A DNA stretch of 64,000 nt, from assembly GCA_001630475.1 (NCBI GenBank), contig KV419417.1, positions 136,174 through 200,173 of the forward strand. Direction: 5' to 3'. Position numbers and translations under genes: made by a program. Shown here piece after piece: positions 1 to 64,000 of the stretch (position 1 is its first letter; each line of letters starts with the position of its first letter). The DNA is from Sistotremastrum niveocremeum HHB9708 (Eukaryota > Basidiomycota > Agaricomycetes > Sistotremastrales > Sistotremastraceae). Under the pieces are notes generated by a model. That model was not told where the DNA came from and ran no database searches. It saw nothing but the letters and a program-made list of their open reading frames with translations.

Positions 1-675
1 ATCTTCGGGACCTGAGTGTAGACTCAAGCTCAACTCCAAATCTAAGCTTCTTAGGCATTTCACGGGACTAGAGGCCTCAGGCCTCATGTCTTCCGACACG
101 TGAAAGGGTGGACCGGGTGCTCCCGGGATATGCTGCGTTCAGAACGAAAAGTTCCTTGGAGGGACTTTGGAGGCTCCGAGACGTGATTCGAGCTCCTCGT
201 CTCGGGTAGATGGATAGGGCATCTGACACCCTTTAAATCGGCCTATACGTCCCGGATACGAGTCCCTTCTTGACGAGGCAAGATTTTTCATCTATCCAAT
301 AAGAAATAAACACAAGGTGCAATTTTCGAACGTGTGGTGGCCCGCGCGTTGGGAAAGATAGTCGCATATGGTCTGATTGTGAATTGTGAGCATGTACCGA
401 TTCTGAAGAGTATGTGAGGGTGTGAATAAAAATAAGTGAAGACCGGAGGAGGGGGTGGAAGATGGATCCCGAATAGCCGACGCGAGTTTCTAAATTCCCC
501 GCAAGGGGCCCGCTCGCGGGCCGGGCCGGCAAGAGTGTGACGTGCCTTCGGACCGACGCTCCCATCCTTCTGACCTCCGTTTAAATACTCTCCACCCTCT
601 CTCGCTTTAAATGTCGAACGGCTTACCTCCTCCCTCTTCTCATCCTCTCTCGTCAACCCGGCATCCCACTACACC
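1..675. other. Upstream region of the aldolase gene
   Basis: No gene was supported here. Open frames on the minus strand have no family resemblance and overlap promoter-like DNA. AT-rich TTTAAAT motifs lie at about 582-588 and 605-611, less than 100 bases before the ATG at 676, and could serve as TATA-like elements. A GC-rich inverted repeat lies at 507-522. The first 200 bases contain nothing recognisable. Confidence 0.4.
507..522. promoter_or_regulatory. GC-rich inverted repeat in the aldolase promoter
   Basis: GGCCCGC and GCGGGCC form a perfect 7-base inverted repeat around a 2-base loop, about 155 bases before the aldolase start. Such GC-rich dyads can be binding sites for Zn2Cys6 regulators. 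That role is inferred from position only. Confidence 0.25.
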
Positions 676-1929
676 ATGACCACCAACGGCCATTCACATA
701 CGAACGGTACCGGTGTTGTTCGGCCTTTAACACCTGGAATCTACGCCCCGATTCCAACTTTCTTCTTACCGGACTCTGAAGACCTTGGTATGTATTTCTT
801 TTTGAATATCGCTGAGATGTTGGTGTTGAGGCGGGCTAGATATTCCATCGTTCGAGGCGCATGTTACTCGTGTTGGATTGGCGGGTGTCGGGATCTTGGT
901 GTGCGGTTCGATGGGAGAGGCGCCCCATTTGTCGCATGAAGAACGCGTTATTCTCATCAAGGCAGCTCGACGAGCATTAGACAAAGCCGGCCTTCATCAT
1001 GCTCCCATTGTCGCTGGAACTGGAACTCATTCACTACGAGAGACTCTGCATCTCACCCGAGCAGCTGCACAGGCGGGAGCAGACTATTCGATCGTCATTT
1101 GCAGCGGATATTTCGCAGGGGCTATTGCGAATGATAAGCAGGCTTTGAAGGCTTTCTGGTCGGAAGTTGCTGCTAAGAGTCCTATTCCCGTGATCATCTA
1201 CAACTGTGAGTACCCCAACCGAACCCTTGACTCTCCTATCCATCCCATGCTCTTTTCCGTGGTCCGAAGTTGTGACTGATGATGTCTTACTTTGATTTAT
1301 AGACCCTGCCGCATGTGGTGGTATCGATCTCGACTCAGATACAATCGAAGAACTCGCCCAGGAGAACCCGAATCTCTGCGGTGTCAAATTGACGTGCGGA
1401 AACGTCGGCAAATTGACCCGTATCGCAGCAACAGTCTCAGTCCCCTCCTTCGACAAATCATATCCTCGTCAGAATTCCAACGCTCCTTTCCTCGTCCTGG
1501 GAGGATACACAGATTTCATCGTCCCTTCGGCGTTCGCCCGCGCACATGGTGCTATCACCGGTTTGGCAAATGTCGCTCCTGTGAGTCCCTCAGACCCTCT
1601 GTACCCTTACCCCAGCTAATGTGAATTACTATTAGCACGCATGTGCACGTTTACATGAGCTTTCACAAGCTGCCGTATCTGACCTCACTCTTCTGCCTGC
1701 TGCACAAGCACTCCAAGACGTCATTGCACGCGCCGACCGCACTATGGCCCTAGCTTCCATTTCAGGAACGAAAGCTACACTCGAGCGTCTCTATGGGTAC
1801 GGAGGCCTTCCTCGCAAACCCTTGCCTCCCTTCCCGAAAGAGAAAGCCGACATTCTGTGGGCCCATCCGAACGTCGTCGAGCTCGTTCGAGTCGAACGCG
1901 AACTGAGCGGAAAAATTGCTTCTAAATAG
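676..1929 (+). CDS. DapA-superfamily aldolase (HOGA / L-threo-3-deoxy-hexulosonate aldolase type)
   Basis: Four exons (676-787, 840-1205, 1303-1580, 1636-1929) join in frame to 349 aa, a normal length for eukaryotic class I aldolases of this superfamily. Visible family features are GVGILVCGSMGEA near residue 55 (the carboxylate-binding loop), YNYP with its conserved tyrosine after the second splice, and GVKLTCGN, where the lysine is the expected Schiff-base residue. Members cleave or form 2-keto acids with pyruvate as one partner. In fungi the closest roles are the last steps of galacturonate breakdown (GaaC/LGA1) or 4-hydroxy-2-oxoglutarate aldolase. The sequence alone does not decide between them. 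There is no signal peptide, so the enzyme is probably cytosolic. The first ATG with good frame continuity was chosen. Neighbours give no pathway support. Confidence 0.9.
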
Positions 1930-2422
1930 AGTGTCTGGAATTCAATCGTGTTTGAATGGGAGCTTCTTGGTCTTGGTTCTTATGTCTTGTCAACGTGTCG
2001 CCATTTGTTGTAGTTTTATTTACATTTGCTCTCCCCGGTTTCCACTTTCGCTTGCATCCTCCTTGGTGTGCTTCTTCATTTATCCTCCCGATCTTTTCCA
2101 TTTACAGCTTTTCTTGTTGTATGGTACGCATGTATTCTTATGTTTCACCAGGGCGGATGAAAGATAAAAACTTGAACACGCATCTTACTTTCTTGACATC
2201 GCGTGCGGTGGAGCTATATCAAGTTCCACGGAACCGGCGAACCTTGATTCTCTTATCAACTCCTAATCTCAATCAGACCCTGTAGACGGAAGCAAAAATG
2301 GCGTGGGAAATCAAAGTCAAAGCTTATTTATCAAGCTAAAGAATTAAGGCTGCTTGTCGGTACGGAGAAATATTCATGGAGCAAAGGGGCCCAAGCCAAG
2401 GAGACTTTCGCAGTGCAATTCG
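1930..2422. other. Downstream region of the aldolase gene
   Basis: T-rich sequence directly after the stop (about 1980-2110) looks like a 3' untranslated region. Short open frames here are hydrophobic translations of the T-rich DNA and are not supported as genes. Confidence 0.4.
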
Positions 2423-2937
2423 TTAGGAATTCGGAAAGCCAAGATACGGTCTTTTGCCTGCGGACCGTGGAGAAGATGCTTTGAGTTCGAGAACTGTCCG
2501 TGGAATGCGTCGAATGAAGAGGATGTCAAGATCGATAGAATTTCGGATTATTGTTGTCTTCGATATACCAGCAGAGCAGAGAGATACCGGGATGCGGGAA
2601 AAAGCAGCCAGCTCAGGGTCTCGCCGTATCTTTGGCGGAACTTTGCTTCGGGATATGAGAGGAGTAATGGTACAACCGAAATAAGAGCTTACCTTGTTAA
2701 TTTAGAGTGTACTATGTCTGACCAAGAGTAGACGTGTTGCACGAATTCAGTAGCGACTCCGGAAAGTAGAGCATTGAAACATTCAAGGAGATTGTTCAAT
2801 TCAAGAGACTCGGAGAATTCATGACTGACTAGGTTCAGCGCTCGCAGACATTTATGCGGTTTGTTAGAGCTCATGTATCTGGATGGAAAAGCGTTACTGG
2901 AATTAAATTCTAGAATAATATTAGCGATAAGAGTCAA
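2423..2937 (-). CDS. Possible F-box-like protein or fragment
   Basis: Two minus-strand segments (2693-2937 and 2423-2645) join in frame over a 47-base intron with GTAAG donor and AG acceptor, giving 155 aa. The first part has the pattern ANIILEF then LRALNLVSHEFSESLE, which resembles the helical F-box motif of basidiomycete proteins, where a leucine-rich helix is followed by 'sLrsLsLVsrsw'. No leucine-rich repeats follow, and the protein is short for this class, so it may be a fragment or may lack an upstream exon. Agaricomycete genomes hold many lineage-specific F-box genes, many of them decayed. A chance open frame cannot be excluded. Confidence 0.3.
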
Positions 2938-5046
2938 AGGTTGTTCGTCGATGATAGATCAAAGAAAATAATTTACCCTGTTCGTGTTAGCAGTGTTATC
3001 GAAGGTATAATATGGAACATACACAGCCCATAATCTGTCGCAAGCAGGATGACGAAGGGTTTGGATTCAATCCGGCGACCACTGGCACAGGAAGTAGGGC
3101 AGGTCTTCACCGGCAGGTCGTCCTAGATAATCAGAAGCAGCAGCGCTGCATCATTGCTCCCATATCAGAGGGACACAATTATAAGAGCAATAGCAGCCAT
3201 ATCTAAGACGTGAAAGTGAGGCGAACCAGCATGAGGTGACTGTTGAGAGCGAAAAACCATAGCTCCAGTAGGCGCCCGCAACCTCTCACGAACTGCTGAC
3301 CTGGCTACACGCCTTCCATGTTGAGAACATTTTGACTAGGGCTACAAGCCCAAGATTTGTACGAGCTGAGAACGTCGTGTTCCTCGCTGAAAGAGTACCA
3401 AGACATGATATGACAGTAGGTCATCTCTGGCATTCGCTGCCCATTCCTACATTTATCCCACGGGCGCGAGGTTTTCTGCGAGTTACAGTAACACTTCACT
3501 CCAGTAAGTACGAAGACACTATCAGGATGACAATATGGTGACAAATTATCTTACAAACGTAGGCAAGAGCTTGGTAATTTTTTGACCAATGCTTGCTCAT
3601 GATAGGGAACAGCGCGGGCAGGGCATGCTAACCCAACATCGTACCAGTTTCGTTCTCCTTCTACCTTTCACACTTCTCGGCCGATCGCTTCGTCCGAAAT
3701 AAGTTGCTTCTGAAATTCTAGCTCGCGCAGCGACAACGTTGATCTATTCCGCCGGGGTTCCGTTGATGAGATCTGCATCCGTCCAATGCTGCAGGGGTGC
3801 ATCTCGTCCAGGGCGCCGGCAAAGGAGGTGAATGAGCTAAAAGGGGAAGAAAGACTTGTGCGGATAAAATGATCCCGTATTGGAGAATGCTATACAAAAG
3901 TATGTCTACTAAAACACTACTCAACCTGCTTTCATGCCGATTAATTATATTCAACTAGTGAACGAAGGCGCCTTACTGTGAACTTCGGATCGAAGTGATC
4001 AAGTTCTACTCGGTGTCCCATAGTATCAGCAGTGAAAGTCAAAAATCAACATTGAACTCAAAACAATCAAAATCTCCACGTTCATTGGTCTCCTGGATAC
4101 ATCGGGCTGTCGGCTATCATCACGGCGCCAACTTGCAGCGCCTGTAAGCCCTTTTGCAACTAGTTCAATGACGGCCCCCGAATGCATACTGAGAAAAGAC
4201 GTTAACCCTTTTGATACTTTGATCTCCGCATATGACGCAAGCGATGAGCACGTTCCCCACTCCGAACCCAGTGCCGTGCGCATGTCCTATCACGGTGAGC
4301 ATCTGTTCGCTGACTCTTGAATTCGAGAGCTAATTCATTCTGCCAGTCTAGAGTTTGAGTGTTTGGTTGTCCGAAAACCGATGACCTGATTCAATTTTCG
4401 TGGAGAGCGAATAAAAGCGTCGTTTTGCTATGTTAAGTTCTTCGGCCACTCCAAGTCAGGCCCGAAGGCCGGTGAGTCACATTCGCCAAAGGCGCGGCCA
4501 TTGTGGAACGCCGCTACGACCTACCAATCCTAACGTTTGGATTCCATAGTATGGCTTGGATCAACGGAGTGGCTTCGGAGAATTGTTCGACACTGACCGA
4601 CCATTCACTGGATCATTTCCCTGTATTCTCTTTCCTATCGAAGTCGAAAGTTGCGAATATACCACCACCCACGCATTCTGTTGAATGTATTGTCGGGTCG
4701 TCTTTTTTCTGAGACCGACCGCGCACTTTTTCCGGAGACAACAGGACACTTCTTGAACATTCCGAGTGTCTTACTGCAAAATGGACGAACTTATTGACTG
4801 GACGTAAAGCACTTTTGAGATTCGGTCCTGTCCTCCGAACAGATCAGAGCTATACTTGGACGTTAGTTCTCTAACTGGCAGGTCCTGAAGCGATTCTCTT
4901 GCGCTCTTGTTGTTCCAGGAAGCGCTTCGCTCGCAAAGGAGACGGCCGCCGTGCATCAGGGAAAGAACGAAAGACATCTCCTGCATTGATCGGAAATTGG
5001 CTCATCGTACGAGTTGTTTTTGCGTAAGATGAAATGAGCTATGGCA
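2938..5046. other. Gene-poor stretch upstream of the laccase
   Basis: About 2.1 kb without a supported gene. Several short open frames occur on both strands (for example 4026-4283 minus and 4771-4986 minus) but none continues across plausible introns or resembles a family I know. The last few hundred bases are expected to hold the laccase promoter. No repeat unit was found. Confidence 0.35.
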
Positions 5047-5054
5047 TATAAAAA
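5047..5054 (+). promoter_or_regulatory. TATA box of the laccase gene
   Basis: TATAAAAA followed by a G run lies about 50 bases before the laccase ATG. It is a clear core-promoter match placed as expected for a strongly regulated secreted enzyme gene. Confidence 0.6.
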
Positions 5055-5104
5055 GGGGGGAAAAACGTCGTCTTTACTGCATCCACACCATAGGACCTAC
5101 TCTC

Positions 5105-7426
5105 ATGGCTGGTATTCGAGTTTCCCTCTATTTGCTATCTTTGGCGTTGTTTACCAATGTCTTTGCCGCCACACAATTCTATAATCTCGATTTGAACACT
5201 GGTCAAGTCGCACCCGATGGTTATGAGAGAACGTGAGTCTGATTTTATTCGGCCAAGCTATGATCACTTCATTCAAACATCAGTGCCATCACAATCAACG
5301 GGGCCTTCCAAGCACCAGTTATCACTGCCAACAAGAATGATAGAATCGAGGCTAACGTGAGCGACCACATCACGGATCCGGCAATCTATGAAGCGACGTC
5401 AATCGTGAGCTAGTATTCAGCCATTTCGCGTACTCCGTTAATGATCTTTTTTCCAGCACTGGCACGGCATGTTCCAACATCGAACCGCTACCGAAGACGG
5501 CACAGGGTTTGTCACTCAATGTACGGAAAATACATATGTCCTGTCACATGTTGACTGATATCCCGATTGACTCGCTAGGTCCTTTGGTTCCCGGCAACTA
5601 TTACAACTACAACTTCAGTACCGCCGGCCAAACAGGGTTTATCCCTTCTCACTATTAACCAAACCTTGATGTAGAATTCTGATTATCCCTGTCAACAGCA
5701 CCTATTGGTATCATAGTCATGTCTCCACTCAGTACTGTGACAATCTCCGTGGTCCTTTGGTGGTTTATGACCCTGAAGATCCCTACATCGGCTTATACGA
5801 CGTTGATGACGGTAGGTATCTCGCTACTAGAGAACATACTTCGTGGAGATCCTGATCCTATTACAGTCACCACTATTATCACGGTGGCCGACTGGTATCA
5901 TCTACCTTCGCTGGCGGCGTTTACAGATCCCACGATTCTAAATCCGTACGTGGAACCCTGATAATATCGGGATTTTTTATAATATAATGCTCCCAGGACT
6001 CCCGATTCTACTCTCATCAACGGTCTCGGTCGTTACGTCGGTGGACCAAGCACGAATCTGAGCGTGATCTCGGTGGAGTTTGGGAAGCGTTACAGGTAAA
6101 AGTAACTCATATTTTCTGCATATTAGATGACTGATACTTGGGCAGATTCCGACTCATCAATACCGCTTGTTTCCCGTACTATAACATATCTATCGACAAT
6201 CACAAGTTTACTGTTATTGAAGCTGACGGAGTGGAACACCTTCCTCTAACGGTAGACTCTCTAACGATCTTTCCCGGACAGAGATACTCTATCATTCTGG
6301 ATGCCAATCAAACGATCGGGAACTACTGTGAGCACACCTTCTCCAAGATTAGTGATTGCCCTAACACCGAGTCTATAGGGTTCCGTGCCATTCCCAGTCC
6401 AGCAATTGTCAACCAGACTCTATCAAGTTCGTCTTCCAGTTGAAATCTATTTTGTTCACCCTTGTTCACATCGATTATTTTTGCAGCCGATCCAGGACTG
6501 AACAACGCGATTTTAAGATATGTTGGAGCGCCAGCAATTGAGCCCAACACCACTGCATCCAACAGCACGGATCCACTAGTGGAAGCCGACATGATTGTAT
6601 GTTCTACCTTTTCGCGCGGTCTCTTATCCTAAATAGTCAATTATCGGAAGCCACTGGTCAATCCTGGTGCACCGGGAGGTTCCGGCCCGGCGGATGTTGC
6701 TTATGTTCTCACTATCGGGTTGGATGTAAATCTTAATCGTTTCTCGGAAATACACAAGTCTGATCTATATCCTAGGTCTCTAACTGGACTATTAACGGAA
6801 CGTCCTTCTATCCTCCTTCCGTCCCAGTACTTTTGCAAATCCTAAGCGGTGCAACCACCGCACAAGATATCCTTCCGCCCGGCTCGATTATCCCATTGCC
6901 GCCTAACAAGACGGTCGAGATCTCATTCCCGGACGCCAATGATATTAATCTCAGCCATCCGTTCCACCTTCACGGGGTAAGCGGCCCGTACATTGACATT
7001 TCAAGCAAATGCTCAATCTACTTCGAACAGCATAACTTCGACGTCGTGAAATCTGCCTATCAGACTACCCCGAACTACATCAATCCACCCAGAAGAGATG
7101 TGCGTGATCCCATCCGAATGTTGGTGCCCACTTTTGACTTTTCATAGGTCGTGGCGATTTATGGAGGGAACGTGACGTTTCGGTTCCAGACTAATAACCC
7201 CGGCCCTTGGATTCTACATTGGTATGTTAAACAATACGGCTCCCTACTCTGCGATGCTTAAAGTCGAAATAACAGTCACATCGACTGGCATCTCAAATCG
7301 GGATTGGCGATCGTCATGGCGGAAGACCCTGCAGGCGAAAAGACCGGCCCTAATTCGGTCATTGTCCCGCCAGCTTGGAACAACCTTTGCACTGCATTCA
7401 ATGAGTCTGGTCTTCCTCCCGTGTAA
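5105..7426 (+). CDS. Laccase (secreted multicopper oxidase)
   Basis: Fifteen exons and fourteen short introns join to exactly 523 aa, the usual size of basidiomycete laccases. The start gives a classic signal peptide (hydrophobic LYLLSLALF, likely cleavage after VFA), so the enzyme is secreted. All four copper-binding blocks are present: [32 protein letters not shown] and [15 protein letters not shown]. The cysteine of HCHIDWH is the type 1 copper ligand. The residue ten positions after it is leucine, the axial position associated with mid- to high-potential laccases. Many N-glycosylation sites (NVS, NLS, NQT, NTT, NWT, NGT, NVT, NES) fit a secreted glycoprotein. It oxidises phenolic substrates with reduction of O2 to water. 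Likely roles are lignin or humus modification, pigment or morphogenesis. It is a single copy here, with no laccase neighbour. Confidence 0.95.
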
Positions 7427-7866
7427 AATAAAGTAAATAAAATTCAAGTTGTGTTCTGTTTAATCATTGGGCTCAATGAGTGACCGTTTGTCAAGGGCGT
7501 TGTCACCAAACATCCCATTTCCCGATTATCAATTCAGAAAATTAGATGCAGATCGAGATACAAGCAACACTCTGGAATTCAGAACTACTGCATGAAGATG
7601 GTAGGGTATAGCGAGATAGGTATCGAAGAATGAGGATGAAAAGAATAATGACAGCATAATCATGGATGGTGACAGCAGAACCTGGGAAACACAAGCAAAG
7701 CTACTATGGAGAGCGAGACGATAGACAAATCAAATGGAACAGATAAAGTTACATGATATCGTGAACGAGAAGCGAGGTGCTTAGGACTGTGATGACGAGA
7801 ACGAAAACAAAAGTACGAAAGGATAGGAAGAAATCGTATAAGAATGCTGGTTTTTGTGAAAGCGCC
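7427..7866. other. Convergent intergenic region
   Basis: This segment lies between the end of the laccase (+) and the end of the 171-aa protein gene (-). AATAAA-like sequence around 7430-7442 could serve as laccase polyadenylation signal. No gene was seen. Confidence 0.4.
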
Positions 7867-8552
7867 TCAATGAGACGTCGGGACGGCGAACTCGTCACCA
7901 AAAGGGTTGACGTTATTGGCCTCTTGTTCCCGATTCCAATTATCTCGGACTGCATGTCGCCGTCAGGATCCAAACGGAAAGAACATTTAGATTGAGTTAC
8001 TTGTTTGAGCGGCGGTGGGGACAGCTGCGAGGGTTTCGTATCAGAGCATCCGCGAGTCTATGATAGGTAAACTGATACATACCGTTTTGCGCTTGTCCTT
8101 CATCTGCATTCGCAGCGTTGGAGTCGCGCGACTTCCAATGAAGCACCTTCGCCCTGATCTGCCGAGCCCATGCGCCGACGCTGGGCTTTACGGAAATCCC
8201 AGTCCTTTTCTCTGCATCGATGAGGAGTGGGGTGACCGTGCTGATAGACACGGCCTTGAGGGTGGGCTCCTTCACCGTAGAGGTTTCGCCGTCGTCGACG
8301 GGTGCGAATCCATCTGCATGGCTGTCCTCGTCGACCTCGGGTATCGAACTTAATACTGCTGACCCAGGGAATCGTGAAGCCCGACGTACGGGTCGAGGGC
8401 GGATGCCAGTAAAATTATCTGAACAAGAGGAGGGCTTAGGAACGAGGAGGGTGGGGGGAAGAGTTGGTTCGGGGCTTACCGTCGGAGACCTTGATAGACG
8501 CGGAGGGGGCGTTCGAAGCGCCGCCTATTTCGGAAGAAGGCGCGTGGGTCAT
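7867..8552 (-). CDS. Hypothetical protein, 171 aa, with a 24-base microexon
   Basis: Four exons (8480-8552, 8083-8418, 8001-8024, 7867-7949) join in frame to 171 aa. Every junction has a standard GT donor (GTAAGC, GTATGT, GTAACT) and AG acceptor. The protein is polar and probably soluble. It has a Ser/Ala-rich start, a basic central part (GIRPRPVRRASRF, then WARQIRAKVLHWKSRD) and an acidic C-terminus ending NPFGDEFAVPTSH, which contains an NPF tripeptide of the kind bound by EH domains. I do not recognise a family. The start is the first ATG of exon 1, and the frame is open further upstream without another ATG, so an additional 5' exon is possible. An alternative unspliced reading of the last part gives a hydrophobic tail, but the spliced reading looks more like coding sequence. 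Confidence 0.55.
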
Positions 8553-10359
8553 CTTCGAATCCTGATGGTCGCGAATGGTCTTGTAGAGAAAGTAGTGTGG
8601 TTTGTGATAGTTTTGGGATGAAGACTGGTAGAAGAGGATGGGCGAACGGGGGAGAAATAGACGGGGTAAATTGCTGAGGTATCCCGAGTTCTTTCATTAT
8701 TTGTACCAAGTCTCTAGGTCGAATGCCACCCAAAAAATTCGGTAGAGTGGCATTTTATTAGCCTGGCTGTGTAAAATGTAGTCCTGTGTGAGAAATTGCT
8801 TTTTGAGGATAGCCTACTGAGGTAGGAGTGCTTCTCCCGATCGGAACTGTAAGCGAAACATAAGCTTATTTGTGTTTGTTTGGAGCGGAGTTGGAACTTA
8901 CGCCATTTCGACCAACCTGAAGTCTACTTCGCTCGGCCGTCACTGACCTCTTAGGGGGTTCGACTGTATGATAAATGATTCCCCTTCAGTCTAGAAAATG
9001 ATTTTGGTACCCTAGACCCACAACGACCCGCTTTTTCTGAGTTGTCTTGTACAGATCTAGGCATAGCAACCTCGGGCCCTGAAGTGCCTGAGACCGTTGT
9101 ATCGTCTTGTGTATCCCGTCTGCAAGAAGGCAGTCTTGTTGAGGAGCCCCATACGCCTCAAAGATGCTCTAAAAACTCTAGAATCTACTCGTCTATTCGT
9201 TGGAGAGCAAAGAATCGACTCAACCTGACAACATCGCCGATTTTCCCGAGCTGTCAGTCACTTTTGAAGGCCCTGCTCTCGACGTCAATCACAAAAATCA
9301 CATGAAATGACTACGGACGCCGGCTAGTCATTTATTCTAGAAGGTGAAGTCATTTCCTTGGTTCGTGATTGGGCCGTACCTCGAATGCGCGCACTTCTTT
9401 CGGGCCTTTCTCGTTATTTCAAACCAAGGAGGCTGAGCTGCATTGCCATACGCAGTCCCAAGAGACGCGCACTCATTCTATATAGTGAGAGAACAAAGTC
9501 GAGCTGGCACGGCACCCGTTCTGATTGTCCACCCCGTTCTGGTCGGTCTTGCTCTCTCGCAGTCATTCATACAAACAAAGTTGCTTCATGATGTCCGAGA
9601 ATCGGCCCCTGGTGCCGAGCTGGAACCCCTGAATGACCACGCCAGAAGGGGCCTGGCGTTCCTTTTGGCTTGTCTACCCGGCATACATTTTCTCGCTCGC
9701 ACCGAACTGAATCCCGCACCTTGAAGAGACGACTTGTATTCCCTCGAACTTGTCCATCGTGCCCTCAGTAGCTCAATTGTCAAAGTAGGAGTTGAGGAGG
9801 AGGAGGTGAAGGTGGCTCATCAAAAAAAAAAAAAAGCGAGCGGGGTAACGTAACTCGCGGTCGCATGTCTGCAGAACAAAGGCAGAGCCTCAAAAATAAG
9901 GTTTTCATGAGTGTTGTTCGCACCCCAGTCATTTCTATAGAGTCATACTATATCAACAGTGTTCAGAGACACTTGGCTCGAGTACTCACCCCAAACGACA
10001 GGAGTGCACTAATAGTAGGGCCGGAAGCCATACGAACGCACGGAGGCCGAGCTTTAGTTACCGCCGAGAGATCGGCGTTATTTGTTCGTTTGTTCCTGGT
10101 CGATCCATCAAAAGTTCTTCCACGATCGATCACGCTCTCATGAAACAGCTGCGCACGCATAGAAACCAACGGACGGAAAGCGGAGAACGGACAACAGATA
10201 TATTTCCGAAGAACGACGAAGTGGGGTTGCAATGAATAAAGTTAACAGCATGTCGATGATCAATGATGATGAGAAAGCAAAAAAGCTCTGAAAGGGGGTG
10301 GAGGTGAGTGTAATAATGAGGGTGACGTGACCAGATATCGCTCTGAGTCAGGCGAGTTT
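8553..10359. other. Gene-poor stretch with a short poly-A run
   Basis: No supported gene in 1.8 kb. Open frames at 9042-9305, 9358-9591, 9443-9724 and 9865-10143 have no family resemblance and do not extend by splicing. A run of 14 A lies at 9822-9835. Without a target-site duplication or a recognisable body it is not evidence for a retroposed element. Confidence 0.35.
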
Positions 10360-13300
10360 TTAACTGCCGGTTGAAGGACCGGCTCCAAGGACAAGACCTT
10401 GACCTTGGCCTTTGCATATCCGCTCAAGGCCTTTTCCAATATCACTCCGGACCTTCTTCCGTGCGTCGGTCACTTTCTTCGCTACACCGAAGACAAAATC
10501 GTGGTCAATCTGCTCACACAGTTCAGGAAGGCTTTGGGTCGAAGAGAAAGGGAACGTACATCATTCGGCGACGTTATTGACTGGCAACTCTCGAAGAATT
10601 CTTTCCGTGTTTCGGGTGTTGCATCGGTCTCCCCGATTTTGACAAGAATACCCCCGATGTCCTTGAGAGCAACCAAGGCTTTGGTTCGAAGGTTCTTGAT
10701 GGACTGCATGACCTGACGACGCACGCGTCAGAGGCGTGCTTCAAGGGATACCAGATTGGGTGACATACCGGATCGCTCTTCTTCAGCTTCGACGCTCCAC
10801 CCAGACGGAATCTAGCCGTAACGATGTTGTACAGAATCAACGCCTCCTGTCCAAGAGTCGCGATGTGCAAAGCCTCCCAAGGCAGAGCAGTGCTCGTCTC
10901 TGCAGTTTCCCTGAATCGCTTCTCCAGTTCTGCTGGATGCTCAGCTCCAGCTTGGGAATCTGAAGAGAGAGAGACTGACCATCGAAGTAATTGAGCACAC
11001 TCTCCGGAGGATTTGTTGAGGGAGGAGGCTCTGATGGAGCAGTCGGAGCAGGCTTTGGCACTTTCTTAGCAGCATTTGCTGAGCCATTAGCGAGAGCGAT
11101 TGCTCCAGGGACGAACGGCTGGGGAGGTGGTCGACAGTAAGTGTTGTAAGGCTCCAACCATGACACGAGCGCGAGAGTGAAGGAATGCAGTCTTCGCTCT
11201 TCAGGCGTCAACTGTCATATATAAGTCCCAAAGACGAACCCCAAAGGAAAGAACAAGACCAACCGTCTTGTAATCGTCTTCGGAAATCTCTCGTAATCGA
11301 GCGCTTAACGCCTTGCGGTCTTTATCGATGGGATTTAAAGGCTTCGACTTGTCGCCTCCCAGGATTGCTTGACCATCAAGTGCTGGGTCAAGATCAGAAG
11401 CAAGCTCAAAACATATAATGTACATCTTCATCCACATCGTCAGCCATTCCTCCTAAGCGAGGATTCGTAAGCTCGGGCAAATCGGCGGACATATCGGAGA
11501 CGTACTCCAGGTGATACTTCACCCATGCCAGTCTGAGTGTTGATCAATTTGCCCAAGGGCTGATATTCGGGGAAGACGCTGAAGTCGCGGTTGTCGTGAT
11601 GGACTGCGAAAGAAACACCCAAAGTCAGTGCCTCGTTGAAGAAGAGAAGATATGGCACAGACATTGTGAACGCTCATAGAGAAATTTGAGCTCGACGAGT
11701 TCGGTGTCGATCGTTTCCGTGGTAGCAGGCTCATGAGCTAATCTCATCCGAACATGCTCAATCTTCGTGAGATCTCGCTGGACGGAGCTATCCAACCGAT
11801 CCTCGAACTCGATGAATTCAGGAATTTGAGAATATTTCTCGAACTGGAATGCCTTGACAACCATATCTGCGGTCTGTCGCAGATATCGTCAGACGCCGAA
11901 AAAGGGAGCTGTATGCGCCTACTCACCTCGTTGTTATTGCTGCTATATATTTGACTGCTCTCTAAGCACTCTTGAAGATATGTCAGGTCGCCGTTACTCG
12001 TAAGGGAGAAGGTAGCACATCTGGCGAGGATAAGATGCGCTAGTGTATCATTCTGAACTTGTTTGATGTTCATCTGGCGGTAATGTTCGAGAGCTAACGA
12101 CGGCGCTCCGACGAGCCGGTAAAGCCGAATGAGGAGGAGTCGATGTTGGAATGCGTGTTTCGATCTCTGAGAGGCGTACTCGAGCACACATGTCGCACAA
12201 TTCAAGTACGATATCGACTTGCTCAGGTCGTAGAGGTTGATGTAAGCCGATGCGGCGAGAATCGCAAGATCGTCTGCAGGTTGAAGTTCTGTCGAGGGAA
12301 GACCTTTGCCTGCATGGCATTGAAAAATTAGCAAAGATGCGCGACCTCAATAAGTGTTCTACTTACCGAGACTGAGAGCGGCGAGATAAGCTCGAAGATA
12401 CTGCTCAGCACGTTCCTCTTCCTTCTCCACCGTGACCTCTTCTTCAATCAACCGCATTCGACGTAACTTGAAGACATTGATAGAACGAACAAGCTCCGAA
12501 ATTGATCCGGAGGCGTTGGAGAGGTCGCGTGTATCTAGGAAGGTTGTCCAATCTTCGCGTTCCTCGCCCTGAAGATCGATGTAGGGTTTGAGGTCTTCGA
12601 AACAGGCCGGCTTGTCGCCGAACGTCACAAAATATGACTTCAGAGACTCAACGAAAGGAATGTCGCCTTCAGCTGGATCAGGTACTGTGATAGCAGAATG
12701 CTGCTGTGAGACGTACGTTTGGGAAGTTCTTTCTCTCGACATCTACGCTCCAGTTCCAGGAGAGCCAGAGCAGCACTCCGATCCGAAGTCCCATCTTCCT
12801 GTGCCAAGGAAGTTATCAGTTTCCGCGTCTCGTTTATCGTAGCTTCCAACTCTTGATGATCTGCGAGAGTGCAATCAATGAGTGAGATAAAAGTCAGCCA
12901 GTTCCGATCCCTGTACGCATCCTTTAGTATGTTTGATATCACGTATTCCCAGGTTTGAATATCTCACCGTCTCTCCGTAAGGCGGGTCCTTGCTATCTGA
13001 AGTTCAGATTCTCGCTTTCCCAGAGTCATTGCGAGCTCATGTCGGAGCTCTTCCAATACCAGACTGGTGTCACATAGATGTTTTCCCACGTCTCCTTCCA
13101 ACAGATTCAACGCTTCTTCATAACGTTCAAGATCTCGGAGAACGGTGAGGTTCAGATAGAAGCGGTCCGGCGACGCGATTGAAGGGGATCCCGATGACTC
13201 AATAAGTCGTAGTGCCAGCTTGAGAAGGATAGGGCGCATGGCAGGGTCTGTTGATAGATCGCTAGCCTTCGCGAGCACCGAATCAGCGGAATAGTAAATG

Positions 13301-14014
13301 CAAGCGTAATTTGGCGCTCACTTGTAATACGGTACTCATGATGCTCCAATACAGGTACCGATCATCCTTCGAATTCTTGTGCATTTTGGTTGCGACCTGA
13401 AAGATAAGCCGGATGCTTTAGTTCCTGGAATGTAACGATACCAGTGAATAAGAGTCACCTGCTGCGCGGCCTTCCAATTTCCGACGCGTACATTTGCCAT
13501 AAAGGTTTGTGCACCGAGCTCTTCGTTGGTGGGATTCTTTTTGTATGCGTCTTCATACATCACAATCATGTCTTCGTCTGTCGATCGATGCGTGAGGACG
13601 ACTCAAAAGACCAAGCAAGGAATGACGCACGTCTACTGAGGAACCGCAACACGTTCGACATCGCCCCCAACACAAGCTCATCCGAAGGCTTTTTTGCGAG
13701 TATCTCGTCCGACAAGATCACAGCCTCGTCTATCTTGCCTATGCGAACCATCGCGAGGCATTTGAGAGTCTACGAGTCGTGTGAACATCAGCGCTCAACA
13801 TGCGGTTCATTTGATTATTGAAACGCACCTTCACAAGTTCGTTATTAGGCTGCTTCTTGAGAATTTTGTTGCACGTCTGAAGCGCAGACTTGAACTGTCC
13901 CAAGTCGATTGCATCTGCCAAAGCAATTGAGCCAAGATTTCGTCATGACGGCCTTGCCAATGTTCGAATACCGTAGATGGGTCGAACTTGGCGCTCTTGG
14001 AGAGTATTAGACAT
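10360..14014 (-). CDS. NAA25: NatB N-terminal acetyltransferase auxiliary subunit (NAA25 / Mdm20)
   Basis: A long multi-exon minus-strand gene. It starts with MSNTLQERQVRPIYDAIDLG, the family's N-terminal hallmark (RPIYDaID, then ALQ.CnKiLKKqPNNelVK), and continues with tetratricopeptide-like helices such as KIDEAVILSDEILAKKPSDE and YEDAYKKNPTNEELG. The middle contains SLKSYFVTFGDKPACFEDL and YIDLQGEEREDW, matching the conserved FfkqFGdKpcCfeDL block of Mdm20 proteins. The scaffold anchors the catalytic subunit Naa20 to the ribosome, where NatB acetylates nascent chains starting Met-Asp, Met-Glu, Met-Asn or Met-Gln. The last exon is reached through a 50-base intron and ends near GAGPSTGS with a basic helix before it. 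Start and overall identity are firm; some of the internal splice points are approximate. Confidence 0.88.
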
Positions 14015-14911
14015 GATACGCCTCTATCAGTGCGACAATGGTCCTGGAACAGGTCTGGTGTTGGGCTGAGGATGTGAGTTGCTAGCGAAAAATGTTTACA
14101 GCGTCTCCGAAGATCGGCGCGTCCCGGAACAGGTTGGCGGGCATCCCGCTTTATATCCGACGCCGTCTAATACCGCGGTAATTTCTTTCGAGGCTCAATC
14201 GACCGCTACAAGGATGGAGAATGTCATGAAAATATCTTCGGAAAGTCTTTTTTGGCATGATAGGTCCCTGACTTTTTTAGATTTTTAACCGCCTCGATAA
14301 GCCACGATTTGGGGTTTTTCTGAACTCTTCAACATGCATGATCTTGAGCTGCGATCACCCTCGGCTCAGAAACGTCATCTCGTAAATACAAATATGTCAT
14401 TGGCCGGACCAACGTAAATCCTATACCGAGACTGAGTCGTCAAGAAATCATTATTGAAGGGAAAAGGTAGGTTATTTCGGATGAAAGAAGGATGTCATGT
14501 CAGAAGAAAATCCAAACGGGTCGAAGCATTCGATCTAAAGTGCTAAAAAAGACTAAAAAGGAGAAAGTGAAGGCAGCATGATGACAAGAAAAAAAGAAGA
14601 CGGGGAAGCTCGGCATAGAATAATAAGATAGGATGTGAGTCTAATGGAGGGTGTGCCAGAGAGATGTATGGGTGATTTTACAGTGCATGATAGAAAGAAA
14701 GAGACGATGGAAATGTCATGCTCAAGCTATCGATACATGGAATCTTGTGAGCCTTTTCACCGGTAGCACTGTGCTAGCGGTCGATCACGGTCATGACGCA
14801 TGACGAACGGCCCCCGAGTTGTGAGGGAGCTCTAATTCCGGAATCCGGAAGTTTTCCTGAGTGCATAGGAGATGTCGAGATGATGGAAGAGGAAGCGAGA
14901 GAAAGAGTAGG
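14015..14911. other. Intergenic region upstream of NAA25
   Basis: About 0.9 kb between NAA25 and the end of the MFS transporter gene, both on the minus strand. It should contain the NAA25 promoter and the transporter's 3' untranslated region. Purine-rich sequence at 14500-14720 is low in complexity. No gene was seen. Confidence 0.4.
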
Positions 14912-17039
14912 TTATACTGGAGAGTCGCGAGCGACAGCTTCAGTCTTCACTTCTTCCTGCTTCTCGTTGAACTCAGTATTCGGGTCTTCTTTCTTTTCGT
15001 TGGACTCGGATGCTGGAGTGAGTGTTCCGTCTGTCATTTGGTGAGTGAGGCCGGGACGAGAGGGGTCGTGATGGGGTCGTTCCTCGATTTGGAAGGTAAT
15101 CGGAGCCTCTGACTCGGGCTGCGGGCCCGAAACGACAGCCTCCTCTCCCGACTCCAAAACAGCCACAACCTTCGGATCTCGATGTCTGAAGAAGACGAGA
15201 ACCGAGAGAGTAGCCAAAACAACGATGGCAAACAAGAACCAATAACTGGCCGCTCGGCCTTTATAACTTCTCGAACCGACCTTCGCTTCGATACTCGTCT
15301 CGATGGAAGTGACAGCGGCGACGCCCACTGCGGACCCCAGTTGGAGTGCAGAGTTGAAGATGGCACCGACGGTTCCTGCCATGCGTGGAGGTGTGGCTTG
15401 GAACATTGCCACACCGGTATTCGCGTAGAGAATGGTGCATCCGAGCGTTCCGAGCAAGAATCCGGGTATGACGAGAGGGAAATACAGGCTTGGACGGGAA
15501 GCAAACGCGAGGGGAGGCGTGGCAACGCAAAGTAAAAGGAAGCCACTGAGTATAGTGGGCTTCAAACCAAACATATGCGAGAGAGATCCAGCATAGGGCA
15601 TGGCTGGCAGAGCAAGAAGGCCGATCGGAAGGCTACATATACATTTGGCTGAGAACGAATGGTACGGGGATAGTGAAAAACGTACAAGTGAAGAGCTGAA
15701 ACGATAGGTTGCCAGCCAAAGACATCCTGCCAGAGGGACGTGAACAGCAGGAATCCTGTCGTCCACCAGAAATAAGGAACGAGTGCCACACCAAAGAGGA
15801 CAGCGAAGTTGGGATAAAACCACAAACGAGGAGGTCTTTCACGATGTCAGACACGGCAGCCCGATGACAGAAGAATAAGAAAGAAACACACAATGCAGCC
15901 TTTTCCACTGGGATTCTTCGCTCATACCAAAAGAAGAATACCATCATAAAGACAGAAATAATAAGAGGTGCGAGGACGAGGGCAGTAGCCCAGCCAGAAC
16001 TTGAGCCACTTGTGATAGCAAATATGAAAAGGATCATGGCAGCAGTGAGCACAGATACGCCGATCGCATCCAGACCCTTCGCTTTTTCGACTTTGACACC
16101 GTTTTCTATGATGATCTCGGAACCAGAGGCAGCGTCCTTTGGAATGAGGAAAACACACATCCCGGAGACGGGGATTACAATGACGGCTGCGAACCAAAAG
16201 ACCCATCGCCAAGAAGCATACTGGGTCAGAATGGCACCGATGACGAGACCAAGAACTAGAATAATGATGCGGATTGAGTGAACTGGTCCATTCCCGATTT
16301 CAAAGATACGTACCATTAGCGACGGCGCCAGTACCGCCGAATATCCCGAGAGCTCTAGACTGCTCTTGATGTTTTGGAAAGAGGTGAACAATCAGGTTGA
16401 GGGCTGAGGGTATGGTGCAGGCGCCAGCTAGGAAATCGAAAACTTAATCATATGAACATAATGGAAAATGCTCGAACATACCAATACCACACAATGCACG
16501 AAAGACGAGGAGCCCGACTTTGTTATTCATGAACCCTGCGATAATAGACAATACTCCGAGAGCGGCAGTCCCTGCAACGAAGGACCATTCTGAACGAGAT
16601 AAGATGAATTGAACATGTAAACCAGGGCAGAGCGCGCGCTTACTTGGACTATATACGTCACTGATACGTCCACTCTAGGAAACAATAATACCACAATCAG
16701 ATAAGGGAGATGAAGAACGTAAATCGAGACGCAGAAACCGAACAAAATACATACCAGGAGGAGAAAGGCAGCGAAAGTGAGCTGGTATGCGCTGATCAGC
16801 CAGACCGTCTCGCTCGTCGTCATGTGCAGCTCTGCGGCGATTTGGGGGATAGCAGAGAAGAGTGCGGAATTATTGAAAGCATCGAGAAATTGGGCAAGAC
16901 AAAATAATAGCAAAAGTAAGAGCTTGCGGACTTTTGAGTACTCGGAGAGCGAAATTGGTCTGCGGGAGTCGACGAGTGTTGGCGAAGGAGAGAAAGGGAG
17001 TTCAGCTGGCGTTGAAGACGATGATGATGAGGGAAGCAT
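14912..17039 (-). CDS. MFS transporter, DHA2-like (drug:H+ antiporter) family
   Basis: A multi-exon minus-strand gene. The Ser-rich N-terminal tail is followed by LLLLLLFCLAQFLDAFNNSAL (first membrane helix) and by SGRISDVYSP after an 81-base intron, the motif A loop between helices 2 and 3. Later come GLVIGAILTQYASWRWVFW, the motif C and SWRW signature, and many further hydrophobic helices. The number of segments fits a 12- to 14-helix DHA2 member. The C-terminal tail is long, hydrophilic and acidic (about 80 aa, rich in Glu, Pro and Thr). The protein should sit in the plasma or vacuolar membrane and export small molecules by proton exchange. The substrate cannot be inferred. Inverted repeats related to those near the other transporter in this window lie about 380-400 bases upstream. 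Confidence 0.85.
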
Positions 17040-19222
17040 ATTGGAAGTCTATCTAGCGGGAGAAAAGGGGAAGGGGTGGTGGTAGATGGGAGGAGTCTCC
17101 GAAGAGCCTTCGTGAGTGGATTAAGCAGTTTAAGTGCTTGTAGTAAGAGCGCCTCGCGTATTAGTCATGCATTACAGATGCTCCAAACAAGTCAAACACG
17201 ATCCACGGGGTTCCTTTCGCCTTTCGCTCTGCCATTCCCGGTGTTAGTTTCGCCGACGTTTCTCCCCTCATCGTTTCCTGCCTCGTTCAGTCCGCTTATG
17301 CCACCAATTCTTCTGTATTTTGAAGAGCTCGACCTCACAAAACGAGTGAAGAAAATTGTGCCGGCTAAACCACGTATTGCTGCCGATAGGCTAATACGGA
17401 AATGGAGTTGGGTTCGGTACCGAAGCACGTTGCCGAACTTCGGCATCCATGCTCCGCCGCGCCTCCCTGACTCTTTTCGCCCTAATTATTTTACATCGGG
17501 TCGTCCCGGTCCTGAAGAACCAAACACGCAGAGATAACATGGAACGTTCATCTTACCCATCAGCGTGTCAAAGAAACGTTACAAAAGTCGCTCACATGAT
17601 CCCTACACAGGCTGATCCAAACCATGATTTTTCAACAGCTGGGAAGAAACGAAATCGGATCTCGTTGCGGTGTAATTTGTTTTCTGTTCGGTGAGACACC
17701 GAGCCACGTCGCGAGGATCAATTGGGCTTTAGCAGACACGCAGCACGCCCACGTGAAGGGTCGACCTTCTTCCGTTACGTCTTTCCTCAGGGTCGGTTTC
17801 ATGAGACCACGCGAAGGGCATGAGCCCTGGATATGACATCCAACCATCAGGCACAAAATGAAAGCATGCAAGATTATCGCCAGATGTGGTTTGGGCGGAA
17901 GCAAAACCGCGTTGTCTCAAGCACGCAACCGTGTGCACGTTCTCTTATCCTTTGTTTGCATTCATACACTGAACTTGGGAAGAACTGTCATTTCGCTACG
18001 ACGTAATTGAAGACTACCATCACTCGATTTTTTTTTCAGAGATAACGACGTTGAACGTTGATCGGCATGACCGACTATCTGGCGCTTCCTGTGACGACCG
18101 CTATTCGAATTCGGAACCGTGATATCCGAAATGAATAACGAGAAACCCTTGTGAGTAAAAGTAATTCTGTTGAGTTCGGCGGAGGTACTCTGCGACGGGC
18201 AAGCGTTCCTCGAGACGGGGAATGCGTAGTACGCTAGCGCTAAGCGAGGCTGCCTCCGCCGATGGACTGATAGTGGAGACTCGACGACGTAAATATCCTG
18301 GAAGATATCGGGCAGGGTTATCGATGATCATTATCTCGAGTGGGATGCTGCGCAAAATTCCACACTAATGACTGGTATGGTAAGCTAGCGCTGAAGCATA
18401 AAAGTGCTATCGCGGATGTCCGTGGAGTCCTGTCCAATTTTCAGAAGACGGGTAGCAGGGCTAAACGGACGGCAAATGCGAGCGAGCGAGCGAGTCAGGA
18501 GAATCAGAAACGTTGCTTCTGTTTGTTTGGTGTTTCCAAATCTATATGTTCGGACAAGAACGGACAATATTCGACGGTTCCGAAAACTACATGTAGTCCG
18601 GAAAGCGTCTAACCCAGAGGAGGGCATGAGCCCCATGACTTCGAAAACTGAGGAATCGGCGCCGTCTTTGGATAGCAGACGCGGGGCGGTGAAGGTTATC
18701 TACTCATGGAGTCTGGTGTTATGACTCGGACTGAATACTAAAACACTCGCTGAGTCACGTTATGGAGTGAGGGTGCCTGTCTTCGACACGTTCATTGCAT
18801 CTCTCAGAGTCAGTCCAACTATTTGAACTGCAAATGAATCCCCGAAGCCTCGAGCGTCCATGCAGTCACAGTTCCGATTGCGATCTAGAGACCCGCTCCT
18901 CAAAAGCTCGTGTTTCTATTCTTTTCAGGGCGTGCGCGTGTCTACCATTCCATCCAACAAGATTCGCAACTTACTATAACACTGAGGATCGGCAAGGCTT
19001 CAAACCCGACCCCATGAAGCTCCTAAAATATTCTTCGAGTACTCATGCTTTCTCTTTCTCCTTCAACGCTAGTTCGGATTCGGTAGGAAAAGCCAACGAA
19101 GTCTGTGTACTCGGCGGCTTAGTTCCTTCCACCAAACTACGGAACTCAGCGACTTGTTCATGGCCCCTACGTTTGCATACAATCAACATCTCCACCAGGT
19201 TTATTTATATTAGGTAAAGACC
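17040..19222. other. Intergenic region upstream of the first MFS gene
   Basis: About 2.2 kb with no supported gene. Open frames at 17076-17537 (+) and 18795-19217 (+) have no family resemblance. Two perfect palindromic sequences lie at 17412-17445 (listed separately). The remaining sequence shows nothing recognisable. Confidence 0.35.
17412..17445. promoter_or_regulatory. Paired palindromes with TTCGG/TGCCGA half-sites
   Basis: TTCGGTACCGAA (17412-17423) is a perfect 12-base palindrome. TGCCGAA-C-TTCGGCA (17431-17445) is a perfect 7+1+7 inverted repeat. Both contain everted CCG..CGG triplets typical of Zn2Cys6-factor sites, and they lie upstream of the MFS gene that starts at 17039. Binding is inferred. 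Confidence 0.35.
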
Positions 19223-20813
19223 TACTTGATCAGGCCACGTTCGATCTGCCTGGTTGTCATTTCTTTCAGATAAGGCATCAAACGTTCTTGATATGCAGGG
19301 GCAACTTTATACTAGCAAAAACGGGTCAGGACATGCTGAATGACGGATAAGTCATGAGGATTTACTCACGTCCATTAAGATCTTTGACGAGTCTTCGTGT
19401 ATCTTTGCTAACAACGCAGGAACTAACGGACTATCTTCGAAGTCTTCTAATCGTTTCATGATCGGATGGCTATCAAACGCTCAATGATTTCATTTCATCC
19501 AGCTGGAGTAAAGACTCACACTCCGAAAATGATTCCGTTGGATCGAGGTAGTTTACGGAAAGTCTGATGGTCGACGCGGAACCATAGATCCTTCGGATGC
19601 AATTCCTCCGGGAGTTGTTTCCCACTTTCTAACGAAGCAATCGCATCTACAACAAATCATCAGAACAATACGTATCCAATCATAAAATGAAGCATACGGA
19701 AATGAAGTTGTCTATCATCTACAATCTCCCAACTCGTCCTTTCAAAAGGCTCATCCGGCGTAAATCGTTTAAGAGTCCTCTCAACGCTCAAAAGGAGTTT
19801 CTCGTTGAACTGAGGAACAGGTGCGTGTGTGTCATGGAGTGAAAGATTGATTTTCTCCGAGAGAAGATAGAATCCTGTGTGTCGTCAGCACTCGGGTTGA
19901 TAAACACCCACGAAACATGATGATACCTGGAAATCCGACGAGTCCGCCGGTGAAATATACATGACCATCCTCCCGCTCCTTAGCCATCAAGAAATCATCT
20001 TGCACGAGCCTTATACCCAAGTTCAATCAACCTCACGATCGTTGAAAATTGAAAAGAAAAATGCAAACCGTGAGATAACCATCAAAGCGTCAACTCCTGA
20101 TCGCCCATCTATCTTTTCGAATTTCTCATCGGTAACTTTATTCCATATCCCCCCTCCTTCGCAGTCGATTGACTCGAATAGTGTAGGATAACGTTTCGGA
20201 AGCCAATCTACAAGAATTTCTAGAAGTTCTCCACAGGCGTCGTCGTTTTCGGGTAACGAATCAATAACTTTCTTCCCTGGTGAGTTATTGAGTATAAAGA
20301 GATTGAGTATAAAGAAGTGTGATGAGCGAAGAACAAACAAACCGTGCTCTGCGATGGCCCGCTTCTTTTCCGCCAAATACCATTCGAAGTCTTTATCGAT
20401 CTCTATCCAGTCATTTACGTGCATTGCTTGATGGGCCATGGTCTAGAGTAACAACCCGAATTTCAACCATGTCTTTATCTACAAAACCCCAGTCACGGTA
20501 CCTGGAAATATGGATACCGCAGTGTCTTGTTAACATAAACATGCTGAGCAAACACTCATCATGAGCAGAGAACATCCAGATGTGAGAATGAACAACTCAC
20601 ATTCCGAGTCGTAGCAGTCTTAAGATCAAAATCCCACCACGGATCCGGATCAGGAAACTTCTCAGCCTTAGATTTCTCCTCCCCGTTCTTCTTCTCAAGC
20701 GCGCTAACTCTAGACTTGACATCAGCCACCTTCTTCCACTGCAAATACACAGTCCATATTCCAAAAATCCCAATCGCCAACGCTCCAGCAAGGATAAGTG
20801 TTACAATCGCCAT
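19223..20813 (-). CDS. DUF3445 protein (heme-dependent oxidative N-demethylase-like) with N-terminal membrane anchor
   Basis: The protein begins with a hydrophobic helix (LILAGALAIGIFGIWTVYL) and a short Lys/Glu-rich coiled-coil-like linker. A 24-base microexon (20502-20525) then leads into the DUF3445 domain. Recognisable family blocks are NDWIEIDKDFEWYLAEKKR, LLEILVDWLPKRYPTLFE, GIWNKVTDEKF, LVQDDFLMAKE, YFTGGLVGFPGFYLLSEKI, IHAPVP-like THAPVPQFNEKL and LWFRVDHQTFRKLPRS. Bacterial relatives include the alpha subunit of a heme-dependent oxidative N-demethylase. Fungal members are largely uncharacterised. The anchor suggests a membrane-attached, cytosol- or lumen-facing enzyme. Introns all fall in frame, and the stop follows QIERGLIK. 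A truncated copy of its 5' end lies about 2.4 kb further along on the same strand. Confidence 0.82.
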
Positions 20814-21340
20814 CTTTCACTGCCAACGGGAATGGTGGGATCGGAGAGCCTTTGGTCGCCTGACATTCCGGAGTCCTAGAGATAGCGCTAGCTTTACTAT
20901 CCTATGAGATAACGTGGGTGTTATAGAGTATAGGGTCTCCTCGAGGCTTCGGTCCGGATCCGGATGGAGCGTGTTGGTCGCCTGCTTGTGATGCGTTCAG
21001 ACTCCGCTAGCGCGCTATCGTCTGAGTTGGATATGCGTCTTTTGGGTGGTTTGATGATGGGAGCTTTTAGGCAGGTGTACTGATAAGCTTGTTGATGGAG
21101 GCAGGGAAATCGGGCTCGGGATCAGTGGGGTGAGTTCAAGAGTTTCAGAATCAGCGGATTGAACGCTTCGCTGGCATGATCGTTCCAAATATTGGGAAAC
21201 GTTGGTTCTTGCAATCGGATGGAGGGTCTGAATCAAGTTGATTCTTTCGGATCTTCCCAGGGTAGTGAAACTGACTGATGATGCATGATGATGAATACGT
21301 GCTCTATGGGTAAAAGAGTAAGTGCGCAAAATTCACAAAA
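20612..21340. repeat. Parent copy of a 5'-gene segmental duplication
   Basis: The first exon of the DUF3445 gene and about 520 bases upstream recur, with scattered substitutions and small indels, at about 22993-23705 in the same orientation. Shared blocks include the exon 1 coding sequence, the GGGAATGGTGGGATCGGAGA segment directly upstream, and the stretch ending near GTGCGCAAAATTCAC. The two copies are roughly 85-90 percent alike by eye. Confidence 0.8.
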
Positions 21341-22029
21341 TTCATAGCCCACAAGACAATGGCGGAAACGGGCTACGAATTAATCGGTTGTGTGAAAACC
21401 CATCTACTGTCACAACCTCTTGTTCTGTGAGTCCTACAATGTAACAAAGCGGAAGGTGTACTGTTCTGGACAGAGACTGGATTTAGCCGACTCGGATGTA
21501 ACGAAGATCACGTCTGTGATTCGAGAGACTGTCTATTTGTTCATGATGTTTCCAAATAAGAAGTTGACTACTTGAGTTAATTCAGAGCCTCATCCATCGC
21601 TGCAGGTGTTGAGGCAGGCGTCGACTGAGGACAACTGAGGAGATGCCAGTGGTTGCTATGGGCGCTAGTAGCGACCTCAGCGCGGATGCGAGAGTGCCGA
21701 ACTCCGACTTGCTTCCGATGCTCCCTCTCTCGACCCCTTGTATTCAGCCCATCGTTACCCCCTCCAGGAGTCAGCTGGAAAGCGACTGGAAATCCATCCG
21801 CTGAGTGCTTACCTTACCTGTATTACTCGCTGGTATACTGACACTTCCGCATCCGGCTGGGACGCAGAGCGCTCTCCCTCTGGTCCTGTTCCCCCTTCTC
21901 GACGCATCGACTACGACCACACGCTCTCTTTCACAATCGGAGTACCTGGGTGAAAACGACCTGCCCTAAACCACGGATTTTTTCTATATATTCCTAGCTA
22001 CCTATAGTGAATTTCTCAAGTCGTACCAC

Positions 22030-22107
22030 GAGGAGCGGTGCGGTGCGAGATTGAGGTCTTGCGGCTTCGGTCGCTCGAACCCTCTCTGCTGCATCGCTTC
22101 CTCTGCT
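22030..22107. repeat. Direct repeat A, copy 1
   Basis: About 78 bases starting GAGGAGCGGTGCGGTG and running through CTTGCGGCTTCGGTCGCTCG and CATCGCTTCCTCTGCT. A diverged second copy lies at 22473-22552 in the same orientation. Confidence 0.65.
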
Positions 22108-22124
22108 ACCTCTTCTGTCGTCGC

Positions 22125-22255
22125 TGGCAGTGACTCGAGAAGGTGAACACGCAAACTGTCCGCCTCATGGGCCTCGCATGTCCATGGGAGCACCCGGCAC
22201 TAAAAACTGGGTGGAATTGTGGGGCATCAGGCGTGGCGAGGCTGGCGGCGGCGAC
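22125..22255. repeat. Direct repeat B, copy 1
   Basis: About 130 bases containing CACGCAAACTGTCC, CATGTCCATGGGAGC, CCCGGCACTAAAAAC and TGGGGCATCAGGCG. The second copy begins 176 bases downstream, at 22301. Confidence 0.7.
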
Positions 22256-22300
22256 ATTCTCACCTTTCTGCTCTAGAGCTTCTTCCACGTATGGCGTTGT

Positions 22301-22431
22301 TGGCAGTCACTCGACAAGGTAAACACGCAAACTGTCCACCTCATGGGCCTTGCATGTCCATGGGAGCGCCCGGCACTAAAAACCGGGTGATATTGTGGGG
22401 CATCAGGCGCGGCGAGGCTGTTGGCGACGTT
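22301..22431. repeat. Direct repeat B, copy 2
   Basis: Second copy of unit B in the same orientation, with about a dozen substitutions relative to copy 1 over the shared stretch. Between the B copies lie about 45 bases of unrelated sequence. Confidence 0.7.
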
Positions 22432-22472
22432 GTGACGATGATGATCTCACTTTTTCTTGCAGCTCTCTAACG

Positions 22473-22552
22473 ACGAGGAGCGATGGGGTGTGAGATTGAG
22501 ATCTTGCGGCTTCGGTCGCTCGAACTCTTTCTGGCGCATCGCTTCCTCTGCT
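22473..22552. repeat. Direct repeat A, copy 2
   Basis: Second copy of unit A, same orientation as copy 1. It retains CTTGCGGCTTCGGTCGCTCG exactly, with changes elsewhere. It flanks the pair of B units on the other side. Confidence 0.65.
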
Positions 22553-22990
22553 GTTTGCTCCTCCCATTCGCGGCTCCCCTATACGATCTGGGGAGCTGTG
22601 AACTGGGTGGAGTCTGGTCTTCACCGTCTATCGCTTTTGTGTCGCAGTTTATGGACTGTGGCTAACAAGAGTCTGACTGCATGCGGACCTGTTCAGTCAA
22701 ACATCATCCCTCAGTGAAAACGCGATCTTGTACGCCGAGATAATTTCTATTGTTATCTAGTGCATGATTCCTCGTCATCACAATTCTGTCGCTGACCATA
22801 CCCTTGATACCTAGCGACTTTTACTAGTACTTGGGCTCGGTTCATCCTGCCTTCACCCACAGGGTACCGCCAGGTATGATTTCGACCGTGTCTATTCTGC
22901 TTTCGCTCACACCCTGCCGCTATTAGATCTTCCAGAGACATTCATATTTTCGAGTCTCCTCCCCGAACAGGTATAATCCAGTTACTCTTA

Positions 22991-23194
22991 GTTTTCCGCA
23001 GTCTTGAGATCAAGTCCCAACCACGGATCCGGATCCGGAAACTGCGAAACCTTGGATTTCTCCTCCCCTTTCTTCTCCAGCGCGCTAAGTTCAGCCTTGA
23101 CATCCCCAACCTTCTTCCACTGCAAATCCACAGTCCATATCCCAAAAATCGCAATCGCCAAAGCCCCAGCAAGGATAAGTCTTAAAATCCCCAT
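22991..23194 (-). pseudogene. Truncated duplicate of the DUF3445 gene (N-terminal anchor only)
   Basis: An intact ATG-to-stop frame of 67 aa encodes a close copy of exon 1 of the DUF3445 gene: the membrane helix (LILAGALAIAIFGIWTVDL), the charged linker and the FPDPDPW block. It stops within the residues that follow (LKTAEN then stop). The rest of the gene, including the whole catalytic domain, is missing. The upstream region is also copied, so the promoter may have come with it. It is most simply a truncated gene copy, although a short membrane peptide could still be made. Confidence 0.75.
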
Positions 23195-23705
23195 CTTTCA
23201 CTGCCAACGGGAATGGTGGGATCGGAGAGCCTTTTGTCGCCTGACATTCCGAAGTCCTAGAGATAGCGCTAGCTTTACTATCCTACGAGATAACGTGGGT
23301 GTTATAGAGTATAGGGGTCTCTTCGAGGTTTCGGTCCGGATCCGGATGGAGCGTGATGCGTTTAGACTCCGCTCTCTCACCCTTTTCCTTTGCGCTACCG
23401 TCTGAGTTGTATGTGCGTCTTTTTGGATGGTTTGTTGATGGGAGCTTTCAGCCGGGTGTGCGGGTAAGCTTGTTGATGTCGGCAGGGAAATCGGGCTTGG
23501 GATCTGTGGGGTGAGTTCAAGAGTTTGAGAATCCGCGAATTTAATACCTCTCCGGCAGAATCGTTCCAATTGTTGGTCATCGTTGCTCCTTGCAATTGGA
23601 TGGAGTGGCTGAATCAAGTTGATAGTTTCGAATATTGTCAGGATAGTGGAACCGACTGACGCTGAATACGTGCTCTATGGGTAAAAGTTCAAGTGTGCGA
23701 AATTC
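22993..23705. repeat. Second copy of the 5'-gene segmental duplication
   Basis: Homologous to about 20612-21340 in the same orientation. Homology starts near CCGCAGTCTTGAGATCAAG and ends near GTGCGAAATTCACAGA. Outside these limits the two loci differ. Confidence 0.8.
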
Positions 23706-25042
23706 ACAGAACTAATGTTACCATGCACTGTAGTACAATCTCCTCGGGATGTTTCATACACTAGGTGAGTCTTCTAAACCGCCTCGGCAGGTGTTGACAT
23801 TCGGGCTCATTTATAGATTTCATGAAATGGTGCCGTCTGCAACGTTCGTCACCGATATCTGAAGACTCTTCTGTGCAGGCGTTACTGTAATAACTTTGGT
23901 GCCGTCCTAGACTTCGGCAATTTTGGTGGCACGCTTGCGTTTGCTCCGCGAGCCACTGTCAACACGCTTCTCCACAAATGACCGTGACATCCCGCTGGCC
24001 TTCGGACTGCTGCTAGCGTCTGCCGACAATCATCGGCACACTGGTCTTATTTTTCTTCTACGGATGATCTGATAACTCTTGGACTCCACCATGCTCGTCA
24101 CCATCTTTAAATGCCGTCCGAAGAGATGTGTGTGAATCCCGTCTCGGAAGACTATGCCTTCAACCCTTTGCCGACTCGTTCCCATCCCGACTCAACCGGG
24201 TGCCGTCACCTTCGACGCTATTTTTTAGCTTCAAACGCATGAGTCGAGTCTTCTGGCCGGCACTCGTTGATTACAAATGTTGATGCAACGTTGATGGACC
24301 CACTAGGAGTGACTTGACCATGCAGCCAGTCCGCTTCTCAGTCCGATAGCTCAAATGTTTCGGCACGATTGCCTCACTTTGATCCCGAACGAGTTTTCGC
24401 CCTTCTGCCGAACTGCCGGTCTGCCGAGTAGCTATACGCTTCTTCTGAGGTATTTGAGGCGTATAAGGCGTAATTAATTCCGAGTTTGGATTTTCGACAA
24501 TCACTTTTACTCTCCAAATCAACGAAGATCCGTCCCCTGCCGAGTTTGCAAAAATCCGGCAAAAATGCAAGTCTCTTGCAAATTCTAGGAACAATAAATT
24601 TATTGTCTGTTTATCTTGCACCGATAGCATCCACGAAGGATGTGGTTCTTGGTCCGCTGATGGTTGCTTCGTCGAGCTCCAACTTCTGGATATTCGTCAT
24701 GAGATCGTCATCTAATCTGTAGATTTGCGTCGAGATGGGGAAAGTGCATGCCGAGGAAATAGCCGGGATGAGAAATATATGCGCGATCGAGCTTCTTTCA
24801 GCCTGCCGCCATCGGCGCTTGCACGCCGCACCTCCGCCCTGCCCTTGCCAAGGCTTCGGCAAGAAACGGCACATTAGTCCGGCATGCCAGCCGCACCCGC
24901 CGAGATGCCGAACCCTCGGAGCGACAACGGCCACCCTGCCGAACCTATATCCGAGCCGTGGAACGACATCGAGGAAGTCGCGACAAAGTATTTATACATA
25001 GCGTGCCGATGAAGCGCTTTTCCCCTCCCACTCACAACGACC
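23706..25042. other. TGCCG-rich region upstream of the second MFS gene
   Basis: No supported gene. From about 23780 to 25015 I count 24 occurrences of TGCCG or its complement CGGCA, against two or three expected by chance. One pair forms a perfect inverted repeat, TGCCGA-6-TCGGCA, at 24021-24038. The region could be a dense regulator-binding area or the remnant of a repetitive element. Confidence 0.5.
24021..24038. promoter_or_regulatory. TGCCGA inverted repeat upstream of the second MFS gene
   Basis: TGCCGA and TCGGCA are separated by six bases, an everted CCG..CGG arrangement like that at 17431-17445 upstream of the other MFS gene. A regulator-binding role is inferred from the shared half-site. 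Confidence 0.3.
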
Positions 25043-27690
25043 ATGAAGGACTCGACGACGCCAGGACGGTCACCGACAGGCAAGCCACCGCCCCCCAGCG
25101 CGAAAGCCGTTGCAGTTCCAGCTCCCGGAGCCGTCAGCCACGCCCCAGGCGCTTCATGGAAAGCTAATGAACAACATGTCTTGCCGAAAAATAACCTCCC
25201 TCTCGTATTTTTTGGATTCATGCTTGCTATCTTTTTAGCTGCAATCGACCAGACCATTGTTGCCACTGCTTTACCGACGATTTCAGCGCGTTTGGGTGGA
25301 GGATCTAACTATTCCTGGGTCGGAAGTGCATATCTCTTAGCATCCGCCGCTTGCTCTCCGTTCTATGGAAAATTCTCAAACATCGTTGGCCGAAAACCGG
25401 TCATCTTTGGCTCTATCTTCATATTCCTCATCGGTTCGGCATTATGCGGAGCGGCAAAGACGATTAATTGGCTCATTATTTGCCGTGCCATCCAAGGTGT
25501 AGGAGGAGGAGGTATCATGCAGGTTCGTGCTCAATTCCACCTTCCAGCAGCGTCCCATCACGTAACGGACCCTATCTGACCGGTGTCGGATACAGATGGT
25601 GCAGATTACCATATCGGATATCGTGTCCCTGGAAGAGTACGGCTCTTATTTTCCTCCGTTTCAATCGGGAACCTGACTTTCTGCTTTTCTGCTCGTTCAA
25701 AAAGTCGTGGCAAATACGGTGGCTTCGTAGGCTCGACATGGGGTATCGCAAGTGTCTGTGGTCCGCTTATCGGTGGCATTTTCACCGATCACGTTTCGTG
25801 GCGATGGTGTTTTTGGATCAATCTTCCCACCGGTGGATTCGCAACTGCTATCCTGTTTTTCTTCCTGAATCTCAACCCTCTTCCACAACCTCGACCATCG
25901 TTTATGGACCATGTCCGCGCTTTTGATTTCATAGGCCTTGGTTTGATCGTGTCTGGGGTAGTCTGTGTTTTGTTGGGATTCAGTAGTGGAGAGACGAAGT
26001 GGGACGACGCGCAGACGATCACATTGCTCGTTGTGGGATGCTGTCTTCTTATTGGTGCCAGTATTTTTGAATGTTACACCACGCGGTCTCCCATTATTCC
26101 ACCGAGACTTTTCAAGGTACGTGAACCCCCTCACCTTCCATCCACTAATTCTGACAGTTTGATAGACACGAACGACAGCTGTCATCCTTACGACTGTGTT
26201 CTTACACGCCGTCGTCTTTTTTGCTGGATCGTATTACCTCCCTCTCTATTTCCAAGTTTTGGGATCTTCCGCGACGGGTGCGGGAGTCAGGTACGTTTTT
26301 CGACAAGTCTTGGTCATCGTTCTCTCACGCACTGTCGTGATTTTTCGTAGAATGTTGCCATACTCGTTGGGGGCGGCGTTCATCTCTGCCACCAGCGGTC
26401 AAGTCGTGACGAGATTGGGTGAATACAGAATTGTTATCTGGATAGGATGGGTAAGTATCATGACGGCTCTGCTCATGACCAATCTTCTTACGACTCTTTC
26501 AATGACTAGGGTATCTTCGCCGTCGGTCAAGGCCTCATGATCATGCTCAGCGATACCTCATCAACGTGCGTCTTCTCATCTCATTATGAATGGGTGAGAC
26601 GACGACTGATCCTCCTTCCAGCGCAGAAAAAGTCGTTTACCCGCTCATTGCTGCCATTGGCATCGGTTGTCTATTCCAAGTGCCACTCATTGGTCTTCAA
26701 GCTGCCATGCCACTGAAAGACATGGTTCGTACCTACCACTTTCTTTTCTTTCCACCAACTCATGCCTATGAACAGGCGACGAGTACTGCCACCTTCATGT
26801 TATTGAGGTACGTGCATCCACGACTCTCTTGATACAAAAAAAGCTCATGTCTTCGAAGAACATTGGGAGGAACAGTCGGCGTCGCTATCGGACAAGTTGT
26901 TTTCTCTAGTGTTCGTCTTTCCTTCTCCTACTTTTTTCACGTCAACTGATCGGCTTCTTCAGCAATTGAACAAGAAGCTCCATAACATCCCTGGATTGCC
27001 AGCGGGGACGACAGCATCGGAACTTGCACAACAAGTTCGCAAAATTCAGTACTTCGATGTCAGTCTTCCATATATACAAACCAAAAGCATGGCTCTGATA
27101 TCCGCTTCTCTAGCCTGAAACTGCCCAGCTCGTCCGACATGCCTTCGCCAAGTCATTAAGTGACATTTGGATAGTGGCCACTCCAATTGCGGTTCTCGGA
27201 TTCTTCATGGGTATGTTTCTCCCGTGCCTCTGCATCAAAAGTGGTGCTAATCAAGGAACAGTCCTATTCATCAGACGATATAGTCTCAAACGCCAAATCG
27301 TGCGCGGAGACAAATCGAAGTCAGGGGACCCTGATAAGAAGCTCGCCGCAGTCGGAACGCCTTCCGCTGCCGATGCGCCTACGGAAGCTCCGGCCATGGG
27401 TACCCCTGCCAGTGCCGCAGTCGTTTCGAATGGAATCTCAGAACAGACGCCCGATAAGGCGTCGCATCTGAGTTTGCGGCCTGTGGAAGAAAAAGAAGAA
27501 GACGAGCAGAAAGAAGATGAGGATGAGGAAGTCACGGTGATGGTGGATGAAGAACCTGTTCCTTTAGATGTGCAACCTTTAGGTATGTTCTCCTCTATAG
27601 AGTCAGTTGGGCTCGACTAATGCATCACCAGATCTCGAGATGTCAACGATGTCAAATCCTAATTCACACTCAAAACCGTCGACGCCATAA
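25043..27690 (+). CDS. MFS transporter, DHA2 (14-helix) family
   Basis: A multi-exon gene with a Pro/Ala-rich N-terminal tail. Then come [16 protein letters not shown] (DHA2 signature in helix 1), [11 protein letters not shown] (motif A), [13 protein letters not shown] (motif B), and [23 protein letters not shown] (motif C and the [11 protein letters not shown] signature of this family). A helix-rich second half follows, including [30 protein letters not shown] and [12 protein letters not shown]. The C-terminal tail is long and very acidic ([15 protein letters not shown]). The closest known relatives are fungal multidrug and toxin efflux pumps. A plasma-membrane proton antiporter role is expected. 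Introns are 50-70 bases and all fall in frame; the stop follows SKPSTP. It is a distant paralogue of the MFS gene at 14.9-17.0 kb. Confidence 0.9.
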
Positions 27691-28363
27691 CGCCATCTGA
27701 TTCGACATCTTCGCTTTCCTTCTTTTCTTCCATTTGGTTCCCAGCACGCACGATTTAGTATACGATAACCTACCTTATGATCTCTTCAAACTTCATTACT
27801 CCACCTCGCAACTCGCTTTGGTCTTCATACCGACATCTACCACCAGGCATCGATTTGTACATGATTATGTCTAACGATTACGCGCTGTCTTAAGATATAG
27901 TGGCCTAGCGCTCGTACGTACGTACAATAAGTAAATCGAACCATCAAGTGTACCAGTAGCATTATTTTGTATACCGTAGAATTCGAGATAAATTTAGCTG
28001 ACGGGCTCGTTAAGCAATCCATGAAGCATGCATGGTATTCTCTGCTTCTGAAGCGTGTGATGATTGTCGAATCTGGGTTCGCGAGTTCCAGGGTGTACTT
28101 CGAGATAAGAGAGAAGGTGCAATGCGCCATATAAAGACAGATGGAAAGTCTATATATACAAAAGGTCCGATAAGAAGAGCAGATGTATTGAATACATTGA
28201 AGTCCGTGTTCATGAATGACCATGAGCGTTATGCGAGGAGAACAGGAATGGGATCATGACGTCATTGAGTAAGAAACCGTGTCATGGTGTACATGCGTTG
28301 AGTCTTCGCGAGTTCGAGGGCAGGCGACGACGGCAAAGGTGAAGATTAAAGCGTTTCTCAGCT
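27691..28363. other. Convergent intergenic region
   Basis: Between the end of the second MFS gene (+) and the end of the LEA2-like gene (-). It should hold both 3' untranslated regions. No gene was seen. Confidence 0.4.
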
Positions 28364-29817
28364 CTACCCCGAACCCGTGAGGCCAGGTATGTTTATTCCG
28401 AGTCCGTTCAGGAAGGGCTGGTCGATGAATCATGAATAAAAGTAAGATGTCAAAGAGAAAAACGGCTGACCTCGACTTGATCCAAACTTAACGGACATTC
28501 GAAATCGGCATTCCCGCTAAACGATGGTGATATTGTGGCGACGATGACTTTGATGTGCAGCTATCATCGCACATATTCAGCCCTGTGTAATTCGAAAGCG
28601 GGGATAAGACGCACAGTAAGTTTATAAGCTATCTCAATATTCGATTTCGACGATCCAGGAATCAACCCGCATTTGTTGACCAAATCAGAAAGAATGGCGC
28701 CATTGGGGTCTATGGCTTTGCTGTAGGTAAACGAGAAAGGGAAAGTAAAGTTCTTGTCCGAATTGGCGTCGAATGTGATGTCTTTCTCCGTGCCACCACC
28801 GACGTTGGTATTGTTGATGGGGTAGAAGATGTTGACGTCGATCTCTTTGAAGTTTGCTGAGAAGTAGTTGGGGTTACGGACGAAGATCCCGAATCCGAGG
28901 TTGATTTTGAATTCGGAGTTGGTGGTGGCTTCGAATGTACTGCCGTTCGTTGACGTTTGAACGCCTTCGAATGCAACGATTGGGGGTTGAATCCACTAAC
29001 GAACGAAGGCGCAAATCAGATTCTCAGAATGGGATGCCCGCCCTATCTTGGAGACGTACCAGAATAAGCGTCAGGATGATGCTGACCAGCAGCAATAAGA
29101 ATATCCACAAAAAGCAACAGCAAAATCGTCCACAACATCGCACTCGTCCTCCCTAGATCGAATGTATCTTAAACACTGAGAGCTTTCGCGAACAAAGGTG
29201 CTTACCCTAGTCCATCTATCGCCATGATGATCCATTCTCCATCCTTTGATATCAGTTGTTCTTCTACGTGATGTGAGTTATGATACTGGGGTGGTTGAGA
29301 ATCAGATTACATACCCTCTGGACATAGGTTGAGTCCCTGGAGTAAATGAATGCCTCAGCGAATCCCTCTTCGGCGGCCCCGACGGTGGTGCTCGCGTGAG
29401 GACCGAGTTTGTCGTCCCTCTCCTCGACAGACTCCCGCCCTTTGTCAAGACGTTCTTCGAAGGTACAGGAGGTGCATCGCTCTGAGCGCTCGGTTCAGCC
29501 GCATTGCCTACGTTCATGTTCGTCGGCGCATTAGGGTCGTATCCTCCATAGCCACCACCGTAGGTCGGTCCACTGGCATATCCCTGTCCCTGCCCATACC
29601 CTTGACCATAATTCTGGCCATAGTTATTCCCGTCATAGCTATCACCATAAGCATAGTCGTGTGCTTGACCACTTCCACTCGCTCCAGCGCCTCCCTGAGC
29701 CCCAGTGACGCTTGTAGCGTAGGGATTGTATCCACCGTCGTCGTCTTGATAATTTCTATAGGAGAATGGCGCATTGTTTCCGCCAGAGCCAACGTAGGGA
29801 TCTCTGTAGCCAGACAT
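28364..29817 (-). CDS. LEA2-like single-pass membrane protein with Gly/Tyr/Gln-rich N-terminus
   Basis: The spliced protein has four parts. The first is a disordered N-terminal domain rich in Gly, Tyr, Asn and Gln (for example NNYGQNYGQGYGQGQGY). Next is a basic Cys cluster, RCCGRFCCC, directly before a strong membrane helix (WIFLLLLVSIILTLIL). A LEA2-type beta domain follows, with VAFEGV, FKINLGFGIFVRNPNYFSA, IDVNIFYPINNTNVGG and LTLHIKVIVATISPSFSG. The short tail ends in PGLTGSG. Similar fungal proteins resemble plant NDR1/HIN1-like and yeast vacuolar or plasma-membrane LEA14-type proteins. Their molecular role is unclear. The Cys cluster suggests palmitoylation, and the topology is probably cytosolic N-terminus with the LEA2 domain outside or luminal. 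The gene is divergent to the F-box-like gene at 30116, sharing 298 bases. Confidence 0.75.
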
Positions 29818-30115
29818 GATGGTGGTGAAGTCGCAGACAATGATGTATTTTGTTGGCGGTGCAACGTCGAGAGCCCGCAGCGCGGCACCAGAAAAGGCAT
29901 GCGAGTCCCACGATTATTTTCTCTGCTTCCGCCAGCCATGTCCCTTGCCAGCTCAAGTGCCACCTCCGAACGCTATATGAACTGTGGAAGGCCATATCGT
30001 ATCCAAATCACATAGTGACGATATAGCACCAAACTTTGGAACCCAGTGACTGGTGGTGAGTTACTCAGTAGTGCAACTTCTCTAGAGACTGACGTGAAGT
30101 CGTATCGAAGTAGAA
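29818..30115. promoter_or_regulatory. Shared promoter region of the LEA2-like and F-box-like genes
   Basis: These 298 bases separate two divergent starts (29817 minus, 30116 plus). No clear TATA box was found on either side. A shared bidirectional promoter is likely from spacing alone. Confidence 0.35.
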
Positions 30116-30964
30116 ATGGTTAAATTCAAACCTGCACTGATGGACGTCCCAGAAGAGATATTCGAGATGATAATATCCGCTCTCACACTCGACCCTCTCC
30201 CCCCTTCCACCATTCTCGACTTGCTCCTCATATCCCATCGCTGGAAACGATTTCTAGAACCTCATCTCTACAATACCGTCCTCCTTCAAACCGACCTCCA
30301 AATCCTCTCCTTCTGCACAAACGTCACACCTCACAACAAATCACTCGTTAAGAGGCTCACCATCCAGCCTCCCGAAGGCTCCTCCTTTCATGACCCAGAG
30401 TTAAAATCAGAACCTCTGACAGGACTTAACGAATGCACGAACCTCCAATCTCTAGCTTTCCGAGAGTGGGGACTGAACATAGACTGGGAAGATCTCCGTC
30501 CTCGTCATCTTATCTTACCCTACTACGATAATCTCCGTCTTGACGAGGACCTCCCAAAATGGAAGAACGTCACTCATCTCCGTCTTGACTACGATCTATT
30601 CTTCCCTCCCAACGCGGAACATCTCGAGTGTCCTCATTGGGAGAAGTTGAAGCAACTCACGCTGGAAGTACATGATTGTCAAATCTACGATGATGGATTG
30701 GCGTATAGAATTGCGGAGGAGTTTAAAGCCACTTCCGAACGGGGCGTTGTCGTCATTGTGTGGATGTGGCCTGCGATGGGGAATGAAGAGGATCGGGAGA
30801 GTAGACCGCTTGGCCGAGGACAGTGCGAGATACCGAATCTTTATTACGCTGTGGAGTGGCAGACGACGCGAACGTATCCGGTGAGATGGTGGGAGGAAGA
30901 GGAACATTTGGTGGAAGTGATCCAGAAAGCACCTCCGGAATGGTTCACTGTTGAAGGAGTCTAG
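30116..30964 (+). CDS. F-box-like domain protein, single exon
   Basis: A single exon of 282 aa. The N-terminus MDVPEEIFEMIISALT, followed by STILDLLLISHRWKRFLEPHLYNTVLL, matches the F-box-like pattern of basidiomycete proteins (a helix starting LPxEi, then LLLVSkrw). The rest has leucine-periodic segments such as LVKRLTIQ, LQSLAFREW, VTHLRLDYDL and LKQLTLEV, consistent with degenerate leucine-rich repeats. Such proteins usually act as substrate adapters of SCF ubiquitin ligases, or are orphan members of very large lineage-specific families. A target cannot be inferred. It starts 298 bases from the divergent LEA2-like gene. Confidence 0.7.
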   Translation: MVKFKPALMDVPEEIFEMIISALTLDPLPPSTILDLLLISHRWKRFLEPHLYNTVLLQTDLQILSFCTNVTPHNKSLVKRLTIQPPEGSSFHDPELKSEPLTGLNECTNLQSLAFREWGLNIDWEDLRPRHLILPYYDNLRLDEDLPKWKNVTHLRLDYDLFFPPNAEHLECPHWEKLKQLTLEVHDCQIYDDGLAYRIAEEFKATSERGVVVIVWMWPAMGNEEDRESRPLGRGQCEIPNLYYAVEWQTTRTYPVRWWEEEEHLVEVIQKAPPEWFTVEGV

Positions 30965-31318
30965 AAATTACTGGCGGAGCCCATCGAAAGTGAGCATATG
31001 CTTGTCATCGATGCAGTCGATTGTGAGATATAAGCTAATCATAGTTTCTGAAAGAAACTAGCCGTATAGAGGTAGGATACCGAAGTATGTAGAGCCAAGT
31101 ATAGGCTTAGTGTATTGTCGAAACTGTATAGCTTACGGTGTACCGATGCGATGCTACAAGATAGTCGAAATTGAACTCTCAGCGACTTCTTTCAAAACGA
31201 CATCCTACATCCCCCCTATAAATCTCTACACTCAAATACATCAAGAGAATTCATCGGATCTTTCCTCCCTCCTCTGAAGCACCTTCACAAGCCCAATCAC
31301 GAACAACAAAACCATTTC
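30965..31318. other. Convergent intergenic region
   Basis: These 354 bases lie between the F-box-like gene (+) and the first P450 (-), both ending here. No gene was seen. Confidence 0.4.
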
Positions 31319-33360
31319 TCAATACATCCCCTTCGTCTGCGCATTCATCCAAACTGTCACGTCATGATCAGGAATAGCTTCAAGCAATGCTTCTGCCCGC
31401 AGTGATCGAACGCGAAGGTCACATTTGAAAGGTTTCGGATGTCTAACGAGAAGAGTTTTTCAGCACCAATACATTCCGGTAGAAGGAAGCACTCTACGCA
31501 CGAAATAACTCCAGTGTCATAGCCGCCCGCCGAAGGTTTATGGCCCGCAATCGTATTGATATCGAATACTGCTAGGGACATAGCTATTGATAACCACACG
31601 GAAAGTTCGGCGAGGTGTTGTCCTGGGCAATTTCTATATATTTCCAAAGCGATCAGTCGGGAAGTTCAAAGGTGGGAACGAGCTGACTAACCGTCTTCCA
31701 TAGCCAAAGATGCTCCTGCTAGGGTCGAGCGGGATGTCATCCGTCGTCTCGCAATCTCCACCTTCAGCTGTTGTCAAGAAGCGTTCCGGTCTGAACTCGT
31801 TTGGATTGGGGTACATATCCGCGTCACGGGTAATTCCCCTGAATAAGGCGTCAGAAGAACTCCAAACCGAATTGCCCATAATCGATCAGACACATACCAA
31901 AGATTAGAAATGACATATGACCCTTTCGGTATTCTCCAGCCTCGATATACGTCTTCCTGGCTCATAACATGTGGTATACTAGCCGGAACCACAGGAGCCC
32001 ATCGAAGAATTTCCTTCACCAGTGCATCGATGTATGGGAATGAGTGATTCTCTCGATCCTGCAAATTCGGTAGTCGTTCGCCACGTAGTACTTGGTCCAG
32101 TTCGGCATGTGCGCGTTCCTGGATCTCGGGGTACAGAGTCATTGCTAGAAAGAAAGAATATACGGCGGATACAGTTGTGTCTGATCCCCCAGTGTAGATT
32201 CCATTCGCTGCCCATGTGATGAGATGTTCGTCATCGGCGCTGATACCGGGCCCTTTCTCTCTGAGAAGCTCTCTCGTGTAGGATAGGGGTGCGGTGCCAT
32301 CTGCCTGTCGCGTATATATGTTAGCGCATGAAATTAGGAACTGTGATCATGGACTGACTATCTGCCCTTTAACGAAATTCAGTGGGTTGTCACTGAAGGC
32401 CTTCACAGCTTTGCGCCATTCCCTGGCAATTTTGTGAAAGGACACGAACGGGAACCATTGAGGTAAATGTTGCACTGTCAAGATGAATAACCATGCCAAC
32501 TCCTTACTGGGCCGAAGAATACTGACAAGGGGGAATAAAATCGACAATCCACGCTCCTGGCTCTGTGGATCTGGAGAATGTATCCATGGCATCTTCCACA
32601 ATTTTGGTCAGAGGATCTTTCTCCTCGGCTATCGTATAGCCATCTGCAAAGCGATTAGCTATGTTCGAGGCTACGAGGCACTGAGAGGCACTTACAAACG
32701 ATACGCAAAATGATTGCATTAGCCGTCCACCGAATCCTTTCTTGTAGATGTGATCCTTCATGATCTCCACCTCGAACATCGTTGTAAACCTTCCTAATGA
32801 ATCTCTTCGTCATCTGCTCTTCGACGTCCCAAAAATGATTTGAGCTCCGGGATCCCATTAAATGGCTGTACGACCGTCGCATTGTCTTCAGCGTGCGATT
32901 ATATTGGAGGAGAGTTATCGCTTGATCCCATCCTACCCTGCGATGCTTGCGTCGATCGGGTATTCGCCGTATAGGTACGGAACTTACAGTCTTCCCATGG
33001 TGAATTGAGGCCTGTCAGAACAAATAGCAGACTTCTTTATCATCATGTCTACCGCTGCTTCGTGTGAGTTCAAAATGATAACATCCTGTCCGAAGGCTGA
33101 AACATGAACTACATCGCCTGGAGAATACTTATGAGTTAGAAAGACAGGAACGAATGTACGGTGGACCCACCGTATCGCGACCCCCATTCGTGATAGGTAT
33201 GCCACTCATGCGATTTGGGCATTTCGAGGGCATTTCCGATGAAAGGATAGCCTTTAGGGCCGGGAGGAAGTGGAAGACGTCTGCGATTCCGAAGATATCG
33301 CAGAAGAAGGAGCACGGCAAGAAATGTAGTGGCCCAAGCCAACTGGTGAATATCCAACAT
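31319..33360 (-). CDS. Cytochrome P450, tandem copy 1
   Basis: A multi-exon P450 of about 500 aa. It has an N-terminal membrane anchor (ATTFLAVLLLLRYL), the proline-rich hinge LPLPPGPKGYPFIGN, an I-helix with YTGGSDTTVSA (replacing the usual AGxDTT), an ExxR motif EILRW, PERFL, and the heme-binding loop FGYGRRNCPG formed across an intron. The C-terminus is read through one more intron (GVIS-HPKPFKCDLRVRS) and ends QTKGMY. The closest fungal relatives are the O-methylsterigmatocystin-oxidoreductase-like P450s expanded in Agaricomycetes. They are ER-bound monooxygenases that hydroxylate lipophilic or aromatic compounds with electrons from P450 reductase. It is a tandem paralogue of the gene at 34126-36158, with matching intron positions in the parts compared. 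Substrate unknown. Confidence 0.93.
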
Positions 33361-34125
33361 GTCTACGTATTAAAACAGAGGGATGCAAATGATGCAGTGC
33401 CTAGGCGCCTGTTGCTTTCGCCGCATTTTATGCAGAGTGGAAACGGCACTACTCGGGGCGGATCGTCACACATTCCGTGTGTACGGCAGCAGAAAGGACC
33501 TTGGCCCAATCAATCTTCCGGCAATGCTTATCAGAAAGCGTGTGGCTCACGAAAGTTGGTGCATCAAACGGTGTTCACGAACGGACTGATCCGACTCCGC
33601 AAATAGAGGAACGTAAAAGTAGTCTTCTGGAGATTCACCTGAACGCGTAACAATGATCATCCAATGAAATCAAGAGTATGCAAAGCATGGGATGAAGCGC
33701 TATTTAGCATCATTCGAAGTTGTAGCCGTCAGTGAAAGCAGATAGTTTCCGGACTCCGACTCCGGATCGACTTTCAAAGAGCTGTCGAAAGGTACAATTT
33801 AGATGTAAACGTGGAATTGACTCTACCATCTCCTAGAAATAATCGAATACATGCAGTGCATCGAGCTGTACCTACAATCTGTCACTCAATATCCGTCTGC
33901 TGGAATGCCAACTCCGCGGAGGAACACACAGTACTGGCCGTCGGTGACTAACGTTACAACCTCCAGGGCCGACTCGGAGACAATCGCTGCGAGAAAAAAG
34001 ACAAGTCCAAGGAGGTGGCTGAAGTCGAGCTGTAACAGCGCCACCTCGTTCGATATAACTCCCTCACTAGTAGATGTCAGACAAAGTTCCACTGGTGCCA
34101 GTGGTGCCGGTACAAAGCGCGATCC
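33361..34125. other. Intergenic region between the tandem P450 genes
   Basis: This should contain the promoter of P450 copy 1 and the 3' end of copy 2. A minus-strand frame at 33886-34092 encodes 68 aa with a hydrophobic stretch (LLGLVFFLAAIV) but has no recognisable relatives and is not called as a gene. Confidence 0.4.
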
Positions 34126-36158
34126 TCAATGCCTCCTCTTCGTTTGTGGGTTCATCCAAACTGTGACATCATGATCAGGAATAGCTTCAAGTAATCCTTC
34201 TGCCCGCAGTGACCGAACGCGAAGGTCGCATTTGAAGGGCTTCGGATGTCTGCCATAGTGCTTCAGCACCAATAAGTTCAGATAGGAGACAGTCTACGCA
34301 CGAAATGACGCCAGTTTCATAATCGAACGCCGAAGGTTTATGACCTTCAATTGCTTTGATGTCAAATACTGCCAGCGACATGGCTGCTGAGATCCAGATT
34401 GAAAGTTCAGCCAGATGTTGCCCTGGACAATTTCTGTACGTCGGAGGGGTGTTTTGTCAGAACACCAGATAGTGTGAATGAGCTAACCAACCTTCTTCCA
34501 TATCCGAAGCTAATCCTGCTGGGATCGAGGGGGATGTCGTTCGCCGTCTCGCAGTCCCCACCCTGAGATTTTAACAAGAAGCGCTCAGGTCTGAACTCGT
34601 TCGGGTTGGGGTACATATCAGCGTTACGAGTGATACCCCTGTGTAACTCGTTATCAAGTCGATATCGTATAGTATATGATCATTCGGCACGTACCAAAGA
34701 TTGGAGATGACATATGATCCCTTCGGTATTCGCCAGCCTCGATATTCTTCTTCGCGTCGCATAACATGTGGTATACTGGCAGGAAGAACCGGGGCCCATC
34801 GAATTACTTCCTTCACCAGCGCATCAACGTACGGGAACGAATGATTTTGCCGATCCTGCAAATTCGGTAGCCTCTCCCCACGTAGAACTTTGTCCAATTC
34901 GGCATGCGCGCGCTTCTGCACATCGGGATATAGTGTCATTGCCAGGAAGAAGGAATATACGGCAGAGACAGTCGTGTCCGAGCCGCCCGTGTACATGCCA
35001 TTTGCGGCCCATTTGATGATATGCTCATCATAGGCACTGATACCAGGGCCTTTCTGTCGTAGGAGTTCTCTCGTAAACGATAAAGGTGCAGTGCCTTCTG
35101 TCTGTGTCGTATGAGATTGAGCAAGTGGAAATCAACGCCGAGCTAACATACTGACCATTTGTGCCTTGACAAAATTCAATGGGTTGCTCCCAAGGACCTC
35201 CACAAGCCCGCGCCATTCGTTGGCAATTTTGTGAAAAGACACGAATGGAAACCAGTGAGGCAAATGTCTCACTGTCAGAATGATCGCCGTGAGAAGGTCT
35301 CCCACCACACACAAGAATACTGACAAGGAGGAATAAAATCAACGATCCACGCTCCAGGTTCTGTAGATTTGGAAAATGTATCCATGGCATCTCCTACGAT
35401 TTTCGTGAAAGGGTCTTTCTCTTCTGCTACTGTGTAGCCATCTGCGAAGCAATGAGCAACTGCCATGAATATGTATGGGAGACGGGAGCTCACAGGCAAT
35501 CCGTAGGACAATCGCACCAGCCGTCCATCTGATCCTTTCCTGCAGATGCGATCCTTCACGATCTCCGTCCCGGATATCGTTGTACACCTTCCTAATGAAT
35601 CTCTTCGTCATTTGTTCTTCAACTTCCCAAAAATGGGTTGAGCTCCGGGATCCCATTAAATGGCTATACGATCGGCGCATTGTCTTAAGCGCCCGATCAT
35701 ACTGAAGGAGAGATATCGCTTGATCCCATCCTACCCTAAAATGCTTCCGTCAGTAAGGGTCCCGGTCGGATGAGTACGGAGCTCACAATTTCCCCATCGT
35801 GAATTCTGGCCTATCCGAACAGACAGCAGACTTTTTTATCAAGATATCGATCGCTGCTTGGTGCGAGTTCAATATGATAATATCTTGACCTAAGGCTGAA
35901 GCGTAGACTACATCGCCTACAAGTCGAGGGTTATCCGGGCTGAAATGCACGAAAAGGAGTGGACTCGCCATATTTTGACCCCCAATCGTGAAAGACATGC
36001 CATTCATGCGATTTTGGCATGTCGAGAACATTTCCGATTAACGGATATGCTTTAGGACCGGGAGGAAGTGGAAGACGCTTGCGATTCCGGAAATAGCGAA
36101 GAAGAAGAGTTACGACGAGAAGAATAGCGGCTCGAACGATCTGGCGAAGATCCAACAT
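34126..36158 (-). CDS. Cytochrome P450, tandem copy 2
   Basis: A close paralogue of the P450 at 31319-33360, and intact. It has the anchor ILLVVTLLLRYF, hinge LPLPPGPKAYPLIGN, MYTGGSDTTVSA in the I-helix, KEVIRWAP containing the ExxR motif, PERFL, and heme loop FGYGRRNCPGQHLAEL across an intron. The conserved HPKPFKCDLRVRS segment is read after the last intron, and the end is QTKRRH. The start was chosen at MLDLRQ by comparison with MLDIHQ of copy 1. An in-frame ATG 27 bases upstream is also possible. The two genes share the intron positions I compared and differ mainly in the anchor and the ends. They arose by tandem duplication. Whether both are expressed or have diverged in substrate cannot be seen. 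Confidence 0.93.
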
Positions 36159-37174
36159 GTCTGCGCCACCGATGGAGGGTAACAAGGATGAAGTCGAAGG
36201 AACGGAAAGAGGTGCTGGCCAGTTGCTTCCCTTGCATTTTCAGTGAAGTCTTCGCCGAGCTACTCAGGGCTGATCGTCACACTCCATATGTATCAAAGTA
36301 AACTGGAAATTGGCACGCTCAATATTTCGGAGATGTGTCCCATAAAAGCATGAAACTCACGAAAGCAGTTGCATGCACCCGAAGGTAGCGCCCTGAGCTC
36401 TTCGCGGTAAAAGGGCGGTATTAACAAGCGGATCGACCCGGATCCTTAAGTAGAGTAGTACGACATTACTCTGTTAGCCTTTGGTAGTGAGACATAGAAA
36501 GTCATGAGTCGAGGGGGTATAGAGAATGGCCGACCGCTCTATGGATCCCAGACCCATGGGGACTGATTGAGAGGAAACCAGATATTGCTTATTTCTTTTA
36601 TAGGTTCAATTCCATTTATCAGACGAGCTGCATCGTTGAATATATAACATACCACTTAAAAAACAGTCTCGAATGATACGAGAACACCAGCCTGACGCGC
36701 TGGAGGGCAGCTGCTTGAAAATGCATGGATTGGTTGCAGGCAATATGGATATTCTCATGCTAATACCGCCCTCGCGCGGGGTTATTCGAGTACGTTCACG
36801 GATGCCACCTGTCGATCACTTTTCTGTCTTTCGATAGCATGGTGCGTGCCAGGAATCCCCAGGATCGTTATGTTCGTCGTGGGAGAACATACTCTTTTCC
36901 GGATTCCGAATCAATGCCGACAGCTCACAAAATTCGACGAATAAAATGAATGGGAAGATATTGACAGCATACATGCACATAAAACATGAAGAAAGGGTAA
37001 CACGAAACATCAGTACTGATCCTCCGAGCTTTCCAGAACGCCGTACATGAGAGCAGATAACGATAGCGATAAGTGAAAAACTGAGACCCGAAAGCAGTCG
37101 AAAATCAGAAGCGAGGCGAACAAAGCACCACATAGCAGGGGTATTAAAACACGAGAGATGGTTGTGCGTCAGCC
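36159..37174. other. Intergenic region between the P450 and RING genes
   Basis: One kilobase that holds the promoter of P450 copy 2 and probably the 3' untranslated region of the RING gene. A 120-codon minus-strand frame (36816-37178) abuts the RING stop and is more likely untranslated sequence than a gene. Confidence 0.4.
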
Positions 37175-39144
37175 TCATCTGAATCCGGTATGAGTCGAAG
37201 GTCTCATCGAGCCCCCTCCATTCGTTCCGTCACCGGTATTAGCGGGTATGAATCTTCTCGTCCCTCCGCCACCGCCTGCTGAAGCCCCGCTTATCCTAGG
37301 ACTCAGCGGTATGAATCTTCTGGATCCACTACTAGAGCTGCCGCTAGGAGTCGGAGGAATGAATCTTTGATGACCGCCGCTGCCGCTGCTAGTTCCTATA
37401 TTCGACGAGGAAGATTCTGAATTCGAATTGATCAGTAGGGGCGCCGAAGATACGTAGCCTGGCGGGGGGAACTGTCGAGGTGGACCCATATTCGCATTGG
37501 AAGAGAGGGCATTCGAGCTTTGGTTCGTGCGCATTGAATTCGAGTGAGTCGACTCCGATCCAGACGCTTGAAGGCGAGCTGATAGGGGTGCGGAAGGTGG
37601 CATCATGGACGATGAACTGTTCAGTGAGTACCGAGGCGTTGATGAAGAGGATTTCCTAGGCGTTGCGGCCATGAATTCTTGTTGCGGCCTTTGAGGCAGT
37701 TGGTGAGTAGATCGAGGAGCGCTCGGTACTGATCGTCCGTGCATGTAGGATAAGGTCACAGAGAGAACGACGGAGACTCACTAGCATTCCATCCTTGTTG
37801 AGTGGACTCAGATCGGAAAGCTTGTTGTTGGGGTTGCGGCTGTTGGGCTTGGTGTCGATATTGAGGTTGCTGCACCGATTGACTTCGATCCATAGGGGTC
37901 GGTGGTGGACCCATCATCTCGCGACTCCCCGATGCTCTCATCTGTTGCGGTTGCTGTTGCGACTGCTGCTGTTGCCGCGAGGGAACGGGCATTGGCTGAG
38001 TTTCCACCTGTCGTTGTATCCTACTCGACATCGGCCGGACCATCTGTGAATGCGACATCGATTGAGGTTGCATTTGCGTATCTTCTTCCTGGAATGCATA
38101 TTGACTGTAATCACCGGAGATACCACACGACCATCACAGAATCCTTTAGCACGGGGTGGATGGAAGACATACCTCAAATCAAGGGGACTTGATGCTCGAC
38201 CACTGTTCCGGAGTAGACGTGGATCTCTTGTAGCAGGAGCGACTTCGGAGGAGATGGATCTCATGGGCGGATGGTCGAGGGTGTCTCTCGGGAGTGTCAG
38301 TCGTTCTGGGGGCGGAGGTTCGATGACGTGATTGGAGGCGACGCTAGAGCTTCTATTGTGAAGCATGAGGATGTGCTGGATGGCGGTATGACACCTGACA
38401 ACGTACCCTCCGTGATCCTCTATTCGTCGCCTTTTCCCATTCACATTGGTGCTGTCTTGCAGTGGACCCGACGTCGAACCACCCTTTCGTAATCGTTCGT
38501 TCTCAGCTCGGAGATGATCTATCTTCCTGTCAGATCGAGAAAACCATCGTCAGTCTGGAACTAAGAAAAGACAAAAAGTGCTCAGTCACCTCCGATCCTC
38601 ATCTGACTGCTTCTTCATCTGCGCCAGAATATTTTTATATCGAAGGTGTTTCCGGCGGTAGTGTTTCAAAAGCTTCGAAACCGTTTCCTGCTGGACATTC
38701 GATGCAAATGCGAGTTCTTCTTGGCGAGCAGGGATGGGTCGGAACCACTGAGACATAGGATCGGGTAGCTACATTGTCCACAGACAACTCAGCCAAGAGC
38801 TCTAACGGAAGTGAATGCAACGAAAATAGGACGTACATCTCTCGACATAGCCATCACAGCAACATCCGTATGTCCACAAACTCCACAAGTTTTATCAGGT
38901 TCTAAACCCGCGCATTCGCAAATCAGTCCACAACTCTCTTCCTGCGACTTCGAAACGCACTGAGATGATTATTGCAAACGACATGTCCGCATTCAGTCAC
39001 CCAGAAAGGCACAGTAGGGGGTGCATTCGGATTGGGATTGTCAGGATTGACAAAGGTGGTGTAGCAGATGCCGCAATGGACGAAGTCCCATATATCGAAC
39101 GGTTGTGATCGATTGGGGTTCGATGCAGATCCAACATTAGACAT
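37175..39144 (-). CDS. RING-finger protein of Zip3/HEI10-like type
   Basis: The N-terminus carries a split RING: HCGICYTTF, then WVTECGHVVCNNHL, and, after a short intron, KPDKTCGVCGH. This spacing resembles the Zip3/RNF212/HEI10 family. A predicted coiled-coil follows (ELAFASNVQQETVSKLLKHY, ILAQMKKQSDE and IDHLRAENERLRK). A long disordered tail is rich in Ser, Pro and Gln (runs such as RQQQQSQQQPQQ) and has three repeats of the kind RFIPP/RFIPL/RFIPA near the end. RING plus coiled coil plus Ser-rich tail is the layout of Zip3-class meiotic crossover proteins, which act as SUMO or ubiquitin E3 ligases at the synaptonemal complex. The assignment rests on architecture. A generic RING ligase is the alternative. 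Confidence 0.6.
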
Positions 39145-39714
39145 CGTCGTTGCCCGTGAACGTCGTTTGATGCGGTGAATTGAGCTGAACGGCGAGGAAA
39201 ATGAGATGAGACTGAGGACGCGTCGAGCGCGTTGTTTGTTCGAGCCAAACAGTCGTCCACAGACGTCAATGATCCACCCGATCAGAAGATGAAAATCTTG
39301 CCAGATAGGGGGAAAACGGCCATCAAATTTCAGGGAAGCCGGGATGTATCACAAGACGTCGACCCGATCGCTTGGATTTGATCTTGGAACAAAGCTGAGG
39401 CGCTAATACAATCGATAGAGGGGAGAGGAAACTGTACAAAGTTGTTTCTTTTCATATAGTACACATGGGCAAAATGAACAAGAGAAGAGAGCGTATACTA
39501 CTTCCAGAAGACAGGAGGCACAACAGGAGATGATCAGGAAAGAAATGGGACGGAAAGATGCAAGAGAAAGCGATATCACAAAGCTGCACGCGCAGGCACA
39601 CGTAGGATGTACATGGGACAACAGGGAAAATCCGGCGGGTAACAAGGATATAAGAGGTGGTGTTGGTAAGTACAATGGAGTGGAGGACGCGGCTGTACAG
39701 CGAGGATCGAACGC
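39145..39714. other. Intergenic region upstream of the RING gene
   Basis: Contains the promoter of the RING gene and the 3' region of GID4, both on the minus strand. No gene was seen. Confidence 0.4.
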
Positions 39715-41335
39715 TCAACGGAACTCGAACGACCCTCTGGCCAATTCTCGTTCGTGGTGGAGTGAGAGTTCTTGGAATCTAGGATACCACAACACTCATC
39801 AGTCACACGATTCCAACTGAATAGCATCGCCAAGTAAGGAAAGATACTCACGGCTCAGAACTTTGATGGAAATAGTATCCCTTCATGGTAGCCGTGCTTC
39901 CAGAACGGTGATCCTCTCGTTCTCTCTTCAAGACGCTCTCCGGCGGTAGTGAATGTCTCTCTTCACTGGAGGTATTAGGGGAGACCGGTGTCGAACCAGA
40001 CCCATGCCTCGATGATGGGTCAAAGTCCACGCAGACGTAATAGAAACCGGCAAAGCTGGCACCATTGATGTCCCTGACCCTATAGTCAGGAACGAGGAAC
40101 CGTTCCTTCCATCTCATGAAGACACATCGGCTGTCGGGGTAGTCTTTCATTCGATAGTTGGAGCCTTGAAGTTCGTTGCGAACAGCGTTGAAGGGAGGGA
40201 ATCGTGACCAATGACCTATGTCATCCGCCTCGGTAGCACCCCAGTCTTGGGTGATGAACCCGTGGCGGGGGCCAATGATCTCAGCGTCAAAGTAAGTGGT
40301 AAGCTCGGGCCAGTCGTCTGTCAAGCCCTTTATCTGGAGATAGCCACACAAGAAGGAAGAGGCGAAGTCGACATTCTCGAATGGGGGTCACTGAAAGGTT
40401 TGACGAGGAGTTTGGATGGTACTCACGACAATGACAACAGTAACATCGTAACTACTTCGTCCGCTTTTCTGAGTTCCGGTGAACCTCGAACCCGGGTATA
40501 GACAATCTACGCCTCGTGATCTGGTTCGTATACGGGTGATATCCACAAACGGATCAGGTGCTTGCGGACGCTGTTTCTCTGTCGGTGAGGAAGGGGGGCT
40601 TGGTCGTGTCGGTGATGACGTCGGACTTGTGACTCTTCTTCCGCTCGACGGAACTTGCTGGCCAGCAAGAACAGGCTTCAAAGGTTCCGAAAGCGCTCTA
40701 CGAACGGCGGATGAAGGCGGAGGTGCGGAGGTAATCAGAGGTGGACGTGGAGCAGCTACCTGCTGTCGACGACTAGTGGTATTCGTCGGCGCCTGCGACT
40801 CCGATAAGGATTGTCCGGGATGAAGGAGCGTCAAAGAGTCGACTTGAGCGAGATAAGACGCTGAATAGTCTCTACTGCTTGAGTCTCTGTCAGCATCAGC
40901 TGCTCTTGTTGCCCCTCCGTCCGGTAAAGCGCCCAAAGCGACTCCGATACCGGGAGGTTGCGAGAAGATATGATGTCCGCGACGGTCATGAGAGTGAGTC
41001 TGCGAGAGATGAGTCTGCCTGCAGTTGGCACAGAGGATGACGGTATCTTCTGGATGACCGTCGCCGCCGCTATCGTGGAGGAAGCCCTGGTCGGGCGGCA
41101 AATGACGTTGGCAGTCTGAGCATACTTTATTTTGGCCCTGGTTGTGTATAGGAGTTGGATCGAGTCGAGGAGACGGGTGTATGGGATTCGAATTTGGGAT
41201 TGGACCAGAGGGCATTTGCGAATGAGGAGTTGGGTTTGGAACACGAGGAGAAGTGAGGTTCAGAGCAAGCGTGGGGGAACAGGGCTGCTTCAGTCGGAGA
41301 ATGAATTGTGGGGTTCGTCTAAGCGGGCAGGTCAA
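39715..41335 (-). CDS. GID4: GID/CTLH E3 ligase substrate receptor (GID4 / Vid24)
   Basis: The C-terminal half is an unmistakable Vid24 domain: CLYPGSRFTGTQKSGRSSYDV, LCGYLQIKGLTDDWPELTTYF, AEIIGPRHGFITQDWGATE, DSRCVFMRWKERFLVPDY, INGASFAGFYYVC, and the closing YYFHQSSEP with FEFR at the very end after a final intron. GID4 recognises Pro/N-degrons and brings gluconeogenic enzymes such as Fbp1, Pck1 and Mdh2 to the GID ubiquitin ligase when glucose returns. The N-terminal half is Pro/Ser-rich and disordered. It contains two CxxC pairs (VCSDC and LCANC, about 30 residues apart) that may bind zinc. The start at 41335 is uncertain: an internal ATG at 41215 is plausible, as is an upstream exon. 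Confidence 0.9.
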
Positions 41336-42304
41336 AGCTCACTCGGTCTCAGCTTCGCTGCGGTCCCCGTCGTCGTCGTTTGTGCAAGTCCGGTCAACGT
41401 GACCTCTTCATGGCTCGCACTATCCAGACTAGTTAATATGTTCAGCACCGTGATCGTCCCCGCCATCTGTCAGCGCTCCCAGGCTTTCTCCTTGCAGTGC
41501 GCATCGCCGTCCGTGTCCCATCACTGCCTTCTTCTGTTCCGAAATGCACTGTGCTCCTGCATTCTGGCACTCTGAATCTTAATGGCTAGCGGATGTATCG
41601 ACTTGGTTACAAGTCCTTTCTAATTGTCTTTCAAGCGACTACTCCGTCCGTCTCGAGGGTTTCCTACAGGAACAACAACAGAATCGAGATGGCAGCTGCC
41701 GGCTTCCCCCTAATGGTCCAGTACGCAGTCCACGATCCCGTCCGTTTCGAGCGAGTCCGATTCAGATCTCGGAACTGATCATCTAAGCATCGCAATGTGG
41801 ACTGCAGACGCTCACACAGTTTGGTCACCGCATCTAGTCTAGTCAAGGTCGCGAAGAAGGGAACAAGTGAGTTCATATCATTCAATCAATAGATCTTCGT
41901 ATTGGCTCCATTCCAACTGACGCTAAGCCAGTTCCCAAACGTGCCTCATGCGTAATTCGCTGGTCCAACTCCTCGATGATCTCGATCAATCGTTCATTCC
42001 AAACCTACCACGCTTGTCCTCACTATTCAACTTGTCGCTTGGATTCCTACATAGGGTCCATTAGTGTTATCGCATGGCAACTACGCTCGATCGATTACAA
42101 TCCTGATACCAGGAAAGCAGCCATGACATACTCTTTTGTCACCTATCACTATCGCACTTCAATTGACAAGCCGCGCCCGAAACGCTGGTTAGAGCGTCTC
42201 GCGATCACGCCATCGACGCTTCGGGCTTCTGCCTTTCTGCCCTCGGGCCGGAGCTTTGCCAGTCTACTAGTCATGTATGCACTTTGAGGACTGTCTTTCA
42301 TCGG
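41336..42304. other. Intergenic region between GID4 and tRNA-Asp
   Basis: About 1 kb without a supported gene. It should include the GID4 promoter. Short open frames (41132-41575, 41976-42287, both plus) lack any family resemblance. Confidence 0.4.
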
Positions 42305-42376
42305 TTCCGGCTAGTATATCGGATAGTACACACGCCTGTCACGCGTGAAAGCGGGGTTCGACTCCCCGGCCGGAAG
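42305..42376 (+). tRNA. tRNA-Asp (anticodon GTC)
   Basis: A full cloverleaf can be drawn. The acceptor stem is TTCCGGC/GCCGGAA, the D stem GTAT/GTAC, the anticodon stem CACGC/GCGTG around the loop CTGTCAC (anticodon GTC), and the T arm CGGGG-TTCGACT-CCCCG, with discriminator G. There is no intron. It reads GAC and GAT codons. A T-rich stretch (TTCTTTTTC) just after the 3' end can serve as RNA polymerase III terminator. Confidence 0.95.
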
Positions 42377-42844
42377 TTCTTTTTCATCTTTCATCAAAGA
42401 TGTATCACAGTTTTCGTATTTTCATGAATTCACTCAAGTCGAACTCTCGTTTCCTCGAATATAATATATAGTGGAGGATTTTGTGTTTTAAGGGTCAATT
42501 TCCTCATTGATTGGCGAAAGGCTTTTGTGTCGAAACAGGGCATATCCCATTTTCACGGGGGTAAAACTTCAGAATTTGTCTCAAGAGCTTGGCCTCTGAC
42601 GGTAATATAATCGCCATGAACATTTTGTCCCGCCGCTTTCTGATGCAACGTCGATGTTGGTCGGCGCTTACACTCTGAAGGTCACTCGGGCATCGGCCAA
42701 ACAAGAGCCGAGGACCGAGTCTCCTCCCGCATCACGAGGAAGGAAATGCCAATGTCGACAGCTCATTCTCACAAGCAACCTTAAAAGCATTCCGAGAGAG
42801 CTTAGTCTCGAATGCTTCGTACCTCGCCTCTTTAAGCTGAACCG
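42377..42844. other. Promoter region of the flavin monooxygenase gene
   Basis: Contains the tRNA terminator region and the upstream sequence of the monooxygenase. An AT-rich segment (GAATATAATATATAG, about 42457-42471) is present but lies too far from the ATG to be called a TATA box. No gene was seen. Confidence 0.4.
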
Positions 42845-45200
42845 ATGAATACCCCGGACGAAAAGTCGACGCAGTCTCGCTCAAGTCGCGCCAATGCTCG
42901 ATCAGGAATCGTCATCATAGGTGCTGGGTCAGTCTATGTTGTCTCACTTTTATAGCGTTTTGAGCTTACAGGGAACTTTGACATAGCATCGGAGGTATCA
43001 GCGCAGCGATAGCACTCATCGAGAAACTGGGGTTCCACGACTTCATTGTGAGCAGCGAAGTGTGAGAGGGAGCGTTAATTGGTATCAATGGTTTCCTCAG
43101 ATATACGAGAAAGCGGACGATGTTGGAGGAACATGGCGAGTGAGCAGTTCAAAATGTTTGATTAGTTCATCCGTCTAATGTGGACAGGACAATACGTATC
43201 CAGTGAGCCCTCCTTCAATGCGGGTCAATGCGGGAAAGGTCGCTAAGATATTTTGAGGGATGCGCTTGCGATGTTTCTTCGCATTGGTGAGCTCTCATCC
43301 TGATTTAAATCGACTCTTCATCTTACTGAATCATCCTAGGTACTCCCTCTCCACCGAAATCAACCCAGATTGGACCCAGCGCTACGCTCAACAACCCGAA
43401 ATTCTGCAATACTGGAAATCATTGACGACGAAGCACAATCTCTCCTCCTACATCCAATTCCATACACTCGTCACGAATGCTATATGGGATGCATCCTCTC
43501 AAGAATACATCATCACGACCAAAGATACTCATAGCGGTGTCCAACAAACAACTCGTGCTCGGATCATCATCTCTGCAATTGGTGGATTCGTAGCGCCTTC
43601 TTACCCCGTTGAAATTTCCGGAAAGGAGCAATTTCAGGGTCGAATGTGGCATAGTTCGCGGTGGAGGCATGATGTACCTCTGCAGGGCCTCCGGGTTGGA
43701 GTTATCGGAAATGGAGCATCGGCTGCACAGATTATTCCTGAGATCGCTAAGGACGAGACGACCACCATTGTCAATTTCTGTAGGACCCCAAGTTGGTTTA
43801 TCCCTAGGGTGAGATTTAGACCAGGCATGAAAACATGTGCTGAGCATGACGATCTTTCTAGGAGCAATTCTCATATTCGAAGACCACCCGATGGATATTC
43901 AGATATATACCATTAGTGGCGCGGCTATACAGAGCCGTGATCATGGCAAGGGTGAGAGAGATTGGCTTTGAGGCCATGCCGAGATACTGATTTTTGTAGC
44001 ATGACGTGAATTATTTTGCACTATGGCCCAAGAAAAGTGAAAAGACAAGAAAGATTGTCCGAAAGGTGAATGCTCGATGATCGATCAGATCAGAGATACT
44101 TATGATGTCCTAGCGACTGATCGAATATATTAAGAGCGTAGCTCCTAAAGAATATCACGAGCAGCTAATCCCAACGTATCGTACGTTATAGCTTAACCTC
44201 GGTGACAGCGATGCGCTTTAACTGAACGCGCTCAGCCCCGGGTTGTAAAAGACTTGTTCTGGATCCAGGATATCTCAAGAGCTTGCGTCAACCGAACGTT
44301 TCACTCAATTGGGATGAGATCAAAGAGGTGACGCCGACTGGTCTACGCATGCAAGGGGGCAATGTCGTCGATCTGGACGTAATTGTCTTCGCCACCGGAT
44401 ACGTTTTCGTACGTGAATCTTATCTCAAAATTTTGTCACGAATTGATCGCTTCTCCTAGATATCAAATGAATTGGAAGTGAGCGGCAGCAAAGGCATCAC
44501 AATTCGTGAATACTGGGAACGTCAGAAGGGGCCTACCGCCTACCTGGGGACAACCATGCCTGGATTTCCGAATTATTTCACACTTCTTGGTATGTCTCCA
44601 TTTCCTTGGTAGCGTGGCAAAACTGAGTTCCCGTGGGTATCTTTAGGTCCAAACACTGCCACAGGCCATGCCTCTGTTATATTCTCCGAAGAATCTCAGG
44701 TCCGCAATCGCCCGGTCTCGAGTTTGATCAAAACATATGCTGATGCCGGAGTTTCTGTAGCTAAACTACATTCTGAAGATGGTGAAACCCGTACTCGACG
44801 GCGATGCCAGCTCGTTCGAGGTCTCTGCCGAGGCCTCCGAAGCCTATAATCGTGACCTTCAAGAGCGTCTCAGTAAAACGGTCTGGACGGACTGTCGGTC
44901 ATTTTATCGCAGTGGTGGTGGGTCAACTTCCGCTTTCGGATTTTGTCGTTAGACGCTGAGGCGATCTTTCATTTCCTTATCACAGGAAGTCAAGATGGAA
45001 AAGTGGTTGCAACATTCCCAGGGACGCTAACCCAGTTTTGGTGGTTGACACGCAGTGTAAGATGGGAAGACTACATAGGAGTGAATGCCGAATCTTGGAT
45101 GGAAAAGCGGAAGAGAGGTTCGGTCGGCAGAATCACATTGATGTCAATGGTGACTGCACTATGTCTCATGCTTTGGGGTGTTCCCAGGCTGCGGAAGTAA
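42845..45200 (+). CDS. FAD-dependent (Baeyer-Villiger-like) monooxygenase
   Basis: A multi-exon gene. The N-terminal FAD-binding Rossmann motif is [16 protein letters not shown], followed by [30 protein letters not shown], the typical family signature split by introns. The BVMO-type fingerprint appears as [14 protein letters not shown] (FxGxxxHxxxW). A second nucleotide-binding motif [12 protein letters not shown] binds NADPH, and the C-terminal ATGY motif is present as FATGYVF. The C-terminus ends with a hydrophobic segment ([15 protein letters not shown]), suggesting a membrane tail. Members insert oxygen next to ketones or hydroxylate and N-oxygenate substrates. The substrate is unknown. 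All introns fall in frame, so the gene appears intact. No partner biosynthetic genes lie next to it. Confidence 0.9.
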
Positions 45201-45500
45201 ACAGATCGCAGATCGCAGTTGCATAAAACGAATAGATTTTTTAATCATTTCAAATCACCAGTTTACTGGCCGAACCTGTGCATCCGAAGCCTGCAACGCG
45301 GCGAAGGAACTGACGAAGAGAGCTAGAATTAGCTCATCACGTGACACTCTCTCCTGGAAAGGGAGCTCCGCTTAACTCTTTCTCGAGTCCTCTCAGCGCC
45401 TCCTTGCGAGAGCAGGCCACCTTCGTCACCAATCCGCCACCTATAGACATCCCCCAAGTCTCATCTGAGGAGGGGTCCCATTTCTCGTTCGATAACCGAC
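45201..45500. other. Promoter region of the casein kinase I gene
   Basis: Three hundred bases between the monooxygenase stop and the kinase ATG, both on the plus strand. It is CT-rich near the start codon. No gene was seen. Confidence 0.4.
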
Positions 45501-47376
45501 ATGTCTGCTCATGGGTCGCACTCGTCGTCTACGACAAACCTCGTCGGCGTCCACTACCGTGTTGGGAAGAAAATTGGGGAGGGATCATTTGGTGTCATAT
45601 TCGAGGGGACGAACCTATTGAACAGTCAGACTGTGGCAATAAAATTCGTGCGTTGATTTTGTCTATCCGTTTTGCGTTCGAAATGGTCTGATAGGGGAAC
45701 GTCTTGGTGGCTTTCGTATCAAGGAACCGCGCAAGTCAGAAGCGCCCCAGCTGAGAGACGAATGTCGGTCGTATAGGATCCTTGCAGGCTGTCGTGAGTG
45801 AATCGTCCGTGCGGTTCATGGATGGCAAAGATCGAGCCACTTTTATAGCCGGAATACCACAGATATACCATTTTGGCCAAGAGGGGCTGCATAACGTTCT
45901 AGTGCTGGATCTTCTAGGGCCAAGTTTAGAGGATCTCTTCGATATGTGCGGAAGAAAATTCTCAATAAAGACGGTCTGCATGGTCGCGAAACAGATGGTC
46001 AGTCAGGGTGATCAAGAAGTCAGCGCTAAACTAATCGACTTCTTGATAGATCTCAAGAGTACAGACCATCCACGAGAAAAATCTCATCTATAGAGACATC
46101 AAAGTGAGTCCTCCGTCTGCTTCTTACAACGTTCTACGCGGTCTGACGGTTGGTCCATCAGCCCGACAACTTCTTGATCGGCCGCCCAGGAAGCAAGGGT
46201 GCGAATGGTACGCTCTTCCACTCATCATTCTATCGACATGTGATTCATGGCTAATAGTTGTCCACGTCGTTGACTTTGGCATGGCAAAGCAATATCGTGA
46301 CCCTAAAACGAAACAACACATCCCTTATCGAGAACGAAAATCTCTATCTGGTACCGCTCGGTACATGAGTATCAACACTCACTTGGGTCGCGAACAGTCT
46401 CGACGGGACGACTTAGAGGCACTGGGGCATGTTTTCATGTACCTCCTTCGGGGTGGACTCCCTTGGCAGGGGCTCAAGGCTGCCACTAACAAGCAGAAGT
46501 ACGAGAAGATTGGCGAGAAGAAGCAGACAACGCCAATAAAGGAACTATGCGAAGGCTTCCCTGGTATTGTTTCTTCTCCATCATCTGTCTCCATTTCCTG
46601 ATTCATGTGCAGAGGAATTTGGCATCTATCTGAATTACGTGCGGAAGCTCGGATTCGAAGAGACGCCAGACTATGCTTTCTTGAAGGACCTCTTCACTAA
46701 AGTACTGAAGAATACGGGAGAGACTGAAGATGGCGTATACGACTGGATGCTATTGAATGGTACGCGTAACCCTTTTCAATCCGACATTCTTTCTGACCGC
46801 GCAACAGGTGGCAGGGGCTGGGAAGCATCGTCATCGTATTCCAATCTCCTCCAAGCGTCAAATGCTGGCGCTCCTCCTGCTCGTCCTCGGCAAGACAATG
46901 GCCGACGAACCTCACAACAGCAACCCGGCGGCGTCGTGCCCCCATCGCCGGCCCTCGTTCGACACGGATCGAAACAACGGAAGATTCCGACAGCCTTGCA
47001 GCCAGGCGGCGGTGCTGTGACGCCCAATTCAGCAGCTGCTCAAGTCGGTGTAGCCGTCGGCGCTGGCTCACCGCATCCACCTCAGCGACGTATGAGCTCT
47101 CAAATACCACAAACCCCTCAACATCCCTACGCCAATGTCCAGCCACCATCAGAATACAATACCCATGGTCAGGGCACTATAACTGATAGAGGAGAAGAGT
47201 CACTGGGTGGTGCTTATGGCCGTCATTCACCTATGGTGTCGACAGCTACACCGCCTGTTATGAGCAATGTGCGAGCAACGGCTGATCATCCGAATGGTGC
47301 GAATGGCGTTGACTATCACCACGATGAGCATCAGCCTAGTACATTCTGGCGCATCCTCACGTGTCGGTGTGGATGA
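45501..47376 (+). CDS. Casein kinase I, Yck-like, with C-terminal Cys motif
   Basis: The kinase domain is read over several introns. It contains [20 protein letters not shown] (Gly-rich loop), VAIKFEP (catalytic Lys), [18 protein letters not shown] (family hallmark), LIYRDIKPDNFLIG (catalytic loop), [20 protein letters not shown] (casein-kinase-specific DFG variant with KHIPYRE-like motif), [16 protein letters not shown] (SIN motif) and [20 protein letters not shown] disordered Pro/Gln/Ser-rich tail ends in LTCRCG. The closing cysteines resemble the palmitoylated C-terminus of yeast Yck1/Yck2, so the kinase is probably anchored at the plasma membrane. Known roles include nutrient-sensor signalling, endocytosis and morphogenesis. 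The ATG gives [13 protein letters not shown] directly before the domain. Confidence 0.93.
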
Positions 47377-47860
47377 AAGTACAGTTCATGCGGACTACAA
47401 TTCTCCTTTTCTCGCTTTATCGCTATTGGTTAACAGGTTTACAGGTCTCCTCGGATACACTCATTTCTTTGTCATTTCTTTCATTCACATCTTTCTGTCA
47501 TCATTTGTCTCTCGTTTCATTCCCATCTCGCTCACGAAATAATCCCGCGTATCCCACCGTGACACAAACGACGTTCCTTCATTTCATATCTCTTCCGCTT
47601 TCTTTCTTTAATTTTCTCGTTCTTAATATTGATTCCCCTGTTTCTCTCGTTTCTGGTGGGACGTCTATGGATACGACTATATCGATACCTACAATACATC
47701 TATGCACAATCTCAATATTTATATCAGCATTTTCTTTCGAATTTCAGTCATCGGTGCTATAGTGACGTCATATGGCCGGGGTAGCGTCAGTTTCGTCCTG
47801 TGCAGGAGCAGAACTCTCCTCTGCTCCTTGAGCATATACTCTATTTTATCAGCTTAATTC
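47377..47860. other. Intergenic region downstream of the kinase gene
   Basis: T/C-rich sequence with hydrophobic translations in all frames, as expected for untranslated regions. No gene was seen. Confidence 0.4.
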
Positions 47861-49678
47861 ATGTCAGACCTCGCGAAGATTGTCCCTCCCAAAGAACTGG
47901 ATCAACAAGGCCGCAATATCATATTCGAGCACGTCTTCCGCCGTCTGGCAACATACCGCAATGGGCACACACTATACGCTGCCGCAGAACAGGGAGAAGT
48001 GTTGGAGATGGGTGATACAGGACGCGACCTTCAATCACCATTCGAAAAGACTGTAGACGAATGGGCTAATACGCTACTCAAACACGTCTGGGCTGCGTGT
48101 GATCAGGAAGGAGGTACGTCAAACGGTCTGAAGCTATGGAACAAATATAGCTGACGATTGTCACAGAATGCACCCCGTTGAACCCTCTCAAAGATACCTC
48201 GCTCCGAGATCTACCCCGCCTTCCAGATGCCATGCACGTCAGCAAAGTAATGAGCACAGTGCTCTTCCTTCATGTCGCAACTTCCAAAGAATATTCAGCC
48301 CACACTCGATCCTTCATATTCTTATTCTCAGTACCAGACGAAGATGCCATCGTTGCGACGCTTAAAAATCCCGAAAAGGCTTTAGGTGAAGCGGAGAAGC
48401 AAGCTTCACAAGCGAAGGCGAAAGAAGAGAAAAGTGGGAGAATGTGGAGGAGAATCGGTGTTGGTGCCGGAGCTGTTGCTGGAGGTGTTCTGATTGGGGT
48501 CACGGGAGGCTTAGCTGCACCTCTCGTCGGTGCGGGGATCGGGACGTTCTTGGGAGCGATTGGTGTGGGTGGGACAGCGGCAGGCTTGCTTGCGACGGGA
48601 CTTGCAAGTTCGTCGATTGTATGCGGAGCGTTGTTTGGTGCGTACGGGGCTAGATCAACGGCGGGCATGGTTGGGAGGCATACGAAGGAAGTGCAGGACT
48701 TTGAGTTTGTTTCGGTGAGGGAGCCGAGAGAGACTTTGGCGGTGAGGATATGTATAAGTGGGTGGCTTGACTCTCGCGAGGACGTGAAGAAGCCTTGGAC
48801 GGTCTTCAAAGGGGATGATACGTTTGCACTACAGTGGGTTCGTGCTTTATGGTCCGCGGGGTCCGATGAGACTGATGAGGACCAATATTCAGGAAATCGA
48901 GGCACTTGAAGCACTTTCGAATGCCCTCGGCAATCTTGTGAAGAGCAACGCTATCAAATATGTCCGTCTTCAGATCCTGAAACGGACTGTGTTGGCTAGT
49001 CTTCTTGCTGGTCTTTCTCCGCTGGCAATGCTGAAGCTGGGGCAGATCGTTGGTAAGTGCTCATGTGCTCGTCAAACCCATTCGCTCACCAAGACGGGAA
49101 TAGACAACCCATGGTCTAACGCTGTAGCCCTGGCAGTGAAGACAGGCAGGGTCCTGGGTCTCTGCTTGGCCTCACGGGCCTTCGGAACTCGCCCTGTCAC
49201 GCTCGTTGGATATAGCTTGGGGTCCCTCGTGATCTTCGAAGCACTGAAATATCTTGCCAGCCTCCCTGTCGAAGAAACCTTCCACCTGATTCAAGACGTT
49301 TACTTGTTCGGACTTCCCGCTCCAACGACCTCATCAACGTGGAAAAGTGTCCGCCGCGTCGTAGCGGGTCGTTTTGTGAATGGATATGCTGGAAACGATT
49401 ATATCCTGGCTTTCCTTTCTCGAGTAACCGATATCAAATGGGAAGTTGCAGGCTTGACGCCTGTCGCTGTTCAAGGCATCGAGAACGTGGAGTTCGAGGA
49501 TGTCGATGGACATCTGAAATGGAGAGGAATGATTGGAAAGTGCCTGCAGAGACTTGGAGTTGACCAGATTGATGATAGCGAGGTTCGGATACAGAATGAG
49601 ACAGTGGGTGCAAAGATTGCAGAGGAGATGGATAAGGACCTAGATGAAGCTAATATGGACGAGGCGTCGAAGTCTTGA
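47861..49678 (+). CDS. TMCO4 / DUF726 family protein (alpha/beta-hydrolase-like)
   Basis: Four or five exons join in frame. The N-terminal helical part (VDEWANTLLKHVWAACDQEG) is followed by a Lys/Glu-rich segment. A very Gly/Ala-rich hydrophobic region (GVGAGAVAGGVLIG, GLAAPLVGAGIGTFLG) is typical of the family and probably forms a membrane hairpin. The second half contains VTLVGYSLGSLVIFEAL with a nucleophile-elbow serine, VYLFGLPAPT, GRFVNGYAGNDYILAFLSR and HLKWRGMIGKCL, all conserved DUF726 blocks. Relatives are yeast Mil1 and human TMCO4. Mil1 has been linked to clathrin adaptor trafficking at the trans-Golgi network. The lipase-like fold suggests hydrolase activity, not shown. Two introns were placed by frame continuity (LQW-EIEALEALS, QIV-DNPWS). 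Confidence 0.9.
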
Positions 49679-50131
49679 TCTCTTTTAATGCAGGTTGGGC
49701 TTACTGTAATATTCCCTAGAAATGATATTGAGTAATTATAATACAATGAGCTGAATGGAGACGGTGGCGTCTCCGGCGTGATAAAATGACAAGCACATTC
49801 TGAATATAACGGCTGACCACATTCGACTGAACGAACTTCAACGATTTCGACGATTTCGAGGCGAACTGAAAATGACCGTGATGACGGTCAAAATCGGAAT
49901 CCGGAGGCATAAGCCAGTGTGCTAACCGTCGTAAGCGCCTGTCGCGGCTGGGGTTGTCTTGTCTGGTCTTGTGCTTGTCTTGTACGAGAGCTTGCTGCAG
50001 AATCTTCGCGCTCCTTGAATGTCAAATCCTACTAGCATCCGACCAGTCACTCCTACATTTCCCCCAAAACACGTCGCATCTGCTAAAACGGCGCATCCCA
50101 CGTCCACGAACTTTTCCGCAGGGTCGACAAC
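49679..50131. other. Intergenic region upstream of the first JmjC-like gene
   Basis: No gene was seen. The last part (about 49920-50130) is likely promoter and 5' untranslated sequence of the downstream gene. Confidence 0.4.
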
Positions 50132-52903
50132 ATGGCATATCCAACACGGCAGATAACAAAGGCCATCACTAAACTCAAGATGGACTATAGCGAGCAGCTT
50201 GACGCAAGTGGGCCTTCGAATGCCTCGGAACGGTGAGTGTCCTAGCCAACTTTCGTGTTCAAAACACCCACGCGCTTTCTAGGCCTGTTTCTTGGAAAAC
50301 GGCTCCTTTTACTAACGTAACATCGCAGTCCTCGCCTCACCTGCACGATCTAGGTACGTTACTATTCATCTCAAATGAAATGACGCGTCGTTGACCGATG
50401 TACTGCATATGCAGAAGGACAAAGCACGCATCAAGGACTGCGGCAAATCCTCACGCTGAGCTCAAACTTTCGGGAAGTCAGGCACACCCAATACTGCAAA
50501 AAAGACAGGGATGCCGTATTGACGTGTGCTGCGGAGTCGCAGCAACGTGACGAACCCATCATCATCGAGGGTCTTCACAGCGACCCTAACTGGCAAGGAG
50601 GCCTGCTGAACTTCGAATGGCTGAGAGAGAATTGCGCTGAAGAAGGTACTGTCCTATTACCTCTCCATCTAAAACCTTCTGTTGACAAGCTCGTGACCAG
50701 GCATCTCTGTTCAAGATGGCCAAACGGGCACGAGACGTACCGTGAACATGGGTTCTATAGATGGAATCAGCGGTGTACCCGGGACGTCAAGAGCGGGAAA
50801 TCGTGCGTATCACATGTTGCTCAACGCTCAACAAGGGCTCATAGCATCCTTCAGAAAGCATCTACGCCGACGGAGTAGAATGCCCCGAAGCCTGGGAGAA
50901 ATGGCTTGTTAGTGCCGGCGTTCTGCCTGACGAACTGCTCCCTTGCGGCCCGGATGATCTCTTTCAACACATGCCTCTCCAGGTGAGTCCTGTTCCTCTG
51001 GAAGAATTCAGTCCGCCGACAGAGACTTCCAGTTCCGGTCTCAAATTCTCTCCCTTGCCCTCAGTGTCGGCCAATCATCTTCGACACTCCATACAGGACC
51101 TTGTTCCACCGTCACGCACTATCTGACATGTCATGTGCAAGGCCAAGATCCCTCTTTCTGCTTCATCGTCCCCAGAATCGCCTGCCGAAAACTCGTCAAA
51201 TACTTCCGATCAAAATGCAAAGAAATCGATCTAGGCACTAAATCTATTACCATCGAAGATCTCATCGCTTCAGACTGCACAGTCTATGTCGCCGAACAAA
51301 AACTTGGAGACCTTTTAATTGTCCCACCTAATTCATTTCATCAAACTATCAATTCCACTGGACTGAGGCTGACTATGTCGTGGTCGAGAATGCCGATTCA
51401 GAGTCTGAAGTTAGCGCTACATGGAGAACTCGATATATACAGAAGGTATGAAGTCTTCATATCTTCTTCGTTATGCTGACCCTCAAACGTGCCTAGTGTC
51501 TGTCGAGCGGAAATCTATCGATGCAAACTTTTGACATTCTTCGCCGTCGGATTCCTCATCAGGGAGACGCTTGCAAGCGGCTCTCAAACATCCTCACATC
51601 TGGACTATGAGACCGAAACACTCCTCGACCTCTTCCAAGAAATACTCATCGAAGAATGGTCAGAGAATCGTTCTATGATGGTACGCGAACCACGACCATG
51701 GCTCCGCACGGAGGTGAACTCAAACACTGTTCTACGCCTCATCAACTCGGATGACGTCCTCAAGACATGCTACTTCTGCCGATCCGACATCTTCGTGTCA
51801 TGTTTCCGCTGCAATTCATCCGAGTGCAAGTCGTGTCAATATGCTCAAGGCAAAGTATATCTTTGCGTCGGGTGTGTCGTTGAGGGACGAAATTGTGATT
51901 GCAAGAAGCTCGTACCGGTGCAGACTTGTGAATTCGATGACGTACTTGGGATGTACAATATTGCTGCGTCGCTTTTTGATAGACCGTTCTTGACAGATGA
52001 GTCAGTCTATTCTCATACCCACCGTCCTATTCCAAAAACTGACGACGACGGTGACAGGTCAATTCGGGCGTTCGATCATCTGCATTTATTCCACGCAGCG
52101 TATCAACTCAGATGCGTCCCGCGCAAGACAAGAGGCTCGTACCTCTGTCGAATCATCCCCTCTCTAACACACAGTTGTGAAACCCCTATCATTTCCTGCC
52201 AAGGATGCCGCTGTGGCGGCTGCTACGCCCATCTCCTCCACAGATACATATGCTCCGCCGAAGCGATCCTTATGACTCCCGGATCCCGAGGCGACGAAGA
52301 ATGGCATAAATTTCACGGCGTTCGAGAAGATCGGAAAGTTACGTCGTTGAAGAGGTTTGAGTATGAACGACGGACGCATGAGAATCGGCTTGAGGACTAT
52401 AGCATTGCGTGTCGGATGGCGATTGTTGCTCATGAGTATTTGAACGCTGTTCCTGATATTATGGGTCGACCGTTGGGGCTTGGGTGGTATGATATGCCTG
52501 ATTTGCCCGAGGTGAGTAGTTATTGCCAACGATGAAATATAGATGGACTAATGCTCTTCTTTGGTTGAAAGATACATAACCCAGAGCTCGTTCCCGGATA
52601 CTCAAAGAAGAAGACATCAATTTCATTATTCGACGTTGAGCGATGGCCGAAGAACATTCCGAATACAGCTGGTACCGCAAGTCCTGATAGTGAGATGACC
52701 TTGGTCAATGAAGATATGAAGGTATGTGATCACACTCTTCTGAAGACTTGTCTGAGCTCTGAGATTCTCTATTGCAGTCCGATTGTTCCCTATCACCCGC
52801 ACCGGATGACGCATTAGTGAAAGTCGAGGAAAGTCCTGATCAGGCTACAGGGGGAAACAGATACTTCGAGCACCTTTTGGCTTATAATTCGGACTCGGAC
52901 TGA
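50132..52903 (+). CDS. JmjC-like domain protein with Cys-rich zinc-binding-like module, copy 1
   Basis: A multi-exon gene encoding roughly 750 aa. The N-terminal part (PIIIEGLHSDPNWQGG, FEWLRENCAEE, CPEAWEKWLVSAG, DDLFQHMPLQ) resembles JmjN/JmjC-like beginnings. The JmjC-like core has FCFIVPRIACRKLVKYF, VYVAEQKLGDLLIVPPNSFHQTIN and LTMSWSRMP. After it come a helical region (EIYRCKLLTFFAVGF, LLDLFQEILIEEW) and a Cys-rich module: CYFCRSDIFVSCFRC, CKSCQY, LCVGCVVEGRNCDC, resembling zf-4CXXC_R1-type zinc fingers. A conserved C-terminal domain with SCQGCRCGGCYAH follows, then an acidic tail. The pattern suggests a chromatin protein. The second metal-ligand His (FHQT) is present, but the first HxD/E motif is not obvious. 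It has normal CpG density, unlike its tandem paralogue. Confidence 0.75.
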
Positions 52904-53459
52904 AGCAGTTAGCCAGACTTTGTTCGAGACCACTCTGGATCATTTTACGTGTATCCTTTGGCGTAAATGCATGTTTTTTGTCAGAGCTTTGTAGATTTCT
53001 TGTCACGATATAATAGCACGATGGTGTTCATCTGTACATAGAAACGTGGAGTGGAGATTACTGGCACAGTTGGAAACATGTATATGAACCAATACGAACG
53101 AGAGCGGATCCGGAAAGGAAAGCGCCTCGACGCGCCGACGGACGTACTTCGCTAGGAGCTTAGCGGACGTCGATCGTCCTACACGTTGCCCTAATTCCCT
53201 ATCTCTAAAACAATTAACGTGGACATAATCCAATCTAGATAATACATATTTTGCCGATGAACACGAGCTCCGCCGTCTGCTCTTTCTCGCTCTCGCGCTC
53301 TGTCCTTGACTGTCAACATCGACTGCCAGTGGTCCGCGCATCTAGCTCGTAGGACTCTACTCAAGACTCCCGGACTCTCGTTCACTTCATTTCCTTTCGT
53401 ATTAATCCTGCCACTACCCTAGATCTTGCGTCGTTTGACTGGGACGCCCTAATGGGACT
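52904..53459. other. Intergenic region between the two JmjC-like genes
   Basis: No gene was seen. CpG density is normal here, in contrast to the end of the following gene. Confidence 0.4.
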
Positions 53460-56226
53460 ATGGAGAACGCGGAGTTGAACGGTCTAAGTATCGAGAGGCT
53501 GCTCCGCATGGGCAGCCACTTCTCTCCTGTGTCTCGATTCCGTGGACTCGGAATCGAAGATCTTGGAGATGTAATACACCGGGTTGGGGAGACAGGGAGG
53601 CCGATTATTATTTCAAATCTGGATCGACTGCCCACTTGGAGTACACTCCACACTCCGACGATCTCTCCTGAGTGGTTATCGCAGAATTATGGCGATACAT
53701 GTGCGTCTTTCTTCTTCTTCACATGTAGGTGTTCTGATGTTTTTGATTTATTCCTTGTTCCAGTTGTCGATGTTCACCATTCCGATTCCGAGAAAGTAGA
53801 GGACATGTGGCCAATCGACGAATTGATCCACGCAATGCAGAGCAAAAATGGGTCTTGTGGTACAGTTTTCATCCTGTTTCTTGACCGTTAAGCTGACAGG
53901 TTAAAGGACTACGAGGTCTGGACATTGCCTGTCCTAAGCAATGGAAAAACTGGCTTGAGTCAGTAGTTCCCGAAAGTCTTCAACCCAACTGCGGGAACGA
54001 TCTTTTCCAGCATCTACCTTCCAAGGTCGAGTCTTTCATTTTTTCATTGAAAATGTTTATATTAGCTGATGTCAAACTTAGTTCAAAATCATAACACTGC
54101 TTTATTACTTAAACTCTGGCAACACAAAGTCTCTCATGAGACGGCCTCATTGCGCTACCCTGGAATATAACCTCATGTCCTACTCTGAGGATGATGGATC
54201 TGCCTTCTGGTTCTTTGTTGCTCCTGAATCACTCCCAAAATTCTTTGACTATTGCCATAGCAGAGGGGTCAGGCTTGAGCAAGATGAAATTACAGTTTCA
54301 GTTGATGATCTGGTGGACTCTGGTGTTAAAATCTACATTGCTGAGCAAAAGAAAGGAGATCTTATCATTATTCCCCCCAACTCCTTTCACCAACATATAA
54401 ATTGTGGTGGTCTGACTATCCAGATGAGTTGGGCTCAAATGACCCTGCAAAGTCTCCAGAGGTCATTGCATGGGGTGCTTGACTCATACAGAAGGTATGT
54501 CATATATTCTTCTAAATTGTAGGGGTTTTCACTCACAAAAATCAGAATCTGCCAAAAGGAGACTTATAGATGCAAATTGACCACATTCTTTGCATTGAAA
54601 GCATTATCAAAGAAACTGAGAAGAACTGGAGCATCCAAAAGAAGGAAAGATGATAAAGCCACACTGTCTTGCTTGCTGAAGCTTTTTGATGAAATCCTCA
54701 TTGAGGAGTGGTGTGGAACCCAAAGAAACCTTCCTCACTATCAGGCTGTTGACTATGATGCTAAGCCATGGCTCATTTCTGATTCCAGATCTGTGCAAAC
54801 CACTGAAGCAGAGAACCTGCAAGCATGTGATGCTTGCCATGCTGACATTTTTCTCTCATATTTTTCATGCCGAGATGCTCATTGCCATTCTTCAAATGGT
54901 GGTGTGATCATCATCTGTGTTGGCTGTGCAGTTGAAGGCAGAAGGTGTGCATGTGGTAATATGAAACCAATGCAAGCTTTTGAATTCCAATTGCTGTTGT
55001 CAGTAAGGAATAAAGCAGGATCTTTCCTGGGACTTCCTCCCCTGATTGAAGAGTACATTTCTACTTTGATTGCTTTTTGACATTTTTCTGATTATTTACA
55101 CAGAGAAATACCATCTTCTGATCATTTGATGCTATTTGTTGCTGCATGTGAAGTGATGGAATGGACTCCCAACAGGGCTTCAAGATGCAGATTCCAATCT
55201 TCTGGCTCCAAACATCCAACTCTCCAATCCCATCAGACAGAGGATCTTATCATCACTTGTGCCTCTGATCCTTGCAGATTCTATACCTGCATTCCTCACC
55301 TTCTTCTTTCCCAACATATCCACTCTGCTGAAGCCATTCAGAAATCAGACAAATTCAAAGGATATGCACCCTGGCATGCACTTCATTCTTCATCCTCCTC
55401 TCTAGCCAGATACAAGAGCTCATTGGCCAAGTATGGCAATGACTTGCACTTGTGGGATATAGAGACAAGATTGGTCAAAGTTGTATTGGACAACTATGAC
55501 ATAGAGCCAGAGTTTTGTAATGCAGCTATCCAGCCTGGCTGGTATGATAGAAAAGTATCTTCTTTGGTGAACTTATTTTTCACTAACAAATATGTTTCCT
55601 GATGAATTTTTTGGCAGCCTGAACATCCTCTTGGCTCCAATAAGGCAAAGAAGGGACATGGCAAACCTGCAGCTGTTCCAGACCCTCAACCATCTTTACT
55701 AGAGAAGAGGAAGAGGGGTTGCCCATCAAAAGCAGATGCTTCAATGACTGACCACTCCCATAAGAAAAGCAAAACAATGGTGGGGAATAGTCTTCTTTAT
55801 GCACTTCTAAAATCACCTGGAGCAAAGACACAGACACAGACACAGACACAAACAAAGATAGATATGGAAGGGATTAGCACACAGTGAAGCATCTTCACAT
55901 TCTCAGAAAAGCCAATCTTGACTGACCTATCTGGAAAACCCAGGAGTGTTGTTACCCCACCAAATTCTCAGATACAGCAGCTTGAAAAGACTGTTGAAGA
56001 CCTCAGGCAACAAATTTTGCAATTACAGTCTCAACAACAACCAAGCCCTTCAACTCAAACTCAACTTCCAACCCCTCCTTCCAGTCAAGCAAGGTCAAAT
56101 GTATATCTCAATTCTGTTGTCTCAAACAGAGATGGAGGTAGAGGAGCAGTGATTCAAGCAGGTTCAAGCAAGGTAGTCAATTGTTCTACATCAGATGAAG
56201 AAGGCATGTGTTTATTTGCTCATTGA
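53460..56226 (+). CDS. JmjC-like domain protein with Cys-rich module, copy 2 (CpG-depleted 3' part)
   Basis: A tandem paralogue of the gene at 50132-52903 with the same domain order: RPIISNL-like start, CPKQWKNWLES, NDLFQHLPSK, a JmjC-like core (FWFFVAPESLPKFF, IYIAEQKKGDLIIIPPNSFHQHIN, IQMSWAQM), KETYRCKLTTFFAL, LLKLFDEILIEEW, and the Cys-rich module (ACDACHADIFLSYFSC, ICVGCAVEGRRCACGN). Copy 2 then has its own Lys-rich stretch (HKKSKTM), a TQTQTQTQTK repeat from a CACAGA microsatellite, and, after a 60-base intron (55884-55943), a short coiled coil (QLEKTVEDLRQQILQLQSQ). From about 54154 onward the DNA has practically no CpG, and arginines are encoded only by AGA or AGG save one CGA. The frame is open throughout, so the gene appears to be under selection. 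The end at 56226 is tentative. Confidence 0.72.
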
Positions 56227-56761
56227 TGGCAACTCAATGCTGAACTTACATCCTCCAAGCCTATTGGCAATGTGTAGATCAAACTAGAGAAGAATCTCCA
56301 GAAATAGGAAGCCTGGAAACTCTCCTTGAGAGATTGAACAGGAAAGGATCATCAGGCAACAGTAGCCCTGAAATAGTCCATCTGAAGAAATTGGACATGA
56401 GAGAGATGGAATCAATGTGACCAGAGATATTGTAGTATAACCTTGACAAAAATGAGTCAGTGCAATTTAGTTGTATATTGGGTGCAATCCTGAAAATGAG
56501 TTTGTAACTTGGAAGCATTCAAGTCTTTCAAGATTTTGGAAGAAATCTCAATTGGTATTTCACATAGATCAAGAGTGATAATCCAGATGTCTGAAAATAC
56601 ACTGATGTGAACTGCTGATGCATTCATCTCCATCTTTGAGACTTACCACACCATTTTGAGACCAGAACATCACCAACCAAAGGATGCTACTCAAGACATT
56701 TTTGTGCACAGAAAAATACAAATACAGCACAGCAACTACAACCCTAAATAAATCAGCAAAA
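54154..56761. other. CpG-depleted block
   Basis: Reading base by base, I find only one CG dinucleotide (at about 54871) in roughly 2.6 kb, while TG and CA are abundant. Directly before (53460-54010) and after (56762 onward) CpG is common. The block covers most of copy 2 of the JmjC-like gene and about 530 bases beyond its stop. This is the expected mark of long-term cytosine methylation at CpG followed by deamination. Active methylation today is inferred. Confidence 0.85.
55826..55850. repeat. CACAGA microsatellite within coding sequence
   Basis: Four to five tandem hexamers (CACAGA and one variant) encode alternating Thr and Gln in copy 2 of the JmjC-like gene. Copy 1 has no counterpart. 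Confidence 0.7.
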
Positions 56762-57053
56762 GCGATCACTGTAGACAAAAACGTTATCTTGAGTAAATAG
56801 CAATATACATTGAGGTTCATAGAACTCGCCTTTTGAGTTTGGCTCGCCGGTCTAACAAAGCTTCACTAAGCTGTCCCTCTTTTCGCGCCTTCTTGAGCTA
56901 TAGCCAAGGTCAGATTATCGATTGGTTACGCTTTGATGGCTATCGTACCGCACGAGTATCTTCCTGAGAAACCACCGACCGCCCAGCGCCCCACGTATGA
57001 AACGTTCGGCTACACAATCATTCAGTGTCGTCTTGAAGCATTCTCGAGAGGAC
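56227..57053. other. Intergenic region between JmjC-like copy 2 and FRG1
   Basis: The first 535 bases belong to the CpG-depleted block and encode nothing recognisable. From 56762 the composition returns to normal. It contains the 3' ends of two convergent genes. Confidence 0.4.
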
Positions 57054-57761
57054 TCACTTCGTCTCAGCTTCGTCGATCTTCCGTTTCCCCGACGTCTCGC
57101 CTTCCTTCTTCTTCCTCTCCTCTTCGGTTGCTTCTCGTTTGTACTTGCTCTGTACCTTCACCCAAAACCGTTCTCGGAACCCAATTGTCTCGCTATCCCC
57201 TCTCAACTGTAATGTACCGCCAGCGACCTCGTCCACCGAAAGATACTTCTCATAGACGTTCATGAAAGCGACCATCCCGCCTTCGACGAGAACTGGCGTC
57301 CACTCTTCCTGTGGCCCTCGAGCATCGCGATCGGCCGAGACGAGCCCATGGGCGTCGCAAGATAGGAATTTGCCATCCGCTGATCCAGTGCGGAAGTTGA
57401 TGGTCGTTGAGCCAGCAATGCGAGTAACGACCCAGACTTGAGACGTGTCGGTTGGGACGTGTTTCAATAACGATGGACCTTCTGACGGCCCAGCCCCGTC
57501 GTCTTCTTCCTTGATTTCGGACTTCAAGAGATTGTTTAGTTTGATTTTCTGTTGTGTAGAGTTGTAGGTGACACAGATAGGAGGGTCGGATGGATGGAAG
57601 AAGAATGTAGGACCGCGTATTTCGTTGGCGTTGTCGGGCAACACCCATGTTTCGGGATCTTCTTCTTTCTCGACTTTTCGCTCAGCGTGTACTTTGGTTT
57701 TCCTCTTTTTCTTCGAGTCGCCTTTGAACGTGAGTTTAGTAGAGCGGACGCGGTCGCTCAT
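57054..57761 (-). CDS. FRG1: FRG1 family protein
   Basis: A single exon of 235 aa. The N-terminus is rich in Lys (LTFKGDSKKKRKTK), as in FRG1 proteins. A fascin-like beta-trefoil core contains TYNSTQQKIKLNNL, QVWVVTRIAGSTTINFRT, GKFLSCDAHGLVSADRDARGPQEEWTPV, MVAFMNVYEKYLSVDE and GFRERFWVKVQSKYK. The C-terminus is basic (GKRKIDEAETK). FRG1 is a nuclear and nucleolar protein associated with spliceosomes and RNA processing, and it can bind actin. I placed the start at 57761 (MSDRVRSTKLTFKG), which matches the family. The frame stays open to 57893, but that would overlap the promoter side of the divergent RPL26. The gene shares its 168-base upstream region with RPL26. Confidence 0.9.
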   Translation of the reverse strand: MSDRVRSTKLTFKGDSKKKRKTKVHAERKVEKEEDPETWVLPDNANEIRGPTFFFHPSDPPICVTYNSTQQKIKLNNLLKSEIKEEDDGAGPSEGPSLLKHVPTDTSQVWVVTRIAGSTTINFRTGSADGKFLSCDAHGLVSADRDARGPQEEWTPVLVEGGMVAFMNVYEKYLSVDEVAGGTLQLRGDSETIGFRERFWVKVQSKYKREATEEERKKKEGETSGKRKIDEAETK

Positions 57762-57929
57762 TACGATGACGAAGAGCTCGGTTGCACAGGCTGAGGCGCG
57801 GAGATGACGGAGCGCAAAGCGCGTCGGCATCGGGCAACGGGAGCGTGTTTGAGGCTCCGCTTGAACCTTGTATCCCACCCTCCTCAAGATCATCAGGCAG
57901 TCTCGACACGAGACATCGACGCCCTCAAG
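57762..57929. promoter_or_regulatory. Shared promoter of FRG1 and RPL26
   Basis: These 168 bases separate two divergent starts (57761 minus, 57930 plus). The short spacing makes a bidirectional promoter very likely, coupling an RNA-processing factor with a ribosomal protein. No TATA box was seen. Confidence 0.5.
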
Positions 57930-58671
57930 ATGAAATTCAACCCTGGTGAGTGTCTACTCGACACTTGTGATGCTGGAGGAGTTGGTTGTGCGGTTCTGGA
58001 GAAGGAGAGGGTCTTGGAAGGGGATGGATGCGAGACGGCTTGGTTGGATGAGGTTCGAGTAGCGGTGCGCTGATTCACGTTCGTTCGTCTTGCAGATGTC
58101 TCCTCTTCACGTCGCAAGAGTCGCAAGGCTCACTTTGCTGCCCCTTCCTCTGTGAGGCGCAAAATCATGTCTTCTGCATTGTCAAAAGAGCTCCGCGGCA
58201 AGCACAACGTGCGTTCTGCTACTCCCATCCTGCTGCCATCCTAAATTTACGCCATTATCTCTCCATTCAGTGCCGTTCGCTTCCCATCCGCAAAGATGAC
58301 GAGGTCAGAATTGTTCGTGGAAAGTTCGCTGGACGGGAGGGCAAGGTCACCCAGGTGTACCGCAAAAAGTGGATAGTCCACATTGACCGCATCCACCGAG
58401 ACAAGGCCAATGGTTCAACTGCTCCCATTGGTATCCACCCCAGCAACGTTGTCATTACCACCATCAAGCTGGATAAGGACAGGTTCGCAATCCTGATGTT
58501 CGTACTCTTCCTTTTTTTGACACTTGCCTTGCATCTCTTTAGACGTGCGATCTTGGACCGCAAGGACCGATCAAAGCAGCCCGCCAGACAGAAGGAAGCT
58601 GAGACCGAGACTGTCGATGTACGTTTGAGAGTTTCCTCCAAGTTTCGTTCTGCTCATTTGGTTTACAGTAA
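57930..58671 (+). CDS. RPL26: 60S ribosomal protein L26 (uL24)
   Basis: The spliced product of about 140 aa starts [19 protein letters not shown], the L26 N-terminus, with the first intron after only 16 coding bases. [41 protein letters not shown] (the KOW motif), [34 protein letters not shown] and ILDRKD follow, all strongly conserved. It sits at the exit tunnel of the large subunit. The last intron appears to end directly at TAA, so the final exon would contribute only the stop codon. Without that splice the frame would run on for 49 unrelated residues. The early short first exon and high conservation are normal for ribosomal protein genes in fungi. Confidence 0.95.
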
Positions 58672-59005
58672 TTCCTCACCTTCCTTTCGTCCTTGTTTTG
58701 CATCGATATTTCATACTCTAAAACTCATGCATGTATACCTATGCAATCCAAGCACTCTTTCATGACATGAAATATTGTGCGCGAAGGCCGCTATCTCTTC
58801 TGGGCCTAGTGAATTTTGAGACCGCGAGTTGAATCCTTGCCTCCCCTCAGCACCCTCTCCTTGAGTACGGTGGCTCGTACATGTGGCATGCACAACTAGA
58901 AGACGAGACGTAGAATAAATGTTGAAATATTGAATGCCACCGCGAAGCATTGGACGGGAGTTGCGCGCCTTGCCCGGAAGCGCCGTTGCCCCTCTCTTGA
59001 CTACA

Positions 59006-60810
59006 ATGAGCTCGACGTCTTCACTCACATCTTACCTTAGTACTCTACCCGAATACATAGCCTCTAATAGCGCTACGCCGACCTCAACGCCATCAAAATC
59101 CGGAGGCTCGCGTCGTCTTCAATCTCTTTATTCAGATTTCTCGCGTCAGAAACTCTCAAATCCTACGACTTACAACTCAAACGTTCAATGGTGGGGCAAC
59201 ACCTTGAACAGCATAGCCAAGAACGGAATACAACATGAACGTGATTGTCTGACCATCCATGTGAACCAACAGTTCGCGCAGAACATGCGGTGGGAGGGCG
59301 TAGGACGTCCTTTGGCTCTTGGGGTCGTCGTCGTGAGTCATGCTTGAATTCACCTCAGAGAGCCGTGCTGATGTGCGGGTAGCAAGTTTGAACTGCAGCA
59401 GTCTGGAAAGTTGATTCCTCTGAAGGAATTCATGAATGCCACCCAGTCGATATACCATACCCCGTCTCTCGCGTATAAGGTCGCGTCTTATGTTGTTGGG
59501 AAACCGCTTTGGTGGGCGATGGAGCAGCTTAGTATTGTTGGCGGAGAGGAAGCAACGATTAAGAATGATTCATCATTATGGAAGAAGGTCTCAGGCCCAT
59601 ACGTTTCGTTAGACAATCTCGAGGTACGCTCCTTTGGAACTTGACTGGCCGCACGGGAGTCAATTTCTAACTATTTCCCTCATAGGCGGCTGCAGACGCT
59701 GTTCTCGAACATTGGCGAAATAACCGATCGAGCTCACTCTCAGACTCACTGCATAACCAAGAGACCTTCACAACCCTGTATTCGAAAATCGCTCTGCCTG
59801 ACGTTTCCCTGACATCCTCGGATGTCAAAGTTCTCATCAAATATCTCGAACGTGATCGTCAAGCCATTGTTACCGAGAGAGAAGTCATTAAACTGGTGGA
59901 CGATGAAAGCGAATCGACAGTGACAGCGGTTGATCATGGTGTTTTGGAGATGAAAGTGGCAATCTCCAATCTACAAGCTCAGATAGACGACATTCATAGT
60001 CGAATCGCTCAGTGAGTCACAGTTATTTAACTATTGCTGTCGCGGTATCTCATAATCCTTAGACGAACTTCACAAATAACAGAGAACCTCCGAGCTAAGC
60101 GAAAAGAGATCGCATTATCGTTCCTACGCTCTCGGAAACAGCTAGAGGAGCTTCTGCTCAAACGTCTCGGAGCCCTCGAGAATATCCAATCGACGTTAGA
60201 TCGCATAGAACAAGCCGCGGGCGATATTGAGGTACGCGGCCGCGCACAATTCCATGACCTCCATGAAAACGCTCATTGTGTGACCTTACAGATCATGAAA
60301 GTGTACTCTACTTCTTCCGAAACCCTCAAAGCACTTCTCTCCCACCCTTCTCTGCAACTCCCCCATATCGAATCAACGCTCTCCTCACTCGCCGAGACCA
60401 ATGCTCAACAGCAAGAAATCAATGAAGCTATCCAGATTGGTGGACAAGTCGCTATGGATGCTAGTGGACTTGAGATTGACGAAGATGAGTTACAAGGCGA
60501 ATTGGAGAGTCTCGTACAGGAGCAGCGAGAGGAAGAAGAGAAGGAGAAGGCTCTGAAAGCCTTGGAAGAGAGAGTGAAGGCTCAGGACAGGGTTAAGACG
60601 CCACCTGCGGCCGATTTGCCTGATCAAGAAGCAATGGTCGGTGAACAGGGCGGTCAGGATCCCAAACAACACGACGAGGAGTGGGAACGGAGATGGGACG
60701 CTGCGCAACGGGAGAAGGAGGTCCAGAAAGCCCGTGATAACGAGGAGGAGACACGGAGGAGAGCTCGATGGGCAGAAGAGGACAGTAAGAAGCTGGCTGC
60801 TGAGAACTGA
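59006..60810 (+). CDS. CHMP7: ESCRT-III-related protein CHMP7 (Chm7)
   Basis: The N-terminal half has the winged-helix, Vps25-like pattern of CHMP7: LQSLYSDFSRQKLSNPTTY, VQWWGNTLNS, then FELQQSGKLIPLKEFM after an intron, and PLWWAMEQLS. The second half is a Snf7 domain with long charged helices (LERDRQAIVTEREVIKLV, LRAKRKEIALSFLRSRKQLEELLLKRLGALENI, MDASGLEIDEDELQGELESL), and the tail is a very charged Glu/Lys/Arg helix. CHMP7 acts at the nuclear envelope, where it recruits ESCRT-III for membrane sealing and pore quality control. The start at MSSTSSLTSYL (59006) was preferred. An upstream in-frame ATG at 58934 would add 24 residues. Introns at VVV-FELQQ, DNLE-AAAD and RIAQ-RTSQ fall in frame. 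Confidence 0.9.
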
Positions 60811-62175
60811 TCAGGACTCCTGTTTATCTAGAGGCTCTGTACTACTAGTATCGACGTTTATTACCTGGATTTAGCAAATCACTTTCAAGCAGATCGTAGA
60901 CCGAGTCAAGCACCGAGTATTTTAGGGACGCCTCAATTTCCAGTACAGGATTAGACCTTGTACAACCTGGAAGATATACATCAATCATATAACGCGCCAT
61001 CGTCAGGGTTCGATACCACTTGCTAAACCTGAGTGTCTTCGACGCCTCGGAGATCGCGGGATTTTCTCCGCGTCTTTCTCTCACACTAACATCCAAGTGC
61101 AATTTATTGTTGGGATGCTCCAGCATCATTTTTGAGCTCCATCATCCTCAAACAACACCATCCTCGCAGGCCTAACAGAGTCTCGGAAACCCCGAGCTGT
61201 CTCCGGAGATAATTGAGTGGTACCAAAGGCGATAACTTGAACGTGAAATCGAAGGTGGAATCCGGAATCTCCTTAGCCTTCGTGGGACATCCGAGTCTGA
61301 GAGACTTCAAGCTTTCGGCGATTCAGCCCGATTAGCTTCTACATAGCGCACATAAGGGTCGGTGATTCTGGCCATGCATATGACGAGGTCGATCTGTGCT
61401 GGGAGGGAAAGCAGGGAGTTGGTGCGAGAAACAGAAGCTAATAAGGGTAAGTGACGAGGACAGCGAGCTTGATTAGAAGCCAAGTAAATGATAAGAAAGG
61501 ACTATGGGCGGTGGTTGACGGGAGAGCACCGGTGCGTCATAATGTTTGTACGACCGCCTGATACCACTGGTAAGTTCATTTCATGACTAGTTTCGTCCGA
61601 TCAATGAAAGATAGAGAACTGACCATGAATTGGCTAGATATGAGGTGGACTTAATGCGATCCTAGACACGACTCTGTCTCATCAGAAATGAGACGCTGAT
61701 CTGCTGTGAACGTCTCAACTCTATCCATCTCAGTCGTACCAGCATCCCACGGGTGTGCGATGTTCGATGCCATCGTACACGTGCATGGTTAAAGTGAGAC
61801 ATCTTTTGGAACGTGGATGAACCAACTGCTCTTGAAATCATTCATTTTTGATACGAGAAATGCCCCTCGGCTCTCGAAAGGCTTATCCAGGCATGTTACC
61901 TGCGTCAATATTGCAATCGAGCAATGATACACGGGAACTATAGTTGGATTCAGCCGCGTACTTCCAAAGGTAGGTTTCCGATTCACAAAGAGATATGCGA
62001 CGGTGTTGAGACTCTTTCTCCAAGTAATCCCACCCGGATCCGGCTTCCCTAGGGTTTATAAGTCTTAAGCTTTAGAACTCGCGCTAGAGTCTCCGTTCCA
62101 CCCTGTCAAATACCCTCTTCACCCTGAAGGGTCTGAAGCGACCCTCTCTCCCTGAATCTCGTCCCACTCGCAAAT
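60811..62175. other. Intergenic region upstream of the third P450
   Basis: About 1.4 kb without a supported gene. Minus-strand frames at 60845-61129 and 61104-61310 are open and slightly gene-like in composition, but have no recognisable family and no splicing partner. The last 150 bases hold the promoter of the downstream P450. Confidence 0.4.
62055..62062 (+). promoter_or_regulatory. TATA-like element of the third P450
   Basis: TTTATAAG lies about 115 bases before the ATG, a plausible core promoter for this gene. Confidence 0.4.
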
Positions 62176-64000
62176 ATGAGCTTATACTCGTCCCTCCCTC
62201 TCACAGGCCGGCTGTGGGATAATCTCACGTGGGTGTTGCAATGTACTGGGATGGTACTGCTGCTCGTCGCTTTGTTATATCGCGTCTCGACAGCGCGGAA
62301 ACGACTTCCCCTCCCCCCAGGTCCTCATGCCCTTCCTTTCATCGGAAGTGTCATGGACATGACCAAGGCAGATGGGTGGGATACCTATCATAAGTGGGCG
62401 ACAGACCATGGTCAGTCTTCTTCCCAATCATAGAGATCCTCAATTTCTGACATGCGTTGATCTTAGGCGACGTAGTCTATGTCATGGTCATGGGGCAGCC
62501 CGTCGTTCTGCTGAACACGCATGAAACAGCCACGGACTTACTCGTCAAGAGGTCGGCAATTTATTCGGATCGACCTGCTTTCACCATGGCTTCGAAAGTG
62601 TGAGTCTCAAGATATTACGCCACTCGATTACCACTTCTGACGGGGGAAACTTCTAGAGGGGGGAATGAGAAAATTATGGCGGTCGCCCAGTATCACCGTC
62701 CTCTGAAGACTATGAGGCGGTGGTTCAGTTTAGTGATGGGAACTCGGACTTCAGATCACTTTTGGGCCTTGCAAGATCAAATGATAAAGGGGTTCATTAA
62801 GAACGTTTATCGAGATATCCAGAATGGAGATTCGGACGGGACCAATTTGCAGACAAGAATTAGATGGAGCGCTGCTGCGACCACTCTCCGCATCGCATGT
62901 AAGCTAATTATCGGATGATGATAGTGTAACTACTGACCGTACCGCAGATGGCTATTCAGCGACTCTTGAAGATGATCCTATCCTTAAACAAGTAAATCCT
63001 GCTGTGCGTGATTTTTTGGAGGCTTGTAAGCCCGGATGGCTAGTTAATGTGATACCATCCTGTGAGTGATCCTGAAAAAAGGCGCTACACAGTACTCTAA
63101 CAATTCTTCTTCAAAGTGCGGCATCTTCCGACCTGGTTTCCTGGGGCGTCGTTCCTGAAGATCGGAAAAGAGTGGAAGAATAGACTAGAATCTCTGGCTC
63201 AAGACCCTGTGGAATTTGTGAAAGAACAAATGGTGAGTCGAAATATTCCATGTGTGTTCGATATTCTTACCCTGATAACAGATGAATGGAGTTGCTCCAC
63301 TCTCGTTTACGAGAGAACTGTTGGAAGAATACGGCCAGAAAATGACAATCGAACAGGAATTAGATATAAAATGGGCCGCCTTTGCGCTGTTCTCTGGTGG
63401 TACCGACACCGTTTCCTCAACGGTCTATGCTTTTTATCTCGCGATGACATTACATCCCGAAATCCAACGACGGGCTCAAGCCGAGTTAGATAGAGTGTTA
63501 GGTGGCAGAAGACTTCCGAATCTGCACGATCGACAAGCTGGCGCTCTCCCGTATATTGATGCCCTGGTTAAAGAGTTGACCAGATGGGCTCCGGTACTTC
63601 CAGCTGGTATACCGCATGTATTGAGACAAGAGGACGAATACCGAGGATGGAGAATTCCGAAGGGGACTTATGTTATTGCTAACCTTTGGTGAGCCCTTAT
63701 AATTCTGTTGTGGATTACGTCACTCATATTTACTGGATACTGTAGGACTATCAGCCGAGATGAAACGATATATCCAAATCCTATCGAGTTCAGACCAGAG
63801 CGTTTTTTGACGAAAGAGCATGGAGGTGACTGTGCGACGCAAGATGATATCCCGATGGATCCTAGTAAGATAAACTTCGGGTATGGAAAGAGGTACGTGA
63901 CAGTGCAGACAGTATAAAATCACATCGGATTAAATAGTGGAACAGAGGATGTCCGGGCCGGCATTTGGCCGAGCTCGGAGTATGGCTCTCAGTGGCGATG
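62176..64000 (+). CDS. Cytochrome P450, third family member, truncated by the window end
   Basis: The same P450 family as the tandem pair at 31-36 kb. It has an anchor (TGMVLLLVALLYRV), hinge RLPLPPGPHALPFIGS, the conserved RRWFSLVMGTRTSDHFWALQ block, an I-helix with FSGGTDTVSSTVYAF, ExxR as KELTRWAP, PERFL, and the heme loop FGYGKRGCPGRHLAEL completed after an intron just before the window edge. About the last 60 residues lie outside. It differs from the tandem pair in N-terminal anchor and in several loops, so it is a more distant paralogue and stands on the opposite strand. Expected to be an ER-bound monooxygenase; substrate unknown. The ATG gives MSLYSSLPLTG, a typical start for these proteins. 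Confidence 0.92.

Follow-up and report, generated by a model that had tools for sequence, protein, structure and literature searches.

A CpG desert in the 3' part of a JmjC-family gene of Sistotremastrum niveocremeum and its possible origin in gene-body methylation

The 3' part of a JmjC-family gene in the basidiomycete Sistotremastrum niveocremeum HHB9708 is almost free of CpG dinucleotides, and we lean towards the view that this desert is the scar of a CpG-methylated gene-body domain in which cytosines decayed to thymine under purifying selection. The gene lies in a stretch of 64,000 nt, hereafter the window (GCA_001630475.1, contig KV419417.1, positions 136,174-200,173 of the forward strand), of a genome of 34.7 Mb in 111 contigs; coordinates are those of the window, and C1, C6, C10, C13, C15 and C27 are contig labels. 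The desert spans 54154-56762 and holds a single CpG, at 54871. A recount over 54154-56761 gave this 1 CpG against 110.6 expected, an observed/expected ratio (o/e) of 0.009 (95% interval 0.0002-0.050; Poisson probability of one or fewer ~1e-46), in agreement with an earlier note on this DNA, made from the sequence alone, which had reported one CpG in about 2.6 kb where some hundred were expected. Normal CpG flanks the desert on either side, and the CpG o/e of the whole window is 1.00.

The desert and its host gene

The host gene, gene 2, is read as nine exons encoding 837 amino acids on the forward strand (53460-56420), with exons at 53460-53700, 53764-53859, 53907-54025, 54082-54494, 54546-55052, 55104-55554, 55618-55883, 55944-56203 and 56260-56420. 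Exons 4-9 follow the S. suecicum protein P0001, and exons 1-3 follow an open frame only. The 684-aa S. suecicum protein lacks exons 1-3 and aligns to the end of gene 2, confirming the final exon, which is preceded by an intron with a GC-AG splice pair (56204-56259) and closes with a TGA stop ending at 56420. The S. suecicum protein has a Ser at the position of this stop (56418-56420) and is five residues longer. The desert begins in exon 4, 694 bp from the ATG, and ends 341 bp past the stop, so that it takes in a CpG-free 3' flank that is probably the 3' UTR (56421-56762, forward strand). The earlier note had put the end about 530 bp past the stop, but the stop that this implies, near 56226, lies in the GC-AG intron. 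That the desert begins in the middle of the gene holds, although its 5' edge (54029-54153) is slightly graded: 54029-54141 is CpG-free, CpGs follow at 54142 and 54153, and the next 717 bp are again without CpG. On its 3' side the desert breaks off sharply at 56763.

Within the desert the exons carry 1 CpG against 91.1 expected, the introns 0 against 9.3 (305 bp) and the 3' flank 0 against 10.9 (341 bp). Since exons, introns and 3' flank are all affected, codon choice is not the cause. Elsewhere in the window the longest gap without CpG is 123 bp, and in 20 further 10-kb stretches of the genome it is 163 bp. TpG and CpA are plentiful, as had been remarked, with o/e of 1.56 and 1.41 in the desert versus 1.05 and 1.02 outside it in the window, and TpA is low (o/e 0.47) rather than raised. 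The excess of TpG and CpA together with the low TpA marks CpG, and not CpA, as the target. Thus the CpA-biased RIP of Pezizomycotina, which raises TpA, is not the process seen here.

Both neighbours of gene 2 have normal CpG. Upstream lies gene 1, a tandem JmjC-family paralogue on the forward strand (50132-52903; CpG o/e 0.86-1.26 in windows 50001-53000), and downstream a convergent FRG1-like gene on the reverse strand (57054-57893). The earlier note was right that the neighbouring paralogue is unaffected, but the pair makes a weak natural comparison, as genes 1 and 2 are old paralogues with ~38% identity over 426 aligned residues.

The JmjC domain of gene 2 (PF02373, 54181-54408, forward strand) scores above the cut-off (E 6e-10), and a cysteine-rich segment common to the family follows on the same strand at 54823-54960, limits approximate, where Pfam zinc-finger matches are weak and below the cut-off. 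Positions 54139-54147 (forward strand), which we take to be the site of the iron-binding HxD motif of JmjC proteins, read R-R-P in gene 2, H-T-G in gene 1 and H-K-D in the relatives on C6 and in Suillus and Mycena. Gene 2 thus keeps a JmjC domain and lacks the HxD iron ligands, and with the motif lost in this way the product is probably not an active demethylase. A search of solved structures with gene 2 returned one match at E <= 0.01, to KDM6A, and it is weak (0.0096). Family members occur in the Agaricomycetes Suillus and Mycena in the protein searches (E <= 0.001, with 2, 1 and 3 hits), which are limited by shared words and leave family size unbounded.

The nearest protein matches of the window genome are from S. 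suecicum, with a few percent amino acid difference in most aligned stretches. Gene 2 and P0001 differ at 30 of 658 aligned residues, in an alignment that used a last-exon model 8 residues shorter than the final one. Fourteen of these differences fall in residues 154-211 (window 54085-54256), at the 5' edge of the desert, and residues 401-636 have no substitutions.

Arginine codons in the desert are AGA (21), AGG (11) and CGA (1), whereas the 5' part of gene 2 has seven CGN and three AGR codons; the AGR share is thus 32/33 versus 3/10 (Fisher P 3e-5), and an exon frame of gene 1 uses CGN for 24 of its 31 Arg codons. Arg makes up 5.0% of residues in the desert and 5.7% in the 5' part, both from small numbers. 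The earlier description of an open frame with Arg coded almost only by AGR is therefore accurate. That Arg kept its frequency while CGN vanished suggests that protein function was guarded. Paralogue comparisons temper this picture. Where the codon of a paralogue is CGN, gene 2 shows Arg at 10/36 sites and His or Gln at 11/36, and where it is AGR, Arg at 13/30 and His or Gln at 4/30, both counts pooling three paralogues, with sites counted repeatedly. Because His and Gln are commoner at the former sites, part of the Arg in gene 2 was probably lost to decay, and selection on Arg is not clean. The open frame as such would be weak evidence for selection, because a CpG transition on the coding strand yields a stop only from CGA.

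Deserts elsewhere in the genome

The genome was sampled in the 20 further 10-kb stretches, picked by position on 15 large contigs and divided into 780 windows of 500 bp, with a CpG o/e below 0.25 as the threshold for a desert. No window (0/780) and no stretch (0/20) qualified, and the sampled o/e is ~1. CpG scarcity throughout the genome, which the earlier note had named as an outcome that would overturn its reading, is thereby refuted. With a desert in 0 of the 20 stretches, the pattern is also not that of gene-body methylation across a broad class of transcribed genes.

A search of the genome with the JmjC exon found four family members: gene 2, gene 1 and one each on C6 and C13. Gene 2 and the C13 paralogue are deserts over their 3' part, and gene 1 and the C6 paralogue are normal. 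The idea that the desert is a family-wide trait was rejected on the CpG of these last two. Cytosine-methylase matches numbered two, one on C15 with a desert over ~4 kb and one on C10 that is normal across 3.4 kb. Thus, among six genes of the JmjC and methylase families read over a few kilobases, three are deserts, including the starting gene.

The C15 gene is a DNMT1-RFD gene that aligns in pieces to residues 1 to 1148 of the S. suecicum protein P0003, in which RFD and C5-MTase domains score above the cut-off and a BAH domain just under it (29.9 bits, cut-off 30.8). Its desert (C15:396001-406000, local 2751-6649) has 15 CpG against 174 expected in 3,899 bp. Two stretches of the desert match P0003 at 98.6 and 98.9%, with lower values where introns are included, and the matched stretches contain no stop in 765 codons. 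The desert ends ~370 bp beyond the last P0003-homologous residue, close to the 3' end of a convergent neighbour gene. The desert of the C13 paralogue retains 3 CpG over 1,253 bp, of which two stand at either end of a repeat insertion, and it ends ~500 bp beyond the last homologous codon. The C13 match includes one TAA, which we take to be intronic, at the point where the open exon frame ends.

Judged by the CpG pattern, all three deserts start within their gene, spare its 5' end and cover its 3' part. The distance from the likely ATG to the start of the desert is ~0.7 kb in the window, ~0.8 kb on C15 and ~1.4 kb on C13, the last from an inferred ATG. The 5' edges of the C13 and C15 deserts and the 3' edge of the latter are graded over 100-300 bp.

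Other genes were sampled more briefly. Five other JmjC genes are not deserts over 600 bp each around the domain, a span that would miss a desert beginning 3' of it. Nor are there deserts in eight 120-bp samples of RNAi and SRA genes (five RdRP, two Piwi, one SRA), which have 3 to 11 CpG each against 5.3-8.8 expected. These thirteen short samples led us to reject the notion that all chromatin genes are deserts. A search for TET/JBP returned no match, as did its controls, and absence is not implied.

Retrotransposons are the usual target of methylation. Thirty retrotransposon matches were found and 12 loci were read, of which two are nearly CpG-free and carry long open frames: L032 (C1:941-4426), with 0 CpG in 3,486 bp and an upper bound on o/e of 0.020, and L033, at the end of C27, with 7 CpG in 2,304 bp. 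The two share 79% identity over 1,127 bp, both lie close to contig ends, and from their sequences we take them to be Ty3/gypsy elements. L035 is partly depleted (o/e 0.34), and the other nine loci are near normal (0.94-1.23), one of them, L036, with a short dip. With nine near-normal loci and one partly depleted, erosion of transposable elements is not general.

The insert in the C13 desert (C13:388001-398000, local 7216-7348) is a MITE-like repeat of ~133 bp with 18-bp terminal inverted repeats; 28 near-full-length matches at 79-99% occur elsewhere in the genome, none in the window. One CpG stands at each end of the insert, and most matches to its other copies start or stop no more than 2 bp from these CpGs. 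The insert may serve as a natural probe of decay: if the end CpGs are part of it, decay is not instantaneous.

A DNA search of the genome found no second copy of the window desert or of the C15 desert, and for the C13 desert only a 130-bp repeat was found elsewhere; uniqueness is not proven thereby. Nor did the open frames read in the 12 retrotransposon loci match anything in the window.

Origin of the deserts

If the desert is a methylation scar, a CpG-methylated domain would have covered the body and 3' end of gene 2 but not its promoter and initial 0.6-0.7 kb. The domain would have been maintained across many generations by a CpG methyltransferase, for which the genome's own DNMT1-RFD is the most plausible candidate, and methylated cytosines on either strand would have turned to thymine until CpG was nearly gone, with purifying selection keeping the protein and Arg surviving as AGR. 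We infer the methylation itself, its writer, its duration and the reason these genes were marked. Decay driven by 5mC is consistent with the loss of CpG alongside a gain of TpG and CpA, with the involvement of non-coding DNA and with the presence of a CpG methyltransferase gene (DNMT1-RFD) in the genome. The spared gene start and affected body resemble gene-body methylation, three cases being few, and the graded edges on C13 and C15 are as expected of a chromatin domain. Retrotransposons bear the mark in part, in L032 and L033. Against a methylation scar stand the depth of the loss, the sharp 3' edge in the window, the near-normal CpG of 9/12 retrotransposon loci, the lack of deserts in the short samples of other JmjC, RNAi and SRA genes, the mixed Arg comparison and the loss of most gene-body methylation described for fungi.

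The depth of the loss was gauged by a simulation of CpG decay run without selection, in which CpG transition factors of 10, 30, 100 and 300 gave equilibrium o/e of 0.28, 0.11, 0.037 and 0.015. The upper bound of 0.05 for the window desert needs a factor of ~70 or more by interpolation, and L032 still more. Decay of the vertebrate kind falls short of this, as the window desert has an o/e of 0.009 and an upper bound of 0.05 versus 0.28 at 10-fold, and the depletion quoted for humans in a 2026 review is five-fold (PMC13297926). The earlier proposal of methylation, deamination and selection is partly supported: the loss is CpG-specific, extends over coding and non-coding DNA and leaves a conserved frame, but it is deeper than a 10- to 30-fold excess of CpG mutation leaves in the simulation. 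This depth calls either for unusually fast mutation of methylated CpG or for a RIP/MIP-like step carried out by an enzyme.

Because the loss is deeper than in the 10- and 30-fold simulations, RIP/MIP-like CpG hypermutation stays a real rival, possible although clearly the less probable account. The 3' part would once have existed twice, the second copy being, for instance, a 5'-truncated retrocopy that extended to the poly(A) site; nearly every CpG in the two would have mutated in the course of a few sexual cycles, and the extra copy would then have been lost. A simulated burst gives TG/CA of 1.52 and GC of 0.431, and the desert exons have 1.48 and 0.431, whereas long-running strong decay gives TG/CA of 1.37-1.44; the near-complete loss and dinucleotide profile therefore match a burst. 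The sharp 3' edge in the window, the 3'-anchored extent in 3/3 genes, which is compatible with retrocopies, and the Arg sites apparently decayed to His or Gln point the same way, and CpG-biased RIP-like mutation is known in basidiomycetes, in genes of Rhizoctonia solani AG8 as well (PMC4014442). Yet neither the window desert nor the C15 desert had a match other than its own locus in the genome search, and the C13 desert had only the 130-bp repeat, a result that does not prove uniqueness. Moreover, an unselected burst should strip most CGN Arg, yet Arg stands at nearly its 5'-part frequency (small numbers), and the introns are as CpG-free as the exons, though a retrocopy would lack them.

The other explanations appear much weaker. 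Spread of methylation from a transposon within or beside the gene is improbable: nearly CpG-free retrotransposons exist in the genome, a MITE-like repeat lies inside the C13 desert, and in R. solani CpG mutations are described as increasing near repeats (PMC4014442). The window desert, though, is isolated: CpG is normal on both flanks, the genome search turned up no further copy of the desert, and none of the 12 retrotransposon loci has an open frame with a match in the window. We give very little credence to transfer or conversion as the source of the 3' part, with a CpG-poor genome or gene as donor. The clustering of 14/30 differences to S. suecicum at the 5' edge (residues 154-211) would fit it, but the 3' part closely matches S. 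suecicum, no DNA is held in common with the other loci read, including the two other deserts, and family members are present in Agaricomycetes; the occurrence of the family in Suillus and Mycena likewise upholds the earlier argument against transfer of the whole gene from a CpG-poor genome. Even less credible is direct selection against CpG in RNA or DNA, which might account for a near-complete loss with the protein kept; the introns and 3' flank are CpG-free too, so that the effect is not confined to mature RNA, and two paralogues retain CpG.

Relation to known systems and significance

Several known systems share features with a methylation scar of the kind we favour. In vertebrate genomes and methylated invertebrate gene bodies, CpG depletion of methylated DNA likewise brings a gain of TpG and CpA in coding and non-coding DNA; the desert here spans only a few kilobases of a genome with a sampled o/e of ~1, and its loss is far deeper. 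Gene-body methylation in plants, animals and the ascomycetes Uncinocarpus reesii and Metarhizium robertsii (for the two fungi, PMC7862722, PMC4165359) also affects the body and spares the gene start, whereas the present deserts are rare, extend past the stop, belong to a basidiomycete and are known from their CpG pattern. The 2026 review describes gene-body methylation as largely lost in fungi, with exceptions, most Basidiomycota as confining CpG methylation to TE-rich regions, and basidiomycete methylation as mainly CpG and based on DNMT1-RFD and DNMT5 (PMC13297926). Two Pleurotus species are reported to have 163 and 365 body-methylated genes (PMC6627472); as with the deserts, only a small share of an Agaricomycete's genes is concerned, although methylation was measured in Pleurotus and a CpG pattern is what is seen here. 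CpG signatures in basidiomycete transposable elements have been linked to Masc2-type DNMT1 (PMC4352252), and CpG-biased mutation in R. solani AG8 genes was described between nuclei (PMC4014442). Fungal CpG-biased RIP-like mutation and MIP share with the deserts the change of CpG to TpG or CpA; here no second copy was found and the frame is kept. The literature search, which had most subscription papers outside its scope, returned no report of host genes free of CpG in Sistotremastrum, nor of a DNMT1 gene in that state. The present case fits the frame of this literature, yet the loss is deeper and affects host genes, a methyltransferase gene among them, that had no second copy in the genome search.

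Arabidopsis IBM1 is a JmjC gene with intragenic heterochromatin. As with gene 2, a JmjC gene is the target, although IBM1 is a plant gene with the heterochromatin in an intron, and gene 2 is without the HxD motif. It is conceivable, if doubtful, that a self-referential circuit exists, in which the rare body-methylated host genes of this lineage would be those for the CpG-maintenance enzyme DNMT1-RFD and for two divergent proteins of the JmjC family whose catalytic motifs are altered. These genes would serve as built-in methylation gauges under a strong CpG-to-TpG process, kept up for long enough to remove nearly all CpG and yet leave the proteins readable. Such feedback is a lead, drawn from three genes, of which gene 2 prompted the search, and from two families examined in depth.

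The desert in gene 2 may be a readable fossil of host-gene methylation in a basidiomycete. Near-total CpG loss combined with a conserved open frame offers a gauge both of the strength of CpG mutagenesis and of how a protein survives it. The methyltransferase gene among the eroded genes makes the feedback testable by one methylome.
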